A stretch of 64,000 bases of DNA, from contig NZ_AP019829.2 of the NCBI RefSeq assembly GCF_007990545.2, forward strand, positions 434,001 through 498,000. Direction: 5' to 3'. Below, in pieces: positions 1 to 64,000 of this stretch. This stretch comes from Leptotrichia wadei (lineage in GTDB: Bacteria > Fusobacteriota > Fusobacteriia > Fusobacteriales > Leptotrichiaceae). The position numbers and the translations under genes are program-made. The notes under the pieces were generated by a model. The model was not told the DNA's origin and searched no databases. It saw only the letters and a program-made list of their open reading frames with translations. Position 1 is the stretch's first letter. Each line of letters opens with the position of its first letter.

Positions 1-4
1 TAAT

Positions 5-48
5 AAAAAAAGTGAATTACTAATTAATTTTAGTTCTTCACTTTTTTT
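5..48. terminator. Bidirectional terminator after asnA
   Basis: A perfect 12-bp stem (AAAAAAAGTGAA at 5-16 with TTCACTTTTTTT at 37-48) closes a 20-nt loop. A-runs and T-runs at the two stem bases allow termination on either strand. On the minus strand it lies just after the asnA stop; any plus-strand gene using it would be outside the window. Confidence 0.75.
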
Positions 49-71
49 ATATTATTTTTTTGTTTTTTATA

Positions 72-1088
72 TTAGTACCATAAAAGGTTAATTCCATTTT
101 CCTTACATGTCTTTACAATTTCAGGTGTCCATACTGAAGCTTGAACTTCACCAATGTGGGCTTTTTGCAATAAAAACATACAGATTCTTGATTGTCCGAT
201 TCCTCCACCGATTGTTAATGGTAATTCATCATTTAGAAGCATTTTATGGAAATCAAGATTTTTTCTTTCTTCTAGGTTTAATTCTTTTAGTTGACGTTCT
301 AATGCGTCTTTATCAACACGAATTCCCATTGAAGATAATTCTAATGATCTGTCTAAAACTGGATTCCACATAATTAGATCTCCATTTAGTTCCCAGTCAT
401 CATAATCTGGGGCACGTCCATCGTGTCTTTTTCCAGAATTTAACACTTTTCCAATTTGCATAATGAAGATTGCCTTGTGTTCTTTTGCAAATTTGTCTTC
501 TCTTTCGTTTGGAGTTAATTCAGGATATAAATTTTCTAATTCTTGTGAAGTAATAAAAGTAACTTCTTTTGGCAAGAATTTTTCAAATTTTTCAAATTTT
601 TCAGTCAATTCTTTTTCTGTATTTAAAAAGACTTGATATATTTTTTTTACAGTTGCTTTTAAAAAGTCAATATTTCTATCTTCTTTTGAAATAACTTTTT
701 CCCAGTCCCATTGGTCAACGTAAATTGAATGCATATTATCTAAATCTTCATCTCTTCTGATGGCATTCATATCTGTATAAATACCTTTCCCATTTTCAAC
801 ACCATATTGCTTCAATGCAATTCTTTTCCATTTTGCAAGTGAATGCACAATTTCCAATGTTACATCTGGCATTTCTTTCATTTCAAAAGCCACAGGACGT
901 TCAACGCCATTTAAATTATCATTAATCCCAACAGACTTTCTAACAAACATAGGTGCCGAAATTCTTGTTAAGTCTAATGCTTTTGCAAGTTCTCTCTCAA
1001 AACAGTCTTTTGCAGCTTTTATTGCAATTTCTGTTTCCATGATTCCATATTTTGGATCATAATTTTTTGGAATTATAGTTTTTGACAT
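72..1088 (-). CDS. asnA: Aspartate-ammonia ligase (asparagine synthetase A)
   Basis: Cytoplasmic enzyme making L-asparagine from L-aspartate, ammonia and ATP (AMP-forming), related in fold to class II aminoacyl-tRNA synthetases. The 338 residues match the family length (about 330). The family signature GGGIGQSRICMFLL lies near residue 293, and the N-terminal part carries the expected ISAPMFV segment and, at about residues 118-130, the MHSIYVDQWDWEK segment. The start is supported by an AAGGAG ribosome-binding site 6 nt upstream. It is monocistronic, divergent from the dehydrogenase operon, with a promoter and a strong terminator of its own. Nothing looks damaged. Confidence 0.95.
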   Translation of the reverse strand: MSKTIIPKNYDPKYGIMETEIAIKAAKDCFERELAKALDLTRISAPMFVRKSVGINDNLNGVERPVAFEMKEMPDVTLEIVHSLAKWKRIALKQYGVENGKGIYTDMNAIRRDEDLDNMHSIYVDQWDWEKVISKEDRNIDFLKATVKKIYQVFLNTEKELTEKFEKFEKFLPKEVTFITSQELENLYPELTPNEREDKFAKEHKAIFIMQIGKVLNSGKRHDGRAPDYDDWELNGDLIMWNPVLDRSLELSSMGIRVDKDALERQLKELNLEERKNLDFHKMLLNDELPLTIGGGIGQSRICMFLLQKAHIGEVQASVWTPEIVKTCKENGINLLWY

Positions 1089-1127
1089 ATACTCTCCTTC
1101 TTTCTCAATTTTTTATTCTACCTATAG

Positions 1128-1156
1128 ATGTTATCAAAATTATTATTTATTGTCAA
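1128..1156 (-). promoter_or_regulatory. Promoter of asnA
   Basis: On the minus strand TTGACA (1156-1151) is followed after 17 nt by TAACAT (1133-1128). The -35 is a perfect consensus and the -10 matches four of six. Transcription would begin about 35 nt upstream of the asnA start codon. The early leader carries the motif CTATAGGTAGAATAAAA, which recurs near 55472. Confidence 0.5.
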
Positions 1157-1356
1157 ATTTTTTTAAATTAAGTCTATTTAAGTTATTTTTTAAAGAAATA
1201 ATCCTTTTTTTATCAGTTTTAAAATAGATCTTTTATAGAAAAGTTAAAAATTATTGGTTATAATAAGTTTATTAAAAATTTTTTATCAATAAATAAAATA
1301 TTACTTTTAAAGAAAGTTTAATATTAATATTGAAATTAATTAGTTATAAATATATA

Positions 1357-1385
1357 TTGTAATGATTATAAAATTATGATAAAAT
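1357..1385 (+). promoter_or_regulatory. Candidate promoter of the dehydrogenase operon
   Basis: TTGTAA, 17 nt, TAAAAT. A second weaker candidate is TTGAAT at 1399 with TATACT at 1424 (19-nt spacing). The 1089-1494 interval is otherwise very AT-rich and holds no gene that I can support, only the two divergent promoter regions and the ribosome-binding site of the E1 alpha gene. Confidence 0.35.
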
Positions 1386-1494
1386 TAAATAAAGAATTTT
1401 GAATAGCAAAATATTAATAGCTTTATACTGAATATGTATATATTTAGAATTATAGAAAAACTTAAAAGTTAAAATATCAAGAATGGAGGAAAAA

Positions 1495-2463
1495 ATGGAA
1501 AATATATCTAAAGATAAATTATTAAGTATGTATGAATCAATGTTAGATATTAGAAACTTTGATTTGAAGGTGAATCAGCTTGTGAAAAGAGGGATGGTTC
1601 CAGGAATGACGCATTTGTCAGTTGGAGAAGAAGCGGCGAATGTTGGAGCGATTGCAGCGTTGAATCCTGATGATTTTATCACATCTAATCATAGAGGACA
1701 TGGACAGGTTATTGCTAAAGGAATTGATCTGAATGGAATGATGGCTGAAATTATGGGGAAAGCTACAGGAACTTGTAAAGGTAAAGGTGGTTCAATGCAT
1801 ATTGCCGATTTAGAAAGTGGAAATTTAGGAGCTAACGGAATTGTTGGTGGAGGACACGGAATGGCAGTAGGAGCAGCTTATACTCAAAAAGTTAAGAATA
1901 CTGGAAAAATCGTAATGTGTTGTTTTGGAGATGGAGCTACAAATGAAGGAAGTTTTCATGAAGCAATGAATTTGGCATCAGTTTGGAATGTACCAATTAT
2001 TTTTTATTCAATTAATAATGGATATGGAATAAGTACAGATATTAAAAAAGTTACAAATGTAGAACATATTTATCAAAGAGCAGCAGCTTATGGAATTCCT
2101 GGATATTTTATTGAAGATGGAAACGATGTTTTGGCAGTTTATGAAAAATTTAGAAAAGCAGTGGATGATGTAAGAGCAGGAAAAGGTCCTGTTTTAATTG
2201 AAAGTGTGACATATAGATGGTTTGGGCACTCGAGTTCAGATCCTGGAAAATATAGAACAAAAGAAGAAGTGGATTCTTGGAAGGCAAAAGATCCAAACAT
2301 TAAATTTAGAAATAGATTGATTGAAGAAGGGATTGCTACTGAGGAAGAATTAACTAAATTGGAAGAAAATTCGAAACAAAAAATTGAAGAAGCAGTTGAT
2401 TTTGCGAAAAACAGTCCAGAACCAGCTCTTGAATCAGCATTTGAGGATATTTTTGCAGATTAA
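1495..2463 (+). CDS. pdhA: Thiamine-dependent 2-oxoacid dehydrogenase E1 alpha subunit (pyruvate/acetoin type)
   Basis: E1 alpha catalyses ThDP-dependent decarboxylation of the oxoacid, together with the E1 beta encoded next, and hands the acyl group to a lipoyl arm. The ThDP/Mg motif is intact: GDGATNEGSFHEA, ending about 30 residues later in SINNGYG. The start is set at 1495 because a GGAGG at 1485-1489 sits 5 nt upstream; the in-frame ATG at 1483 overlaps that site. Length is 322 residues. The sequence resembles both PdhA and the AcoA acetoin-dehydrogenase subunit. From sequence alone pyruvate versus acetoin cannot be settled; pyruvate is the more likely substrate in a fermenter without visible acetoin genes nearby. 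Confidence 0.9.
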   Translation: MENISKDKLLSMYESMLDIRNFDLKVNQLVKRGMVPGMTHLSVGEEAANVGAIAALNPDDFITSNHRGHGQVIAKGIDLNGMMAEIMGKATGTCKGKGGSMHIADLESGNLGANGIVGGGHGMAVGAAYTQKVKNTGKIVMCCFGDGATNEGSFHEAMNLASVWNVPIIFYSINNGYGISTDIKKVTNVEHIYQRAAAYGIPGYFIEDGNDVLAVYEKFRKAVDDVRAGKGPVLIESVTYRWFGHSSSDPGKYRTKEEVDSWKAKDPNIKFRNRLIEEGIATEEELTKLEENSKQKIEEAVDFAKNSPEPALESAFEDIFAD

Positions 2464-2620
2464 TTAAAGTGTTTATTACTAAAAGAGTTTTTGGGAATTT
2501 AGTAAAAAGATATTGATTTAAAAAATATAAATTTTGAAAAAATTCTAAGAGGGTTAAATTAGGAAAATAGTGTTAGAAATTTTAAAAAGAAGAGATAAAA
2601 ACTGGGAGGAAAAAATAAAT

Positions 2621-3613
2621 ATGGAGACAAAATTAATGTCTGTAAAAGAGGCAATAATTACAGCAATGTCAGAAGAAATGAGAAGAGATGAAAATGTATT
2701 TCTTATGGGAGAAGATGTTGGAATATTCGGAGGAGATTTTGGTACTTCGGTAGGAATGTTGGAAGAATTTGGAGAAGAGAGAATTAAGGATATGCCTATT
2801 TCAGAATCAGCAATTTCAGGAGCAGCTATTGGAGCGGCAATGACAGGTTTAAGACCGATTGTAGATGTAACGTTTATGGATTTTATCGTGTATATGATGG
2901 ATAATATTGTGAATCAGGCGGCTAAAACTAGATATATGTTTGGTGGAAAAGGAAGAGTGCCAGTGACATTTAGATGTGCGGCAGGAAGTGGAGTAGGTTC
3001 AGCAGCACAACATTCGCAATCATTGGAGGCTTGGTTTACGCATATTCCTGGAGTGAAAGTAGTTGCACCTGGAACACCTGCAGATGTGAAAGGGTTGTTG
3101 AAAGCAGCTATTAGGGATAATAATCCAGTAATTTTCTTGGAATATAAGGCGCAATATAATATGAAAGGTGAAGTTCCAACAGATCCTGAATTTGTTATTC
3201 CCTTAGGAAAGGGAGAAATAAAAAGAGAAGGTACGGATATTACAATAGTAAGTTACGGAAGAATGCTTGAAAGAGTATTGAAGGCAGCAGAAATAGTGGC
3301 TGAAGAAGGAATTAGCGTGGAAGTGGTGGATCCTAGAACATTGATACCATTAGATAAAGAGATAATTTTGGATTCAGTTAAGAAAACAGGAAGAGTTATT
3401 TTAGTGAATGATGCTCATAAAACAAGTGGATTTATTGGGGAAATTTCAGCAATTATTTCAGAAAGTGATGCATTTGATTATTTGGATCATCCAATTGTGA
3501 GATTGGCTGGAGAAGATGTGCCTATGCCATATAATCATACTTTAGAAACAGCGATGGTTCCGAGTGTTGAAAAAATTGTTGAGGCAATTAGAAAAGTAAA
3601 AAATAAACAATAG
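2621..3613 (+). CDS. pdhB: 2-oxoacid dehydrogenase E1 beta subunit (pyruvate/acetoin type)
   Basis: Transketolase-like beta subunit that completes the E1 heterotetramer with the preceding gene. Recognisable family blocks are FLMGEDVGIFGGDFG near the N-terminus, PISESAISGAAIGAAMTG, and the C-terminal half with VVDPRTLIPLD and RLAGEDVPMPY. The start at 2621 follows GGGAGG by 11 nt, a slightly long spacing. An upstream GTG (2570) would add 17 residues but has no ribosome-binding site. Length is 330 residues, normal for the family. The 157-nt gap after E1 alpha is larger than elsewhere in the operon, but I see no terminator in it. Confidence 0.9.
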   Translation: METKLMSVKEAIITAMSEEMRRDENVFLMGEDVGIFGGDFGTSVGMLEEFGEERIKDMPISESAISGAAIGAAMTGLRPIVDVTFMDFIVYMMDNIVNQAAKTRYMFGGKGRVPVTFRCAAGSGVGSAAQHSQSLEAWFTHIPGVKVVAPGTPADVKGLLKAAIRDNNPVIFLEYKAQYNMKGEVPTDPEFVIPLGKGEIKREGTDITIVSYGRMLERVLKAAEIVAEEGISVEVVDPRTLIPLDKEIILDSVKKTGRVILVNDAHKTSGFIGEISAIISESDAFDYLDHPIVRLAGEDVPMPYNHTLETAMVPSVEKIVEAIRKVKNKQ

Positions 3614-3631
3614 TAGAAGGTGAAAAATAAG

Positions 3632-4666
3632 ATGGAAAATAGCAAATTGAGAGCTACACCTGCTGCGAGAGATTTAGCTAAAATGATGGGAATAGATTTG
3701 TTAAATGTTAGAGGCAGTGGAGCTAAAGGTAGAATTCATAAAGAAGATGTGGAAGAATTTAATTTTGAGAAAAAAGTGAGAATTACTCCGTTGGCTAGTA
3801 AAATAGCACAAGAATACAATATTGATTTGAGTACTGTAGAAGGTAGTGGACATAACGGGAAGATAATGAAAGAAGATATTTTGAATATCATTGCTAAACC
3901 GAAAGAAACTGAAGAATTGGCAAGACATGAAAAAGCGATATTGGCTGAAAAAGAACAAGTGGAAGAAGCTGATATTGAAGTTGTTCCAATGTCGCCAATG
4001 AGAAAAGTAATAGCGAAAAGAATGTCAGACAGTTACTTTACGGCACCTACATTTACATTAAATTATGAAGTTGATATGACAGAATTGATTTCATTGAGAA
4101 AAAAAGTTATGGATACAATTATGGAAAATACAGGTAAAAAGATAACTGTAACAGATTTAATTTCATTTGCTGTAGTTAAAACATTAATGAAACATAAATA
4201 TGTAAATTCTGAATTGTCTGCAGATGGAACACAAATTACATTACATAATTATGTAAATTTATCAATTGCTGTTGGAATGGACGATGGGCTTTTGGTGCCT
4301 GTAATTAAAGGTGCGGATAAAATGTCATTGAGCGAATTGGTAGTTGCGTCTAAAGATATTATTAAAAAGGCGTTGGCAATGAAATTGAGTCCTTCTGAAC
4401 AAAGTGGAAGTACGTTTACAATTAGTAACTTGGGAATGTTTGGAACGCAAAGTTTTAATCCTATTATAAATCAACCAAATTCGGCAATTTTAGGAGTTGC
4501 TGCGACAGTTGAAAAACCAGTAGTTGTAGATGGAGAGATTGTAATTAGACCAATAATGACAATGTGTTTAACAATTGACCATAGAGTTGTGGATGGACTT
4601 GCTGGAGCTAAATTTATGCAAGATTTGAAGAAATTATTGGAAAATCCATTAGCAATGTTAATTTAG
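3632..4666 (+). CDS. pdhC: Dihydrolipoyl acyltransferase E2 with two peripheral-subunit-binding domains and no lipoyl domain
   Basis: Core acyltransferase of the complex. Reading from the N-terminus there are two consecutive peripheral-subunit (E3/E1)-binding domains, roughly residues 6-43 (TPAARDLAKMMGIDLLNVRG) and 50-88 (TPLASKIAQEYNIDLSTVEG), a charged linker, then the catalytic domain from about residue 115. The catalytic motif DHRVVDG is intact near the C-terminus. An ordinary E2 starts with one to three lipoyl domains carrying a DKT or DKA lysine; none is present here, and 344 residues is short. The lipoyl domain is instead on the downstream E3. The ATG at 3632, 9 nt after AGAAGGTG, is the chosen start; a GTG at 3620 overlaps that site. 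Confidence 0.9.
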   Translation: MENSKLRATPAARDLAKMMGIDLLNVRGSGAKGRIHKEDVEEFNFEKKVRITPLASKIAQEYNIDLSTVEGSGHNGKIMKEDILNIIAKPKETEELARHEKAILAEKEQVEEADIEVVPMSPMRKVIAKRMSDSYFTAPTFTLNYEVDMTELISLRKKVMDTIMENTGKKITVTDLISFAVVKTLMKHKYVNSELSADGTQITLHNYVNLSIAVGMDDGLLVPVIKGADKMSLSELVVASKDIIKKALAMKLSPSEQSGSTFTISNLGMFGTQSFNPIINQPNSAILGVAATVEKPVVVDGEIVIRPIMTMCLTIDHRVVDGLAGAKFMQDLKKLLENPLAMLI

Positions 4667-4718
4667 AAAATTTGAAATACGATAAATACCATTAAATAAA
4701 ATAAAGGAAGTGAAATAA

Positions 4719-6491
4719 ATGGCAGTAGAAGTAATTATGCCTAAAGCTGGAATAGACATGACAGAAGGGCAAATCGTGAAATGGAACAAAAAAGAAGGGG
4801 AAAAAGTAGAAGAGGGAGAAATCTTACTTGAAATAATGACTGATAAAACAAGTATGGAATTGGAGGCAGAGGCTTCAGGATACTTAATTAAAGTGTTAAA
4901 ACAAGATGGAGAAACTGTGCCAGTTACGGAAGTTATTGGGTATATTGGAGCTGAAGGAGAAGAAGCACCAACAGGAGCAGCACCTCAAGCGGCACCAGAA
5001 CCAAAAGCAGCAGAACCAGTGGCAGCAGCTCAACCAGCAGCTTCAATTTCAAATGAACCAAAAGCACCAAAAGGTGATGATGAATTTGATGTAGTTGTAA
5101 TCGGTGGAGGACCTGCAGGATATGTAGCGGCGATTAAGGCGGCACAATTAGGTGGAAAAGTAGCGATTGTGGAAAAAGTTCATTTTGGAGGAACTTGCTT
5201 GAATAAAGGATGTATCCCTACGAAAACATTCTTGAAAAATGCTGAAATTATCGAAGGAATTGAAATGGCTGGAAAAAGAGGGATTATCTTGGAAAACGAT
5301 AAATTCACAATTGATATGCCAAAAGTTGTTAAATTGAAAAATGATATCGTAAAAACATTGACAAACGGAGTTCAAGGATTATTGAAGAGTAATGATGTTA
5401 AGATTTATAACGGTATCGGGAAAATAAATGTTGATAAAGATGTTGTTGTTACAAATGATAAAGGTGAAACAGTATTGAGAACTGATAAAATCATTTTAGC
5501 AGGTGGTTCAAAAGTAGGAAGAATCAATATTCCAGGAATTGACAGTCCAAAAGTATTGACAAGTGATGATATTTTAGATATTCAGCAAATTCCTAAATCA
5601 TTAGCTGTAATTGGTGGAGGAGTAGTTGGAATTGAGTTGGGACAAGTATTTAATTCATTTGGTTCGGAAGTAACTGTTGTGGAAATGATGGATAGAATTA
5701 TTCCTGGTGTGGATAGAGAATCTTCTGAAACATTGAGAAAAGAATTAGAGAAAAAAGGAATGAAAATCTTGACTTCGACTGCAATTAAAGAGATCGTTGA
5801 TAATGGAGATACATTGACAATTAAAGTTGATGGTAAAGATGATATTGTGGCTGAAAAAGCGTTATTGTCAATTGGAAGAGTGCCTGATTTAGAAGGAATT
5901 GGGGAAATTGACTTGGAATTGGAAAATGGCAAAGTTAAAGTAGATAAATATATGGAAACTAGCGTGAAAGGCATTTATGCACCTGGAGATATTAATGGAA
6001 CTAGAATGCTGGCACATGCAGCGTTCAGAATGGGAGAAATTGCGGCAGAGAATGCAATTCAAGGAAACCACAGGGCAACAAGACTGGAAACAAATTCTTC
6101 AGCTTCAATTTATACTATACCATCAGCAATTTATACTGTACCAGAAGTAGCGATGGTTGGATTGACAGAAGAACAAGCTAAGGAAAAATATGATGTAAGT
6201 GTAGGTAAATTTGCATTTTCAGGAAATGGAAGAGCGTTAGCATCAGGAGAATCAGCTGGATTTGTAAAAGTTATTGCAGATAAAAAATATGGAGAAATTT
6301 TAGGAGTTCATATCGTAGGGCCTTCAGCTGCTGAAATCATTAACGAAGCTTCAACATTAATGAAAATGGAAATTACAGTTGATGAAGTAATCAAAACGAT
6401 ACACGGACACCCTACTTATTCAGAAGCATTGTTTGAAGCATGTGCAGATGTTTTAGGGGAAGCTGTTCATTTACCTAAAAAAAGAAAATAG
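4719..6491 (+). CDS. lpdA: Dihydrolipoyl dehydrogenase E3 with N-terminal lipoyl domain
   Basis: FAD/NAD-dependent enzyme that reoxidises the dihydrolipoyl arm. Residues 1-77 form a complete lipoyl domain with the lipoylated lysine in IMTDKTSMELEAEASG. Residues about 78-123 are a flexible Ala/Pro/Glu linker. The flavoprotein follows: GGGPAGYVAA (FAD), the redox pair in GGTCLNKGCIPTK, GGGVVGIELG (NAD), APGDI (second FAD contact), and HGHPTYSEA with the catalytic His near the end. Length is 590 residues against about 460 for a plain E3. Because the neighbouring E2 lacks a lipoyl domain, this one probably serves the whole complex. Similar lipoyl-E3 fusions are known in some clostridia, mycoplasmas and streptococci. 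Confidence 0.95.
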   Translation: MAVEVIMPKAGIDMTEGQIVKWNKKEGEKVEEGEILLEIMTDKTSMELEAEASGYLIKVLKQDGETVPVTEVIGYIGAEGEEAPTGAAPQAAPEPKAAEPVAAAQPAASISNEPKAPKGDDEFDVVVIGGGPAGYVAAIKAAQLGGKVAIVEKVHFGGTCLNKGCIPTKTFLKNAEIIEGIEMAGKRGIILENDKFTIDMPKVVKLKNDIVKTLTNGVQGLLKSNDVKIYNGIGKINVDKDVVVTNDKGETVLRTDKIILAGGSKVGRINIPGIDSPKVLTSDDILDIQQIPKSLAVIGGGVVGIELGQVFNSFGSEVTVVEMMDRIIPGVDRESSETLRKELEKKGMKILTSTAIKEIVDNGDTLTIKVDGKDDIVAEKALLSIGRVPDLEGIGEIDLELENGKVKVDKYMETSVKGIYAPGDINGTRMLAHAAFRMGEIAAENAIQGNHRATRLETNSSASIYTIPSAIYTVPEVAMVGLTEEQAKEKYDVSVGKFAFSGNGRALASGESAGFVKVIADKKYGEILGVHIVGPSAAEIINEASTLMKMEITVDEVIKTIHGHPTYSEALFEACADVLGEAVHLPKKRK

Positions 6492-6512
6492 AATGAAAGA
6501 GGGCTATTTGTT

Positions 6513-7505
6513 ATGATTTATTATATCAGTAAAACTCATGATACCGCATTTAATATTGCTTTGGAAGAATATTGCTTCAAAAATTTAAGAGATGAAGACG
6601 AAATATTTTTGTTGTGGATAAATGAGCCTTCGATAATTGTTGGGAAGTATCAGAATACGATTGAGGAAATTAATACGGAATATACGAGAGAAAAAGGGAT
6701 TCATGTAATTCGTAGAATTTCTGGTGGAGGAGCAGTTTATCACGATTTAAATAATTTGAACTATACAATTATTTCTAATAGAGATAAAGGACAGGAAGGT
6801 TTCAATTTTAAAGAATTTTCAAAGCCTATAATTGAAACATTGGCAGAATTAGGAGTGGAAGCCGAATTTACAGGAAGAAATGATCTGGAAATAGATGGTC
6901 AAAAATTTTGCGGAAATGCACAGGCTTACATAAAAGACAGAGTAATGCATCACGGCTGCCTTTTATTCAATGTTGATTTTAGTGCTTTGGGAAATGCTCT
7001 GAAAGTTTCTAAAGATAAAATAGAATCAAAAGGTGTAAAATCTGTTAGAAGTAGAGTTACGAATATATTGCCTCATTTGAAAACTCCGATTACAGTTGAA
7101 GAATTTGGCGATAAAATTATGGAATATATGAAAAAGCAGTATCCAGATATGAAGGAATATGTTTTTAGCAAGGAAGAGCTGGACTATATTGCTAAAAGGG
7201 CTGAAGTCAAGAGAAGCTGGGAATGGAATTATGGAGAGTCGCCAGAATTTAATATAACTCGAGGTAAAAGATTTAAAAATGGGAAAATTCAAATCTTTGC
7301 CACAGTTGAAAATTCTAGAATTAAAAATATTAAATTTTATGGGGATTTCTTTGGGAAAAATGAAGATTTGAGTGAAATTGAAAATCTTTTGAAAAATGTG
7401 AAATATACGGTAGAGGATGTTAAGAAAAAATTGGAATCAATTGACATTGGAGAATATTTTTCTAAATTTACTGTGGATGAGATTGTGGAAGTTATTGTGG
7501 AATAG
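6513..7505 (+). CDS. lplA: Lipoate-protein ligase A
   Basis: Activates free lipoate with ATP and attaches it to the lysine of lipoyl domains, here most likely that on the upstream E3. The family motif RRISGGGAVYHDLNNLNYT is near residues 69-87, and GNAQAYIKDRVMHHGCLLFN follows near residue 133. Both the large N-terminal domain and the smaller C-terminal domain are present (330 residues), so ligation should not need a separate partner. It lies 21 nt after the E3 stop, with GAGGG upstream of the ATG, and appears to be the last gene of the operon. No lipoate synthase or octanoyltransferase is in the window, which fits salvage of exogenous lipoate. Confidence 0.93.
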   Translation: MIYYISKTHDTAFNIALEEYCFKNLRDEDEIFLLWINEPSIIVGKYQNTIEEINTEYTREKGIHVIRRISGGGAVYHDLNNLNYTIISNRDKGQEGFNFKEFSKPIIETLAELGVEAEFTGRNDLEIDGQKFCGNAQAYIKDRVMHHGCLLFNVDFSALGNALKVSKDKIESKGVKSVRSRVTNILPHLKTPITVEEFGDKIMEYMKKQYPDMKEYVFSKEELDYIAKRAEVKRSWEWNYGESPEFNITRGKRFKNGKIQIFATVENSRIKNIKFYGDFFGKNEDLSEIENLLKNVKYTVEDVKKKLESIDIGEYFSKFTVDEIVEVIVE

Positions 7506-7566
7506 AGATTGGTTGTAAAAAATATTTTTTTAGAAGTATAAACAAAATTAAGTTATTGAATAATCT

Positions 7567-7810
7567 ATTGACAAAAAAATAATAAATGTTATTCTTAAAA
7601 TAGAAAAGGAAAATCTAGAATTTTTTAAAAAATATTCAAAAGAGAATAAAATTGAGATGTCATCTTTTGTTCGTAACTTAATTTTGGATAAAATATATGA
7701 TGAAATAACTAAAGAAGATGAAAAAAGAATATTAAAAAGACAGGAAAAATCAAAATTGGAAAAAAACAAATTCAGCTGAAGATATTTTTAAAAGATTAAG
7801 ATTATTGTAA
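7567..7810 (+). pseudogene. Decayed RelB/DUF6290-like antitoxin
   Basis: An open frame beginning IDKKIINVILKIEKENLEFF and continuing through EMSSFVRNLILDKIYDEI has the ribbon-helix-helix pattern of small type II antitoxins. It has no ATG, GTG or TTG start (ATT stands at 7567) and no ribosome-binding site. It then runs into a TGA, while the expected family tail NSAEDIFKRLRLL continues in another frame to the TAA at 7808-7810, implying a 1-nt indel near 7770. No toxin gene is adjacent. Family assignment is by pattern recognition only. Confidence 0.5.
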
Positions 7811-7837
7811 AATCAAAAAATTGTAAGGAAAAAAAAC

Positions 7838-7866
7838 TTGACAACTCATCAAAATTTTTGTATAAT
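7838..7866 (+). promoter_or_regulatory. Consensus sigma-70 promoter of rpsP
   Basis: Perfect TTGACA, 17-nt spacer, perfect TATAAT. This is the strongest promoter in the window and lies about 60 nt upstream of the rpsP start codon, as expected for a heavily expressed ribosomal protein gene. Confidence 0.9.
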
Positions 7867-7925
7867 CATAGTACACTTGAAATAATAGATTTTAGAGTTA
7901 ATAAATAATATGGAGGTAACATTTA

Positions 7926-8195
7926 ATGTTAAAATTAAGATTGACTAGATTAGGAAGAAAGAAAGTCCCTTTTTATAGAATAGTAGCTATGGAGGCTTTA
8001 TCTAGAAGAGATGGAAAAGCTGTTGCTTATCTTGGAACTTTTAATCCACTTGTTGAAGATGATAAACAAGTAGTATTAAAGGAAGATGAAATCTTGAAAT
8101 ACTTATCAAATGGAGCACAACCAACTGAAACTGTTAAAAGTATTTTAACAAAAGCTGGAGTTTGGGCTAAATTTCAAGAAACTAAGAAAAAATAG
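7926..8195 (+). CDS. rpsP: 30S ribosomal protein S16
   Basis: Small-subunit protein binding 16S rRNA during assembly. The N-terminus MLKLRLTRLGRKKVPFYRIV is the family signature, followed by AYLGTFNPLVE. The 89 residues are a typical length. A TGGAGG site lies 8 nt upstream of the ATG, with a consensus promoter before it. The usual neighbours (ffh, rimM, trmD, rplS) are absent, so here it is a single-gene unit ending at the hairpin near 8344. Confidence 0.97.
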   Translation: MLKLRLTRLGRKKVPFYRIVAMEALSRRDGKAVAYLGTFNPLVEDDKQVVLKEDEILKYLSNGAQPTETVKSILTKAGVWAKFQETKKK

Positions 8196-8244
8196 TTTGA
8201 AAAATTTTTAAATTATGATTTCTTATTTAGAATAATATATTTTA

Positions 8245-8266
8245 CAGGGGGTGAAACCCCTTGTTA
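8245..8266. repeat. GGGG/CCCC intergenic palindromic repeat (copy 1)
   Basis: The core AGGGGGTGAAACCCCTTG folds into a short GC stem in otherwise very AT-rich DNA. Related copies occur at 17324, 19035, 23003, 30320, 35530 and 44381. It lacks a T-tract, so it is probably a repeat rather than the rpsP terminator. Confidence 0.6.
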
Positions 8267-8343
8267 TTAGTTGTTAAGCAAGTAAACAAAAGAAAGTTTG
8301 TTTCAATTTTTAAATAGAATTTAATATTAATTTTTTATAATAC

Positions 8344-8372
8344 TTGCCTTATTTTTAGGGCAATTTTTTTTT
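8344..8372 (+). terminator. Rho-independent terminator of rpsP
   Basis: TTGCC(T)TA pairs with TAGGGCAA (one mismatch) around a 4-nt T loop, followed by a nine-T run. It lies about 150 nt after the rpsP stop. Confidence 0.65.
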
Positions 8373-8708
8373 GGAAAAAACAATGTTCAAAGACATTATA
8401 AATTTGATACTAACCCCATTTAAATAATGAATATATTATAAATCTTTTTATCAGTTTAAACCTGATATTTATTTTCAAATAATTAAAATAAACCTCTACT
8501 TTTTTTAATGGGAAACGATATAAATTTTGTCGTAATCATTAATAAAATCTATTGTTTTTTTGAAATTTAATTTGAAATATTTAAAAAATATTTATTTTTT
8601 TATCATATTACTAAATATATAATGGTATTTTATATTTAAATAATAAATTTTAAATGAAATATTATTTAAATGAAAATTAGTAGAAAAAAATATAAAAGGA
8701 GTAGAATT
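8373..8708. other. AT-rich leader region before the autotransporter gene
   Basis: No gene seen in this stretch. A TATAAT at 8617-8622 could be the -10 of the autotransporter promoter, but no convincing -35 is present at the right distance. The ribosome-binding site AAGGAG is at 8697-8702. Confidence 0.4.
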
Positions 8709-11700
8709 ATGATAAATAATTTGAGAGTTTTAAAGAAAGAATTGAAGTCTTTTGCAAAAAGAGTGAAGAACTTCAAATATACAGAATCAGCCCTTATAAC
8801 TTTTTTACTAACTGGATTAATCGAACTGACAGGAGTTTCGTTTAATCTTTTTTCGGCTGAAAATGAAATCCAAGCACAGACAAAGGCGATTAATACGTCA
8901 ATAACAAGCATAAAAAGTGATTTTAGGTTTGCAAGGCATGAAAATAACAAATTGCTTAAAAAGACAAACTTAGAATTAGTTAAGTTAATGGAGCAAGGAG
9001 ATCATGTTGTAAAAAGCCCATGGAGCAGCTGGCAATACGGAATAAACGGTTTCTACAACAGCTGGCAAGGTTCATACAAAGGCCGTGGAGACAAAACCGC
9101 CGACTACAAATACGAACGTGACAAAACAATGAGCAAAACCAAATACGAAGCATATCCTCACACTCTTTACGGAAATACAACAGAACTAGGATTAAAGCAA
9201 GAGCCAAATGCCTCAATCCCAGTATCAGCAACACTTAATCCGTTGATACCAAAAGTAAAGCATGCTAATGTATCAATGGCAGTGGATATAAGTGAGTTGC
9301 CTTCATTTAATCCAAGAACGGTTACACCTCCAACAGCTCCGACTATTTCACCTATGAAAGGAATTAATACACCGAGTTTTTCAATGAAATCAAGTTCACT
9401 TTCAAACTGGGGAGAATCACACTTTGATAATGCTAATACTGCTAGTAATGGTGTAATAGAATCAGTTGCTATATTGGGTGGAGATTTTAATGTTGAAAGA
9501 TTAGATCCAGGTTCAGCAAGTAGATGGAAATATAATTATACTGGCTATAGAGTAAAAAATGCATTTAATACAGGTAATATGACATCAGATTACATTATAA
9601 GTGGGATTACCAATATTCTTACTCCTAATTCAGAAATTACTGTACCAAGTAGAACTGTTGCCGCTTCTAATTCTAAATCTGGATTTTTAAGAATGACTAA
9701 TGATAGTCCAGTTAGTCAAGGTTCAACACTATTAAATCAAGCTACATTTACATATACGAATAGCTCTGGAGGAAATTATGTCAGAGAACTAGCTCATTTA
9801 GATATGCATGGAAGTAATTCTTTTTCAACAGAAAGAGGGAAATTATTAGCAATTACAGGATTAAAAGCCTCGGTAGTCCCTAATTTTGATGATGTGAGTA
9901 CAATTGCTCAGAATACAACTGGTTCAACAAAATCACAAACATTTATTAATGCTGGAAAAATAATAATAAAAGGAGATCAGGCCTCTTTTACAAATAGTTA
10001 TGATCATGATTGGGATGATCAAAATAGAGTTGCTAGTGTAATAAATACAGAAGATGGAGAAGTATCAGTTAGTCCTTTAGATCCAAATAATAAAGGTTCT
10101 GCAGTTTTTATAGTTTCACCTGAAATAGATAAAGCTGGAAATCCTCAAATTTTTTATAATGCTGGGAAAATAAATTTATACAGTAAAAAATCGGCAATTT
10201 TCTTTTTGAATCCAAATGGAGATGTCAGATGGAATCATGATGGAAGTTTTCATGAACGTAATTATGAAAATAATAGATTGGGATTACCAGATAATGATCA
10301 AGATGATCCAAGAGAAATAACTATAGTAAACAGAGCAAGAGGAAATAATAAAATAATTTCATATGGTGATGGAAATGTTGGAATATATCTAAAAACAAGT
10401 AAATATATTAAAGTTACAAATCTTGATTTTAGAACACAAAATTTAACAGATTATGTGACTAAAAATGGGACTTGGGCACCTATGATTATGTATGGAGATA
10501 ATAATATAGGATTATATGCTCCTAAAGATACAGAATCTCAATTATTTGTTGGTGACCCAGGACCAATAATAGGTAATTTTGCTGTTAGCATAGGAGATTC
10601 TAATGGAAATTATTTTTTGAATAATAATGATGATGCTTACATTGATAGTTCGTATGGAATTTTTTCATCTGTTAATATTGATTTGTCAAATGATGTAAAA
10701 GATATAAAAAGTGGACATCAAATAACTATAAATAAAAATTCTAAAAATGGTATCGGAGTTTTAACAAGTAATAATGCTGAAATTAAACTTGGAGCAGGGA
10801 AAATTGAATTAAATGGTGGATTTGATAATACTGGAATAGTTATTGGTGGAAGTAAAGCATCTTCAGGTGATGTTAAAGATACAGATGGTTCTGTAATAGG
10901 AGATGTTATATCGATTAACGGAATTTCAAATGCTGATAGAGGAAACAGAGCTATTTATGCTTGGGATGGAAATAATAGAGGAAACAGTGTTGAAGTAAAT
11001 GCTATAAAATCTGAAAACACAATTAATTCAATAGCAATCGTAGCAGAAAAAAATGCAAAAATTACTGTTAATGGTACAGCTTCTTCAAATCCTTCAATAA
11101 TTGGAACAACTGATGGAACAGGTTTTGAATATGGAGTTAAGATTAATGATTCAAAATATGTATATGACCCAAATCGTGTAGTTTCAGCAACTGATGCAAC
11201 TTCTACCGATAATGTTGGAGCTGCTTATGCTAATAATGAAGCTGTGATAACAATTAATAGAACTTCTGTTCCATCAGTAGCAAATGGTCCAAATATTTCT
11301 ATAGAAGGTGGAATTGATACCTATGCTAAGAAAATTATAGGATTTGGGTTATTTGCTGATAATAAAGCTAAAATAAATGCTCAAAATAACTGGATAAAAG
11401 TTACTAATGGAGCAACTAATGTGGCATCATTAAGTAATGCAGAGATTGACTTGAAAGGTGCGACTGTTGAATATAAAGGTGAAGGATATGCACTTTATAC
11501 CAATACTACAAGTAAAAACTCTGGTGCTATTAATATGAGTGATGCTAAATTAGTATTGGATGGAAAAGCTGTTGGATATGTGCATTATCAAGATCAACCT
11601 AATATGATAACAGTTAATCCTAATACAAGTATTGATATACTTGATGATGATGTAATAGTTGCAGATTTAAGAAAAACATCAGGTCAGGTTACTGTAAATG

Positions 11701-14700
11701 TTGAAAATAAAGCCACTCCTGATAGATTAAGAGACCAATTGATTGGTGGAGTTGGAAGTGTTGGAAGTACAAATGGAAAAACTAGATATAAATATGCAGT
11801 TGTGGATAATGCTCAAATTAACATAAAATCAGCTGTTGATAAGGCTGATAATTCAGGTACTGATACAGATAGTGAAGTATTTGCTAAAAGATTCCTGTAT
11901 CAAAACTCTAAGATTGATGTAACTACAGCAGGTTCTGTTAAGGCTGAACTGGATGATACGCAAATGAAGGCGATAGATGTTAATCTTAAAACTCCTGTTG
12001 GTCTTGCAGTAACGGCAAGTGCACAGACAAAGGATAATGATACAACAGGAATTAGCAATAGTGGTACGGTATCGACTGATAAAACGGTTGGATCTGATAG
12101 AGGTGGAATTGGTCTGTATGTAGATTATGGATATATTAATAATAATGCTGCAGGAACTGTAAATGTTGAAAAAGGGACAGTAAATAATCCAAATGACAAG
12201 GCTATTGGGATATTTGGAACAAATAGCACGAAGATAGTTAATGATGGAAAGGTAAATGCTGGAGGTAAAAAATCAATTGGTATTTTAGGACTTTCTTATA
12301 GAATTGACTCGAAAACAGGACTTGCGATAAATCCGGCGGATGAAACATATTATAGTAATGTGATTACAAATAACGGAACTAAATTTGGAACTGTAAATGT
12401 TGAAAATGGTGCAACTGGTAAAATTACCATGGATAATGATGGGGCAGTTGGGATATTTGTAAAAAATAATAGTATTGATAAAAATAGCTTTGGAAATTAT
12501 GTTGTAACAAATCCTTCTGATATAAGAACTAAAAATGATACACGTGGTGTAAATAAAGGTGAAATTACAATTAATGGAAGTAACAGTTCAGTAGGAATAG
12601 GAGCCAATAACGGTATAATTACAAATGCTAGCAGCGGTAAGATTAATGTTAATGGTACTAAGTCGGCAGGAATGTATGGAACGAATGATTCTGATTTGAT
12701 AAATAACGGAGAAATTAATGTTGCGGCGACTTCTGCTGGAAATGAATCTATTGGAATGTATATTGATGATCAGGTTTCAACTATTGCAAATACTGGAAAG
12801 ATTAATGTTGGAAAATCTTCTTATGGAATTTACGGAAAAGATGTCAATATGACTGCTGGTGAGATTAATGTGGCTGATGACGGGGTTGGAGTTTATTCGA
12901 CAGGTCCAAGTGTAAACCTTTCAGGTGGAAAGATTGATGTGGCAAATAATAACTCTGTTGGGGTCTATATTGCAGATGACAGCAAGAATCCGCAAGCGAC
13001 AACAGTTACATCATCTGTTGACATGAAGGTTGGAGATACAGATTCATTTGGATATTTAATAACAGCTTCAAAGGCTAAAACAGACTTAACAATAAATTCA
13101 ACAGCAAATTCTATTCACGTTGGAGAAAAATCAGTATATGTTTATTCTGGAGCGCCACAAAGCCTAGGCGGAAAGGTTATAAATAAATCTGATATTGTAA
13201 TGGATAAGAATAATGGATATGGAATTTATTCTTCACAGGATGCAGAAAATTATGGAAGCATTGATTTGAGAGCAGGTATTGGAAATATTGGGATTTATTC
13301 TACACAGGGAAACGGTAAGAATTTTGGAGTAATTGCAGTAGGTTCAAGTAATGTAACCAGTAAGCAATATGGAATTGGAATGGCAACTGGATATTACAAT
13401 GAAATTACAAAGGTTTCAACAAATGAAGGAACAATAGAAAATTATGGAACAATCAATGTTTCAGATGATAATAGTGTTGGAATATATGCAGTTGGATCTG
13501 GTTCAAAGGCAATTAATAAAGGAACTATTAACTTGAGCGGAAATAATACGACTGGAATGTATATTGACAGATATGCAACTGGGGAAAATTACGGAACTAT
13601 TCAAACAACACCGACTACAAATGGAACGGGAATAAAGGGAGTTGTTGTAGCAAATGGAGGAGTAATTAAAAACTATGGAACAATAAATATTGTTGGAAGT
13701 AAAAATATTGGAGTGTACGCATTCAGAGGAGATGTAACAGATTCAAGTTATGTGCCTTATGAAGCACATGGAACAGGAAATGTTTCAACAAGACCATATT
13801 TAGAAGGAACAGCAACTGACCAAAAAGTAACGGGAAAAGCAATAGTAAAAGTTCCACCTGCATCACTGCCTAGCTCAGTTTCAATTTCAATAGATGGTGT
13901 AGATGTTGCACCAGTAAAAGTTGATACAAATATAGCTTCACCGGAAGCTCCAGAAGTATTGATAACTGACTTGTCTGGAGTAACAAAATTAAATCTGGAA
14001 ACAGAAAAGATGGATCATAATCACACACATTCAAATGGGGAAATATCAACTATTGGAATGTATGTGGATACATCAGGAATAAATTATACAAATCCTATTC
14101 AAGGATTAAATAATTTATCTGGATTGACAGATGTTGACTTAATAATGGGTACAGAAGTTACTAAATATTTAAATGCAAAAGCGATTCAAATTGGAGATAA
14201 TATTTTGAAACCATATAATAATGCATTGGCAAGCGTTGTATCAACAGGAGTTACATTAAATGTAAATTCGGCAAGCTTGACTTGGATAGCACAACCAGTA
14301 GAATCTGGAAATATAGCGGCACCGATAAAAACAGTATATATGGTAAAAATACCGTATACGGATTTTGCAAGTAAAAATGATGTTGATACAGAACACTTCC
14401 TTGATGGGCTTGAACAAAGATACGGAGTTGAAGGTATTCATTCGAGGGAAAAACAAATTTTCAATAAGTTAAATGACTTGGGAAAAGGAGAACCACACAT
14501 ATTTGCACAGGCTGTAAATGAAATGAAAGGTTATGAATACTCAAATACTCAGCAAAGAATAAACGCAACTGGAAATGCATTAGACAAGGAATTCAAATAT
14601 TTATGGAAGGACTGGAGAAATCCATCTAAGCAAAACAACAAGATAAAAGTATTTGGAATGAAGGATGAGTACAAGACTAACACAGCTGGAGTAATAGATT

Positions 14701-15479
14701 ATGATAGCAACGCTTGGGGAGTTGCTTATGTTCACGAAGATGAAAAAGTTCAAATAGGTAAATCAATCGGATGGTATGCAGGAGCAGTTACAAATAGATT
14801 TAAATTTAAAGATCTAGGAAAATCAAGAGAAGATGAGACAATGGTTAAACTTGGAATTTTTAAAACAATGTCACCAAGAAAAGACTATAATGGAGCACTG
14901 CAATGGACAATCGCAGGAGATATTTTTGGTGGAATTAACAACATGTACCGTAAATACTGGGTTGTAGATGATACATTTGAAGCAAAATCTACATATAATT
15001 CTTATGGAGCGGCTTTAAAAAATGAGTTGGGATATGACATAAGAATGAGTGAAAGAACACATTTACGTCCTTACGGAGCATTAAAGATGGAATACGGAAG
15101 ATTTAACGAGATAAAGGAAAACTCTGGACAAATGCGGCTAGAAGTTAAAGGAAACGACTACTTCTCAGTAAAACCTGAAGCAGGACTAGAATTTAAATAT
15201 ATTCAGCCATTGGCAGTAAGAACTCAGTTATCAATAGGATTGACAGCAGCTTATGAAAATGAGATTAGTAAATTGAATAAGTTGAATCAAGCAAGAGTAA
15301 GATATACAACAGCTGACTGGTATAATTTGAGAAATGAAAAGGAAAATAGAAGAGAAAATGGTAAATTCGATCTTAACATTGGTGTAGATAACACAAGATT
15401 TGGTATGACAGTAAATGCCGGATATGACACTAAAGGAAATAATGTTAGAGGAGGAATCGGATTTAGGGCTATTTACTGA
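8709..15479 (+). CDS. Giant type V autotransporter, fusobacterial N-terminal domain type
   Basis: Surface protein of about 2,256 residues. An extended, basic signal region (MINNLRVLKKELKSFAKRVK, then a hydrophobic stretch ITFLLTGLIELTGVSF) is followed by a conserved segment (KSPWSSWQYGINGFYNSWQG) shared by many Leptotrichia and Fusobacterium autotransporters. The passenger is a long beta-helix-like region rich in Asn/Gly/Thr/Ile with recurring units such as NYGTINVSDDNSVGIYA. The last 270 residues or so form the beta-barrel, ending GGIGFRAIY with a terminal aromatic residue. Start 8709 is set by AAGGAG 6 nt upstream; the ATG at 8670 has no such site. Likely roles are adhesion or biofilm, but the sequence does not identify a ligand. 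No catalytic motif is visible. Confidence 0.9.
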   Translation: MINNLRVLKKELKSFAKRVKNFKYTESALITFLLTGLIELTGVSFNLFSAENEIQAQTKAINTSITSIKSDFRFARHENNKLLKKTNLELVKLMEQGDHVVKSPWSSWQYGINGFYNSWQGSYKGRGDKTADYKYERDKTMSKTKYEAYPHTLYGNTTELGLKQEPNASIPVSATLNPLIPKVKHANVSMAVDISELPSFNPRTVTPPTAPTISPMKGINTPSFSMKSSSLSNWGESHFDNANTASNGVIESVAILGGDFNVERLDPGSASRWKYNYTGYRVKNAFNTGNMTSDYIISGITNILTPNSEITVPSRTVAASNSKSGFLRMTNDSPVSQGSTLLNQATFTYTNSSGGNYVRELAHLDMHGSNSFSTERGKLLAITGLKASVVPNFDDVSTIAQNTTGSTKSQTFINAGKIIIKGDQASFTNSYDHDWDDQNRVASVINTEDGEVSVSPLDPNNKGSAVFIVSPEIDKAGNPQIFYNAGKINLYSKKSAIFFLNPNGDVRWNHDGSFHERNYENNRLGLPDNDQDDPREITIVNRARGNNKIISYGDGNVGIYLKTSKYIKVTNLDFRTQNLTDYVTKNGTWAPMIMYGDNNIGLYAPKDTESQLFVGDPGPIIGNFAVSIGDSNGNYFLNNNDDAYIDSSYGIFSSVNIDLSNDVKDIKSGHQITINKNSKNGIGVLTSNNAEIKLGAGKIELNGGFDNTGIVIGGSKASSGDVKDTDGSVIGDVISINGISNADRGNRAIYAWDGNNRGNSVEVNAIKSENTINSIAIVAEKNAKITVNGTASSNPSIIGTTDGTGFEYGVKINDSKYVYDPNRVVSATDATSTDNVGAAYANNEAVITINRTSVPSVANGPNISIEGGIDTYAKKIIGFGLFADNKAKINAQNNWIKVTNGATNVASLSNAEIDLKGATVEYKGEGYALYTNTTSKNSGAINMSDAKLVLDGKAVGYVHYQDQPNMITVNPNTSIDILDDDVIVADLRKTSGQVTVNVENKATPDRLRDQLIGGVGSVGSTNGKTRYKYAVVDNAQINIKSAVDKADNSGTDTDSEVFAKRFLYQNSKIDVTTAGSVKAELDDTQMKAIDVNLKTPVGLAVTASAQTKDNDTTGISNSGTVSTDKTVGSDRGGIGLYVDYGYINNNAAGTVNVEKGTVNNPNDKAIGIFGTNSTKIVNDGKVNAGGKKSIGILGLSYRIDSKTGLAINPADETYYSNVITNNGTKFGTVNVENGATGKITMDNDGAVGIFVKNNSIDKNSFGNYVVTNPSDIRTKNDTRGVNKGEITINGSNSSVGIGANNGIITNASSGKINVNGTKSAGMYGTNDSDLINNGEINVAATSAGNESIGMYIDDQVSTIANTGKINVGKSSYGIYGKDVNMTAGEINVADDGVGVYSTGPSVNLSGGKIDVANNNSVGVYIADDSKNPQATTVTSSVDMKVGDTDSFGYLITASKAKTDLTINSTANSIHVGEKSVYVYSGAPQSLGGKVINKSDIVMDKNNGYGIYSSQDAENYGSIDLRAGIGNIGIYSTQGNGKNFGVIAVGSSNVTSKQYGIGMATGYYNEITKVSTNEGTIENYGTINVSDDNSVGIYAVGSGSKAINKGTINLSGNNTTGMYIDRYATGENYGTIQTTPTTNGTGIKGVVVANGGVIKNYGTINIVGSKNIGVYAFRGDVTDSSYVPYEAHGTGNVSTRPYLEGTATDQKVTGKAIVKVPPASLPSSVSISIDGVDVAPVKVDTNIASPEAPEVLITDLSGVTKLNLETEKMDHNHTHSNGEISTIGMYVDTSGINYTNPIQGLNNLSGLTDVDLIMGTEVTKYLNAKAIQIGDNILKPYNNALASVVSTGVTLNVNSASLTWIAQPVESGNIAAPIKTVYMVKIPYTDFASKNDVDTEHFLDGLEQRYGVEGIHSREKQIFNKLNDLGKGEPHIFAQAVNEMKGYEYSNTQQRINATGNALDKEFKYLWKDWRNPSKQNNKIKVFGMKDEYKTNTAGVIDYDSNAWGVAYVHEDEKVQIGKSIGWYAGAVTNRFKFKDLGKSREDETMVKLGIFKTMSPRKDYNGALQWTIAGDIFGGINNMYRKYWVVDDTFEAKSTYNSYGAALKNELGYDIRMSERTHLRPYGALKMEYGRFNEIKENSGQMRLEVKGNDYFSVKPEAGLEFKYIQPLAVRTQLSIGLTAAYENEISKLNKLNQARVRYTTADWYNLRNEKENRRENGKFDLNIGVDNTRFGMTVNAGYDTKGNNVRGGIGFRAIY

Positions 15480-15592
15480 TTCTAAATTCTTAATCACTAT
15501 ATATTAAGATATTTTAAAATAAGAAGGGCTTGATCCGATATCTTATCAAAAGAAATCAAATTAATTTATAATTATGAATTTAAAATAAACAA

Positions 15593-15640
15593 AAAAAGAG
15601 ATAGATTTCTAAAAATATTTTTAGAGGTTTATCTCTTTTT
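15593..15640 (+). terminator. Terminator after the autotransporter gene
   Basis: AAAAAGAGATA pairs with TATCTCTTTTT. The interior holds a second palindrome (CTAAAAATATTTTTAG), so the hairpin is nearly fully paired, and the T-run continues past the stem. The rest of 15480-15854 is AT-rich and contains no gene I can support. Confidence 0.75.
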
Positions 15641-15771
15641 GTATAATAAATGAACTTGAATTTCTGATTTATTTAAAAGTTTATGAATACAGTAGTAAAA
15701 GTTAAAAATTCTAGTATTACCCTGGCTGTAATTGTAACAATGAGAGTATAATCTTTTTTAGTTAGATTTAC

Positions 15772-15800
15772 TTTACAAAGAATTAGATATACAGTATAAT
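15772..15800 (+). promoter_or_regulatory. Promoter of folC
   Basis: TTTACA, 17-nt spacer, TATAAT, ending 54 nt before the folC start codon. Five of six -35 bases and all -10 bases match consensus. Confidence 0.65.
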
Positions 15801-15854
15801 AAAAAATATTTGATTTGTTAAATATATCTATATTAAATAAAAAGGAAATATGAA

Positions 15855-17234
15855 ATGAAAAAAGATAAAATAAAAATAAATGAAATTTTAGAAAAAATTT
15901 TTAATATGAGAACAATTAATAAGAGAATAACAAAGAAATCTTTAAATCAGAATAACGAAAAGCTGAAAAAAATTTATGAATTATTGGGAAAACCTTGTGA
16001 AAATAAGAAAATTATTCATATTGCAGGGACAAATGGAAAAGGATCGACAGCGACATTTTTGGAAAATATTTTTTTTGCAGCTGGATATTCGGTTGCTAAA
16101 TTTACTTCACCGCATATTTTACGATTTAATGAAAGAATTTTGGTAAATAAAGAGATGATTTTAGATGAAGATGTTGTAAAATATTGTGAAGCTGTTATGA
16201 ATGTTCTGAAAGAAAATGGATTGCAGATAAATTTTTTTGAAATAGCAACTTTTGTAGCCTTACTTTATTTTAAAGAAAAAAATCCTGATTTTATATTTTT
16301 AGAAACAGGGCTAGGCGGAAGATACGATGCCACAAACATTGTAAAGTCAACAATAGCAGCTATAACAAATGTAAGTTTTGATCATGTCGCCCTTTTGGGA
16401 AATTCGCTTTATGAAATTGCAGATAGAAAAGCTGGGATTATAAAAAATAGGCAGCTTTGTATTTATGCTCAAAATTTGACTGAACTGGAAGAGGCTGTGA
16501 AAAGAGAAACAGATAATTCGGTAAATGTTTTGGAAAAATATAAAGGTTTTCAAGCTGAATTGGATAATCAAAATTATAAGACAATTGTGAAAATTGTTGA
16601 AAATAAAAATTCCAAAGAATCTGGAAATATTAAAAAGTCTGAAAACATTGAAAAAATTAATAATAATAAAAATAACTTGAAAAAAACATTTATTCTGCCA
16701 CTTTTTGGAAAATTTCAAGCAAATAATTTTTTAATTGCCTATGAGATTGCAAAAATTTATGGAATTAATGATAAAATTATTCAAAAGGGGCTTGATGAAA
16801 TTTCATTGGCTGGACGGTTTGAGATTTTTTCAAAAAATCCTGCAACAATTTTAGATGTTGCTCATAATGATGATTCTGTAAAAGTTTTGACGGAAAATTT
16901 GAACGAACTTTTTAAAGATGATGAAGTGATTTTTGTTCTTTCAGTACTCGGAACAAAGGATATTGCAAATATTTTTAAAAGAATCTTGGAAAAAAATTAT
17001 AAAATTTTCATAACTTCCCTAAAAGAAGTTATTTATGGGCTATCTGCCGAAGAAATAAAGAAAAATCTGGAAGATTCAAATATTTCTACAAAAAATATTA
17101 TTTTTGAAGATGATATTTTACAGGCTTATAATCAGGCAAAGAAAATGATTTTAAAAAATGATAATTCGTATAAGGTGATTGTAGTTTGCGGATCTTTTTA
17201 TGAGATTGCGAAGTTTAAGAAATTGTTTTTGTAA
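15855..17234 (+). CDS. folC: Folylpolyglutamate synthase / dihydrofolate synthase
   Basis: Mur-ligase-type enzyme adding glutamate to (dihydro)folate with ATP. The P-loop IIHIAGTNGKGSTATFLE is near residue 57, KFTSPHILRFNERI follows, and LETGLGGRYDATN gives the central Mur ligase motif. DVAHNDDSVKVL marks the C-terminal domain. Length is 459 residues. A lysine/asparagine/serine-rich insertion around residues 248-276 (NKNSKESGNIKKSENIEK) interrupts the usual spacing and is probably a surface loop. An AAAAGGA site precedes the ATG. The last 80 bp of the gene and the following 110 bp are duplicated about 1.7 kb downstream, on the far side of the next gene. Confidence 0.92.
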   Translation: MKKDKIKINEILEKIFNMRTINKRITKKSLNQNNEKLKKIYELLGKPCENKKIIHIAGTNGKGSTATFLENIFFAAGYSVAKFTSPHILRFNERILVNKEMILDEDVVKYCEAVMNVLKENGLQINFFEIATFVALLYFKEKNPDFIFLETGLGGRYDATNIVKSTIAAITNVSFDHVALLGNSLYEIADRKAGIIKNRQLCIYAQNLTELEEAVKRETDNSVNVLEKYKGFQAELDNQNYKTIVKIVENKNSKESGNIKKSENIEKINNNKNNLKKTFILPLFGKFQANNFLIAYEIAKIYGINDKIIQKGLDEISLAGRFEIFSKNPATILDVAHNDDSVKVLTENLNELFKDDEVIFVLSVLGTKDIANIFKRILEKNYKIFITSLKEVIYGLSAEEIKKNLEDSNISTKNIIFEDDILQAYNQAKKMILKNDNSYKVIVVCGSFYEIAKFKKLFL

Positions 17235-17346
17235 TATTTTTTTCGTAAAATAGTAAAAAAATAAATTATTAGGCAGATTTTTTAACAAATTTGTGGAATA
17301 GAAAATTTTAAATAATATTGTTTAATAGGGGGTTAATGCCCTTTAT
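17154..17346 (+). repeat. Duplicated folC 3' end, copy 1 (within and after folC)
   Basis: About 190 bp covering the last codons of folC, its stop, and the downstream sequence through a GGGG hairpin (AATAGGGGGTTAATGCCC at 17324). It matches 18877-19057 closely; for example ATAATTCGTATAAGGTGATT occurs in both, as does TTTAAATAATATTGTTT. The two copies flank the DKNYY-repeat gene in direct orientation. Confidence 0.85.
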
Positions 17347-17387
17347 GAAAAAATTGAAATAATATATCTAAAATAATCTTATATTAA

Positions 17388-17415
17388 TTGAATTAAAAGG
17401 GAATAAAGATATAAT
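17388..17415 (+). promoter_or_regulatory. Promoter of the DKNYY-repeat gene
   Basis: TTGAAT, 16-nt spacer, TATAAT, about 40 nt before the start codon. It lies between the two copies of the folC-end duplication, so the gene carries its own promoter. Confidence 0.55.
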
Positions 17416-17457
17416 AAACAAATAGTTGATGTCTATAAAAAAAGGAGAAATATGGTT

Positions 17458-18888
17458 ATGAAAAATAAAATTTTTAAAGTACTTATAATCGCAATTTTAT
17501 CAGCAAATGTAGTTTATGCAGAAAGTTCAAGAAAGATAAGAATTAGTGATGTTCCAATGAGTAAAATAGAAGAAGATTATAAGAAATTAGGTGATCGTGA
17601 AGATCTATTTATTAAAGATAAAAATGGGGTTTATAAATATTCTTATGGTGATACGGTACAAAAGCTTAATGGGATAGATCCTAAAACTGTTGAAGTTTTT
17701 AATAAATTTTATTTGAAGGATAAAAATGGAGTTTATTATTTGGATAAAAATAAAATAAAAATTTTAAATTTAGAAGGAATGGATTTAAAAACTCTTGAAG
17801 TAGTTGACAATTCTTATTTAAAAGATAAAAATAGTGTTTATTTAGTTCAAGAAAATAAGTTAAAAAGATTGGAAAAAATAGATCCAAATACTTTTAAAAA
17901 TGTTGGCGGCAATTATGTAAAAGATAAAAATGGAGTTTATAAATATTATTTTACTTATATCACTATTAACGATAAAGAGTTAAAAAAAGAGCCAAATTTT
18001 GATGCTAAAACATTTGAGATAGTTGATCCAGATGGACGCTATGTAAAGGATAAAAATAATGTTTATTGTGATGGAGAAATAATAAATGGTGCAGATCCGG
18101 CGACATTTGAAATGTTAAAAAAAGGGAATATAAATTATACGAAGGATAAAAATAATATCTATTATTGGAAAACTAAAATAGAAGGTGTAGACAGAGATAC
18201 ATTTAAAATAATGGAAAATCCTAACTTTTCAAAAGATAAAAATAATATTTATTTTTTAGGTGAAAAAACAGAGTCTGAATCTTATCCACCTGAATATGAA
18301 AAAAAAGGAAATGATGTTTATTATAAAAATAAAAAATTAAAAGATATAGATGCCAATACATTTGAAACAATGATTTCGTTTTTTGGTTTTAAGGATAAAA
18401 ATGGATATTATGTTTTAGACAGGGATGGAAGTGTAGTAAAAATAAATGATAAGGAAGTGAAAATTAAAAATCTTGCTAAAAGTTCTTTTAATAGCAATTT
18501 TTTTTACGATGGTAAAAACTTATACTTCATAAAAAATCATAAATTTGAAAAAATAAAAAAAGCACCTAAAACTGATGGAATAAGTGAAATAAGTGATAGA
18601 TATGTAGAAATTGGAAAAGTTTACTATTTAGATTATGATAAAGGTGAATTGATAAAATTAGAAAAAAATGATGGACGTGGAGTTTTTTTTGCTCTTGGTG
18701 AAGATTATGGAAAAGATTTTAATTTGAATGCGGAAGGTGTAGAAACTACTAGAAGATATATCTATTTTAAAGGTAGAATCTTGAAAAATGCTGATTACGA
18801 CAGCTTTGGAATAAAATATAATGATCAAAAAAATGTATTTGAAATAAGAGATAAAAATAGAGTTTATGAAACATTGAAAAATGAATAA
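17458..18888 (+). CDS. Secreted DKNYY-repeat protein
   Basis: A signal peptide (MKNKIFKVLIIAILSANVVYA) precedes about 450 residues built from repeats of the form KDKNGVYY-x(n)-DPKTFEV, for instance KDKNGVYKYSYGDTV, KDKNGVYYLDKNKIK and KDKNNIYYWKTKIEG. At least ten copies are visible, degenerating at the C-terminus. This matches the DKNYY family, whose molecular role is unknown; beta-propeller-like or surface-exposed repeats are plausible. AAGGAG lies 10 nt before ATG 17458; ATG 17452 is also possible. The gene is bracketed by a direct duplication of the folC 3' end, suggesting insertion or segmental duplication. Confidence 0.75.
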   Translation: MKNKIFKVLIIAILSANVVYAESSRKIRISDVPMSKIEEDYKKLGDREDLFIKDKNGVYKYSYGDTVQKLNGIDPKTVEVFNKFYLKDKNGVYYLDKNKIKILNLEGMDLKTLEVVDNSYLKDKNSVYLVQENKLKRLEKIDPNTFKNVGGNYVKDKNGVYKYYFTYITINDKELKKEPNFDAKTFEIVDPDGRYVKDKNNVYCDGEIINGADPATFEMLKKGNINYTKDKNNIYYWKTKIEGVDRDTFKIMENPNFSKDKNNIYFLGEKTESESYPPEYEKKGNDVYYKNKKLKDIDANTFETMISFFGFKDKNGYYVLDRDGSVVKINDKEVKIKNLAKSSFNSNFFYDGKNLYFIKNHKFEKIKKAPKTDGISEISDRYVEIGKVYYLDYDKGELIKLEKNDGRGVFFALGEDYGKDFNLNAEGVETTRRYIYFKGRILKNADYDSFGIKYNDQKNVFEIRDKNRVYETLKNE

Positions 18889-19057
18889 TTCGTATAAGGT
18901 GATTGTAGTTTATAGATCTTTTTATGAAATTGCGAAATTTAAGAAATTTTTTTGTGATATTTTTGCATAAAATAAGCTATTAGGTAGATTTTTTAGTAAA
19001 TTTATGGAATAGTTTATTTTAAATAATATTGTTTGATAAGGGGTTAATGCCCCTTAT
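18877..19057 (+). repeat. Duplicated folC 3' end, copy 2
   Basis: Direct repeat of 17154-17346. Here the folC-derived codons are out of context, beginning at the stop codon of the DKNYY gene, and the copy ends with a cleaner hairpin (ATAAGGGGTTAATGCCCC at 19036). Scattered substitutions and small indels separate the copies, so the duplication is not recent. Confidence 0.85.
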
Positions 19058-19239
19058 TTTTAAATAAATTAAAAAAATTTAATAAAAATATTATCTCTCT
19101 TTTATTTTTGAAAAAATATGTTATACTTATAATAGGGAAAATGTATTTTGATAATAAAAGTTTAATACTAAATCTTGCTTGGTAATCATAAATTTTAGTA
19201 GCTAGAAAGAACAGATTATAAGTTAAAAAAGAGGGAAAT

Positions 19240-19842
19240 ATGGAAAAATATGTTATGTTCAGAGGAAAAGTTGTAGATAAGTGGTATGATTTTGACAAAA
19301 GAGCTCATTATCATATTGTGGCTGTGGATAAAAATGGGAAAAAGTATGATTTGGCAGTTAATATCGGGAGTATTTATGAGAAAAAAAATGAAATTATTTC
19401 TTCAAATTTGAAGGTTTATTACAGGAAAAATTATTTTTGTGAAGGAAGTGTAATTTCTAAAATGTTATTACAAAAATCTGGAATTACAGAATGTGATAGA
19501 GATTTATGTTTAGATTATGTTAGAATGAAATTATTTCCGCATAATAAAATGATACAGATGAAAGGATTTGATGAAGAGCACATATATTTAACAGGAATTA
19601 TTGAAAAATATGTGGAAAAGGCTAAGAATAATGAGAATTATGAAGTATTTGCATTTGGGAGACTTTATGCTAATGGAAAAGGATTGCATGATATTCATTT
19701 AAATCAGGGGAGTATAAATAAATTTAGAAAAAATGATGCTAGGTATTCTGATGGAGGATTATTTTTTAGAAATAGACAAAGTAATAGGATTATAGCCATA
19801 TTTATTGCATTTGTTACTCAAAGTTTAGATGAAAGCTTGTAA
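19240..19842 (+). CDS. YukJ-like DUF2278 family protein
   Basis: A 200-residue cytoplasmic protein with no signal peptide. Its blocks match my recollection of DUF2278: an N-terminal FRGKVVDKWYDFDKRAHYHI, LCLDYVRMKLF in the middle, and a C-terminal half with GLHDIHLNQGS, DGGLFFRNRQ and IIAIFIAFVTQSL. The biochemical role of this family is not established. AGAGGG lies just upstream of the ATG. It precedes a DUF4240-type gene by 20 nt on the same strand and probably shares its transcript. Confidence 0.7.
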   Translation: MEKYVMFRGKVVDKWYDFDKRAHYHIVAVDKNGKKYDLAVNIGSIYEKKNEIISSNLKVYYRKNYFCEGSVISKMLLQKSGITECDRDLCLDYVRMKLFPHNKMIQMKGFDEEHIYLTGIIEKYVEKAKNNENYEVFAFGRLYANGKGLHDIHLNQGSINKFRKNDARYSDGGLFFRNRQSNRIIAIFIAFVTQSLDESL

Positions 19843-19862
19843 AAAGAGGAGTATGATAAAAA

Positions 19863-20525
19863 ATGTCTATACAAATAAAAAAAACTAACGAAACGAAACT
19901 TAAAATGAAAAGGGAAAACTTCTGGAAATATATTTTAATTTCGCATGAAAAGGCTAAAAATAATAATGAATTTATAGATTATTTGATAGATATTCTATCT
20001 AAAAAAACAGATGAAGAGATTTTTGATTTTGAAATAATTACTTTTGAATTAATGCGGGAAAGCTATAATGAAAAATTATGGTGTGCTTCGTATCTTGTGA
20101 ATGGTGACACTGCGAGCTGGAGCTTTGATTTTTTCAGACTTTGGCTTATTTCACAAGGGGAACAGATATTTTATTCAATTATGAGAAATCAGGATAATTT
20201 ATCAGAATATATAAATGTATCATTTGAAACAAAGTTAATGACAAATTATTTTGAAAATGAAAATTTTGCTTTCATTTCAGCTTATGCCTTTACTAGAAAA
20301 AATGATTCGTATAATATTTTAAAAAAGGAAAATTGTAAAATCAATGATAAAACCATTTTCAGAGATGATTTTATTGACAGTTATAATAGAAAATTAAATG
20401 AATATAAAAGAAGAATAGGCTACATAAATAAAGAATATCCAAAAATAACCTTTCATTGGTGTACACAATTTCCTGACAGTATGAAAGAAGTTTGTCCAAC
20501 TTTATTTAAAAAAATGTATTTTTAA
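19863..20525 (+). CDS. DUF4240 domain protein
   Basis: A 220-residue soluble protein. Residues about 15-105 fit the DUF4240 pattern: MKRENFWKYI, a helical stretch with DFEIITFELMRESYNEKLW, then CASYLVNGDTASWSF and FRLWLISQGEQIFY. The C-terminal half is not recognised. DUF4240 proteins are common near immunity and repeat-protein genes, but their activity is unknown. A GAGGAG site lies 11 nt before the ATG. It is the second gene of a probable pair with the DUF2278-like gene. Confidence 0.7.
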   Translation: MSIQIKKTNETKLKMKRENFWKYILISHEKAKNNNEFIDYLIDILSKKTDEEIFDFEIITFELMRESYNEKLWCASYLVNGDTASWSFDFFRLWLISQGEQIFYSIMRNQDNLSEYINVSFETKLMTNYFENENFAFISAYAFTRKNDSYNILKKENCKINDKTIFRDDFIDSYNRKLNEYKRRIGYINKEYPKITFHWCTQFPDSMKEVCPTLFKKMYF

Positions 20526-20682
20526 TTAATATTTAGCAAGGAATTTTTTATCCTTTATTTTCAAAAAATATAAGTTTAAGAAGAAAATTTTTATTTAAAT
20601 TTTTTAAAATTCAATTTTAATTATTTTGGAAATAAATTTTTAAAAATATTGTTAAAAAAATAACAAAAATTTTTCTTAAAGG

Positions 20683-20711
20683 TTGAAATATTGACAAATA
20701 TGTTTTAAAAT
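20683..20711 (+). promoter_or_regulatory. Promoter of the ECF transporter operon
   Basis: TTGAAA, 17-nt spacer, TAAAAT, ending 32 nt before the S-component start. A TTGACA at 20691 overlaps but has only a poor -10 partner. I see no recognisable riboswitch between promoter and start; the leader is too short for one. Confidence 0.5.
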
Positions 20712-20743
20712 ATATGTAAATAAATTTTTAAGGAGGCAGAAAA

Positions 20744-21340
20744 ATGAAAAGTTTAAAAAATGATTTTTCTTTAATGTCAAGTTTGTTAATACCAGTAGCA
20801 GTAGCTATTAATTTTACAGGATTTGGGCTTGTTAAATTACTGCAAGTGCCAATATTTCTTGATTCAATTGGAACCGTGTTTATCAGCCTTATAGCAGGGC
20901 CTTGGGTTGGAGTCGTAACAGCTGTTATTACAAGTTTAATTACGGGAAGTTTTTCTCCTGAATATTTTGCATTTATCCCAGTAGCGGTAATTATGGCGCT
21001 TGCTATGGGATTTTTAGCAAGATTTAGAATGAAAAATATTGTAATAAAAACATTAGTTTGTGCATTTTGTCTTGTATTTATTGCAATAGTTGTATCTGCA
21101 CCAATAATAGTAATGGTTTATGGTGGAAATACTGGAAATTCTACATTTGGAGTAACTGCGTTTTTCTTGGCAACAGGTCAAAATATTTGGACAGCTGTTT
21201 TTAGTACGAATTTTATTACAGAAACAACTGACAAAATTATAACAGCAATAGTTGCAATGGCAATAATTAAGGCAATGTCGCCTAGATATTTGATAAAATT
21301 CAAGTATGGAGAAAATTATATAAATAATCAAAAAGGATAG
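20744..21340 (+). CDS. ECF transporter substrate-binding (S) component
   Basis: A 198-residue integral membrane protein with about six hydrophobic segments. It contains a family-like stretch near residue 38 (VPIFLDSIGTVFISLIAGPW) and aromatic/small-residue loops typical of ECF S components. It would capture a vitamin or cofactor precursor and pass it to the T/A/A' energy module encoded next. The substrate cannot be read from this sequence: there is no riboswitch and no biosynthetic neighbour. A strong ribosome-binding site (AAGGAGG) precedes the ATG. It is the first gene of a four-gene operon and so probably a dedicated (group I) system. Confidence 0.8.
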   Translation: MKSLKNDFSLMSSLLIPVAVAINFTGFGLVKLLQVPIFLDSIGTVFISLIAGPWVGVVTAVITSLITGSFSPEYFAFIPVAVIMALAMGFLARFRMKNIVIKTLVCAFCLVFIAIVVSAPIIVMVYGGNTGNSTFGVTAFFLATGQNIWTAVFSTNFITETTDKIITAIVAMAIIKAMSPRYLIKFKYGENYINNQKG

Positions 21341-21380
21341 AATATAAAAATAATAAAAAAATAAGGAAAACAAATAAGCT

Positions 21381-22136
21381 ATGAAAAGAGATTTTTTTAA
21401 AAAACTTTACCCGTTGACAAAGCTATATTTGGCTTTAGCATTGATAATATCAGCATTCATTATTCCAAGTCACATCTATGATTATTCAATGATAATAATT
21501 TGTGGAATTATAGTTTCTTTTGAAAATAAATTAAAAATTTACAGTAAAAGAATATTTTTAAGTTTATTTTGGCTTTTTACAGCGATATTTATTATTCAAA
21601 GCCTTTTTATACCAGCAGGTGAAGTTTGGTTAAAGTTTGGATTTATTTCGGTTTACAAGGAAGGAGTAATGAAGGCTATAGGTTTAACATCTAAACTAAC
21701 GGCGATTGTAAGTGCTTTAACGATGCTGACTTTAATAACTCCAGTAAAGGACTTTACTCTTGCGCTTGAAAAAAAGGGATTAAATCCAAAAGCTGCATTT
21801 ATTTTAATGCTTACTTTGCAAACAATACCCGAAATGAAAAAGCAGGCAGATGTTATCATGGATTCACAAAAGGCAAGGGGAATTGAAACTGAAGGAAATG
21901 TATTTGTCAGGGCAAAAGCGTTAATTCCCATATTTATTCCACTTGTACTTTCTTCCATTGCAAATACAGAAGAGCGGGCAATTACATTAGAAGCACGTGG
22001 ATTTTCTGTTGGAGAAAAAAGAACAATATTATACGATATTGAAGAAACAAAAAATGATAAAGTAATGAAAATTATACTAGCTATTTTTATAGTTTTGAAT
22101 ATTGTTTGGAGGGTTTTATGGACTATCTTAAACTAG
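21381..22136 (+). CDS. ecfT: ECF transporter transmembrane (T) component
   Basis: Membrane scaffold that couples the two ATPases to the S component. The 251 residues include four or five transmembrane segments and the two coupling-helix ARG motifs typical of EcfT/CbiQ: DSQKARGIETEG near residue 168 and ITLEARGFSVGEK near residue 205. It begins 40 nt after the S component, and its last 19 nt overlap the start of the first ATPase gene, indicating translational coupling. Confidence 0.9.
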   Translation: MKRDFFKKLYPLTKLYLALALIISAFIIPSHIYDYSMIIICGIIVSFENKLKIYSKRIFLSLFWLFTAIFIIQSLFIPAGEVWLKFGFISVYKEGVMKAIGLTSKLTAIVSALTMLTLITPVKDFTLALEKKGLNPKAAFILMLTLQTIPEMKKQADVIMDSQKARGIETEGNVFVRAKALIPIFIPLVLSSIANTEERAITLEARGFSVGEKRTILYDIEETKNDKVMKIILAIFIVLNIVWRVLWTILN

Positions 22137-22957
22137 AAAATGTAAATTATAAATATCCCCTTGAAGAAAAAAATACTTTGCAAAATATAAATATCGAAAT
22201 AAAAAAAGGCGAATTTTGGGCTGTAATTGGAAAAAACGGAAGTGGAAAAACAACACTTTGCAATATTTTAAGAAGATTTGTGCCTGATTTTTATAAAGGC
22301 GAACTAACAGGAAAAATAACTTTGGAAGGGAAGGAATTAAAAGATTATAGCCAAAAGGAAATTGTCCAAAAGATCGGATTCGTTTTTCAAAATCCATTTA
22401 CTCAAATTAGCGGTGTTAAAAATACAGTCTTTGAAGAAATAGCTTACGGATTGGAAAATCTAGGAATAGAACGTGAAATAATAATTTCAGAAGTGGAAAA
22501 AATATTAAAGCTTCTTGAAATCGAAAGACTTCGTGATAAAAATCCATACAATTTATCTGGCGGTCAAAAGCAAAGAGTTGCCCTTGCCTCAATCATCGCA
22601 ATGAACCCCGATATTTTAGTTATTGATGAGCCAACTTCACAGCTTGACCCAAAAGGAACGGAAGATATTTTCAAAATTATAAATTTAATGGCAAATGAAG
22701 GAAAGACAATAATTCTGGTTGAGCATAAACTTGAACTTATTGCAGAATATGCTGAAAATATTCTTGTTCTTGATGAAGGAGAAATAATTTTGAGCGGAAA
22801 AGCTAGTGAAGTTTTAAATAATAAAATTTTGCTGGAAAAAGAAATTGGGATGACACAGTATTCGATGCTTGCTTATGAACTTGAAAAGGCGAGAAAAACT
22901 AAATTTGAAGAAATTCCAATAACTAAAGAAAAAATAATAGAGTTGTTAAAAAAGTAA
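22118..22957 (+). CDS. ecfA1: ECF transporter ATPase (A subunit)
   Basis: ABC ATPase energising the ECF transporter. Motifs are complete: Walker A GKNGSGKTTL near residue 38, Q-loop FVFQNPFTQISG, signature LSGGQKQRVALA, Walker B DILVIDEPTSQLDP and the switch histidine in LVEHKLELI. Start is ATG 22118, 5 nt after GGAGGG; the in-frame TTG at 22106 overlaps that site. Length is 279 residues. The neighbouring A' subunit has a decayed signature, so this protein probably contributes the productive ATP site of an asymmetric dimer. Confidence 0.93.
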   Translation: MDYLKLENVNYKYPLEEKNTLQNINIEIKKGEFWAVIGKNGSGKTTLCNILRRFVPDFYKGELTGKITLEGKELKDYSQKEIVQKIGFVFQNPFTQISGVKNTVFEEIAYGLENLGIEREIIISEVEKILKLLEIERLRDKNPYNLSGGQKQRVALASIIAMNPDILVIDEPTSQLDPKGTEDIFKIINLMANEGKTIILVEHKLELIAEYAENILVLDEGEIILSGKASEVLNNKILLEKEIGMTQYSMLAYELEKARKTKFEEIPITKEKIIELLKK

Positions 22958-23002
22958 AAAAATTGATAAGTATTTTGAAAATTTACGAAAAAATATTCTA
23001 AA

Positions 23003-23026
23003 GCAAGGGGTTTCGACCCCTTGTTA
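23003..23026. repeat. GGGG/CCCC intergenic palindromic repeat (copy 4)
   Basis: GCAAGGGGTTTCGACCCCTT followed by GTTA. It is inserted between the two ECF ATPase genes, inside what otherwise looks like one operon. No T-tract follows, so read-through is expected. Confidence 0.7.
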
Positions 23027-23056
23027 AATTTGACAAACTTGAAGAAGGAGCAAATT

Positions 23057-23866
23057 ATGAGTTTTATCACTGTAAAAAATTTAAGTTTTAAATATCCAAA
23101 TGGAACTGAAAATGTACTTAATAATGTTTCACTTGAAGTTAAAAAAAGCGAAAAAGTTGCAATTATTGGGCAAAATGGAGCTGGGAAAACGACATTGGTA
23201 AAAATGTTGAACGGACTTTTAAAGCCAGTAAGCGGAGATGTGATTGCAGATGACTGGAACACAAAAGATTACACAGTTGCCAAAATGAGCCGAAAAGTCG
23301 GATATGTCTTTCAAAATCCAATGGATCAGATATTTCATAACAATGTTTACGATGAAATAGCCTTTGGAGCAAAAAAATTAAAATATTCTCCTGATGAAAT
23401 AAAAAAGATGGTAGAAAATGCCATAAAATTAACAGAACTTGAAAAATACCAAAGGGAAAATCCATATAACTTGCCATATTCGTTGAGAAAATTTGTTACA
23501 ATAGCCGCAGTAATTGCAATGGGCTCAGATGTCATTGTAATGGATGAACCGACAGCAGGACAGGATTTTAAAGGAATGAAAGTTTTGCATAACTTAATTG
23601 ATAAACTTCAGAAACAGGGGAAAACAATTATTACGATAACTCACGATATGGAATTTGTAGTAAAAAATTTTGACAGGGTAATTGTAATGACGAATGGAGA
23701 GGTTATTGCTGATGGAGATAAACGTGATATTTTCTGGCAATTTGACACTTTGGAGAAAAGTATGGTAAAACAGCCGTATATTAGTGATTTAGCTAGGGAA
23801 ATGGAATTGGATGGGAAGGTTTTATCTGTGGAGGAATTTGTGGAAAACTATAAAGATATGTGTTAG
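23057..23866 (+). CDS. ecfA2: ECF transporter ATPase (A' subunit) with degenerate signature motif
   Basis: Second ABC ATPase of the operon, 269 residues. Walker A (GQNGAGKTTLVKML), Q-loop (YVFQNPMDQIF), Walker B (DVIVMDEPTAGQD) and the switch histidine (ITITHDMEF) are intact. Where LSGGQ should stand the sequence is NLPYSLRKFVTIAAVIAM, so the ABC signature is lost while the following helix is kept. AAGGAG lies 6 nt before ATG 23057. A heterodimer with the upstream A subunit would have one canonical and one defective ATP site. Confidence 0.88.
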   Translation: MSFITVKNLSFKYPNGTENVLNNVSLEVKKSEKVAIIGQNGAGKTTLVKMLNGLLKPVSGDVIADDWNTKDYTVAKMSRKVGYVFQNPMDQIFHNNVYDEIAFGAKKLKYSPDEIKKMVENAIKLTELEKYQRENPYNLPYSLRKFVTIAAVIAMGSDVIVMDEPTAGQDFKGMKVLHNLIDKLQKQGKTIITITHDMEFVVKNFDRVIVMTNGEVIADGDKRDIFWQFDTLEKSMVKQPYISDLAREMELDGKVLSVEEFVENYKDMC

Positions 23867-23895
23867 TTATTTTGAGATGAAATAAAAAATGATAT

Positions 23896-23982
23896 GAACT
23901 ATAGTAAAACTGATTTAAAACAAAACTCAAAAGTTAGGGATATTTTACTTAAATCCTAAATTTATATGATTTTTAATAGTTC
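23896..23982. repeat. Palindromic intergenic element, possible degenerate MITE (copy 1)
   Basis: Ends GAACTAT and ATAGTTC form a 7-bp inverted repeat around an inner hairpin (TTAGGGAT at 23934 with ATCCTAA at 23953). The left part, AAAACTGATTTAAAACAAA, resembles AAAACTACCTTAAAACAAA in the element at 35608. The remainder of 23867-24193 is AT-rich, with only the ORF remnant described next. Confidence 0.4.
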
Positions 23983-24064
23983 AATTTTGAATATGTTTGA
24001 GTATAAAATAATCAAAATTTTAATTTTAAAAAATAGATAAAGTAAAGAAATAATCTCAAATTTC

Positions 24065-24184
24065 TTATATTAACCTATGAGAAATTTGAGTTGTTCCTAA
24101 AATTTTTATTTTTCCATCAATATCTGAAATTTCAAAAAGCAGTCTATCATCAATTTTTTCATTAAATTTATTTTTTTCTTTTAT
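24065..24184 (-). pseudogene. Fragment of an unidentified small protein
   Basis: An open frame with no start codon encodes a plausible protein tail: KEKNKFNEKIDDRLLFEI, SDIDGKIKILGTTQ, ISHRLI, stop. The composition looks like real coding sequence and the pattern is loosely reminiscent of the C-terminal strands of RelE/ParE-type toxins, but I cannot assign it. It ends up just downstream of the next minus-strand gene. Confidence 0.25.
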
Positions 24185-24193
24185 TTAAAATAT

Positions 24194-24904
24194 TTAATTT
24201 TGAGGAATAAGTCCTAAAGATTTTTCCATTTCAATTGTTCTATTTGTATCATTTCTATGAATAACACCTAACTTATAATAAAGATTTTCTTTTATTTTTA
24301 TAACTCCCCATTCATAATCTTCTTTTTCAATTATAAAATGCTGTCCTTTTTCATTAGATAAAATTACTTTTATTTTTGAATTTTTCAAGTTATATGTTCT
24401 TTTATAATCCCACAAAATTTCAAAATAATTTGTAGAGTCTAAAATCCATTTTTTCACATCTTCTGTATTTTTAAGTTTTTTCCCATTTACATAAAATTCT
24501 TTGCTATTTGAAATAATTTTCCTAATTTCTTTTAAATCCCTAACATAACTTGGCAACTGAAATATATTTATGCTAGTCAGAGTTATTACAATTAAACAAG
24601 TGGATACACAGCCTATCTTTAAATAAAAAATTTTCTTTTTTAACTTTTCTTTTCGTAAAATCTTCTCAAAGTCTCCAGCTTCTTTATTTTCTTTCTTATA
24701 ATCATTTACAAAATCCTTTTTTGTTTTCAAATAAAACTTTAGAATTCCAAAAATAATTATTAACCAAATAGATATAATATTTTTACTAATTTTTAAAAAT
24801 CCTATTGTAATTGGAAGAATTACATACAATAAACTATCCATTAAAATAAACAACCGTCTTTTTCTATTTTCTTTTTTTAGTTTCTGTTCATCATAGATAT
24901 ACAT
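24194..24904 (-). CDS. Hypothetical membrane protein
   Basis: A 236-residue protein of unrecognised family. It starts with a charged segment (MYIYDEQKLKKENRKRRLF), then two adjacent transmembrane segments (about 20-40 and 44-58), a basic cytoplasmic loop, a third transmembrane segment (about 96-114), and a soluble C-terminal domain of about 120 residues containing EFYVNGKKLKNTEDVKKWI. The C-terminal part is probably outside the cytoplasm, an inference from the topology. GAGGT lies upstream of the ATG. It stands alone, opposite in orientation to both flanking genes. Confidence 0.6.
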   Translation of the reverse strand: MYIYDEQKLKKENRKRRLFILMDSLLYVILPITIGFLKISKNIISIWLIIIFGILKFYLKTKKDFVNDYKKENKEAGDFEKILRKEKLKKKIFYLKIGCVSTCLIVITLTSINIFQLPSYVRDLKEIRKIISNSKEFYVNGKKLKNTEDVKKWILDSTNYFEILWDYKRTYNLKNSKIKVILSNEKGQHFIIEKEDYEWGVIKIKENLYYKLGVIHRNDTNRTIEMEKSLGLIPQN

Positions 24905-25082
24905 ATTCTTTAACCTCTTAATATTAGAAATATTCTTTCAAACATTTTACAATATTAATCAAAATTTTTCAAACTAATTAATAAATTTTTTTGTGGGAAA
25001 AAATGGACATATGTAAATAAAAAACCTTTTTCCTCCTGCAGATATTATTTGCAGTTTTTTCGTAAAATCTTTAATTACATCA

Positions 25083-25111
25083 TTGTAAAATTTATTTTAA
25101 AATGTTATCAT
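25083..25111 (+). promoter_or_regulatory. Promoter of manA
   Basis: TTGTAA, 17-nt spacer, TATCAT, about 53 nt before the manA start codon. A small inverted repeat (CTGCA/TGCAG followed by six T at 25036-25060) just upstream could terminate stray plus-strand transcription. Confidence 0.4.
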
Positions 25112-25163
25112 AAAATAAAGAAACTATTGAAAGTTAATTCTATAAATAAAGGAGTGATTTTTT

Positions 25164-26141
25164 ATGTTATATCCAATGAAATTTAAAAAATTTTTTGTGG
25201 AAAAAGTGTGGGGTGGACGTGAATTTGAAACAAAATTAGGAATGAAACTGCCTGAAGGAAAAAAAATTGGTGAATCTTGGGAAGTGTCGGCACATCCGCA
25301 TGGAATGGGTATTGTGGAAAATGGCACTTTGGCTGGAAAAAGACTGGACGATATTTACAAGGAATATAAAGGTGAACTTGTAGGAAAAAAAGTTTATGAA
25401 AAATATCCAAATAAATTTCCGCTTCTTATAAAATATCTTGATGTAAACGACAGACTTTCAATTCAAGTACATCCAAGCGATGAAGTTGCCTTAAAAAAAC
25501 ACAACGAGTTTGGAAAAAGCGAATCTTGGTATATAATGGAGGCAAGTGATGACGCTACTTTGATTTTGGGAATGAAGCCTGGAATTACAAAAGAAAAATT
25601 TTTGGAAAAAGTGAAAAAAAATGATTTTGATGGATTATTTGAAGAAAAAACTGTAAAAAAAGGTGATTTTATTGATATTACACCAGGAACAGTTCATGCT
25701 TCATTAAAGGGAAGTGTGATTTTTGCAGAAATTCAGCAAAATTCAGATGTTACTTATAGAATTTATGATTTTGACAGAATTGATAAAAATGGGAAGAAAA
25801 GGGAATTGCACTTGCAGGATTCAGCTGATGTGATTGATTTTGGAAAAGAAGTGGAAATTAAGCATACTGATTTTAATCATTCTGAAAATGGAAAAGATAT
25901 TTTGAGAAAGAATATTATAGAAAAAGAATATTATTCAATTGATAAAATAAGATTTTATAGCTCTTTTAAAGATATAAATAATGAAAGTATGACAATTTAT
26001 TCATTCCTTGAAGGAGAAGGAAAAATTGTGTGGGGAGAAAATGAAGAACTTCTAGTTAAAAAAGGTGAAACAATTTTAATTCCTGTTGGAATTAAGACAA
26101 AAACTATTGGGAATTTTGAAATTTTGAGAACAATAATTTAA
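25164..26141 (+). CDS. manA: Mannose-6-phosphate isomerase, class I
   Basis: Zinc enzyme interconverting mannose 6-phosphate and fructose 6-phosphate, feeding mannose into glycolysis or supplying mannose phosphates for glycans. The cupin metal and active-site motifs are visible: SIQVHPSDEVA (near residue 94) with the downstream Glu of KSESWYIMEA, and DITPGTVHASLKGSVIFAEIQQNSD (near residue 170). Length is 325 residues, the size of the shorter bacterial forms. AAAGGAGTG precedes the ATG. It is apparently a single-gene unit. Confidence 0.93.
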   Translation: MLYPMKFKKFFVEKVWGGREFETKLGMKLPEGKKIGESWEVSAHPHGMGIVENGTLAGKRLDDIYKEYKGELVGKKVYEKYPNKFPLLIKYLDVNDRLSIQVHPSDEVALKKHNEFGKSESWYIMEASDDATLILGMKPGITKEKFLEKVKKNDFDGLFEEKTVKKGDFIDITPGTVHASLKGSVIFAEIQQNSDVTYRIYDFDRIDKNGKKRELHLQDSADVIDFGKEVEIKHTDFNHSENGKDILRKNIIEKEYYSIDKIRFYSSFKDINNESMTIYSFLEGEGKIVWGENEELLVKKGETILIPVGIKTKTIGNFEILRTII

Positions 26142-26397
26142 ATAAATATGGGCAAGGATTCTAGTTTGTTTTTAGGAAAGAATTAGATGATTTGCCTTGT
26201 TTTTTTAGTCGGAATATGTTATTCTAATGTTATACTAATGTCATTTTGTAATTGTATGTTATATAATATAGCAGGATTATTTTAAAATTAAACTTAAAAG
26301 TTATAGTTATTCTACTTGTATTCTGGTTTTAATTGATTTTTATTAGTTTGATTTTAAAAGAAGTCAAATATTGAATTTTATAAAAAGGAAAGAAAAA

Positions 26398-26919
26398 GTG
26401 AAAAAAAGAATTTTATTGTTTGGAATAATGTTGGGAACTTCATCTTGTGGAATTATTGGTGGAGTTGGAAGTGTAGTAGGAGGAACTATAAAGGCTGCTG
26501 GTGGAGTTACTGGAGCAGTTATTGGAACAACTGGGAAATTAATTGGAGGTATTATTGGCGGAAGTGATGGAGAAATTAAAGCTAAAAATACAAAATATAA
26601 ATTTTCAAATGCAGAAGTTGAAATATCTGGTGGAAAGACCATTGTTACAGGAATTTTAACACATAATGGAGTCACTAAAAAAAATTTGACCATTGAAATT
26701 CCATGTTTTGATAAAAATGGAGCAAAAATTGGAGATGCCGTTGATAATATTAGTTCGCTTGTAAAAAATGAAAAGTGGGAATTTCAAGCGATTCTTAATA
26801 CAAATGAAACAAAAACTTGTAAATTGAAAGACACGTATATTTATGAAGGAAATATGAATATGGTTATTGAAGGCAATGATGAAGATAATGACAATATTCA
26901 TAATGTTGAAGAAAAATAA
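26398..26919 (+). CDS. Glycine-rich lipoprotein with FxLYD-like domain
   Basis: Starting at GTG 26398 (AAAGGA 9 nt upstream) gives a compact lipoprotein signal, MKKRILLFGIMLGTSSC, with the lipobox Cys at residue 17. A glycine-zipper-like segment follows (GGVGSVVGGTIKAAGGV) and then a beta-rich domain (AEVEISGGKTIVTGILTHNG to WEFQAILNTNETKTCKL) resembling FxLYD-type domains. The acidic tail EGNDEDNDNIHNVEEK ends the protein. A TTG at 26371 would add residues before the signal peptide and has no good ribosome-binding site. Function unknown; it sits 14 nt before mtnN. Confidence 0.65.
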   Translation: MKKRILLFGIMLGTSSCGIIGGVGSVVGGTIKAAGGVTGAVIGTTGKLIGGIIGGSDGEIKAKNTKYKFSNAEVEISGGKTIVTGILTHNGVTKKNLTIEIPCFDKNGAKIGDAVDNISSLVKNEKWEFQAILNTNETKTCKLKDTYIYEGNMNMVIEGNDEDNDNIHNVEEK

Positions 26920-26933
26920 AATTGGAGGGAATA

Positions 26934-27611
26934 ATGATAGGAATTATTGGGGCAGTAATTGAAGAAGCTGAAGCAATAAAAAAAGAAATTAAGGAAATCA
27001 AAGAAAATGTAATAAATGGGATATCTTTTTTTACAGGAAAATTTAATTATAAAGATGTTGTATTTGTGCAATCTGGAATTGGGAAAGTAAATGCTGCAAT
27101 TACAGCTACTTTATTAATTGAAAAATTTAAAGTAAGCGAAGTGATTTTTTCTGGAGTAGCTGGAGCATTGGATGAAAGATTGAAAGTTGGAGATGTCGTT
27201 ATAGGATGTGATATTGTTCAGCACGATGTTGATGCTACAGCCTTTGGATATAAAATGGGGCAAATTCCGCAAATGAAGGAATGGGCTTTTGAATCGGATA
27301 AGAAATTAGTTGAAAAAGCTCAAAATATAAGTGATTTTGATCATCACATATTTTTGGGGAGAATTTTAACTGGAGATCAGTTTGTGAGCAAAAAGGATGT
27401 GAAGATTCAGCTTGGGAAAAATTTTGAAGCACTTTGTGTCGATATGGAAAGTGGAGCCGTGGCTCAAGTCTGCACAAGATTAGGTATAAAATTTTTAATA
27501 ATTCGTTCAATTTCTGATTCGATTACAGATGAATCTGATATGGAATATGAAACTTTTGTAAAATTAGCGGCTAAAAATTCTACAAAAATATTAAAAAATT
27601 TAACTTTATAA
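26934..27611 (+). CDS. mtnN: 5'-methylthioadenosine/S-adenosylhomocysteine nucleosidase
   Basis: Cleaves adenine from MTA and SAH, recycling the by-products of SAM use and feeding the LuxS or methionine-salvage routes. Family blocks: MIGIIGAVIEEAEAI at the N-terminus, QSGIGKVNAAITATLLI, FSGVAGALDERLKVGDVVIG, GDQFVSKKD, and CVDMESGAVAQVC with the ribose-binding Met-Glu pair; the catalytic Asp is in RSISDSIT. The start is ATG 26934, 4 nt after GGAGGG. Length is 225 residues, typical. Confidence 0.95.
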   Translation: MIGIIGAVIEEAEAIKKEIKEIKENVINGISFFTGKFNYKDVVFVQSGIGKVNAAITATLLIEKFKVSEVIFSGVAGALDERLKVGDVVIGCDIVQHDVDATAFGYKMGQIPQMKEWAFESDKKLVEKAQNISDFDHHIFLGRILTGDQFVSKKDVKIQLGKNFEALCVDMESGAVAQVCTRLGIKFLIIRSISDSITDESDMEYETFVKLAAKNSTKILKNLTL

Positions 27612-27736
27612 TATTAAAAAATAGAATATTTTGAAACAAGAAGATGTTGATTTTCTTGATAAAAAAATTATTTATAGCAAGAGCAAAAATTTTTTATAAA
27701 AAGTAAATAAAAATTAGAAAATGAAGGGAGAAAGAT

Positions 27737-28576
27737 ATGAGTTTTCGATTAAATCCGTTTAAAGTAATGAGAGCTGTGGGAATTGTTGCAATTGTAGCTT
27801 ATGGAGCAGTGCTTGTTATAGGATATAAAAAGTCAAAGGTAAATACGACTGAAAGCATTACAAAGGATATGAAAGTACGAAATAAGGATTTTTATAATTC
27901 AAAAGATTATAAAAATAATCTAACTTTGCCAAAGCAAGTTGTGGAAAATAACAATGAAACAGTTGCAAAGGAGCTGAAGCAGACTAAGCCAGCAGAAACT
28001 GTAGATTTACAAAAGGATTCTGTAAATTCTAACAAACAGCAAGCCGATAAAAAAGTGGCAGATGAAACTAAAAAAAAGGAAGAACAGGCAAAATTAGAAG
28101 CTCAAAAATTAGAAATGCAAAAAAAAGCTCAGCAAAAGGCGGATGAACAAAAACGCCAGGAAGAGGCAAAAATTGCAGCTAAACAAGCTGAAATAAAAAA
28201 ACAGCAGCAAATAGAAGCAACAAGAAAGGAACAAGCAGCAGCACAGGCAAGAGCAGATGCAGCAAGACAACGTGCAAAAGAAGAGGCAGTTAAAAAGGCT
28301 AAAGAAGAAGCGGCTAAAAGAGCTAGAGAAAATGCGAAAAAACATCAGGGACCCAAAAAGTACATTCAAGTAGCTTCAGTATCGACAGAAGCTTCAGCAA
28401 GAGGAATAGCTAAAAAACTTGGCGGAAATTTTTATTATAAAAAAACAACTGTAAATGGTAGAACAGCTTATGTGGTAATGTCAAATATGACAGACAATCC
28501 CAATACATTAAAAGCTATGGAAAATCAAGCTAAAAAAGTAGGCGGAGGATATATGATCCGTTCAGTTGGAAAATAG
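27737..28576 (+). CDS. Membrane-anchored SPOR-domain protein
   Basis: Single-pass inner-membrane protein: a short cytoplasmic tail, a transmembrane segment at about residues 13-30, a linker, a strongly charged Ala/Lys/Glu/Gln coiled-coil from about 85 to 200, and a C-terminal SPOR domain from about 210 (KYIQVASVSTEASARGIA to GGYMIRSVGK). SPOR domains bind denuded glycan strands of septal peptidoglycan, so a division or cell-wall role is expected; the layout recalls FtsN and DedD. GAAGGGAGA precedes the ATG. It is followed by the DHH phosphoesterase gene. Confidence 0.8.
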   Translation: MSFRLNPFKVMRAVGIVAIVAYGAVLVIGYKKSKVNTTESITKDMKVRNKDFYNSKDYKNNLTLPKQVVENNNETVAKELKQTKPAETVDLQKDSVNSNKQQADKKVADETKKKEEQAKLEAQKLEMQKKAQQKADEQKRQEEAKIAAKQAEIKKQQQIEATRKEQAAAQARADAARQRAKEEAVKKAKEEAAKRARENAKKHQGPKKYIQVASVSTEASARGIAKKLGGNFYYKKTTVNGRTAYVVMSNMTDNPNTLKAMENQAKKVGGGYMIRSVGK

Positions 28577-28615
28577 ATAAAACAAAAAATTAAAGAATGG
28601 AATAAAATAAAATTT

Positions 28616-29632
28616 ATGAATAAAAATTATAAAGGAAATATTACACCGAAAGAAATTATAAAGGAAATAAAAGTTGCTAAAAATATTGTTTTGACAGTAC
28701 ATATTAATCCTGATGGAGATGCACTTGGTTCAGTTTTGGCATTTTATTTTATGATAGGTGAATATTGTAAAAAAAATAATATTGAAAAAGATATGAAAAT
28801 TGTTGTTGATGACAAGTTACCTAAATATATGCGACATTTTGAGGATACAAAGTTAATTTCTAATTATGAAAAATTTTGTGATGAATTTAATAAAAATTCT
28901 CAAGACAATAAAAAATTTGATTTATTTATAAGTTTAGATTGTGCAAACGAAGAAAGATATGGAAGAGCTGTAGAAATAAAAAAATTAAGTAAAAAGTCAA
29001 TAAATATTGATCATCATATAAGTAATACTGAACATGCTAATTTTAATTATGTGGAGGATATTTGCAGTACAGGAGAGCTTTTATATCAATTTTTAGAAAT
29101 TTTAGACATCAAATTGACAAAAAAAATTGCTGAGTATATGTATCTTGGAATAATTAATGATACTGGAAATTTTAGACATGATAATGTTACAGAACAGACT
29201 TTTCTTGTTTGTTCAAAATTAATTGGAGCAGGTGTGAATAATCATAAAATTGCCAATATTATTTTTGAAGTTAGCGAAAAGAAAGTTGAATTAATTGGTG
29301 AAGTTTATAAAAATAAACAAATTAATGAAACTTATAAATTTGCCAGTTATTATTTGACACAGGCAAAAATTAAGGAACTGGGAATTGAAAAAGATGATAC
29401 AGATGGTACAGCAGAAATGTTATTAAGAATCGAAGGAGTAGAGATTTCACTTTTTGTAAGGGAAAATACAGATGGTTCACTAAAGGGAAGTTTTCGTGCC
29501 AATGATAAATATGATGTAAATAAAATAGCCTCGATTTTTGGCGGTGGTGGACATATAAAAGCTGCTGGATTTAGGACAGATTTATCTTTTGAGGAAATTT
29601 TAGAAAAAACATATAAGGAATTGGGAAAATAA
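28616..29632 (+). CDS. nrnA: DHH/DHHA1 phosphoesterase, NrnA type (nanoRNase/pAp phosphatase)
   Basis: Manganese-dependent phosphoesterase expected to degrade short oligoribonucleotides and dephosphorylate pAp. Motif I is HINPDGDALGS (near residue 28), motif II SLDCANEERYG, motif III NIDHHISN (near residue 123), and motif IV lies in LGIINDTGNFRHDN. The DHHA1 domain ends with FGGGGHIKAAGFR. Length is 338 residues, typical. The ribosome-binding site is weak. It lies 40 nt after the SPOR gene and is followed closely by two small genes. Confidence 0.9.
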   Translation: MNKNYKGNITPKEIIKEIKVAKNIVLTVHINPDGDALGSVLAFYFMIGEYCKKNNIEKDMKIVVDDKLPKYMRHFEDTKLISNYEKFCDEFNKNSQDNKKFDLFISLDCANEERYGRAVEIKKLSKKSINIDHHISNTEHANFNYVEDICSTGELLYQFLEILDIKLTKKIAEYMYLGIINDTGNFRHDNVTEQTFLVCSKLIGAGVNNHKIANIIFEVSEKKVELIGEVYKNKQINETYKFASYYLTQAKIKELGIEKDDTDGTAEMLLRIEGVEISLFVRENTDGSLKGSFRANDKYDVNKIASIFGGGGHIKAAGFRTDLSFEEILEKTYKELGK

Positions 29633-29671
29633 ACTTGAATAAAAAAATTAATTTTTTGAAAGGAGAATTTA

Positions 29672-29890
29672 ATGGTTGATTTTAATATGTTTAATTATTT
29701 AAAAATAAAGGGATTTTCAAATAATCAGCTTGCAGCAAATTTTCAGGAAATTGAACAAGCTAATCAAAATATCAATGAAATTTTAGAAAATAATCCAGAT
29801 GCTGTTTTGAAAAAAGTAGAATATAAATATTTGGATAAGGAAAAAAAACAATTACAATTTGAAATTAAAATAGAAGTGGTGAATAATTAG
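29672..29890 (+). CDS. Hypothetical small protein
   Basis: A 72-residue soluble protein with no signal and no recognised family. It has a Gln/Asn-rich helical centre (NFQEIEQANQNINEILENNP) followed by a short amphipathic segment ending IKIEVVNN. A good AAAGGAGA site precedes the ATG, and its stop codon overlaps the start of the next lipoprotein gene (TAGTG), so the two are translationally coupled. Confidence 0.65.
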   Translation: MVDFNMFNYLKIKGFSNNQLAANFQEIEQANQNINEILENNPDAVLKKVEYKYLDKEKKQLQFEIKIEVVNN

Positions 29891-30192
29891 TGGGAAAGAA
29901 AATAAAAAAAGTAGTAATAATTTTATGTTTTGGAATATTAATAAGCTGTTCATCAGTTGGAAAAAGAGTAGTTCCAAATTCAGCAGTTGTTTCAAGAGAT
30001 ACGGTTGTAAATAATAGCATTGTTGAAGTAAACCGAAAATTTAATGAAGAAATAGAATCACAAAATGTAGGACTTTATAAAAAAGGATTTAGAAACTGGA
30101 AAGTGATTTTATATGGAAAACAGGCATATTATCAAGTATTTGTAACAGAAGATGGTAAGATTGTTTCTAGTGAAAGATTTGATTATAAATAA
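29890..30192 (+). CDS. Small lipoprotein, translationally coupled
   Basis: A 100-residue lipoprotein starting at GTG 29890 within the overlap TAGTG. The signal peptide MGKKIKKVVIILCFGILIS ends in a lipobox Cys at residue 20. The mature part is short and ends in a beta-rich segment (NWKVILYGKQAYYQVFVTED) reminiscent of a small NTF2- or PepSY-like fold, but I do not recognise the family. It is the last gene of the nrnA transcript. Confidence 0.65.
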   Translation: MGKKIKKVVIILCFGILISCSSVGKRVVPNSAVVSRDTVVNNSIVEVNRKFNEEIESQNVGLYKKGFRNWKVILYGKQAYYQVFVTEDGKIVSSERFDYK

Positions 30193-30319
30193 TATTTTAA
30201 ATTATATGTTATTTAACATAAAATTTTAATTTTATATTAAATAAATAAGTTTTGTCATTACATAGTTTAGCACTAAAGTTATTATTATTTATAAAAAAAG
30301 ATCTATTAGAAATTTTTTA

Positions 30320-30343
30320 GCAAGGGGTTTTAACCCCTTGTTA
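30320..30343. repeat. GGGG/CCCC intergenic palindromic repeat (copy 5)
   Basis: CAAGGGGTTTTAACCCCTTG is a perfect 20-nt palindrome, the cleanest member of the family, followed by TTAG. It lies between convergent genes. Apart from it and the hairpin at 30416 the interval 30193-30489 holds nothing recognisable. Confidence 0.75.
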
Positions 30344-30415
30344 GAAATAAATAAAATTTAGCTTTTATTTTTTAAATATTTTTTATTTTATATAAATTAT
30401 TTAAATTTAGAAAAC

Positions 30416-30477
30416 AAAAATTTAGTTTTAAAAGTAACTTAGTTTCAAAAAGAGAATCGAACTTTTACTAAATTTTT
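30416..30477 (-). terminator. Long-stem terminator of the TetR gene
   Basis: AAAAATTTAG (30416-30425) pairs with CTAAATTTTT (30468-30477), with further pairing of AAAAGT and ACTTTT inside. On the minus strand the stem begins 13 nt after the TetR stop and ends in a T-run. Confidence 0.5.
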
Positions 30478-30489
30478 AGTTATTAAGTT

Positions 30490-31371
30490 TTATTTTTTGT
30501 TATTTTCATTATTATTTTCAGTTTTTGAAGCAGAATCTAAATTATCAAAAACATTGATTAAACTTTCTGAATCGACATCATAGTAAATGTCGTCGTTATA
30601 ATAATTATTTTCTTCTGTGTTGAAATTTCCAATTTCTCCAATTTCTTGATCAGTATTATTAGATTTTTTTGATGTATTATCTAGAATATTTTGGGAAATA
30701 CTATCAGTATTTTTTTTATTATTCTGAATATCAGAAATTTGATTTTGAGATTTATTTTCTATTTCTTCTTTTATTTCTTTAGTTTCATTATTTTCATTTA
30801 TTACGAAAATAGAATCGAAAATTACAAAGAAATCATTAATTGCAAAACTTTCCTTTTCTGTTTTTAACATAAGAATAGTACCTTCTAATAGAGCAATTAA
30901 AATCCTTGCAGTAGTTTCTGGAACGATTTTATTGTATTTTTCAGGAAAAGCATATTTTAGTGTTGTTATAAAAAATGAAAATCTAAGTTCGATTTTTTTG
31001 TATGATTTTACAAGTTCTTCACGGATATTTCTATTAATATCAGATAGTTCCAAAGCTAGATTTCCAAGTGGACTCCCACCGTGAAATTTGTTATTTACAA
31101 TATTTTCAAAATATTTTTCAAAAAAATAGTGAAATTTTTGGATTGATAAGTCATCTACATTGTTGTTGAAAAAATTTATAAGATTTTCAGTATGATATTT
31201 TATAACATCAATAAGAAGCTCTTCTTTACTGGAAAAAAATTTATAAAAAGTATCATTAGGCATTTCACAAGCCTTAAAAATGTCAGTTAGTTCCGTGTTT
31301 TTGTAACCTTTATAATAAAAAAGTTTTGCACTTTGTTGTATTATAAAATTTTTGCTATATTTTTTAGTCAT
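30490..31371 (-). CDS. TetR/AcrR family transcriptional regulator with long Asn-rich tail
   Basis: The N-terminal helix-turn-helix is clear: KNFIIQQSAKLFYYKGYKNT, then ELTDIFKACEMPNDTFYKFF, followed by the typical SSKEELLIDVI. The ligand/dimer domain continues to about residue 190. An unusual tail of about 100 residues rich in Asn, Asp, Glu and Ser follows, probably disordered. The start is ATG 31371, preceded by AAAGAGGT; the longer frame to 31431 would read through its own promoter. It is divergent from the C-S lyase gene with about 106 nt between them, so it may control that gene and itself. Confidence 0.82.
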   Translation of the reverse strand: MTKKYSKNFIIQQSAKLFYYKGYKNTELTDIFKACEMPNDTFYKFFSSKEELLIDVIKYHTENLINFFNNNVDDLSIQKFHYFFEKYFENIVNNKFHGGSPLGNLALELSDINRNIREELVKSYKKIELRFSFFITTLKYAFPEKYNKIVPETTARILIALLEGTILMLKTEKESFAINDFFVIFDSIFVINENNETKEIKEEIENKSQNQISDIQNNKKNTDSISQNILDNTSKKSNNTDQEIGEIGNFNTEENNYYNDDIYYDVDSESLINVFDNLDSASKTENNNENNKK

Positions 31372-31402
31372 TAAATTTACCTCTTTACAGTATTTTGTAT
31401 AT

Positions 31403-31431
31403 ATTTTATAATTTAATTTGAGGATTGTCAA
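31403..31431 (-). promoter_or_regulatory. Promoter of the TetR gene
   Basis: On the minus strand TTGACA (31431-31426), 17-nt spacer, TAAAAT (31408-31403), 32 nt before ATG 31371. The divergent promoter of the lyase gene must overlap this short region. Confidence 0.65.
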
Positions 31432-31477
31432 TAAAAATAATTAAAAACTATAAATAAATAAAAAAGGATGTGATTTT

Positions 31478-32680
31478 ATGAAATATAATTTTGATGAAAT
31501 TATCGACAGAAAGAGTAATCATTCTGTAAAATACAATGAACTTACGAGAAAATTTGGAGTGGATGATGTAATTCCGCTTTGGATTGCAGACATGGACTTT
31601 AGGACAGCACAGCCAGTAATTGACGCTCTTGAAAAAAAAGTTCAGCATGGAATTTTTGGATACGTGTATCGTCCCGACGAATATTTTGAGTCATTTATAA
31701 ATTGGCAAAAAAGAAGATTCGGATGGGAGCCAAGAAAGGAATTTCTTAGTTTTAGTATTGGAATTGTACCAACACTTGGATCATTAATACAGCTTTTTTC
31801 TGAAAAAGGTGATAAAATTCTAATTCAAACACCTGTTTATTCAGAATTTTATGATATTAGTGAAGATAATGCCAGAGTTGTTATTGAAAATAAATTTATT
31901 GAAAAAAATGGAGAATATTTACTTGATTTGAAAGATTTGGAAAATAAATTAAAGGAAAAACCAAAACTATTTATTTTTTGTAATCCTCATAATCCTTTAG
32001 GGCATGTGTGGACACATGAAGAATTGGAAGCAATTGGAAATTTATGTATAAAATATAAAGTTCCTGTAATTTCAGATGAAATTCATGCTGATTTAACATT
32101 ATGGGATAATAAGCACATTCCAATGGCAAGTGTTTCTGAAGAAATTAGACAAAATACAATAACTTGTACTTCAACAGGGAAAGCCTTTAACCTTGCTGGA
32201 CTTCAAAGTGCGACAATAGTTTTTAATAATTTAGAAATGAAGGCAAAATTTGACAAATTTTGGAAGAATTTGGAAGTTCATAGAAATAATCCATTTAATT
32301 TGGTTGCTACAATTGCAGCTTATTCAGATGGCGGAGAAGAATATGTAAAACAATTAAAAAAATATTTAGAAAATAATATTTTATTTTTAAATAATTTCTT
32401 TAAAGAATATATTCCAGAGATTACTCCAAATATTCCACAGGCAACATATTTAGTATGGTTAGACTGCAGAAAATTATGTGAAAAATTTGGGTTTAATCAG
32501 GAAAATCTGGAAAAATTTATGTTGACAAAGGCAAAATTAGGATTAAATGAAGGGAGAGTATATCAAAAGGGATTGGTAGGATTTATGAGATTAAACACAG
32601 CTTGCCCTAGAGCAATTTTAGAAAAAGCATTAAATCAATTAAAAGATGCAATTTCAAATGAAAATGAAAAACTAAAGTAA
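31478..32680 (+). CDS. MalY/PatB family PLP-dependent C-S lyase (cystathionine beta-lyase type)
   Basis: Fold-type I PLP enzyme of 400 residues. The family start is present (FDEIIDRKSNHSVKYNE, VIPLWIADMDF), as are FCNPHNPLGHVW, SDEIHADLTL and the PLP lysine motif STGKAFNLAGLQSA. Members cleave cystathionine or cysteine, releasing pyruvate, ammonia and a thiol or H2S; some (MalY) also act as regulators. Choice of substrate is not possible from sequence. AAAGGATGTG precedes the ATG. Divergence from a TetR regulator suggests control by an amino-acid or thiol signal. Confidence 0.88.
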   Translation: MKYNFDEIIDRKSNHSVKYNELTRKFGVDDVIPLWIADMDFRTAQPVIDALEKKVQHGIFGYVYRPDEYFESFINWQKRRFGWEPRKEFLSFSIGIVPTLGSLIQLFSEKGDKILIQTPVYSEFYDISEDNARVVIENKFIEKNGEYLLDLKDLENKLKEKPKLFIFCNPHNPLGHVWTHEELEAIGNLCIKYKVPVISDEIHADLTLWDNKHIPMASVSEEIRQNTITCTSTGKAFNLAGLQSATIVFNNLEMKAKFDKFWKNLEVHRNNPFNLVATIAAYSDGGEEYVKQLKKYLENNILFLNNFFKEYIPEITPNIPQATYLVWLDCRKLCEKFGFNQENLEKFMLTKAKLGLNEGRVYQKGLVGFMRLNTACPRAILEKALNQLKDAISNENEKLK

Positions 32681-32911
32681 TTTTACTATAGAAGAAATTA
32701 ATTACATATATTTACATCCTGATAAGCAATTACAAAGAAATAATTAAGTAATTTCTATTTATTAGCCTGTATAATTACAGCATGCAATTACGACAATACA
32801 TAAAAATTATAAAAAAATTGATTGTTATGATGGAATAGAAATGAAAAAGTAAATATACAGCAATTTTATAGTTATTGCAATTTTATAAAATAAAGGAGGT
32901 GTATGTAATTT

Positions 32912-33415
32912 ATGGCAAATATTAACGAAATTTATTTGGCTGGAGGTTGTTTCTGGGGTGTAGAAAAGTTCTTTAAAATGGCTCCGGGTGTCATTAAAAC
33001 GTCAGTTGGTTATGCAAATGGACAGACTCTTGATACTAATTATGATATTTTAAAAATGACTGATCACGCTGAAACTGTGCATATAACGTATGATGCAGAT
33101 ATAGTATCTTTAAATCAGCTTCTCAACTATTATTTCTCAATAATTGACCCAACAAGTATTAATAGACAGGGACTTGATGAGGGTCGCCAATATCGGACTG
33201 GAATTTATTATGTGGATAAAGAAGAATTAAATACAATAAGAATGAGGGTAGAAGATGAGCAAAATAGATATTCAAGAGAAATTCAAGTAGAAGTTAGACC
33301 ATTAAAACATTATATTCTAGCTGAGGAATATCATCAAAATTATTTAAATAAAAATCCTAATGGATATTGTCATCTAGATCTTGAAAATGCAGTAAAAATC
33401 TTTTCAAAGAAATAA
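32912..33415 (+). CDS. msrA: Peptide-methionine (S)-S-oxide reductase
   Basis: Repairs oxidised methionine S-epimers. The catalytic motif GGCFWGVEKFF (Cys near residue 13) is intact, and YANGQTLDTNYDILKMTDHAETV and DEGRQYRTGIYY follow in family order. The end EEYHQNYLNKNPNGYCH is also typical. Length is 167 residues, so no fused MsrB domain is present. AAAGGAGGTG lies upstream of ATG 32912. The gene stands alone and is cytoplasmic (no signal peptide). Confidence 0.96.
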   Translation: MANINEIYLAGGCFWGVEKFFKMAPGVIKTSVGYANGQTLDTNYDILKMTDHAETVHITYDADIVSLNQLLNYYFSIIDPTSINRQGLDEGRQYRTGIYYVDKEELNTIRMRVEDEQNRYSREIQVEVRPLKHYILAEEYHQNYLNKNPNGYCHLDLENAVKIFSKK

Positions 33416-33438
33416 AATAAGTAGGAATATAAAATAAC

Positions 33439-33458
33439 AAGTCGGGAAATCCCGACTT
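33439..33458. terminator. Bidirectional terminator between msrA and the O-acetyltransferase gene
   Basis: AAGTCGGGAAATCCCGACTT, an 8-bp GC-rich stem with a 4-nt loop, followed by TTGTTT on the plus strand. It lies between convergent genes and is the most GC-rich hairpin in the region. Confidence 0.7.
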
Positions 33459-33534
33459 TTGTTTCTATATTATAATCTTTATTTAGTTCAACAAAGTTTA
33501 AAATTCCTTGTTAGTAAAAAATAAATATTTGATA

Positions 33535-35400
33535 TTAATTACTATTACTTGAATTACTAGAATTTAAAATATCCTTACTTAAAACAGAATATAAAAGATT
33601 TACATATCTTTTGGCTGCATGAGGCTTTGGATGTGTTCCATCCTTGTAGAAATATTCTTGTTTACCTTTTGAATATGAATACCAGTCAATTACTTTTATA
33701 TTTGGGTTTTCAGAACTTACTTTTTTTATTTCAGCATTAACACTATCTTGCCAAGGATCGGGCATAACTGTATTTATAAAGTAAACATTATGTCCCTGCA
33801 ATGTTTGTAAAACGGATTTCATATCTTTTTCAAAAATCGTACCATTTGTACCAAGAGCGATAACTACTATTTTTTTCAATTTTCCATTTTGAGCATAATT
33901 TTTTAACATATTTGGCAATTCGTAAAATTGACGACCGACTTTTGTCTCTATAATGGCATTTGGATATTTTTTCTTCAAATCAATTTTTGTCATATGAAGT
34001 ACCGAATCTCCAATAAACAATATTTCCCTTTCATCGTTTGGATATTTTTTCAAAATTTCATCTTGAATTTTAGATTCCGCTTCAATACTTTTTGAAGGTG
34101 CATTTAAAGCTGCTAGCAATTTATCTATTGTCAGTTCTTCATTTTGGGAATTTTGTGCTGCTGCAGAAGCAGTATTTGCTGGAGTTTCCTTTTTATTTTC
34201 TTCCACGGCTGGAGTCTCCAAAGCTTTTTGCACTTCCTTCATTTCTTCCAGATCTTTATTTTCATAAACTGGAGAATATACTAAAATTGCAAGAATAGCG
34301 GCTAAAACTGGATAGCTCGCATAATTTATAGCTTTCTCATATTTCTTGCTATTTTTTTCAAGCAAAATATAACATAGTTCTGAAATTGTAACTAAAATAA
34401 TAACTTGAAAGAAAAATTGCTGTGCATTTGAAAGTTTTGCCCATTTAAAATATTCACGTGAAAATATCATAATGGGATATTGCCATAAATAGTACTGATA
34501 TTGATGCTGTCCTAATCTTATAATTGGATCAAAAAATTTTGGATATTTTGAAAGACTGAATTTTTGTAATTCTGGCTTTGAAAATAGTAGGATTGTAAAT
34601 CCAATTAAAATACTGGCTAAAAACATCAATCCGTAATAGTTATAGGCATTTCTGTAATCTATTCCAAATGAAAAGAAAACAAGAGATGCTAAACCAAGCA
34701 TTCCTAAAATAAATACAATTTTTTTCTCAATTTTATTTTTAATTTCCCTATTTACATAAAAACAAGCTATTCCAGCTGGAATAAAAAATGCAAATGCACG
34801 AGTGTCGGTTCCATAATATATTCTTGAAAAATCTGCTCCTTCTGGAGAATTTGAAGTTACATAAAATACGTAAGCCATCATTAAATCTGAAGCTATCCCA
34901 ATTACCAAAAGAACAATACCAATTATATTATTTTTCAATTTAAGTTTTTTCAATCCTTGAATTAAAATAGGAAAAAATACATACATTTGAGTCAAGAAGG
35001 ATAATGCCCAAACATGAGTAAGCGGTAAAATAATTCCAAAGTTATCAAAATAGGACATTTTTGAAAAAATTTGATAAATATTATTTAGTCCTAATATTGA
35101 AAACAATGCGCTGTATTTATACTTATCTTCAAGCCCATTATTTACAAAATATAATGCGATAGTTGAGACTAGAATAACAATTAGAAGGCTTGGATAAATT
35201 TTCTTTAACCTACGGTTAATTACAGAGAATATCGAAAAATTTCTTGAAAGCAGACTGCCTGTCATCAAATACCCACTTAATGCAAAAAATATAACAACTC
35301 CAATATAGGTTCCCTTGTAGGAAAACCAGTGATAGACGCAAATAAGAACAAGTGCAACCGCTCTTAATACATCAAGACTTTGTATTCTTTGTTTTTTCAT
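33535..35400 (-). CDS. oatA: OatA-like membrane O-acetyltransferase (acyltransferase 3 plus SGNH domain)
   Basis: A 621-residue membrane enzyme expected to O-acetylate peptidoglycan or another envelope glycan. Residues about 1-370 form the acyltransferase-3 domain with some ten transmembrane segments; the N-terminus has RIQSLDVLRAVALVLICVYH and FFALSGYLMTGSLLSRN. An Ala/Glu linker (about 385-420) leads to an extracytoplasmic SGNH domain: FIGDSVLHMT (Ser), ALGTNGT (Asn block) and FYKDGTHPKPH (Asp/His). All catalytic residues are present. The good ribosome-binding site GAAAGGAA precedes the ATG. The SGNH half is clearly related to the separate protein at 35742-36416. It might confer lysozyme resistance. 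Confidence 0.88.
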   Translation of the reverse strand: MKKQRIQSLDVLRAVALVLICVYHWFSYKGTYIGVVIFFALSGYLMTGSLLSRNFSIFSVINRRLKKIYPSLLIVILVSTIALYFVNNGLEDKYKYSALFSILGLNNIYQIFSKMSYFDNFGIILPLTHVWALSFLTQMYVFFPILIQGLKKLKLKNNIIGIVLLVIGIASDLMMAYVFYVTSNSPEGADFSRIYYGTDTRAFAFFIPAGIACFYVNREIKNKIEKKIVFILGMLGLASLVFFSFGIDYRNAYNYYGLMFLASILIGFTILLFSKPELQKFSLSKYPKFFDPIIRLGQHQYQYYLWQYPIMIFSREYFKWAKLSNAQQFFFQVIILVTISELCYILLEKNSKKYEKAINYASYPVLAAILAILVYSPVYENKDLEEMKEVQKALETPAVEENKKETPANTASAAAQNSQNEELTIDKLLAALNAPSKSIEAESKIQDEILKKYPNDEREILFIGDSVLHMTKIDLKKKYPNAIIETKVGRQFYELPNMLKNYAQNGKLKKIVVIALGTNGTIFEKDMKSVLQTLQGHNVYFINTVMPDPWQDSVNAEIKKVSSENPNIKVIDWYSYSKGKQEYFYKDGTHPKPHAAKRYVNLLYSVLSKDILNSSNSSNSN

Positions 35401-35449
35401 AAATAAAAAAATTCCTTTCTTTTTTTCTTTAAATATAATTTATTTGATT

Positions 35450-35477
35450 TATATAGTATTAAAATTTTTTGTTGCAA
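35450..35477 (-). promoter_or_regulatory. Candidate promoter of the O-acetyltransferase gene
   Basis: On the minus strand TTGCAA (35477-35472), 16-nt spacer, TATATA (35455-35450), about 50 nt before the start codon. Confidence 0.4.
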
Positions 35478-35529
35478 AAAAATTAATACTATTTTCCATT
35501 TAAATAGCGGGCTGGTTATTAAATTCTTT

Positions 35530-35553
35530 GTAAGGAGTCTTAACCCCTGTTAG
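35530..35553. repeat. GGGG/CCCC intergenic palindromic repeat (degenerate copy 6)
   Basis: GTAAGGAGTCTTAACCCCTG followed by TTAG matches the family consensus CAAGGGGTTTTAACCCCTTG with a few changes and an imperfect stem. Confidence 0.5.
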
Positions 35554-35607
35554 CAAATAAGATATAACTTTTATTTTTATTTTAAATGAAATATAAAAAT
35601 AACATTG

Positions 35608-35700
35608 AAAAAACTACCTTAAAACAAACATTATGAGTTGTTAAATCTATTTTTGTGATAGCTCAACTATTTAAGTTTGAAATTAAAGTAGTTTTTAAAA
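35608..35700. repeat. Inverted-repeat element downstream of the SGNH gene (possible MITE copy 2)
   Basis: The left end AAAAACTACCTTAA pairs with TTAAAGTAGTTTTT at the right end (one mismatch), enclosing about 65 nt that contain a weaker internal stem. On the minus strand it could act as the terminator of the SGNH gene. Its left end resembles the element at 23896. The whole interval 35401-35741 has no gene. Confidence 0.4.
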
Positions 35701-35741
35701 TTTTGTAATTAAATTATGGATATTTTGAAATTGTAATAATT

Positions 35742-36416
35742 TTATTTTACATTTTTTATCATATTTCTTAAATCTATTGTTTTTTCACTATTTCTATTAT
35801 TATTTTGTGAATTCAAAGAATTATTTTTTAAAATATCATTTTTTTTAATTTCTCTATTTTCATCTTCTTTATTTTCTTCAAGATAATGTTTTTTAATTTC
35901 ATTTGTTAAAAAGTCTGCATAATATCTTTGTCCTTTATCATTTGGATGAGTTCTGTCCTTGTAAAAATATTGATTTTTACCTTTTGCATAAGAATACCAA
36001 TCTATAAGATAAGCATTTGGATATTGAGCAACTTTTTCCTTAAGTTTTCTGTTTACTTCCTGTTCCCATGGATCTTTATGTGCAGTATTCATAAAGAATA
36101 CATCTTTACCATCTGCCATTTTCATAACATAATCAAAATCTTTATCTGTAAATTTTCCATTTGTTCCAAGGTGAACAACTAATGTAGTTTTTAATTTTCC
36201 ATTTTCAACTAGTTTTGTAACAATTCCTGGAAGTGTTGAAAATTGACGTGAAATTTTTGTATCAAAATATGGGTTTTTAAAATTAGGAGCAATATACTGC
36301 TTACTGCTATCCATTATTGAATCTCCTACAAAAACAATATTTTCTGGCACTTCACTAGCAACAATAATTCCAGAACTAAAAAGTACTACAACTAGCATAA
36401 ATAAAATCTTTTTCAT
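35742..36416 (-). CDS. Secreted SGNH-hydrolase-like protein (stand-alone OatA domain paralogue)
   Basis: Starting at ATG 36416 (GGGAG upstream) gives a signal peptide MKKILFMLVVVLFSSGIIVA and a 200-residue SGNH domain. Its motifs FVGDSIMDS, HLGTNGKFTDKDF and WYSYAKGKNQYFYKDRTHP line up with those of the OatA-like protein encoded next (WYSYSKGKQEYFYKDGTHP). The tail is Asn/Lys-rich. It lacks the membrane acyltransferase part, so it may hydrolyse acetyl groups or receive acyl groups from the neighbouring membrane domain in trans; this is inference. The catalytic Ser, Asn, Asp and His are all visible. Confidence 0.8.
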   Translation of the reverse strand: MKKILFMLVVVLFSSGIIVASEVPENIVFVGDSIMDSSKQYIAPNFKNPYFDTKISRQFSTLPGIVTKLVENGKLKTTLVVHLGTNGKFTDKDFDYVMKMADGKDVFFMNTAHKDPWEQEVNRKLKEKVAQYPNAYLIDWYSYAKGKNQYFYKDRTHPNDKGQRYYADFLTNEIKKHYLEENKEDENREIKKNDILKNNSLNSQNNNRNSEKTIDLRNMIKNVK

Positions 36417-36537
36417 AAAATTTCTCCCTTTTTTGTATTTTAAAATATAAGTTATTATAAAATATAATTTTGCTTTTGTCAAATATTCTTTTAAATTTAT
36501 TAATTATTATTAAAAAAAATTAAAGATAAAAAAATAA

Positions 36538-36577
36538 GAGACTAGCCTTTAAAAAGTTACCATTTAAAGACAGTCTC
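36538..36577 (-). terminator. Terminator of glgP
   Basis: GAGACT (36538) pairs with AGTCTC (36572) and, inside, TTTAAA pairs with TTTAAA. On the minus strand the stem is followed by TTATTTTTTTATCTTT. It begins 23 nt after the glgP stop. Confidence 0.7.
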
Positions 36578-36599
36578 ACTATTTCCCTATTTAAATTAA

Positions 36600-38864
36600 T
36601 TATTTAGTTTTCCAGATTTCATTTTCATATTGTGCAATTGTTCTATCTGATGAGAAGAAACCAGCTTTTGCTATATTATTTATTACTTTTTTATACCATA
36701 AGTCTTTGTTTTCATAATCTTTAAACATTTTTTCTTTTGTGTTGTAGTAATCTACAAAATCAATTAAAGTCATAAACCAGTCTTTATTTATTAATTCATT
36801 TTTAAGTCTTTCCAATCTTTCTTTATTTCCAACTTTGATTAATTTATCTGAAGTTATGAAATCAACTACTTCTTTAATTTCTTCTTGTTTGTAATAATCT
36901 TTTGAAACATAACCTGAAGTTTCATATAATTTTATTATTTCATCACTTTGTTTTCCAAAAATATAAATATTTTCATCACCTACAAGGTCATGAATTTCTA
37001 CGTTTGCTCCATCCATTGTTCCAAGTGTCAATGCACCGTTTAGCATAAATTTCATATTTCCAGTTCCACTTGCTTCTTTTGAGGCAAGTGAGATTTGTTC
37101 AGAAATATCAGTTGCTGGGATGATTTTTTCAGCTAATCCTACATTATAGTTTTCAACTAGGTAAACATTTAAGTATTTGTTCACTTCTGGATCGTTGTTT
37201 ATAATTTCTGATAGACAAAGTATTAAGTGGATGATGTCTTGGGCAATGATGTAGGCTGGTGCAGCCTTTCCTCCAAATAATACTGTTATTTTTGTTTCTG
37301 GTAATTTTCCATTTTTAATATCTAAATATTTTTTGATTACGTATAAAGCGTTCATTTGTTGGCGTTTATATTCATGGAATCTCTTAATTTGGGTATCAAT
37401 AATACTGTTTTCGTCTATAATGATTCCTTGTGTATGTTTTAAATATTTTTTTAATTTAATTTTATTTCCATGTTTAATTTGTTCCAATCTTTCATACACA
37501 TTTTTATCATCTACAAATTTTAAAAGATCTTTTAATTTTTCAGCATCTTTTAAATATCCTGTACCAATTAATTCTTTAAAGTAATCTGCTAAATCTTCAT
37601 TACAGCTTTCAAGCCATCTTCTAAATGTAATTCCATTTGTTTTATTATTGAATTTTTCAGGATAAATTTCATAGAAATCTTTAAGTTCACTATTTTTCAA
37701 AATTTCAGTATGCAAATAAGCAACTCCATTTACACTTGAAGAAAAATGAATATCCATGTGTGCCATATGAACTCTATTTTGCTCATCTATAATTTGTACC
37801 TTTTTATTTGAATATTTAGCTTTTATAATTTTATCTAATTTTTTTATAATTTCAACAATATTTGGTACAACTTCTTCCAAGTAGTCTAAAGGCCATTTTT
37901 CCAATGCTTCCGCCAAAATTGTATGATTTGTGTATCCAGTCATTTTTGTTACAATTTCCACTGCTTCATCAAAAGAAATATTATGTTCTTCAGTCATGAT
38001 ACGAATTAATTCAGGAATTACCATACTTGGATGTGTATCGTTAATTTGAACAAAAGCATAATCTGCTAAATCATGAATATTGCTTCCTTTTTCAGTTGCT
38101 TCAGCAATAATCAATCTTGCTGCATTTGATACCATAAAGTATTGTTGATAAATACGTAATAATTCTCCTTTTTTTGTACTATCATCAGGATATAAAAATA
38201 ATGTCAGATTTTTTTTAATATTTTCTTCATCAAATGAAATACCATCTTTTATTAAATTATAGTCAACACTTTCAATGTCAAATAAATTTAAATAATTTTT
38301 TGTATCTCTTTCATATCCTAAAATATCAATTCTTTTTAATTTTGAATGTAAAGTAAAGTTTTTGAATTTAACATCATATCCAATATTTGTATCTCTTAAC
38401 CAGCTTTCATTTTCAATCCAATAGTTTGCTTCAGCTTTTTGCTCATTATTTTTGAAAATTTGTTTAAATAATCCGCAGTGGTAGTTAAGTCCAACTCCTT
38501 CTCCGTTGATTCCTAAAGTTGACATTGAATCAATAAAGCATGAAGCAAGTCTTCCAAGTCCACCATTTCCCAATGAAGGTTCTGTTTCAACTTCTTCCAC
38601 GTGGCTTAAATTTTTCCCAGCAGCCTTTAATTCATCTCTGACTTCTTTATAAATTCCTAAGTTAATCAAGTTGTTTGATAATAATTTTCCAATTAGAAAT
38701 TCTGCAGAAATATAGTATATTTTCTTTTTAGATTCATTTTTAGTTTTTTCATCTGCTCTTTCCTTAACATATTCAAGCAATTTATAGTAAATTTCTTGAT
38801 TTGTCATTTTGCTTAATTGCTTTTCACTTTTTTTATTTAAAAAATCTGTAAATTTATAGCTCAC
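36600..38864 (-). CDS. glgP: Glycogen/starch/alpha-glucan phosphorylase
   Basis: Releases glucose 1-phosphate from alpha-1,4-glucans. The 754 residues match the short bacterial forms. Visible motifs are [16 protein letters not shown] near residue 95, [14 protein letters not shown] near 270, [14 protein letters not shown] near 313, and the PLP-lysine block [20 protein letters not shown] near 610. Start is GTG 38864 with AAAGGAG 12 nt upstream. No glgA, glgB or glgC is in the window. The gene has an exceptionally complex upstream region (consensus promoter, palindromic operator, leader hairpin, LacI-like site), pointing to tight control, probably by carbohydrate supply. Confidence 0.95.
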
Positions 38865-38921
38865 TGTCTTAATTGTCTCCTTTTAAATTTTATTTTTATT
38901 TTATAATATTTTTTTATATCA

Positions 38922-39003
38922 TTTGAACCGCTTCAAAATTGGAAAACTAAAATTAATGAACCTATAGCTTGAGTATTCGGTCATAATTTTTGTATCCAAT
39001 TTT
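38922..39003 (-). promoter_or_regulatory. glgP leader: LacI-like palindrome and 69-nt stem-loop
   Basis: TTGAACCGCTTCAA (38923-38936), arms TTGAA/TTCAA around a central CpG, resembles LacI-family or cre-type operators. It partly overlaps the proximal arm of a hairpin formed by AAAATTGGA (38935-38943) and TCCAATTTT (38995-39003). Both lie in the predicted 5' untranslated region of glgP, between promoter and start codon, where a roadblock or RNA-level control could act. No known riboswitch is recognised. Confidence 0.45.
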
Positions 39004-39028
39004 AAAGTTGTTTTACTATGTTAAGCCT

Positions 39029-39057
39029 ATTATATAACTATTTTTTTAATTTGTCAA
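39029..39057 (-). promoter_or_regulatory. Consensus promoter of glgP
   Basis: On the minus strand a perfect TTGACA (39057-39052), 17-nt spacer and perfect TATAAT (39034-39029), giving a leader of about 155 nt before the GTG start. Confidence 0.85.
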
Positions 39058-39075
39058 GACATTTACGTAAATGTC
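39058..39075. promoter_or_regulatory. 18-bp perfect palindrome abutting the glgP -35 box
   Basis: GACATTTACGTAAATGTC, a perfect palindrome with a central CpG, starts at the base immediately upstream of the -35 hexamer. The position fits an activator site or a repressor occluding RNA polymerase. The central ACGT and 18-bp symmetry are compatible with a LacI-family regulator, which is not encoded in this window. Confidence 0.65.
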
Positions 39076-39130
39076 AAAAACTAGAGATATAAAAAGACTT
39101 TGCGAAACAAACTGGAAAACAAAAAATATA

Positions 39131-39158
39131 CCTTCAATCCCGTATTTGAGATTGAAGG
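39131..39158. terminator. Terminator of the small secreted-protein gene
   Basis: CCTTCAATC pairs perfectly with GATTGAAGG (9 bp, 10-nt loop). On the minus strand it is followed by TATATTTTTTG and stands 60 nt after the stop of the gene at 39219-39506, isolating glgP from the upstream gene. Confidence 0.75.
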
Positions 39159-39218
39159 CATAGTAATATTTTTTATTTATCAATTTAAAATGTAAAAAAA
39201 TTTATTTTTATAAACCAA

Positions 39219-39506
39219 TTACTGAATGTAGTCAAAAGTTTCCAAAGTTAGATTTCTGTTTCCACTTCCATAAAAATATACTTTAAATATTGTTCCTTTT
39301 GAGAATTTGTAATAAGTCTGGTCAACAAGTCCTGTAAAATTAAATGTTTTTCCTGACTGAAGGCTAATGCAGTTTGCAAATTTTTTACCATCTTTTGTTA
39401 TACCTCTTGAAGTTACACGACATTTTTCTACTGTCCGTAAAGTTTTTTGTGCTGCAAAACTGTAAATACTTCCTAATATTAAAAATGCAAAAATAATTTT
39501 TTTCAT
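39219..39506 (-). CDS. Small secreted protein of unknown function
   Basis: A 95-residue protein with a signal peptide (MKKIIFAFLILGSIYSFAA) and a 76-residue mature part containing two cysteines (EKCRVTSRG and KKFANCISLQSG) that could form a disulfide. The rest looks beta-rich (FNFTGLVDQTYYKFSKGTIF). No family recognised. AGGAGC precedes the ATG. It ends the leftward run of secreted-protein genes and has its own terminator. Confidence 0.65.
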   Translation of the reverse strand: MKKIIFAFLILGSIYSFAAQKTLRTVEKCRVTSRGITKDGKKFANCISLQSGKTFNFTGLVDQTYYKFSKGTIFKVYFYGSGNRNLTLETFDYIQ

Positions 39507-39561
39507 AACAAATCAGCTCCTATTATTATAATTTTTAGTTATTTGTGAAAATTTATAAATT

Positions 39562-40680
39562 CTACCATTTTACTCCCAGCCTTTTTGCAAGTTGTACATA
39601 ATTTGCAGGAGGCATCCAGTATTTAATAATTTTTTTGTTTTTATTGAATACATCCAGTGCTTTTTCTTTTTCGCCTTTTTTCAGATAAACATCTATCATA
39701 ATTCTGAACAGTTCATTCATCGGATGATTTCTACTACTTTCATAAACAAATTCCGGATATTTTTTTGTATCGACATTTTTATATGCTTCAATTCCTTTTT
39801 GTGCATAATTTAATATTTCTGAATAATTATCAGGATAATTATGATAAATAAAATCTGTCATAATACGGTATCCTTCCGGATAATCAGGGAGATTTTCTAT
39901 TAATTTTTGCGATATTCTTTTAAAATTGATGTTATCAGGATTTTTTACCGGTGAGTAAAGTATTAGAAGCATTTTATAATCATCAATTTTTGCTGTTTTA
40001 TTTTTTATTTTTTCCTCTTTTTCACTAATTAAAAGCTCTTTTTCTTCCTTTGTTGTTATAGGACTTCTTGCTATTTCCCCTATTGTTTTATCCATCCCCT
40101 TTATTTTATAATTATCAAGTGAAAGAATATTTATAAATTCCTTATTGCAGTCTTTGGGAATTACCCATCTTCCGATTGGAATATTATATTCAAATTTTAC
40201 AGTCATCTCTTTTTCGATATATTTTATGTCATTCTTCTTTAATTCACTTTTTAAAAAGGAAGATATTTCCTGTTCTATTATTTCCATCTGTGTTAGGCTG
40301 CTTTTTCCTTTAACTAACGAATTAAAATCTTTATTTTTATAAAATTTAGACATTATATAGTTTAAATCGGGATATTTTAGTGACACATTTACATAAGCCA
40401 GTTTTATGTCCCTTCCGTTTCCATTTTTCTGCTTCGTTAGTTCAATTTTATTTATTTTATATGTAAGATATTTATAGCTTTCCTGTGAAGTACGCCAGAC
40501 ATTCCTCCATATTAAATGATATTCATTAACTTTTTTTGTATCTTCATTTTTTGCTGCATTGATATAATCGCTAAAAGCCGATGCTACTGCCTTTTTATCA
40601 TCATTTTCAGAACTCTCGCTAATTCCACAGCTTGTTATAAACATCATTGCCAGTAAAATAAATGATATAAATCTTTTCAT
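39562..40680 (-). CDS. Lipoprotein with C-terminal helical repeat region
   Basis: A lipoprotein signal (MKRFISFILLAMMFITSC, lipobox Cys at 18) leads to a 354-residue mature protein. The N-terminal part (DKKAVASAFSDYINAAKNED) looks like an NTF2-like or DUF4878-type domain; the C-terminal part (NLPDYPEGYRIMTDF to KKGEKEKALDVFNKNKKI) has TPR-like helical pairs and matches in style the C-terminal region of the lipoprotein at 42720-43445 (NAPDYSYGYRVMADI). The two are probably partial paralogues. AGGAGG lies upstream of the ATG. Function unknown, likely periplasmic face of a membrane. Confidence 0.65.
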   Translation of the reverse strand: MKRFISFILLAMMFITSCGISESSENDDKKAVASAFSDYINAAKNEDTKKVNEYHLIWRNVWRTSQESYKYLTYKINKIELTKQKNGNGRDIKLAYVNVSLKYPDLNYIMSKFYKNKDFNSLVKGKSSLTQMEIIEQEISSFLKSELKKNDIKYIEKEMTVKFEYNIPIGRWVIPKDCNKEFINILSLDNYKIKGMDKTIGEIARSPITTKEEKELLISEKEEKIKNKTAKIDDYKMLLILYSPVKNPDNINFKRISQKLIENLPDYPEGYRIMTDFIYHNYPDNYSEILNYAQKGIEAYKNVDTKKYPEFVYESSRNHPMNELFRIMIDVYLKKGEKEKALDVFNKNKKIIKYWMPPANYVQLAKRLGVKW

Positions 40681-40755
40681 GATTCCTCCTGATTTTTCTA
40701 ATAATAAGTTTTCTTACTTGTACTAAAAAATACTATATTTTAATCAAAAAGCAAA

Positions 40756-41181
40756 CTATTTTTTTATATTTTCTAGAGTAGATGCCACATCTTTGGAAAA
40801 TGTCATTGAAATTCCTGTATCCTGATTATACTGCACTTTTCCATTTTTTACAATAATTTCATCTGATTCCTTGCCATTTCCTACAAGAATGTATCTCCCG
40901 TTGCCCTTACTTTGCATGTCATAAGTTCCTGCCTTTGTTATACAGTTCCCGTTAACTACATTGTTAAGGCTTATATAGGCAATATTTCCTTTTATTTCAA
41001 AATATGAATCTTCAAAACATTCCTGACCTGCCACCTTTACAGTCTGCCCTTTCGTAGTCAACGTTTCCACATTATATTTTCCTGAAATGCTGTTTTGGGA
41101 AGCTTTCTTCTTTGCTTCACATCCCATACTCATTAAAATCATTCCTGCCATCATAGCTAGATTTATTTTTTTATTTTTCAT
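40756..41181 (-). CDS. Small lipoprotein
   Basis: A 141-residue lipoprotein: MKNKKINLAMMAGMILMSMGC ends with the lipobox Cys at residue 21. The mature beta-rich domain runs from SISGKYNVETLTTKGQ to ISMTFSKDV and looks like a small lipocalin-type or META-like beta-sandwich, but I cannot name the family. Two further cysteines (AGQECFEDS and VNGNCITK) may pair. GAGGTG precedes the ATG. It is part of a leftward run of envelope-protein genes. Confidence 0.6.
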   Translation of the reverse strand: MKNKKINLAMMAGMILMSMGCEAKKKASQNSISGKYNVETLTTKGQTVKVAGQECFEDSYFEIKGNIAYISLNNVVNGNCITKAGTYDMQSKGNGRYILVGNGKESDEIIVKNGKVQYNQDTGISMTFSKDVASTLENIKK

Positions 41182-41239
41182 TTTTTCACCTCTGTCTGTA
41201 TTTAACTGTCCAAAATTTCATCAGCTATTTCTTATTTTA

Positions 41240-42007
41240 TTAAAATAAATACATATATGCTTTGCTTTTATACAAAGAAACAAGTGTCACAATTGATATA
41301 AAAAGTAAAAAAAGAAGTATGCTCTGCATTTTTTTCATTTTAAAAAGTCTGAATTTTACTTTTGGGATCTGTCTTTTCTGGATTACATCAATAATATCAT
41401 CTATAATTTTAGAAATTCTGTCATCTTCTATTATTATATCTATTTGAGATCTTTTTAACTGTCTTTCAGGTACAAAACAGATTTCCTTTTTGCCATCAAG
41501 AAGATAAATATGGGATTTAAGTCTGATTATTCGAGAGCCAAACAGGGGAAATAATTCAGTACCCCAGTTATAGCCCTTTATATCCAATAATTTTCCATTT
41601 AAGTAAAAGTCTTCATTTATTATTTCAAGTGTATTTTTTGTTTTTTCTTTTGAATAATAATATTTATATCCGTATATCATACTTATTACAGCACAGACTA
41701 TTAAAAGCAGTATTCCAATTTTTATTCCCAGAAATATTAATATTAGCATTATGGCAAAGCAAATAAGATTTAGAATAACTGCTTTTTTCAAATCCTTCGG
41801 CACTTCATAAAATACTCTTCCTGTTTCTGTTCTTTCACGGTAAACTGTATCAGCTGATAAAATTCCAAGTTTTATTTTCTCTTTAACTTCATCTTCTTGT
41901 TTTTGATTAATTTTACGAAGATTTTTTCTGTTTTTTATTTGTTTCACACCAAAAACGATTAATATGACAGCAACTGAAAAATACACTAATACAATAATTA
42001 AATTCAT
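41240..42007 (-). CDS. Hypothetical membrane protein
   Basis: A 255-residue protein with an N-terminal transmembrane segment (about 3-22), two adjacent ones near residues 70-115 (LKKAVILNLICFAIMLILIF), a cytoplasmic domain of about 110 residues containing EIINEDFYLNGKLLDIKGYN, and a final transmembrane segment near 228-248. The middle domain resembles PH-like domains found in bacterial membrane proteins (inference from pattern only). GGAGGGGAC precedes the ATG. It begins 16 nt after the DUF6683-like gene upstream and is probably cotranscribed. Confidence 0.6.
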   Translation of the reverse strand: MNLIIVLVYFSVAVILIVFGVKQIKNRKNLRKINQKQEDEVKEKIKLGILSADTVYRERTETGRVFYEVPKDLKKAVILNLICFAIMLILIFLGIKIGILLLIVCAVISMIYGYKYYYSKEKTKNTLEIINEDFYLNGKLLDIKGYNWGTELFPLFGSRIIRLKSHIYLLDGKKEICFVPERQLKRSQIDIIIEDDRISKIIDDIIDVIQKRQIPKVKFRLFKMKKMQSILLFLLFISIVTLVSLYKSKAYMYLF

Positions 42008-42023
42008 TTCAGTCCCCTCCGTA

Positions 42024-42686
42024 TTAATAAGATATTCCTTGCGATGTTATACGGACTCTACTGGCATCCACTTTTAAAATAGTTTCAAGTATCTGTTTTC
42101 CTGCTTCCCTTAATTGAGCGGTAGTCTGTGAGTTTGGATTACTCTGATTTAATGACTGTCCCACAGCCAAAGTCATTCCTACCATAACCATCTGGTCATA
42201 CATGCTTTTTTTCTCTCTATTGCTCATTCCATCAAAGAATCTGCTATTTTCAAGATGAGCTTTGAACTGATTTGCCATAGGTTTCACATAGTCGTCATTA
42301 AGACTTATATTGTTATATGCCATGTATGCTCCTGCTATTACGGCCGCTACTGCTGAAGACAAATCATTTGTCGGTATTCCTACAGAACGTGCTACCTGTG
42401 GAAAAGCCTCATACAGCTGTTTTAATGATGCCCTTACTTCTTTATGTTGACTTTTCGGATAACTTGCAACTAATGTTTCCAGTCCATCAGTACTTCCGTC
42501 CTGTGTGAAAGTGAGCGATGATTTTCCATAGGAATTATTTTGTGAAGACGAAGTTATATTCAGAAGTTCCTGCATAATCCCATTTTTAAATGCATCGCTG
42601 TAATCAGCATAAGCCTGTCCTGAAATTCCAAATCCTAGTGTTAAAACACTTAAAAGAAATATTTTTTTCATAAATTTTGTTTTCAT
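42024..42686 (-). CDS. Secreted DUF6683-like protein (paralogue A)
   Basis: A 220-residue protein with a signal peptide (FMKKIFLLSVLTLGFGISGQAYA). The mature part shares a long conserved region with the two proteins at 44444 and 45318: AFPQVARSVGIPTNDLSSA, AGAYMAYNNISLNDDYVKPM and MVMVGMTLAVGQSLNQ, ending with LREAGKQILETILKVDASRV. I believe this is the DUF6683 family, whose role is unknown. This copy lacks the Ser/Thr/Lys-rich linker of the other two. GGAGGAG precedes the ATG. Confidence 0.65.
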   Translation of the reverse strand: MKTKFMKKIFLLSVLTLGFGISGQAYADYSDAFKNGIMQELLNITSSSQNNSYGKSSLTFTQDGSTDGLETLVASYPKSQHKEVRASLKQLYEAFPQVARSVGIPTNDLSSAVAAVIAGAYMAYNNISLNDDYVKPMANQFKAHLENSRFFDGMSNREKKSMYDQMVMVGMTLAVGQSLNQSNPNSQTTAQLREAGKQILETILKVDASRVRITSQGISY

Positions 42687-42719
42687 AGCTTCTCCTCCTA
42701 TAATTTTTTTACTTTACTG

Positions 42720-43445
42720 TTAATTTAAATTAGATAATTTTTTCTTGTTTTCCTCATATTTTTTACTGTTGGAAGATTTTAGCGTTTCATTATCTTTTTT
42801 GGCATTATTTAATGCTATATTATACAAAAGAGGATTATAATTTTCCTTTAGAAATTTTTGGTTAATTATAAAAGTTTCTACTGCTTTTTCATTATCTCCT
42901 GATAATCTGTAAGCTTGTATCAGCTCTTTTTCAATTATCTCTGAAAGTACATTATTTAATACTTTAATATCCTTATATTCTGCATAACTCTGTTTACCGT
43001 GCTTTAAAAGTCCTATTGCTTTTTCATAATATTCAGTACTTTTGTTATATTTTTTTTCATAAAAGAGAATATCTGCCATTACTCTATAACCATAGGAATA
43101 ATCAGGAGCATTTTTTAGAAATATTTCTGTAATTTCCTTTGTTCTTTTAAATTCACGGTTTTGATAAAATGCCACGGTTACATAATTACGGTATTTCTCA
43201 AGATTTTTGCTGTCCTTTAAAAATTCCTCTTCCGCTTTTTTTATAGCTTCTTCTGATGAAACTTCTTTCTGTTTTTCTATTTCAGGGCTATCTTTTTCTG
43301 AATTCTTTTTATTTTCTTCAGTTTTATTTTTATCGCTCTGGCTTGTATCAATATTATTATCTTTTTTTGTTTTATTTTGTTCCTGTTTCTTATTGCAGCT
43401 AAAAACAATAAAAACTATCATAGCTATTATTAAAATTTTTTTCAA
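42720..43445 (-). CDS. Lipoprotein with TPR-like repeats
   Basis: The start is taken as TTG 43445, 10 nt after GGGGA, giving the lipoprotein signal MKKILIIAMIVFIVFSC; GTG 43454 sits too close to that site. After a disordered Lys/Glu/Asp/Asn region (about 18-75) come helical repeats including KNAPDYSYGYRVMADILFYE and KKYNKSTEYYEKAIGLL. The protein is related in its repeat part to the lipoprotein at 39562. The domain suggests protein-protein contacts at the envelope; no partner can be named. Confidence 0.65.
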   Translation of the reverse strand: MKKILIIAMIVFIVFSCNKKQEQNKTKKDNNIDTSQSDKNKTEENKKNSEKDSPEIEKQKEVSSEEAIKKAEEEFLKDSKNLEKYRNYVTVAFYQNREFKRTKEITEIFLKNAPDYSYGYRVMADILFYEKKYNKSTEYYEKAIGLLKHGKQSYAEYKDIKVLNNVLSEIIEKELIQAYRLSGDNEKAVETFIINQKFLKENYNPLLYNIALNNAKKDNETLKSSNSKKYEENKKKLSNLN

Positions 43446-43539
43446 TTTTATCACTTCCCCAATGGATATAGAATTTTTTATGTTTTTTATTTTCTTAACA
43501 GTTCTTCTTAAACTTTTGCTTTGTAAATATTGGCTTTAC

Positions 43540-44352
43540 TTAATTTCCATAATTCTTACCTATCAAAGAAATCAGATAAATCATAAAAGAAACATAAATC
43601 GCCACTATCATTAAAAGATGCAATGGATAAAAGAAATAAAACATATATTTTGTAAATTTGTTATGAATACCTTGTTTCCCATTATAAAGCCATATTATCG
43701 GCAGTGAAAATATTGCAAATATCTGTGTTTTTATAAATATTTCATTTCCAAAAAAGTTAAACGGAAATTCAAGTCCAGGCATAATAAATATGTTTAGAAG
43801 CACCATTAATAAAGTCTGAAATATTATATTTCTATAATTTTTTTCCCTGAAAAAATAAAATATCAAAATAGTTATAATTCCATATTCCAAATAATCACTT
43901 CTTGCAAAATGTGCAATTATAGCAATGATAATACTTATAACAGCTTTTGCAAAAAATTTTATTATTTTATTCAGATTTTCTGATTTATCTACTTTTTCCA
44001 GTAAATTCATTCCGCATAGAGCAATTCCGAAAGTCCATAATACATTGTTGTATGGATAAAATACCATTATTTCTCCTCTTAATGCCAGACTTGCAAAAAG
44101 ATTGAACGGAATTTCTGAAATAGCCGCAAAAATAAAGATACGAGTTAAATACTTTTTTATGTTTTTTGTCCTGTAAAATCCTTCTACGAGCATAAAGGCA
44201 AAAATTGGAAATGCAAGTCTTCCAAGCACATTTAACCATATCTGATTGAGAAAAAAGATATTCCACAGATGATCTGCCACCATAAATGTCATTGCCAGAA
44301 TATGCAGGGTAAAGGAATCTAACCCTTTAGAAAATATATCTTTTTTATTCAT
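43540..44352 (-). CDS. TraX-like integral membrane protein
   Basis: A 270-residue polytopic membrane protein with seven or eight transmembrane segments. The N-terminal block LDSFTLHILAMTFMVADHLW, then LGRLAFPIFAFMLVEGFYRT and FAAISEIPFNLFA, match the TraX/YoaT-type family. TraX of the F plasmid acetylates pilin, but most chromosomal members have no established substrate. They may be acyltransferases acting on envelope components, which would fit the secreted neighbours. TTAGGAG precedes the ATG. Confidence 0.8.
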   Translation of the reverse strand: MNKKDIFSKGLDSFTLHILAMTFMVADHLWNIFFLNQIWLNVLGRLAFPIFAFMLVEGFYRTKNIKKYLTRIFIFAAISEIPFNLFASLALRGEIMVFYPYNNVLWTFGIALCGMNLLEKVDKSENLNKIIKFFAKAVISIIIAIIAHFARSDYLEYGIITILIFYFFREKNYRNIIFQTLLMVLLNIFIMPGLEFPFNFFGNEIFIKTQIFAIFSLPIIWLYNGKQGIHNKFTKYMFYFFYPLHLLMIVAIYVSFMIYLISLIGKNYGN

Positions 44353-44380
44353 TTTTACTCCTAATTTTTTCTTTTCTGTT

Positions 44381-44411
44381 AATAAGGGGTAAATGAGCTG
44401 AACCCCTTATT
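44381..44411. repeat. GGGG/CCCC intergenic palindromic repeat (long-loop copy 7)
   Basis: AATAAGGGGT and ACCCCTTATT pair around a 10-nt loop (AAATGAGCTG plus flanks). It lies between the TraX-like gene and the downstream end of the DUF6683-like gene at 44444. Confidence 0.6.
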
Positions 44412-44443
44412 GTATTTTGTGAATATAAAACTATTCTTTTTAT

Positions 44444-45220
44444 TTAATAAATAAGCCCTGATGATGTAATCTTCACTTTACTTGCACTTACTCCAAGAAG
44501 TCCCTCAAGTACCTGTTTACCTGCATTTCTTAACTGAGCGGTAACTTTTGCATTTGGATTTTGCTGATTTTGAGATTGATTTACAGCCAAAGTCATTCCT
44601 ATTATTACCATTTGGTCATATATATACTTTTTATCGCTGTTACTCATTTTATCAAAGTCATCTACGCCTTGAAGTACTGTTTTTAACTGATTTTGCAGAG
44701 GTTTCATATAATTATCATTCAGACTTACATTGTTATATGCCATATATGCTCCTGCTATTGCAGCTGCCAGTCCTGAAGACAGGTCATTTGTAGGTATTCC
44801 TACAGAACGTGCTACCTGCGGGAAAGAATCCTGAATTTTTTTCAAATATGTTCTTGCTTCCCCTCTCTGTTTTGACGGATAATTATTAACAAAATAATCA
44901 AGTCCTCTTGTATTTCCGTCCGATTTAAAAGTAATATTTGCTTTTGTTGTTTTTGGGGCTGTAGTTGAAGTTGCTGAACTTCCCGTTGTTTTTGTAGTTG
45001 TTTTTTTAGAATTTGATTTTTTCTTTGAAGAATAATCTCCTTTTTTAATGTGGCTTATTACTTCACTACTAAGTAAATAATTTCTTGTACTATTTATCAC
45101 ATTGTTTGTATAGTTAAAACTGTCTGACATATCATAATAAAATGCCTGTGCAGGCTGTGATACAAATACTCCCATTCCGATAATTGCTGTAACAAATAGT
45201 TTTTTCAAATTTATTTTCAT
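44444..45220 (-). CDS. Secreted DUF6683-like protein (paralogue B, tandem copy)
   Basis: A 258-residue protein. The start is ATG 45220, preceded by GGGAGG. A signal peptide (MKINLKKLFVTAIIGMGVFV, cleavage near SQPAQA) is followed by an Asn/Tyr-rich stretch, a Ser/Thr/Lys linker and the conserved domain (QDSFPQVARSVGIPTNDLSS, YDQMVIIGMTLAVNQSQN). It is nearly identical to the next gene (45318-46094) over most of its length, differing mainly in the linker and the early mature region, so this is a tandem duplication. Function unknown. Confidence 0.7.
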   Translation of the reverse strand: MKINLKKLFVTAIIGMGVFVSQPAQAFYYDMSDSFNYTNNVINSTRNYLLSSEVISHIKKGDYSSKKKSNSKKTTTKTTGSSATSTTAPKTTKANITFKSDGNTRGLDYFVNNYPSKQRGEARTYLKKIQDSFPQVARSVGIPTNDLSSGLAAAIAGAYMAYNNVSLNDNYMKPLQNQLKTVLQGVDDFDKMSNSDKKYIYDQMVIIGMTLAVNQSQNQQNPNAKVTAQLRNAGKQVLEGLLGVSASKVKITSSGLIY

Positions 45221-45317
45221 AATTATTCCTCCCAAATTATATATTTTCATATTTTTTATTTTTTTAAATTATCACTATATACTATGATAAAACTTCTTAT
45301 TTTTATAATTATTTATT

Positions 45318-46094
45318 TTAAAAAGAAAGTCCTGATGATGTAATCTTCACTTTACTTGCACTTACTCCAAGAAGTCCCTCAAGTACCTGTTTACCTGCAT
45401 TTCTTAACTGAGCGGTAACTTTTGCATTTGGATTTTGCTGGTTTTGAGACTGATTTACAGCCAAAGTCATTCCTATTATTACCATTTGGTCATATATATA
45501 CTTTTTATCACTGTTACTCATTTTATCAAAGTCATCTACACCTTGAAGCACTGTTTTTAACTGATTTTGCAGAGGTTTCATATAATTATCATTCAGACTT
45601 ACATTGTTATATGCCATATATGCTCCTGCTATTGCAGCTGCCAGCCCTGAAGACAGGTCATTTGTAGGTATTCCTACTGAACGTGCTACCTGCGGGAAAG
45701 AATCCTGAATTTTTTTCAGATATGTTCTTGCTTCCCCTCTCTGTTTTGACGGATAGTTATTGACAAGATAATCAAGGCCTCTTGTATTTCCGTCTGATTT
45801 AAAAGTAATATTTGCTTTTGTTGTTTTCTTGGATACAGTTGAAGCTGATGAACTTCCTGCTATTTTTGTGGTTGTTTGTTTAGAATTTGATTTTTTCTTT
45901 GAAGAATAATCTCCTTTTTCAATGTGGCTTATTACTTCACTACTAAGTAAATAATTTCTTGTACTATTTATCACATCGTTTGTATAGTTATAAATGTTTG
46001 TCGTATCATAATAAAATGCCTGTGCAGGCTGTGATAAAAATACTCCCATTCCGATAATTGCCGTAACAAATAGTTTTTTCAAATTTATTTTCAT
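45318..46094 (-). CDS. Secreted DUF6683-like protein (paralogue C, tandem copy)
   Basis: A 258-residue sister of the preceding protein, with the same signal peptide, the same conserved C-terminal domain, and nearly the same ribosome-binding region (TAGGAGG). It ends SSGLSF instead of SSGLIY. This copy carries the 20-bp regulon box and a TATAAT -10 upstream, whereas the downstream sister does not have the box. The pair may therefore be cotranscribed from this promoter, or the sister may have its own. Confidence 0.7.
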   Translation of the reverse strand: MKINLKKLFVTAIIGMGVFLSQPAQAFYYDTTNIYNYTNDVINSTRNYLLSSEVISHIEKGDYSSKKKSNSKQTTTKIAGSSSASTVSKKTTKANITFKSDGNTRGLDYLVNNYPSKQRGEARTYLKKIQDSFPQVARSVGIPTNDLSSGLAAAIAGAYMAYNNVSLNDNYMKPLQNQLKTVLQGVDDFDKMSNSDKKYIYDQMVIIGMTLAVNQSQNQQNPNAKVTAQLRNAGKQVLEGLLGVSASKVKITSSGLSF

Positions 46095-46141
46095 AATTAT
46101 TCCTCCTAAAATTTTATTTTTTTATGATTTCTATTATTTGA

Positions 46142-46180
46142 TTATACTGTATATTTTTTAGATTAAAACAACATTAGAGT
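46142..46180 (-). promoter_or_regulatory. Regulon box and -10 upstream of DUF6683-like gene C
   Basis: On the minus strand CTCTAATGTTGTTTTAATCT (46180-46161), 13 nt, TATAAT (46147-46142). Half-sites TCTAAT and TTTAAT repeat at 11-bp spacing. It is one of five such arrangements between 46 and 55 kb. Confidence 0.75.
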
Positions 46181-46183
46181 TTT

Positions 46184-47011
46184 TTACTTTTTATTTATTT
46201 TTTTAAATATAAGATTACTCTCGGGAACTCCGATATAAAGAGTTTGCTCATTATCCATAAACGTTATTACATCGGCATTACTTAAATCATATAAAAAATC
46301 TTTATCACTGTCGCTCAGTTCACTCTCTTTTTTCAGCAGATTGTTCAAATTATCTATTTCAAAAGAAATCCTGTGATTTTTCAGGGAATATTTCCCCGAA
46401 TATTTTTTTCCATTTTTTCCTGTTATGACAATATTTCCTTTATCAAGTTTTATCGAAATTTTACTGTTTTTAAGCTCAAACCCTGCAATATTTACAAGAG
46501 TCCATTCATTAGCCATTATTTTTTTCTCAAAATCTTCGATATTACTAAAAAATGAAAATCTGTCTTTATACTTTTCTTTAGAATATTTTTCCATATTATT
46601 TAACATAAATTTGTCCTCTTTTTCAAAGCTGTTTTTCAAAAAATCGGGAATATCCTTTCTGTATATGAGATATACAGTTTCATAATTTTTGTTATCCACA
46701 TAGACAGGATAATAGCCGTAATCAGAATTTCCTAACGACAGCATAGGCGAAAGGATTGCTTTAACCGTTCCATTTTTAAGATTCTGCACCATAATATCAT
46801 TGTCCTTATATTCAGTCGCTTCGAAGACAGTATAAGTGGGAGAATGCTCCATTTTTTCGGCAAATTCCCTGTCAATCTCATTGGATACACCTACTTCTAA
46901 TATATATCCCTTGTCTATTATGTCTTTTTTTGAAGGTTTTCCGCAGGAAATAAATATCATTCCAAAAAGTAGAAGAATCATAAATCCTGTTAATTTTTTA
47001 ATTTTTATCAT
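46184..47011 (-). CDS. Lipoprotein with binding-protein-like and META-like domains
   Basis: A 275-residue lipoprotein (MIKIKKLTGFMILLLFGMIF, lipobox Cys at 23). Residues about 30-160 have the look of a truncated solute-binding protein (ILEVGVSNEIDREFAEKMEH). The region from about 168 (NEWTLVNIAGFELKN, GKYSLKNHRISFEIDN) to FMDNEQTLYIG resembles META/HslJ-type beta domains. Neither assignment is certain. AGGAAGG precedes the ATG. Its start overlaps the tail of a small frameshifted membrane ORF. Confidence 0.6.
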   Translation of the reverse strand: MIKIKKLTGFMILLLFGMIFISCGKPSKKDIIDKGYILEVGVSNEIDREFAEKMEHSPTYTVFEATEYKDNDIMVQNLKNGTVKAILSPMLSLGNSDYGYYPVYVDNKNYETVYLIYRKDIPDFLKNSFEKEDKFMLNNMEKYSKEKYKDRFSFFSNIEDFEKKIMANEWTLVNIAGFELKNSKISIKLDKGNIVITGKNGKKYSGKYSLKNHRISFEIDNLNNLLKKESELSDSDKDFLYDLSNADVITFMDNEQTLYIGVPESNLIFKKINKK

Positions 47012-47181
47012 ACTGTTTTTTCCTTCCTATTAATAAATTTACACCAAGCCCCACAAGAAATACTACATCCAATAAACCTATGGCAAAATAAACATAATAA
47101 GTTGATAAAAATTCTTCATCTCTTGCTAATGAAGCTAAATATTTATATGATATTAAAGATATTAGTATTTTTAATATTCAT
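46998..47181 (-). pseudogene. Frameshifted small membrane protein
   Basis: A frame ending at 46998 encodes LKILISLISYKYLASLARDE, then EEFLSTYYVYFAIGLLDVVF and LVGLGVNLLIGRKKQYDKN, clearly a membrane-protein tail. It has no start codon: the only nearby ATG (47181, MNIKNTN) is in another frame, so a 1-nt indel near 47165 is likely. Its end overlaps the start of the lipoprotein gene by 14 nt as if once coupled. The last 35 residues resemble the C-terminus of the protein encoded next (YYFYLTSSVIVIFTIILILN), so it could be a truncated paralogue. Confidence 0.45.
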
Positions 47182-47212
47182 TAAACATCAATATTTTCAA
47201 CAGTTTTAAAAA

Positions 47213-48016
47213 CTATTCTTCTCCATAAAGTTTCTTTTTATTATCTGAAAAAACATTTAAAATTAATATTATTGTAAATATTACAATAACAGATGATGTT
47301 AAATAAAAATAATAATTAAACACTACTTCCTGCAAATTTGCATTTTGCATTATTTCTCTTATAAATCCAGAGAGCGTTTTCATTTTCCAGCCTTGACTTG
47401 TTTGAAATAGATATACATCCAAAAATAGCCCAACAAAATAAAAAATTATCATTAGAATTATTGAACTTACACCAGCAAAAATTATTGCAAATAGACTCTT
47501 TTTCTTATCATTTTCGTAAACTTTAATCGAGAATAAACACATTGTTAACAAAAATCCAATTAACTGCATCCCTTTTATTCCTTCTAAAACTCCCATTTTA
47601 AAAAATATAGTAATTTTATCACTCAAAGAAATACTTCCAATACTTTTAACTATCGAATTTATCATCGAAAAAGTCACTCCAAGTGCAAATAAAACAATAG
47701 TTATCATGATTATAACAAAAGTCCAGAATTTTATTTTATTCAAATTCTCCTTACCAAATCTAGTCTTCATCATTTTTATAAAAATAACACTCAATATAAT
47801 CAATACAACAAGTCTAAATAATGTCTGAACAAGTGTTACTATTTCTCCAGCTTTCAAATCTCCTGTTTTTACCACACTATTGAAATAATAACTGCCAAAA
47901 ATACCTCTTTGAAAAATTAAAGCACTCCACGTAAAAATCATTATTCCAACTATTTTAATAGCTCCCAATAAAATATCAGCAAAATTCCTATTTTTTATTT
48001 TTTCAAAATTTCTCAT
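47213..48016 (-). CDS. Hypothetical polytopic membrane protein
   Basis: A 267-residue protein with about six transmembrane segments: FADILLGAIKIVGIMIFTWS, RLVVLIILSVIFIKMM, FVIIMITIVLFALGVTF and a final VIVIFTIILILNVF, among others. The N-terminus RNFEKIKNRN is basic and cytoplasmic. ATG 48016 is chosen because GGAG stands 6 nt upstream and overlaps the alternative ATG at 48028. No family recognised; DUF2975-like proteins share the general layout. Confidence 0.6.
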   Translation of the reverse strand: MRNFEKIKNRNFADILLGAIKIVGIMIFTWSALIFQRGIFGSYYFNSVVKTGDLKAGEIVTLVQTLFRLVVLIILSVIFIKMMKTRFGKENLNKIKFWTFVIIMITIVLFALGVTFSMINSIVKSIGSISLSDKITIFFKMGVLEGIKGMQLIGFLLTMCLFSIKVYENDKKKSLFAIIFAGVSSIILMIIFYFVGLFLDVYLFQTSQGWKMKTLSGFIREIMQNANLQEVVFNYYFYLTSSVIVIFTIILILNVFSDNKKKLYGEE

Positions 48017-48084
48017 AAAAATCTCCATTATGTTTTAAATTTTTGTAAATCAACGTTTATAATTTTAAGTATGATTTATTTCAC

Positions 48085-48611
48085 TTAAAAACTGTACTCT
48101 TTATAATCAAACCAGACATACCACAGTATTTTTTCTTTCTGATTAGGATATTTCCCAATAAGTTCTGTTGCTATTGCCAATTCTTTTATTACTCCACTAA
48201 GCCACATATCTTCATCAGCTTCATTATAATAAATTTCATATTTCTCCATTTTCTCTTTCGTTAGGTAATCACCAATTTTCAAATCTTCTGCTGGAAAATA
48301 CTTCTCATCTTTTATATCAATCTTTATAATTTTTCCAGTTCTTGGATTTGCAAATAATGAATATTTCTGTCCCTTGTCTTCATACAACAAATACTGATAA
48401 TATTTTTTTAGATTTCTTTTCTCTGATGCAGAAATTACTTTTTCAATGTGATTTCCTAATTTTATTCCACTATATTTATGGTTAATTTTAATATTTTTAT
48501 CTAGTTTGACTTCAATTTTCCCAGTATCGAAATATCTCTTTAAGATTTTTTCAATTAATGTTAATTCATTACACCAATTATTGCTACAATTATCAAAGCC
48601 TTTTTTCTATT
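48085..48611 (-). pseudogene. Broken gene for a secreted protein (start lost, signal peptide out of frame)
   Basis: A frame of about 170 codons (WCNELTLIEKILKRYFDTGK to EKILWYVWFDYKEYSF) has no ATG, GTG or well-placed TTG. A strong ribosome-binding site, GGGAGG (48617-48612), stands exactly where a start is expected. The sequence after it encodes a signal-like peptide, RKKALIIVAIIGVMN, in a different frame that stops at 48556 or so. At least one frameshift near the signal/mature junction and loss of the start ATG are needed to explain this. The upstream regulon box is intact. A TTG at 48390 would give only a 101-residue fragment. Protein family unknown. Confidence 0.55.
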
Positions 48612-48649
48612 CCTCCCTATTCAAACACAAATTAATCAGTTATTTTTCA

Positions 48650-48688
48650 ATTTTATGATATGTAATGCAGATTAAAATAGAATGAGAG
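48650..48688 (-). promoter_or_regulatory. Regulon box and -10 upstream of the broken secreted-protein gene
   Basis: On the minus strand CTCTCATTCTATTTTAATCT (48688-48669), 13 nt, TAAAAT (48655-48650). Spacing and half-site phase are the same as in the other four copies. Confidence 0.7.
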
Positions 48689-48691
48689 TTT

Positions 48692-48970
48692 CTACTTTAC
48701 TTTTTTCTTTCCATAGATATAAAACCAGGCTGCAAGAAATATAATTGAAGGCAGTAATGACATATTGCCGTTTGTTTTATTGCTATTATTAAAAACTTTG
48801 TTATGATTATCAAAAGTTTGCTGCAAAAGATTTTCCCGTAACGTATCGCTTGGCAAATTTGTAGGATCCATATAATAATCATATCCCATAAATGCATGTG
48901 ACTGTTGTGATACAAATATTCCTGCTCCAATAATTGCTATAGCAAATAATTCTTTTAAATTTAATTTCAT
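48692..48970 (-). CDS. Small secreted/membrane protein sharing a signal peptide with the DUF6683-like proteins
   Basis: A 92-residue protein. The signal MKLNLKELFAIAIIGAGIFV (then SQQSHAF) is strikingly similar to MKINLKKLFVTAIIGMGVFV (SQPAQAF) of the proteins at 44444 and 45318, but the mature part is short, Asn-rich and ends with a transmembrane segment (LLPSIIFLAAWFYIYGKKK). It may be a shortened member or a case of signal-sequence reuse. AGGAGGT precedes the ATG. It begins 27 nt after the DUF2628-like gene. Confidence 0.6.
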   Translation of the reverse strand: MKLNLKELFAIAIIGAGIFVSQQSHAFMGYDYYMDPTNLPSDTLRENLLQQTFDNHNKVFNNSNKTNGNMSLLPSIIFLAAWFYIYGKKKVK

Positions 48971-48997
48971 AGTTCTTACCTCCTAAAATCTGATTTT

Positions 48998-49531
48998 TTA
49001 CATTTTCTCTCTTTTAATAAAACTTATTACAAAAAAACCTATTCCCACAGCCAAAAGAGGAGTATTTTTTATTAAAATTCCAATAGAAAGAGCATATATT
49101 CCACCCCAGACAAATTTTTTGACAAATCCATATTCTTCTATTTTTTTATCAATTTTCGCTTCCATTTCTTTTAGCGTCAAAACCATATTATCAACCTTTT
49201 CTGCCATTTCCTTTTTGTTTTCCCAAAGTATCTCATCATCTTTTGTTGCAAATTTCCAGCCACTTTTTAAAAGCGTATTAATATAAATCCTATTATATAA
49301 AAAACTAAATACCACCAATATCAAAAACATTAGTAAAGGCAACATCATATGGGATATAACCATTATTGTCAAAAGCACCCAGCCGGTATTCCAGTCTTTC
49401 CTATAAAACGGAACAAGAAAACCGAAAAAGAAAGTTACCCAGGAAAATCCAATTTTCACTATCTTTATCTCCTCTTCTTTACTCAATGTTATCTCTTTCT
49501 TGAAGTACCCATTTCTATTATTCATTTCCAT
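48998..49531 (-). CDS. DUF2628-like membrane protein (copy 1)
   Basis: A 177-residue membrane protein. Residues 25-100 (KIVKIGFSWVTFFFGFLVPF, YRKDWNTG, FSFLYNRIYINTLLKSGWKF) match the layout of DUF2628/HrgC-type proteins and of the second copy at 54049 (VKFGFSRAAFLLGFIYPLIK, GFIYNKMYAKSLIKQGW). A helical segment rich in Glu/Lys separates the two halves, and a C-terminal hydrophobic pair (about 137-170) ends it. GGGAGG lies 9 nt before the ATG. The regulon box stands upstream. Function unknown; membership in the same regulon as its paralogue suggests an envelope-stress role. Confidence 0.65.
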   Translation of the reverse strand: MEMNNRNGYFKKEITLSKEEEIKIVKIGFSWVTFFFGFLVPFYRKDWNTGWVLLTIMVISHMMLPLLMFLILVVFSFLYNRIYINTLLKSGWKFATKDDEILWENKKEMAEKVDNMVLTLKEMEAKIDKKIEEYGFVKKFVWGGIYALSIGILIKNTPLLAVGIGFFVISFIKREKM

Positions 49532-49585
49532 ACCCGAAATCCTCCCATCATATTTTTTTATGTAAAATTTAAAAATCTTATTTCA

Positions 49586-49624
49586 CCTTAACAATATGCT
49601 TTTTAGATTAAAGGAATATTAGAG
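49586..49624 (-). promoter_or_regulatory. Regulon box upstream of the DUF2628-like gene, copy 1
   Basis: On the minus strand CTCTAATATTCCTTTAATCT (49624-49605). At the 13-nt position the hexamer is TTAAGG (49591-49586), a poor -10; TATTGT five bases upstream is an alternative. The box itself is well conserved. Confidence 0.55.
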
Positions 49625-49775
49625 GAAAAAATTATTTTTATTTTTTGAATAACAAGATTTGTAATTTTCTGAATGTGAAATGCAATAAAAAAATGTTTAA
49701 CAAGATTATACAAAAGAGATGGGAAAATTAAATACAGGGATTTACGAAAATGAATAATCCCTGCAAAAATAAAAA

Positions 49776-50294
49776 TTAATAGACTACTTTCAATCCTTCC
49801 TCTTCCAGTTCCTGCTGTCTTATTTCCAAAAACTGAACATTTATCATATAGAGAATTTGAAAAAGCTCATCATTTGTGCTGATTGAATTATCTATGAAAT
49901 CCCCGATAAATAGCATATCCTGAAATGCAAGTGCCTTATTTGTTGGAAGCTCTAGTAAATAATAATCTCCTTCTTCTCTGTTTATCGTCTGTTTTGTAAG
50001 ATACTCGACTGCATAGTCTGAAGCTGTTATGTAACGGTACATATCGCCATCATATTTACACCTCATTTGAAATACAACAAGCCTTTTTTCTTTTAATGTT
50101 TTAACAATTTCAGGATTTGCTACGTCAGCCGGTACTTCCTCGTCTTTATATTTTTCCGTATCTTCGTAAATTAATCTTGCTTTACTGTTTATTTTTAGCT
50201 CTTTAGGAATATAGCACATGATTTTTTCAATCTGTTCTGCAGAAAAACTTAAATTAAAAAATATAAATGTCAGTATAATAATAATTTTTTTCAT
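49776..50294 (-). CDS. Secreted protein of unknown function
   Basis: Starting at ATG 50294 (AAAGGA upstream) gives a signal peptide MKKIIIILTFIFFNLSFSAE and a 150-residue mature protein. Two cysteines (IEKIMCYIPKEL, FQMRCKYDGD) might pair. The C-terminal part is helical and acidic (QFLEIRQQELEEEGLK). No family recognised. An in-frame ATG at 50309 overlaps the ribosome-binding site. It has its own promoter without the regulon box. Confidence 0.6.
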   Translation of the reverse strand: MKKIIIILTFIFFNLSFSAEQIEKIMCYIPKELKINSKARLIYEDTEKYKDEEVPADVANPEIVKTLKEKRLVVFQMRCKYDGDMYRYITASDYAVEYLTKQTINREEGDYYLLELPTNKALAFQDMLFIGDFIDNSISTNDELFQILYMINVQFLEIRQQELEEEGLKVVY

Positions 50295-50355
50295 TTTCTT
50301 TCCTTTCATATATGCAAAATAAAGTAAAAATTTAATTTTAAAGTTATTTAAGTAC

Positions 50356-50384
50356 ATTATATAACAGAAAAAGGTTTTTCTCAA
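50356..50384 (-). promoter_or_regulatory. Promoter of the secreted-protein gene at 49776-50294
   Basis: On the minus strand TTGAGA (50384-50379), 17-nt spacer, perfect TATAAT (50361-50356), about 60 nt before the start codon. Confidence 0.65.
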
Positions 50385-50455
50385 ATAAAATCTTTAAAAA
50401 TGGCTAAAAGTTACTTTACTACAAAATAAAATAAATAGAAATAGAAGTAAAATAT

Positions 50456-50494
50456 CTCTCATTTTATTTTAATATCTTAATGATAATATATTTT
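50456..50494 (+). promoter_or_regulatory. Regulon box and -10 upstream of the CPBP protease gene
   Basis: On the plus strand CTCTCATTTTATTTTAATAT (50456-50475), 13 nt, TATTTT (50489-50494). This is the only one of the five copies on the plus strand, and it again faces its gene. Confidence 0.75.
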
Positions 50495-50527
50495 ACAAGA
50501 AAAATTTAGGAAAGGGGAACAATCAAA

Positions 50528-51124
50528 ATGGAAAAAAATATTGAAAAATCTAAAATAAAAGAATTGGGGTTACTAATATTAAATACAGCCTGTTATTCAG
50601 CAATAGTTATTACATCTGTAATAATTTTACTTGCCATTTTAAGTTCTTTATTGTCTAAAAAGATAGTTCTTTCCGATTATTCAAAGCAGTCTTTTGCAAT
50701 TAATGAATTACTTAAGTTTTTAGTATTTTATCCTGTTGGAGAAGAATTTTTATTGAGAGGACTGATGCTTCATTTTTTAAAGAAAAAAACAAAATATGCT
50801 AATTTAATTCAGGCTATAATCTTCGGAATACTTCATTTGAATCCTATTAAATTTATATACACAACAATATCAGGCATCTTTTTCGGAAATGTACGGCTAA
50901 AACCCAATCCAATCTGGTGGATAATTTTATTACATTCAGCATTCAATCTTGTTTCAATATTTCTATATAAGCCTTTTATAATTATAATTGAAAAGATATT
51001 TTATCTTCAAAATATGCCAATAATAACATTAATTATCGTATTTATTCCACCTTTATTCATATTTGATTATACTCTTAAACAACTTAAAAATAAATTTAAT
51101 TATGAAAAACTTTACAAAGCATAA
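50528..51124 (+). CDS. CPBP family intramembrane metalloprotease
   Basis: A 198-residue polytopic membrane protein (about six transmembrane segments) of the CAAX-prenyl-protease/bacteriocin-processing (CPBP) family. The conserved motifs are complete: GEEFLLRG (motif 1, EExxxR), FGILHLNP (motif 2, FxxxH), and LLHSAFNLV (motif 3, HxxxN). Such proteins cleave or protect against membrane peptides; some give bacteriocin self-immunity and others process signalling peptides. AAAGGGGA precedes the ATG. It faces the two-component operon and carries the same upstream box as that operon, so coregulation is likely. Confidence 0.85.
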   Translation: MEKNIEKSKIKELGLLILNTACYSAIVITSVIILLAILSSLLSKKIVLSDYSKQSFAINELLKFLVFYPVGEEFLLRGLMLHFLKKKTKYANLIQAIIFGILHLNPIKFIYTTISGIFFGNVRLKPNPIWWIILLHSAFNLVSIFLYKPFIIIIEKIFYLQNMPIITLIIVFIPPLFIFDYTLKQLKNKFNYEKLYKA

Positions 51125-51135
51125 TTTTTAACAAA

Positions 51136-51184
51136 AAATATCCTCTTCAGTCTATTTTTTCAGTTTAAACTTTAGAGGATATTT
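51136..51184. terminator. Bidirectional terminator between the CPBP and PepSY genes
   Basis: AAATATCCTCT (51136-51146) pairs perfectly with AGAGGATATTT (51174-51184) between convergent genes. The loop carries a T-run; flanking A/T runs are modest. Confidence 0.65.
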
Positions 51185-51191
51185 AACTTCA

Positions 51192-51803
51192 CTAATTTTC
51201 ATTTACTTCCCATTTTATTACTTCACCTGTTGTAGCATCAATGTCGAACTTATATTCTGTATTTTTATACACCATTCTTCCTTCGTAAATCATTCTTCCT
51301 TTTTCATTATCTAGCTGAATATTTGTAATGTTTATTCTTTTTGCACCAGTAATTCGTGAAACTGCTATTTCTTTTGCTTTTTCCATTCCGATATATTTTG
51401 GTGTTTTTCTTATTTCTGTATCACTGCCATTTGTATTAATAATTTTTCCGTCATCTCTGATTACTGTTGAAGCGGATGATCGTTCTTTTTCACTGTAACT
51501 CAGGACTTTTCCTGTGTTTGCATCAATGTTGTATTTATATTTTTTCCGTTCTGTATAAAATTCTATTTCATAAATAAATTTTCTATTTTCTTTATCCAGA
51601 CGAATTTTAGTCATTTTTGCAGAATTTTTTGCCACTTTTGAATGATTCAATGCAAGTTGTTTTGCCTGTTCAATCGAAATTTTAACATCAACATTTAAAA
51701 CTCTTATTGTTTTAGTCTTTTTAACTGAATTTTCATTTGCAAAAACTCCTGTCATTGTAATAAAAAATAGTATAAGCAATTTTTTTAAGAATTTTTTTTT
51801 CAT
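51192..51803 (-). CDS. Secreted protein with two PepSY-type domains
   Basis: A 203-residue protein with a signal peptide (FLKKLLILFFITMTGVFANE). Two homologous halves follow, each with ISIEQAKQLALNHSKVA or IGMEKAKEIAVSRITGA, then a strand such as KYKYNIDANTGKVLSYSEKE or EYKFDIDATTGEVIKWEVNE: the PepSY pattern. PepSY proteins are thought to inhibit or modulate extracytoplasmic peptidases. Its ATG overlaps the kinase stop (ATGA), so it is made with the two-component system and may be a sensor accessory or an effector. Confidence 0.85.
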   Translation of the reverse strand: MKKKFLKKLLILFFITMTGVFANENSVKKTKTIRVLNVDVKISIEQAKQLALNHSKVAKNSAKMTKIRLDKENRKFIYEIEFYTERKKYKYNIDANTGKVLSYSEKERSSASTVIRDDGKIINTNGSDTEIRKTPKYIGMEKAKEIAVSRITGAKRINITNIQLDNEKGRMIYEGRMVYKNTEYKFDIDATTGEVIKWEVNEN

Positions 51804-53164
51804 TTTACCTCCTTTTTCAACTTAAATATAAACGAACTTCCTTTTCCAATTTCACTTTCTACATAAATATCTCCTTTGTGCGCTTCTATAATCCATTTTA
51901 CCATTGATAATCCAAGTCCTAGATTTTCAGTTGTTCTGGAACTTTCTACTTGATAAAATCTCCCCCAGATTTTAGGGATATTTTCTTTTTCAATACCAAT
52001 TCCGTCATCAATAATTTTACATATTGCAAAATTTTTATCTTGTGTTAATTTTATCCAAATATTGCCGTTTTCACGACCATAGTTAATCGCATTTGAAATT
52101 AAATTTACAAAGATTCTCATAATCATCATCTCATCACCAATAATAAAAATATCTTCCTCTATTTCAGGATGAATTTTTATATTTTTGCTATCTGCATTGT
52201 ATAGCTGACTGTCAGCAATAAGATGTGCCATTTCGCTCATATTTATTTTATCAAGATTAAGTTTCTGATTTCCTCTGTCCATTCTTGATAAAGTTAGAAG
52301 CTGTGAAATTAATTTTGACATCTTTTTAGTTTCCTCAAGCACAGAAAAAATTGTATGTTTGGCATTTTCTATTGAAGTTAGGTTTTCAAGACCGTATTCA
52401 CATTCGGAAATAATAATTGAGACAGGTGTCCGCAACTCGTGTGAAACATCCGATGTAAACTGTGCTTCTCTTTCAAAGGAGCTTTGCAGTCTGTCAAACA
52501 TTGTATCAAATGTATTTGCCAAAGTATAAATTTCATCATTTCCTTCTCCAATGTTAATTCTTTGTGTCAAATCGTTTCCCTCATTGATTTTTTCCGCTGC
52601 TTCCCTTATTTTTTCTATCGGTTTAAATGCTTTCTTTGTTATAAAATATCCGCTTATTGCTGAAAATAACAGGAAAAATGGCAATACAATCAGAGAAATT
52701 AAAACAATTGTTTCGATAATATTTTCAACTTCTGTCGCAGGAGTGATTCCCCGAATATGAACAATACCATAATCTTGAAAATTCTTTTTGCTATCAAAAA
52801 TATACCATTTTTTATTTTTGTGCCTTATAATTCTTACATTGTTTTTATCAGAAAAAGTTTCATCATATTCAAAATCCAGTGGAATATCCCCATAAATAAA
52901 TCCTGTTTCATCGTTATAAACTGACAAATGAACATTATTATTAAAAATAATAAAATCATTGTCAATCGTAAGTTCACCATCATAAACTTCAATCTCATCA
53001 AATGCTGAAGCTACAGAGTTTTTTAAATTTTTGTAAGCATTTGCCCGTATAAGATTTTCGCTAATATAAATTATTGTTGTAAGAAATATGATTGCAAGGC
53101 TTATCATAAGACCAATATACCAGAAAGCTATTTTGGATTTTATGGAAAATTTATTTATTTTCAT
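51800..53164 (-). CDS. Sensor histidine kinase
   Basis: A 454-residue membrane kinase. Transmembrane segments at about 12-34 and 147-170 enclose an extracytoplasmic sensing domain of about 110 residues with no recognised ligand fold. A HAMP region follows, then the phosphoacceptor His in TSDVSHELRTPVSIIISE, the N box SNAINYGRENG, G1 DDGIGIEKENIP, F box WGRFYQV and G2 NLGLGLSMVKWI. Start ATG 53164 follows an internal GAGGG and overlaps the response-regulator gene by 14 nt. It should phosphorylate the regulator encoded immediately upstream. Confidence 0.93.
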   Translation of the reverse strand: MKINKFSIKSKIAFWYIGLMISLAIIFLTTIIYISENLIRANAYKNLKNSVASAFDEIEVYDGELTIDNDFIIFNNNVHLSVYNDETGFIYGDIPLDFEYDETFSDKNNVRIIRHKNKKWYIFDSKKNFQDYGIVHIRGITPATEVENIIETIVLISLIVLPFFLLFSAISGYFITKKAFKPIEKIREAAEKINEGNDLTQRINIGEGNDEIYTLANTFDTMFDRLQSSFEREAQFTSDVSHELRTPVSIIISECEYGLENLTSIENAKHTIFSVLEETKKMSKLISQLLTLSRMDRGNQKLNLDKINMSEMAHLIADSQLYNADSKNIKIHPEIEEDIFIIGDEMMIMRIFVNLISNAINYGRENGNIWIKLTQDKNFAICKIIDDGIGIEKENIPKIWGRFYQVESSRTTENLGLGLSMVKWIIEAHKGDIYVESEIGKGSSFIFKLKKEVK

Positions 53165-53834
53165 TATCAACCCTCAGGACATAGCCCAGTCCACGAACTG
53201 TGTGAATGAGTTTTGGGGTATAGCCGTCATCAATCTTTTTTCTCAAATATCTGATATAAACATCTATAACATTGGTTCCACCCTCGTATTCATAATTCCA
53301 TATATGATCCTCTATTCTTTCTCTTGGTAAAATTTTTCCTTTATTTCGTATTAGATATTCCAAAATCGAATATTCTCTACCTGATAGCTTTATAAGCACA
53401 TCATCTCTAAAAACTGTTTTAGCATCAAGGTCGACCTTAAGATTGGCTATTGTAATTATATTGTCGGCATTTCCAGAATTACGTCTTAGCAGGACACGGA
53501 TACGAGCCATAAGTTCTTCAAAAATAAAAGGTTTCACAAGATAGTCATCTGCTCCGTAATCTAGCCCTTTTACTTTATCATCTATATTATCTCTTGCAGT
53601 TAAAAGCAGTATCGGAACTTTATTTTTCTTTGCCCTTATTCTTTTAATCACTTCAAATCCATCAAGTTTTGGGAGCATAATATCTAGAATTATTGCATCA
53701 TATTCAGTTCCTTCCACATACCTGACTGCCTCTTCTCCATCGAAACAGCTATCAACTCCATAATATTCCTTTTCTAACTTTTTTGTAATAAGGTCATTTA
53801 ATTTCTTTTCGTCTTCTACAACTAATAATCTCAT
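53151..53834 (-). CDS. OmpR/PhoB-family response regulator
   Basis: A 227-residue regulator. The receiver domain has the acidic pocket (LLVVEDEKKL), the phosphorylated Asp in DAIILDIMLPKLDG (near residue 51), the conserved Thr/Ser (LLLTARD) and Lys (YLVKPFIFEEL). The winged-helix domain ends with YIRYLRKKIDDGYTPKLIHT and VRGLGYVLR. Start is ATG 53834, overlapping the stop region of the preceding small gene (TGATAATG). It is the obvious candidate to bind the 11-bp-spaced direct repeats found at five promoters nearby, including that of its own operon. Confidence 0.95.
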   Translation of the reverse strand: MRLLVVEDEKKLNDLITKKLEKEYYGVDSCFDGEEAVRYVEGTEYDAIILDIMLPKLDGFEVIKRIRAKKNKVPILLLTARDNIDDKVKGLDYGADDYLVKPFIFEELMARIRVLLRRNSGNADNIITIANLKVDLDAKTVFRDDVLIKLSGREYSILEYLIRNKGKILPRERIEDHIWNYEYEGGTNVIDVYIRYLRKKIDDGYTPKLIHTVRGLGYVLRVDNENK

Positions 53835-53836
53835 TA

Positions 53837-54058
53837 TCACTCACTCTCTTCCGTCTCAGTCAGGACACACTGATTCTCTTCGCAAAACAATTTTAATTGC
53901 TCTGTTTTCACTATTTTTTCATACTTTTCATCACTTTCTGTAAACAATTCATTTTTATTATACCTCATAAATACAGTTAAAAACAGTGAAAGAAGAAAAA
54001 TTCTTTTTATAAGATTTCTATAATTTCCAGATTTAATTAAAAATTTTCTTATTTCCAT
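53837..54058 (-). CDS. Small membrane protein in the two-component operon
   Basis: A 73-residue protein with a basic N-terminus (MEIRKFLIKSGNYRNLIK), one transmembrane segment (about 19-32) and a hydrophilic C-terminus with two cysteines (LKLFCEENQCVLTETEESE). It overlaps the DUF2628-like gene by 10 nt and nearly touches the regulator gene, so it is embedded in the operon. The cysteine pair, probably outside the cytoplasm, could form a disulfide. A role as a small modulator of the kinase is possible but unproven. Confidence 0.6.
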   Translation of the reverse strand: MEIRKFLIKSGNYRNLIKRIFLLSLFLTVFMRYNKNELFTESDEKYEKIVKTEQLKLFCEENQCVLTETEESE

Positions 54059-54738
54059 TTTATTTTATCCTTATTTTTTACAGCTAGAAATGCTCCTCCG
54101 CCTGTCAGTACCACTCCCAAAAGAATTAAAATAATATTTGCTGTAAAAACTCCTGAAACAAGCGAAACAAGCCCTCCACCAATCAGTCTTGCAATAAATT
54201 TCTGAATCGTACGGTTTTTATAATTTGTTTTCGGAACATTCGGATTGCTATTATAAGAATTATCAGCATTTACATTATTTATAATACTATTATTATTTGT
54301 ATTATTACTGTCATTTTCCTCAAATTCAGTAATTTCATTTTTCTCTGACTGCTGTGTTTCATAAGTTTTAACTTCTTTTATCTCTCTTTCTTTATTATTT
54401 TCATAAAAATTATTTTTATCATTAAAAAGAATCCCATTCATTCTCAAAACTTGTGCATCTTCTTTTGTAAATGGATACCAGCCTTGTTTAATCAGACTTT
54501 TAGCATACATTTTATTGTATATAAAACCGAATATAATTGATAAAACAAATATCAATGGAAAAAATATTATACCTGCCGTACTAATTACAACAAAAGTAAT
54601 TCCAGCTGTGATGTAATCCTCTTTAATTAAAGGATATATAAATCCTAAAAGAAATGCTGCTCTTGAAAAACCAAATTTCACTTCTTTTCTTAAAACGCCA
54701 TTTTCCAAAATCGCTCTTTTTCGATTTATCTGTTTCAT
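54049..54738 (-). CDS. DUF2628-like membrane protein (copy 2), first gene of the two-component operon
   Basis: A 229-residue membrane protein. The N-terminal half (KEVKFGFSRAAFLLGFIYPL, IKEDYITAG, GFIYNKMYAKSLIKQGWYPF) is homologous to the protein at 48998. The middle is a low-complexity Asn/Glu-rich stretch (about 115-170), and the C-terminus has one or two hydrophobic segments (about 185-220). GGAGATGA precedes the ATG. It carries the regulon box and so would be induced together with the kinase and regulator. Confidence 0.65.
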   Translation of the reverse strand: MKQINRKRAILENGVLRKEVKFGFSRAAFLLGFIYPLIKEDYITAGITFVVISTAGIIFFPLIFVLSIIFGFIYNKMYAKSLIKQGWYPFTKEDAQVLRMNGILFNDKNNFYENNKEREIKEVKTYETQQSEKNEITEFEENDSNNTNNNSIINNVNADNSYNSNPNVPKTNYKNRTIQKFIARLIGGGLVSLVSGVFTANIILILLGVVLTGGGAFLAVKNKDKIKWK

Positions 54739-54777
54739 GAGTAATCATCTCCTTTTATTTTATTATTTATATTTTCA

Positions 54778-54816
54778 AAAATATGGTATTATCAAAACAT
54801 TAAAATAAAATGAGAG
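54778..54816 (-). promoter_or_regulatory. Regulon box and -10 of the two-component operon
   Basis: On the minus strand CTCTCATTTTATTTTAATGT (54816-54797), 13 nt, TATTTT (54783-54778), 40 nt before the first gene. Its box is almost identical to that of the CPBP gene, which points to autoregulation. Confidence 0.75.
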
Positions 54817-54877
54817 CTTTTATATTTTTTAAATTTGCTGCAATATATTATAACAATCTATGAAAAAAAAAGAAAAA

Positions 54878-54895
54878 CTCAGAAATTTTTCTGAG
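54878..54895 (-). terminator. Terminator of rnpB
   Basis: CTCAGAAA pairs with TTTCTGAG around a 2-nt centre. On the minus strand it is followed by TTTTTCTTTTTTTTT, immediately after the predicted RNase P RNA 3' end. Confidence 0.85.
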
Positions 54896-54896
54896 T

Positions 54897-55228
54897 CTTA
54901 TAGGCTTTGGTATAAGCCGGATTCTGTATTCGTTAATCATTTATCTAAATCAATAATTGCTTATGGATTTTAGCGAGCTACCAATCAAGCCAAGACGGGC
55001 CGCCTTTTAACAGCTTTCTGCTTGCTCTTGCTTTGGGAGGGGTTTACCTAGCTAACTCAATCTCTTAAATTACTGGTAGTCCCTTACACTACCTTTTCAC
55101 CCTTACCTGAAAAAACACAGGCGGTTTCTTTTCTGTGGCACTTTCCTTAGGATTTCTCCCAGCAGCCGTTAGCTGCCTCCCTTGCCCTGCAAAGTCCAGA
55201 CTTTCCTCTTAAAAATTTTTATTATAAG
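54897..55228 (-). ncRNA. rnpB: RNase P RNA (catalytic RNA component)
   Basis: The minus strand contains the universally conserved segments: GAGGAAAGTCTGGACTTTGC near the 5' end, GGCAGCTAACGGCTGCTGGG, GGTAAGGGTGAAAAGGTAGT, and near the 3' end GAATCCGGCTTATACCAAAG. The termini CTTATA and TATAAG can form stem P1, giving about 332 nt, and a terminator follows. It processes tRNA 5' ends together with RnpA. The exact ends are inferred from P1 pairing and may be off by a few bases. Confidence 0.95.
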
Positions 55229-55573
55229 ATCATCAAGCGATTAACTCCAAAACCATAATTTATAATATCATTTTTTTTCAATATTTGTCAATTTGTTTTT
55301 GATATAAATTAAGACTATCGCATATTAAAATTTTATCTTTAATGAAACATTTTATTTGTTGAGTAAGCAAATAAACAAGAATTTTATTAAAAAATATTTT
55401 GAAATTTATTTAAATTTATTTAAAAATTGTTTATTCAGATTTTTTATGTTTTCTTCTTACGGGTGTCCTAACTATAGGTAGAATGAAAACATTAGAAATA
55501 TTTTTTTTAAATATTTACAAAACTTTTTTTATTTATTTTTAAATATTTTATTTTATCAAGAAAATTAAAAAAT

Positions 55574-55602
55574 TTGAAATATTTTTTTGTATATGATATA
55601 AT
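55574..55602 (+). promoter_or_regulatory. Promoter of the DUF3298-type gene
   Basis: TTGAAA, 17-nt spacer, TATAAT, about 47 nt before ATG 55649. The rest of 55229-55648 has no gene. It contains an isolated GC-richer patch at 55459-55489 (ACGGGTGTCCTAACTATAGG) that shares CTATAGGTAGAAT with the asnA leader. Confidence 0.65.
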
Positions 55603-55648
55603 AAAGCAGGTTTTGATTAATTAAAAAGATTTTGAGGTGATTATAAAA

Positions 55649-56302
55649 ATGAAAAAATTAGTGTTATTTTTTATGGCATTGCTTGTATTTAATGTGTCAT
55701 TTGCAAAGGAAAAACTTGATACAACTTTTACATTTCAAGGATATTCTCCAACATCGAAAAGTGGTATAAGTGCTAGCCCTAGAACAAAGATTATGAAGAA
55801 CTCGAAGATTTCCTATCCATTATTTATAGGTGGTAGTAATCCTGATGTTATTAAAAATATGAATGCAATTATGACAAGTTTTATTTCTAATTATAAATCT
55901 ACAAAACATGTGTCTTATGATACTTCTTATGAAATTACAGCAAATAATAGTTTGTTTTTAAGTGTTTTATTTACAATTAAATTAACAGATAATGATACAG
56001 GACAAAAAACAATTCTTCACAATGCAATATCGTATAACTTAAAAAATGGTAAGCAATTGCAGCTTAAAGATTTGTTTGTAAATGGATTTAACGATTCACT
56101 AGCTGATGCAGTAAATTCAAAATTTAAACAATTTGGACTTCCACAAATTGATAAATTTGATGCTATTGATAGACAGCAAAATTTCTATTTGGAAAATGAT
56201 GCTCTTGTCTTGATTTACAATAAAGGTGAAGCTTCTAATTTTGCTGATGGAGAGGTTTATATTCCATTCTTGTTTACAGATTTGATTGGAATTATACAAT
56301 AA
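55649..56302 (+). CDS. Secreted RsiV/PdaC-like DUF3298 protein
   Basis: A 217-residue protein with a signal peptide (MKKLVLFFMALLVFNVSFA). The mature part has the DUF4163/DUF3298 arrangement: YPLFIGGSNPDVIKNMNAIM, SYEITANNSLFLSVLFTI, AISYNLKNGKQLQLKDLFVN and FYLENDALVLIYNKGE. Such domains occur in RsiV anti-sigma factors (lysozyme-binding) and next to peptidoglycan deacetylases. No transmembrane segment apart from the signal is visible, so it is probably periplasmic. The start is ATG 55649 after GAGGTGA; a GTG at 55637 overlaps that site. Confidence 0.75.
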   Translation: MKKLVLFFMALLVFNVSFAKEKLDTTFTFQGYSPTSKSGISASPRTKIMKNSKISYPLFIGGSNPDVIKNMNAIMTSFISNYKSTKHVSYDTSYEITANNSLFLSVLFTIKLTDNDTGQKTILHNAISYNLKNGKQLQLKDLFVNGFNDSLADAVNSKFKQFGLPQIDKFDAIDRQQNFYLENDALVLIYNKGEASNFADGEVYIPFLFTDLIGIIQ

Positions 56303-56531
56303 TTTAAATAAAAAAATATATAAAAATACACTAAAAATAATTTTATTTTAACAAAAGATAGCAAGAAGTCTCCGGCTTCTACAAGCGGGAGATGAATTGC
56401 TTTTTTTTGTAAAAAAAATTGAAAAAAGGATATATTTATGATATAATTTATTCAGTGAAATAATATAAAAGTAGGTAATAATAATATCATATAATAGCAA
56501 TTATCATTCAGTATTTGATATAAATTATCAT

Positions 56532-56882
56532 ATGATTTTTTGTATAAAGTATCGAAGAGAAGTCATTAATGATGAAATTTCTAATAGATTGAAAGGGATT
56601 TTTGAAAAAATATGTCCGAAGTATAACATTGTTCTTAAAGAATGGGAACATGATGTTGATCATATTCATATGTTGATTAATGCTATGCCTAATACTGAAC
56701 TTTCTAAGTTTGTAAATACTTACAAAAGTGCTTCCAGCAGGTTGATAAAAAAAGAATTTCCTGAAATAAGGGGAAGATTGTGGAAAGAATATTTTTGGAG
56801 TAGAAGTTACTTAGTTGTAAGTGTTGGAGGTGCACCGTTAGAGATAATTAAAAAATATATTCAAAATCAAAAGGAGGTGTAA
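56532..56882 (+). CDS. tnpA: IS200/IS605 transposase TnpA (Y1 HUH)
   Basis: Single-strand transposase that cuts and joins the hairpin ends. The HUH pair is in EHDVDHIHMLINA and the nucleophilic Tyr is likely the one in EIIKKYIQNQKEV. Counting from ATG 56532 gives 116 residues, about 17 short of relatives. The open frame continues upstream (SYNSNYHSVFDINYHMIFCI) with the usual TnpA N-terminus, but there only ATA codons (56478, 56481, 56484) stand at the expected start, just after AGTAGG. Either an ATA start is used or translation begins inside, removing part of the first strand. Its stop overlaps the tnpB ribosome-binding site. Confidence 0.85.
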   Translation: MIFCIKYRREVINDEISNRLKGIFEKICPKYNIVLKEWEHDVDHIHMLINAMPNTELSKFVNTYKSASSRLIKKEFPEIRGRLWKEYFWSRSYLVVSVGGAPLEIIKKYIQNQKEV

Positions 56883-56886
56883 TTCT

Positions 56887-57984
56887 ATGAAATATAATTT
56901 AGCATTCAAATACAGAATTTATCCAAATAAAGAGCAGGAATTGTTGATAAACAAGACTTTTGGATGTGTTCGTTTTATTTACAATACAATTTTGTACACT
57001 GCTAATAAAATTTATGAAGAAACTGGAAAAAATAAAATAATTACACCTGCCAGTTTGAAAAGTGAAAATCAATTTTTAAAAGAAGTAGACAGTCTGGCAC
57101 TTTCAAATGCTCAATTGAATGTAAAACGATCGTTTACGAATTTTTTTCAAAAGAGAGCGAAATTTCCAAAGTTCAAATCTAAAAAGAATAATGTTAAAAG
57201 TTATACGACAAATTGTGTGAATAATTCGATACGAATTGGGGAAAACAAATATTTGATTTTGCCAAAATTGAAAAGAGTAAAATTAAAATATCATAGAGAA
57301 ATACCAAAGAATTATAGAATAAAGTCGGTAACATTGACAAACAGTAATGGAAATTACTATGTTTCTGTTTTGATAGAATTTGAAAAAGAAATTCAAAAAA
57401 TACCAAGTAATGATAAAGTAATTGGACTTGATTTTTCAATGTCTAAATTATTTGTCAGTTCTGAAAACCAAAGGGCTGATTATCCAAGATATTTTAGGAT
57501 GTTGGAGAAAAAATTGAAAAAATTACAAAAATCATTATCAAGAAAAGTGAAATTTTCTAAAAATTGGTATAAGCAAAAAGTGAAAATATCAAAATTGCAT
57601 GAATATATCAAAAATTGTCGAAGAGATTTTCTACATAAATTATCGAAAAAATTATCTGAAGCGTATAATGCTGTGGTTGTTGAGGATTTGAATATGAAAG
57701 GGATGAGCCGGGCATTAAATTTTGGGAAAAGTGTAGGAGATAATGGGTGGGGAATGTTTTTGAGGATGGTTGGGTATAAACTGATGTTTTTGGGAAAGCA
57801 ATTTTTGAAGATAGATAAGTGGTTTCCATCGTCGAAAACTTGTAGTAAATGTGGAAATGTTAAAGAGAAACTGAAATTATCAGAAAGAAGTTATAAATGT
57901 GAGTGCTGTGGGATTGAAATTGATAGAGATTACAATGCGGCATTGAATATAAAAAACATTGGAAAAGCGATGTTGGAATATTAA
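56887..57984 (+). CDS. tnpB: RNA-guided endonuclease TnpB
   Basis: A 365-residue TnpB, the transposon ancestor of Cas12 nucleases. The RuvC catalytic residues appear intact: Asp in VIGLDFSMSKLFV, Glu in AVVVEDLNMKGM and Asp in IEIDRDYNAALNI. The zinc finger is complete (CSKCGNVKEKLKL ... YKCECCG). AGGAGGTG precedes the ATG and overlaps the end of tnpA. It is expected to cut DNA matching the guide of the omega RNA made from the right end of the element, favouring retention of the element. Confidence 0.93.
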   Translation: MKYNLAFKYRIYPNKEQELLINKTFGCVRFIYNTILYTANKIYEETGKNKIITPASLKSENQFLKEVDSLALSNAQLNVKRSFTNFFQKRAKFPKFKSKKNNVKSYTTNCVNNSIRIGENKYLILPKLKRVKLKYHREIPKNYRIKSVTLTNSNGNYYVSVLIEFEKEIQKIPSNDKVIGLDFSMSKLFVSSENQRADYPRYFRMLEKKLKKLQKSLSRKVKFSKNWYKQKVKISKLHEYIKNCRRDFLHKLSKKLSEAYNAVVVEDLNMKGMSRALNFGKSVGDNGWGMFLRMVGYKLMFLGKQFLKIDKWFPSSKTCSKCGNVKEKLKLSERSYKCECCGIEIDRDYNAALNIKNIGKAMLEY

Positions 57985-58098
57985 GAAAATAAAAGAAAAC
58001 AGGGCAGGGACTGTCCGAAGAGCTTGGTAAATATATTTGGCTAGCAAAAGCAGATACTTCCCAAGAAGCTCCCACTTCTAAAAGCGGGAGTAGTTCAC
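57985..58098 (+). ncRNA. Probable omega RNA scaffold (3' end of IS element)
   Basis: Between the tnpB stop and the right end lie 114 nt with several potential stems: CAGGG/GGACTG sequences near 58000, AGCTTGG (58021-58027) against CCAAG(A)AGCT (58061-58070), and the terminal GC hairpin at 58069. In characterised IS605 elements this region plus the 3' end of tnpB forms the guide scaffold, with the guide read from the flank. The guide here would begin near 58099 (TATTTTGAACAGCC). Inferred from family knowledge. Confidence 0.5.
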
Positions 58099-58186
58099 TT
58101 ATTTTGAACAGCCTCTTTCTTTATAGACTTGATTGGGAACTGTATAAATTTATACTCAACTTTATTTAAAAAATAAAAATTGTATT

Positions 58187-59260
58187 TTATTTTGTAGCTT
58201 TTTCTATAATAATTTGTCGATTATAAGTATCTATTTTAGCTTTTGCTCCAATTGGAACAGTTATAAAAGGTCTTACATGTCCAGACTTGAAATTTTTTAT
58301 GATCGGAATATTCAATTTTCCAAAATTATCATAAAATACTTCATCAATTGTCATATCTGTGGGATCCGCTTGTTTTGGATTTTTAAAGTCACCAAGTATA
58401 ATTCCCTGTAATTTATCGAATTTTCCAGCTAATCTAAGCTGCTGTAACATTCTATCTATACGATAGCTGGCTTCATTTGTTTCTTCCAGAAAAAGAATTT
58501 TTCCATCAGTATTAATTTCATGATCTGTTCCAAGTGTTGCAACTACCAAGGATAAATTTCCACCAGTAATTTTTCCACTTCCACGTCCATTTTTCATGAT
58601 TGAATATGTGTCATCAAAATCTAGCAAATTGTATGATTCATTGCTCATAAACGCTTTGTTAAAAGCATTTTCTGTAACTGGAGGAATATTTTTTAAGTTA
58701 TCTGCCATAGGTCCTTGAAATGTTATAAGCCCTGTTTTTTCATTAATTGCCAAAAGTAATGTCGTATTATCACTAAATCCCGAAATAATTTTTGGATTTT
58801 TTTTGATTACATCATAATTTATCTTATCGACAATTCTAATTCCACCATAACCTCCACGTACAGCAAAAATAGCATTGATGTTAGGATTTGCAAACATATC
58901 GTTTATATCTTTTGCCCTTACATTGTCAGTGCCTCCAAATCCGTACCACTTTGAATAAAATGATTGCCCATAAACAACGTTAAATCCTCTGCTTTTTAAA
59001 TATTCCACTTCTGCATTACTATTTTCGTTGGTGTAGTTTGCAGGTGCAATTAAGCCGATTGTATCACCAGGTTTTAAGCCTTTTGGAATAATAATTTCAT
59101 CTGATGTAGTATTCTTGGTATTTTCGGGACTTGCAGCATTTCTTATTCTTGTGTTTATTTCTGAAGATTTTGATGGTCTGTATGTTGCAGCATTTAATGT
59201 TAGGCTAGCTCCAATTAATCCTGATATTATTAATATTTTATTTATTTTTATTGTTCTCAC
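58187..59260 (-). CDS. LD-carboxypeptidase (S66 muramoyltetrapeptide carboxypeptidase), secreted
   Basis: Serine peptidase trimming the terminal D-Ala from peptidoglycan tetrapeptides. Family blocks: GLKPGDTIGLIAPANYT, FAVRGGYGGIRIVDKI, the nucleophile in ISGFSDNTTLLLAI, the Glu in LFLEETNEASYRIDRM, and the His in NFKSGHVRPFITVPIG. A hydrophobic signal (KINKILIISGLIGASLTLNA) suggests export, unlike cytoplasmic LdcA. The start is unclear: GTG 59260 lies only 1-2 nt from AAAAAGGA, while ATA 59251 has ideal spacing and would give a textbook signal peptide; TTG 59296 has no ribosome-binding site. About 355 residues. Confidence 0.88.
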   Translation of the reverse strand: MRTIKINKILIISGLIGASLTLNAATYRPSKSSEINTRIRNAASPENTKNTTSDEIIIPKGLKPGDTIGLIAPANYTNENSNAEVEYLKSRGFNVVYGQSFYSKWYGFGGTDNVRAKDINDMFANPNINAIFAVRGGYGGIRIVDKINYDVIKKNPKIISGFSDNTTLLLAINEKTGLITFQGPMADNLKNIPPVTENAFNKAFMSNESYNLLDFDDTYSIMKNGRGSGKITGGNLSLVVATLGTDHEINTDGKILFLEETNEASYRIDRMLQQLRLAGKFDKLQGIILGDFKNPKQADPTDMTIDEVFYDNFGKLNIPIIKNFKSGHVRPFITVPIGAKAKIDTYNRQIIIEKATK

Positions 59261-59352
59261 ATCCTTTTTTATAGATTTATTTAAAAAAATAGGCAATTTA
59301 TCTTAACTGATGAAAGTTAGAGATACCTTGCCTTTAATTCTTTAATTTTTTA

Positions 59353-60495
59353 CTATTTCATAGCTTGAACTTGTTTTAAAACTTCTGCTGCTCCATTTAC
59401 TTTGTTATTTACAGCTTCTTGTAAAATTTTGATTGCTTCATCTTTTTTACCTTGTCCTGCGTAAACTTGTCCTAAAACAACTTTTGCATTATTATCTTTA
59501 TCCTCAGTTATTGCTTTCTTTAAGTATTTTTCAGCTAATGATCCTGCACCAACGCTTCCAAAGTAAGTTCCAATTTGTCTGTTTGTTACTTTTGGTGAAG
59601 CTGATTTTAATTGACTGTAAATTGAGTTTACTTTTGCTGTATTATTTTGTACTTCGTAAATTCCTAAAAGTAATATTTTTGCAGCTGAGTTTTTAGGATT
59701 CAAAGCTACTGTTTTTGTTAAATATTCTTCAGCTTTTGTTGGGTTATTTTGTTGTAAATAATAAGTTCCTAATATTTCAAGAATTTGTGCATTTTTACCT
59801 TTTGCAGCTGTATTCATTTCTAATAAATATTTTTCAGCTTGTGCTGGATTTTTTTCGTTCATTGCAAGTTCAGCTAATAAGATTCCTGCTCCATTTACAC
59901 GATCAGAAGCTCCTGTGTATGCTTTTTGCAAATATGATTTAGCTTGTGCAGTATTATTTTTTGTTAAATAATATTGTCCAATGTTGTAATTAACTTCAGC
60001 TACGAAGTCTTTGTTTGCAGATTGTACAGCTTTGTTATATCTTGCAGTTCCTTTTGATTGTTCATTATTATCAAAGTAGAAAATAATTAAGCTTGATACC
60101 ACATCGGCATTATTTCCACCAGATTTTTCATCTGTCCAGATAATATATTTTTCAGCATCAGCTTTGTTTTTTTGTTGAATTCCTACAAGATAAAGTAATC
60201 TTGCAGCTTCAATAGCTTCTGGAGTTGTTGATTGCCCATTTCCCCAAGCTGCTTGCAAATATGGCTTTGCTTGAGCTATTTTATTGTCTTTTAAATAGTA
60301 TGCACCTAATTCAAGATTTGCTTTTTGTGCATAAGAAGTGTCAGTTCCTTTTGCAACATTTTCTAACACTTTTACAGCTTCTGCTACTTTATTTTCTCCA
60401 GCTAATTTTACTGCTTTTTCATAATCTGATTTTCCATCAGCAAATGAGATAGCTCCTGTGACCAAAATGGCTCCTACTAGTAATAATTTTTTCAT
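59353..60495 (-). CDS. Secreted TPR-repeat protein
   Basis: A 380-residue protein with a signal peptide (MKKLLLVGAILVTGAISFAD) followed by about ten tetratricopeptide-type repeats, for example AEAVKVLENVAKGTDTSYAQ, YYLKDNKIAQAKPYLQAAW, YYLTKNNTAQAKSYLQKAYT, YYLQQNNPTKAEEYLTKTVA and VYAGQGKKDEAIKILQEAVN. It should be periplasmic or outer-membrane associated and act as a protein-interaction scaffold. AGGAGG precedes the ATG. No catalytic domain. Coding strand composition is rich in Ala and Lys codons, typical of a well-expressed gene. Confidence 0.8.
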   Translation of the reverse strand: MKKLLLVGAILVTGAISFADGKSDYEKAVKLAGENKVAEAVKVLENVAKGTDTSYAQKANLELGAYYLKDNKIAQAKPYLQAAWGNGQSTTPEAIEAARLLYLVGIQQKNKADAEKYIIWTDEKSGGNNADVVSSLIIFYFDNNEQSKGTARYNKAVQSANKDFVAEVNYNIGQYYLTKNNTAQAKSYLQKAYTGASDRVNGAGILLAELAMNEKNPAQAEKYLLEMNTAAKGKNAQILEILGTYYLQQNNPTKAEEYLTKTVALNPKNSAAKILLLGIYEVQNNTAKVNSIYSQLKSASPKVTNRQIGTYFGSVGAGSLAEKYLKKAITEDKDNNAKVVLGQVYAGQGKKDEAIKILQEAVNNKVNGAAEVLKQVQAMK

Positions 60496-60714
60496 TTTTC
60501 CTCCTAATTAATTTATAATTTAATAGATAATTTACAAAAATTAGTTAAAAATTTAAGATTATATATTTTTTTGTAAATGTCTAAAAATTTTATATATTTA
60601 TTTAACAAATTATTGTATCATTTTTTTATTTGATTTTACTTATAAAAAAATGTAAAAAAATTTAATAAACTCTTTTTTATATGAAATTTTAAAAACAATA
60701 CTTTAAAAGTGGTA

Positions 60715-61413
60715 CTAAATATTTCTTAAAGCATCAACTAATTCTGTTTTTGAAGCAGTTTTAGCATCTACACCTTTTATAATTCTCGCAGGTGTCCCAG
60801 CCACAACTACACCTTCAGGTACATTTTCAGTTACAATTGCACCTGCTGCAACAACAGATCCTTTTCCAATTCTTACACCTTCTAATACAACTGCATTTGC
60901 TCCTACAACAACATCATCTTCAATAATTACAGGATCAGCTGAAGGTGGCTCAATAACTCCTGCAAGCACCGCTCCTGCACCTATATGGCAATTTTTCCCA
61001 ACTTTTGCACGTCCACCAAGAACAACGTTCATATCAATCATTGTTCCTTCACCAATTTCAGCACCGATATTTATAACTGCTCCCATCATAATAACTGCTC
61101 TATCTCCGATACTTACCTTATCACGGATAAATACTCCTGGTTCAATTCTTGCATTAATATTTTTAATGTCAAGCATAGGCACACCAGAATTTCTTCTGTC
61201 ATTTTTTAGATAATAATTAGTTAGATTATTTTCTTTAATAATCTTATCAATTTCTTCCCAATCCCCAAAAACTATTTTCAGACCTTCTTTTCCAATAACT
61301 TTGCAAGAATAAACATTTTTTATTTCTTCATCTGTATAAAGTTCCACAGGCGTAGTTTTTTTTGCATCAGCAATATATTGAATAATTGCTTTTGATTTTT
61401 CTAATTCTGTCAT
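60715..61413 (-). CDS. dapH: 2,3,4,5-tetrahydropyridine-2,6-dicarboxylate N-acetyltransferase
   Basis: Acetyl-CoA-dependent enzyme of the acetylase branch of lysine/diaminopimelate synthesis. The 232 residues comprise an N-terminal helical domain (residues about 1-85) and a left-handed beta-helix with hexapeptide repeats ([60 protein letters not shown]), then [17 protein letters not shown]. Length and the N-terminal [20 protein letters not shown] distinguish DapH from the succinylase DapD. AATGGAGGAG precedes the ATG. No other dap gene is in the window. Confidence 0.95.
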
Positions 61414-61535
61414 TATACTCCTCCATTTTTATTTTATATTTTAACTTTGAATCATTGCTTTTTCCGTATTTTAGCATTTTTTTTTGATTTTTACAACTAT
61501 AATTATTTTTTACTCTTTCCATATAAGACTGAAAA

Positions 61536-61564
61536 TTGACAGATAATTCTAAAAATGTTATTAT
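61536..61564 (+). promoter_or_regulatory. Promoter upstream of the TPR gene pair
   Basis: Perfect TTGACA, 17-nt spacer, TATTAT, giving a leader of about 150 nt before ATG 61724. The interval 61414-61723 holds no gene; it contains this promoter and the palindrome at 61673. Confidence 0.65.
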
Positions 61565-61672
61565 GATTATAAATTTTATATCTAATGCTAATCTCCTTTA
61601 AAAAACAAAAATTTTTTAGAAAAACCATAAAAAAAATATAAATTTATTATTTATAACGGAGATACAGTATAA

Positions 61673-61686
61673 GTTTACTAGTAAAC
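61673..61686. promoter_or_regulatory. Perfect 14-bp palindrome (candidate operator)
   Basis: GTTTACTAGTAAAC is a perfect palindrome 37 nt upstream of the TPR gene start and just after TATAAG (61668-61673), a possible second -10. A MarR- or TetR-type repressor site is the likely reading. Confidence 0.5.
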
Positions 61687-61723
61687 CTAAAAATAAAAAT
61701 TATAAAAGTAGGATGGTGTTTAA

Positions 61724-62518
61724 ATGAAAAAAATCTTGATTTTTCTCTTAGTTTTGTCTAATTTATCTTTTGCAACACAAAATTTACCTGTAAATTCAAA
61801 AGAAATTGAAAAGATAATTGATGAAACTTTTGAAAATATTGATAGAGGAAATACTCAAAAAGCTGTGGCAATATTAAAAAAGAAAATATCAGAAGATCCT
61901 TCAAAAATTATATATAAAGCAGTATTAGGATTAATTTATGATCGGTTAGGAAAAAAGAATGAGGCTGAAAAGGAATTTAATGAAGCTGTAAAATTACAGG
62001 AGAAATATCCTTTTATTGCTGAAGATGGTGAAAAATATGATATACGATTTATGATTGGAATGTTGTATGGTTTAACGGCAGATTATACAAATGCATTAAA
62101 ATGGTTAAATCAAGTTAATGAGAAAGAATATAATGAAATGTTTAAAGATGAGATATGGTTGAAGGATTTTCTTCTTGGGATTTTTAATTATAATAATGAT
62201 AATCCTGAAGAAGCAAAAAAATATTTTTTGAAATCATATATTTATGATGAAGACGGGTCTTCAGAAAATATCTTAGGAATGATTTATTTGGATGAGGGAA
62301 ATCAAAAGGAAGCACAAAAATGGTTATTAGCTTCGGCAAATAAAGGAAGTTTAGGAGGTCAAGGTAATTTAGGCAGTCTTTATTATCAGCTGGGAGATAA
62401 AAAAATGGCATTAGAGTGGCTTCAAAAAGCCCTTGAAACAGCAAAAAAAGAGAAAAATAGCGAGCAAATAAAGGAAATACAGGAAACTATTAAAGAAGTT
62501 AAGAATAGTCAAAAATAA
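61724..62518 (+). CDS. Secreted TPR/Sel1-type repeat protein (paralogue 1)
   Basis: A 264-residue protein: signal peptide (MKKILIFLLVLSNLSFATQN), then TPR- or Sel1-like repeats, including AVLGLIYDRLGKKNEAEKEF, NILGMIYLDEGNQKEAQKWL and GNLGSLYYQLGDKKMALEWL. Its C-terminal half is homologous to that of the next protein (NRLGLIAENEGNQKEALKWY). It is presumably periplasmic. The ribosome-binding site is a modest AGGATGGTG. Function unknown. Confidence 0.78.
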   Translation: MKKILIFLLVLSNLSFATQNLPVNSKEIEKIIDETFENIDRGNTQKAVAILKKKISEDPSKIIYKAVLGLIYDRLGKKNEAEKEFNEAVKLQEKYPFIAEDGEKYDIRFMIGMLYGLTADYTNALKWLNQVNEKEYNEMFKDEIWLKDFLLGIFNYNNDNPEEAKKYFLKSYIYDEDGSSENILGMIYLDEGNQKEAQKWLLASANKGSLGGQGNLGSLYYQLGDKKMALEWLQKALETAKKEKNSEQIKEIQETIKEVKNSQK

Positions 62519-62549
62519 TATTTTTATTTTAAGAAAGGGAAGATTTAGT

Positions 62550-63290
62550 ATGAAAAAATATTTGATTTTATTAGTATTAATTGCAAATTTAGGATTGGGA
62601 ATTCAAAGTTTTTCAGCAATGACAAGACAAGAAAGGGAAAATTTAGAAAAGCAGATAAGTGAGGCTTATGATAAGGATGATCAAAAGAAATTATTACCTT
62701 TGGTTACTAAATATGTGAATGAGTTTCCAGATAATGCAGATTATTTGAATAAATTGGGAGTTTTATATGATAATTTAGATAATTATTCAGAAGCTGAAAA
62801 ATATTATTTGAAGGCTATTGAAAGAGGGAATTATAATGCAATTTCAAATTTGGCCTATGTTTACTATGAAAAGGAGGAATATGGGAAAGCTCTAAAATAT
62901 TATAAGGAATACCAGAAAATAGCAGATAACACTGATAATTATTTTTGGATTGGAGCATCTTATGCAGAACTGGAAGATTACAAAAATGCAAAGGAATGGT
63001 TTTTGAAGGTGACAAAATTTGAAAAGGATGGGTCTTCAGAAAATAGATTGGGATTAATAGCTGAAAATGAAGGAAATCAAAAGGAAGCGTTAAAATGGTA
63101 TTTGGCGTCAATTCAAAAAGGGAATTTGTGGGCCTATGATAATTTGGCAGTTTTGTATGTCGATTTGGGAGATTATGATAATGCGGAAAAATTGGTAAAA
63201 AAAGGTATGGAGTTGGCTAAAAATTCAGATGATGAAGATTTGAAAAAGGAATTTAGAGAAACACTTGATACAATTCAAGCAAAAAGATAA
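62550..63290 (+). CDS. Secreted TPR/Sel1-type repeat protein (paralogue 2)
   Basis: A 246-residue protein with a signal peptide (MKKYLILLVLIANLGLGIQS) and about five TPR-like repeats: LNKLGVLYDNLDNYSEAEKY, SNLAYVYYEKEEYGKALKYY, WIGASYAELEDYKNAKEWFL and DNLAVLYVDLGDYDNAEKLV. It starts 32 nt after the previous gene with AAAGGGAAG upstream and is cotranscribed with its paralogue. Probably arose by tandem duplication followed by divergence. Confidence 0.78.
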   Translation: MKKYLILLVLIANLGLGIQSFSAMTRQERENLEKQISEAYDKDDQKKLLPLVTKYVNEFPDNADYLNKLGVLYDNLDNYSEAEKYYLKAIERGNYNAISNLAYVYYEKEEYGKALKYYKEYQKIADNTDNYFWIGASYAELEDYKNAKEWFLKVTKFEKDGSSENRLGLIAENEGNQKEALKWYLASIQKGNLWAYDNLAVLYVDLGDYDNAEKLVKKGMELAKNSDDEDLKKEFRETLDTIQAKR

Positions 63291-63338
63291 TTTTTTAAAA
63301 GATTAATAAAATAGATAGACTATATATATAATATATAT

Positions 63339-63367
63339 TTTACAAAATTAGTGATTTTTGCTATAAT
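63339..63367 (+). promoter_or_regulatory. Promoter of the small membrane-protein gene
   Basis: TTTACA, 17-nt spacer, perfect TATAAT, 55 nt before ATG 63422. Confidence 0.65.
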
Positions 63368-63421
63368 GATTACATAAAAATAGAGTAAAAAAATTAAAAA
63401 ATTGAAAAACTGGAGGAAATT

Positions 63422-63568
63422 ATGTCATTATTAATTTTAGTCTTATCATTATTACTGACTATTGAAATTTTAGGAATTAAAGTCGTGCAAAATAGAAAAT
63501 ATGTTGCCTTAAAAGTTTCTGATGATGATTTTGTTGCATCGGTAAATGATAAAAAAAATGATGACTAA
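63422..63568 (+). CDS. Small single-pass membrane protein
   Basis: A 48-residue protein: a hydrophobic N-terminal helix (MSLLILVLSLLLTIEILGIK), a short basic region (VVQNRKYVALK), and an acidic tail (VSDDDFVASVNDKKNDD). A strong GGAGG site lies 4 nt before the ATG, with a good promoter upstream and a terminator downstream, so this looks like a real independent gene. No family recognised. The topology suggests an anchored cytoplasmic tail. Confidence 0.6.
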   Translation: MSLLILVLSLLLTIEILGIKVVQNRKYVALKVSDDDFVASVNDKKNDD

Positions 63569-63637
63569 TTTTACTGAAAGATAGTTATATAGAATCATGA
63601 TAATATTAAAAAACTATTTTTGTTTTTATAACTTTAA

Positions 63638-63667
63638 GGCGATTTATATTTAAATCGTCTTTTGTTT
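63638..63667 (+). terminator. Rho-independent terminator before ilvD
   Basis: GGCGATTTA pairs with TAAATCGTC (one G-T pair) around a 3-nt loop, followed by TTTTGTTTTTT. It ends the small membrane-protein transcript. An attenuator role for ilvD cannot be excluded, but no leader peptide rich in branched-chain codons is apparent right before it. Confidence 0.7.
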
Positions 63668-63800
63668 TTTATAAAAAAAATAGATAAAAATTTTATAAAA
63701 TATATGATAAAATATATTCAAATAACTTTAAGTGATTATGTTATTAATTTTTAAAGTTGAATGATATTTATATAAAAAAATTTTAGGAGAGTGAAAATCA

Positions 63801-64000
63801 ATGCAAGGGAAAAAAAGAAGTAACAATTTAACAGAAGGTGCAGCAAGAGCGCCACATAGATCGTTGTTAAAAGGATTAGGCTTTATAAGTGAAGAAATGG
63901 AAAAACCAATAATTGGGATTGCAAACTCATTTAATGAAATTATACCAGGACACGTTCATTTGAAAAACTTGGTGCAATCGGTAAAAGATGGAATTAGAAT
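63801..64000 (+). CDS. ilvD: Dihydroxy-acid dehydratase, 5' part (runs off the window)
   Basis: The first 66 codons of an iron-sulfur dehydratase of branched-chain amino-acid synthesis. [20 protein letters not shown], then [20 protein letters not shown], is the unmistakable IlvD N-terminus. AGGAG lies 11 nt before ATG 63801. The leader contains AACTTTAA (63724) and TTAAAGTT (63751), which could form a hairpin. The iron-sulfur cysteines would be beyond the window edge. Confidence 0.95.

Follow-up and report, generated by a model that had tools for sequence, protein, structure and literature searches.

The repeated folC end behind a DKNYY-repeat gene of Leptotrichia wadei is probably the stump of a second folC

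In the oral bacterium Leptotrichia wadei, a gene for a secreted DKNYY-repeat protein lies between two copies of the folC 3′ end. Our analysis favors, with a probability of about 60%, the view that the copy behind this gene (copy B) is what remains of a second folC. A DKNYY-folC unit would have undergone tandem duplication, or entered through a single crossover, and its spare parts would then have been lost differently in each lineage. Both repeats are present in the L. wadei genome under study (G000), the closest relative compared (G012) has an empty site, and another genome (G007) retains a DKNYY relic in front of folC. The processes involved are already known, and the locus is no new kind of system. 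The window, i.e., the whole 64-kb stretch of DNA that was analyzed, is C1:434001-498000 of G000; coordinates without a contig name refer to the window, and all window features given below lie on the plus strand.

The two folC ends and the gene between them

The intact folC (15855-17234; folylpolyglutamate/dihydrofolate synthase, PF02875 and PF08245) ends within copy A of the direct repeat (17161-17346), which consists of the folC tail, the 3′ flank, and a terminator hairpin without a U-run. Copy B (18885-19057) consists of frameshifted tail codons, the flank, and a complete terminator. The copies are 82% identical over about 196 columns (MAFFT, blastn; E = 3.9e-50) and contain about 23 folC codons (NSYKVIVV..SFYEIAKFKKxF), the stop region, about 95 nt of flank, and a GGGGTTAATGCCCC hairpin. 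The first-pass annotation had placed this repetition around the DKNYY gene at 17154-19057. Its coordinates were right, and we can add that copy B begins right at the stop codon of DKNYY (bases 18886-18888), leaving zero spacer. Copy B reads NNSYKVIVVYRSFYEIAKFKKFFCDIFA followed by a stop, i.e., the folC tail; as this frame is short of one base near its end, the copy is a frameshifted relic. A and B are the sole two sites of the repeat across the 2.34-Mb genome. With no third copy, we rejected the reading of the repeat as a dispersed element. Neither this outcome nor the lack of an empty site (see below), which the first-pass annotation had named as contrary to its view, came about.

The gene between the repeats (17452-18888) encodes a 478-aa protein with a signal-peptide-like N terminus. 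It matches PF13644 in five stretches (E = 1e-55), and its 188 bits are above the curated cut-off of 25. Its nearest paralogue (G000:C1:291931-293040, 49% identity) is the secreted DKNYY gene conserved in the genus. The window gene thus resembles the family in its five matches and in having this conserved secreted paralogue, and differs from the latter by additional N-terminal repeats and by its place at folC rather than at the conserved C1:291.9 kb locus. It is intact in one of 33 Leptotrichiaceae genomes, G000 alone. The leader in front of it (17347-17451) carries a promoter-like TATAAT and an RBS; the part that begins at the RBS shares 81% identity with the leader of the core paralogue. The shuffle test gave no convincing similarity between this leader and the DNA right of copy B. 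An extension of the repeat to the right of the hairpin was also unconvincing, its score being reached by 10 to 127 of 500 shuffles, depending on the test.

Phage records contained no match to the DKNYY protein, and two plasmids matched it at only about 26% identity; with the former absent and the latter weak, a mobile origin of the gene was rejected. The AlphaFold2 model (mean pLDDT 69) is a beta-rich repeat of moderate confidence. Its comparison with the PDB gave TM-scores below 0.2, uninformative on function, and a literature search on DKNYY found no functional study.

Dozens of matches to the DKNYY family occur in each Leptotrichia genome, against none in 14 control genomes. In G000, long DKNYY-repeat genes form clusters at C1:850000-855000, 984400-986100, and 1192100-1196300. 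GGGG hairpins in general are common in G000. A 114-nt inverted-repeat, MITE-like element with a central GGGG/CCCC hairpin has about 35 matches there, including G000:C1:291692-291803; one copy lies directly 5′ of the conserved DKNYY gene, and two matches (852374 and 854471) fall inside a DKNYY cluster. Copies A and B have no significant match to this family, whereas the folC terminator of G007 does match it (E = 4e-4).

An empty site in one relative and a mirror relic in another

An empty site with one repeat copy had been predicted for related strains, and G012, whose folC is 95.6% identical to that of G000 at the nucleotide level, has one. There, folC stands alone and DKNYY is absent. A single repeat copy, 98% identical to A over 186 nt, joins directly to the sequence found right of B in G000, and the DUF2278 gene follows. 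In the window, this original right flank with the promoter region of the DUF2278 gene spans 19058-19239, with 94% identity to G012 (there 3′ of the single A-type copy) and 88% to G007. The DUF2278 gene itself (19240-19842, PF10042) is the conserved right neighbor. G012 looks like the product of recombination through the repeats. Its single copy would be ancestral if B was imported; otherwise it reflects a secondary loss. As to the idea that the repeats could excise or amplify the gene at present, the longest perfect match that A and B now share is 27 nt (ATAATTCGTATAAGGTGATTGTAGTTT).

The order in G007 is rpsP, a DKNYY relic, folC, and DUF2278, with folC in single copy (89.3% nucleotide identity to G000 folC). 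The relic comprises 90 nt of the DKNYY 3′ end, stop codon included, and ends about 20 nt 5′ of the folC start. Its identity to the window's DKNYY gene is 89%, as against 71 to 76% for the core paralogues of the genus. This relic shows that a DKNYY gene was formerly located immediately before a folC. Copy B would then be the remnant of that folC, joined to DKNYY through a short microhomology. A search of the DNA upstream of folC in G000 and G012, a place now taken by an adhesin gene, gave no similarity to DKNYY. Among 13 genomes of the genus, one per species, none keeps an intact DKNYY-folC or folC-DKNYY-folC arrangement.

The favored course of events would begin with an ancestor in which DKNYY stood directly in front of folC, as the G007 relic still indicates. 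The DKNYY-folC-terminator unit would have been duplicated in tandem, or a single-crossover insertion through folC would have taken place, giving the order folC-DKNYY-folC-DUF2278, with the joint of the duplication at the folC terminator hairpin. In G000, the downstream folC body may then have been deleted through the short microhomology where DKNYY ends, so that a folC tail and a complete terminator were left. G007 would have lost most of DKNYY. In G012, DKNYY would be gone and one folC end left, as recombination between two folC ends would leave. We infer the duplication step together with its direction and order. Some points speak against it. A full tandem copy is expected to leave a relic of the first DKNYY upstream of folC, and none is present in G000 or G012, although such a relic may have disappeared entirely. 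Intact intermediates are absent from the relatives compared, and a DKNYY-folC segment taken up from another strain would lead to almost the same arrangement.

Breakpoints, age of the copies, and rival origins

The terminators of the two copies differ. In copy B, the hairpin is perfect and a U-run comes after it (fold z −3.4), copy A has a hairpin without a subsequent U-run (z −1.9), and the single copy of G012 has both hairpin and U-run. The right breakpoint of the repeat is therefore placed inside the terminator by the difference between A and B. The hairpin and U-run of copy B probably now terminate the DKNYY transcript, judging from the folds. At the other end of copy B, the junction with DKNYY bears the microhomology AAAAATGA/ATAA, and the DKNYY end GAAAAATGAATAATTCG is nearly identical to AAAAAATGATAATTCG in the folC tail. 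Such near-identity at the joint is as expected if the downstream folC body was lost through illegitimate recombination, and it is from this that we infer the deletion step.

The two copies also appear to be old. Across the full repeat, A and G012 differ at 3 positions, A and B at about 20. At sites 29 and 44 of the folC tail, B agrees with the outgroup species and with G007, and A and G012 have a derived base in common; at site 53, B alone of the four (A, B, G012, and G007) has the outgroup base. Since B keeps outgroup or G007 bases where A and G012 share derived ones, the A/B split, on these few sites, predates the split between G000 and G012. The private changes of copy B are those at sites 28 and 30 and the lost base. 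About half of the 18% divergence between A and B consists of outgroup or G007 states retained in B, on which ground we rejected a recent copy with fast or chance decay. Where comparable, G007 sides with B as often as with A at the A/B differences, parts of the flank aligning poorly. At site 16, A, B, and G012 stand together against G007; hence the duplication could postdate the G007 split, and G007 would then simply be DKNYY-folC. The repeat being only about 170 nt long, its phylogeny is weak.

The main rival is an import. A DKNYY-folC segment from a related strain would have entered by natural transformation, with homologous joining right of folC and illegitimate joining at the folC terminator hairpin, and the redundant incoming folC would later have been deleted. 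The import and the duplication share the central claim, in which B represents the remains of a second folC. An 18% divergence between the copies, given the 98% identity of A to G012, suits an imported B, as does a DKNYY gene intact in one genome only. Replacement has also occurred nearby. The block 19543-20742 (the C-terminal half of DUF2278 and the DUF4240 gene) is 85 to 93% identical to G012, compared with about 96 to 97% downstream, and is no closer to G012 than to G007; this lost affinity points to replacement by homologous recombination. However, the stretch 18968-19342 on the right side of the repeat has kept its similarity to G012 (27 and 25 sites vs. 3 and 8), so an import would have to end near the hairpin, and no donor with an intact DKNYY-folC is known. 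Taken together, we consider an import rather unlikely.

A gene 3′ end duplicated around one passenger gene, with an empty site in a relative, is also seen with integrative elements at gene 3′ ends (genomic islands at tRNA or protein gene ends). A small mobile unit would have inserted site-specifically into the folC 3′ end, restored the gene end, and left a target-site copy in attL/attR style; the empty site in G012 is, however, not exclusive to this explanation. The first-pass annotation had reported that no integrase is present, and our search for tyrosine recombinases agrees: none lies in the 64-kb window, the nearest in the genome being about 91 kb off. In contrast to such elements, the locus has no fixed core site, and neither a spacer nor an element end separates the stop codon of the passenger gene from copy B. 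The age and decay of the repeats speak against such an insertion, it leaves the mirror relic of G007 unexplained, and DKNYY has only the distant plasmid matches and no phage matches described above. We therefore hold site-specific insertion to be very unlikely indeed. Of the two origins offered previously, the other one, tandem duplication with later replacement, fits, if the lost part is the second folC body, the G007 relic, the position of B at the DKNYY stop codon, and the divergence of the copies; site-specific insertion explains none of the three.

Duplication followed by partial loss has a described counterpart in tandem duplication-random loss (TDRL), known for mitochondrial gene order (e.g., PMC2576254). 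There, a block is duplicated and different parts are lost in each lineage, leaving relics and a changed order, here DKNYY-folC vs. folC-DKNYY. As in TDRL, two copies occur at one locus with one of them partly lost (folC and the folC tail relic flanking DKNYY), and relatives show complementary losses and a changed order (DKNYY relic-folC in G007, folC only in G012). The present case differs in lying on a bacterial chromosome, and in that the intact duplicated state was not seen in the 13 genus genomes, nor a relic of the first DKNYY upstream of folC in G000 or G012. It would be a compact bacterial case of gene order altered via duplication and partial loss, with the relic probably reused as a terminator. 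A direct repeat of a gene end that resembles an integration scar can thus be the stump of a lost duplicate, recognized here only through the mirror relic kept by a relative, which warns against calling attachment sites from a single genome.

Plasticity of the rpsP-folC-DUF2278 region

The ancestral order of the genus is rpsP-folC, with DUF2278 downstream of folC in 9 of 13 genomes. The ancestral left neighbor rpsP (ribosomal protein S16; 7926-8195, an 89-aa ORF) lies directly 5′ of folC in most Leptotrichia genomes. In the window, a large autotransporter-like adhesin gene (8670-15479, a 2269-aa ORF) separates the two. A 71% identical homologue stands at the same place in G012, and the adhesin is absent from that place in G007 and the other species. 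G012 also has a TnpB-like fragment between rpsP and the adhesin. On the other side of folC, the content of the folC-DUF2278 interval differs from species to species; in G002, it holds remnants of IS3-family transposases twice and a Rep3 plasmid initiator gene, and this insert is apparently integrated plasmid DNA, going by its gene content. The region is plastic, by several routes.

The G002 insert, which indicates that plasmid DNA has entered this interval, lends some substance to a Campbell-type insertion in G000. A circular plasmid carrying DKNYY and folC sequence would, through a single crossover in folC, give the same folC-DKNYY-folC product. Such an event is nevertheless very unlikely, as no plasmid gene lies near the DKNYY unit in G000, and no plasmid record has a close DKNYY or a Leptotrichia folC. 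A wider generalization can be framed, in which the folC-DUF2278 interval is a recurrent insertion hotspot, folC-end repeats gain and lose envelope-protein genes by homologous recombination with no dedicated recombinase, and the presence of DKNYY varies within the population; we give it only a slim chance.

The G002 interval has some further structure of its own. Within G002:C1:1069000-1083000, two IS3-type transposase C-terminal fragments of 175 nt, 92% identical to each other, occur in the stretch 8211-12203. Each fragment is followed by an ORF starting MLK(N/H)SLNFWGHS and then by a second ORF. The Rep3 plasmid initiator gene comes after these units, and the repeats upstream of it may be iterons.
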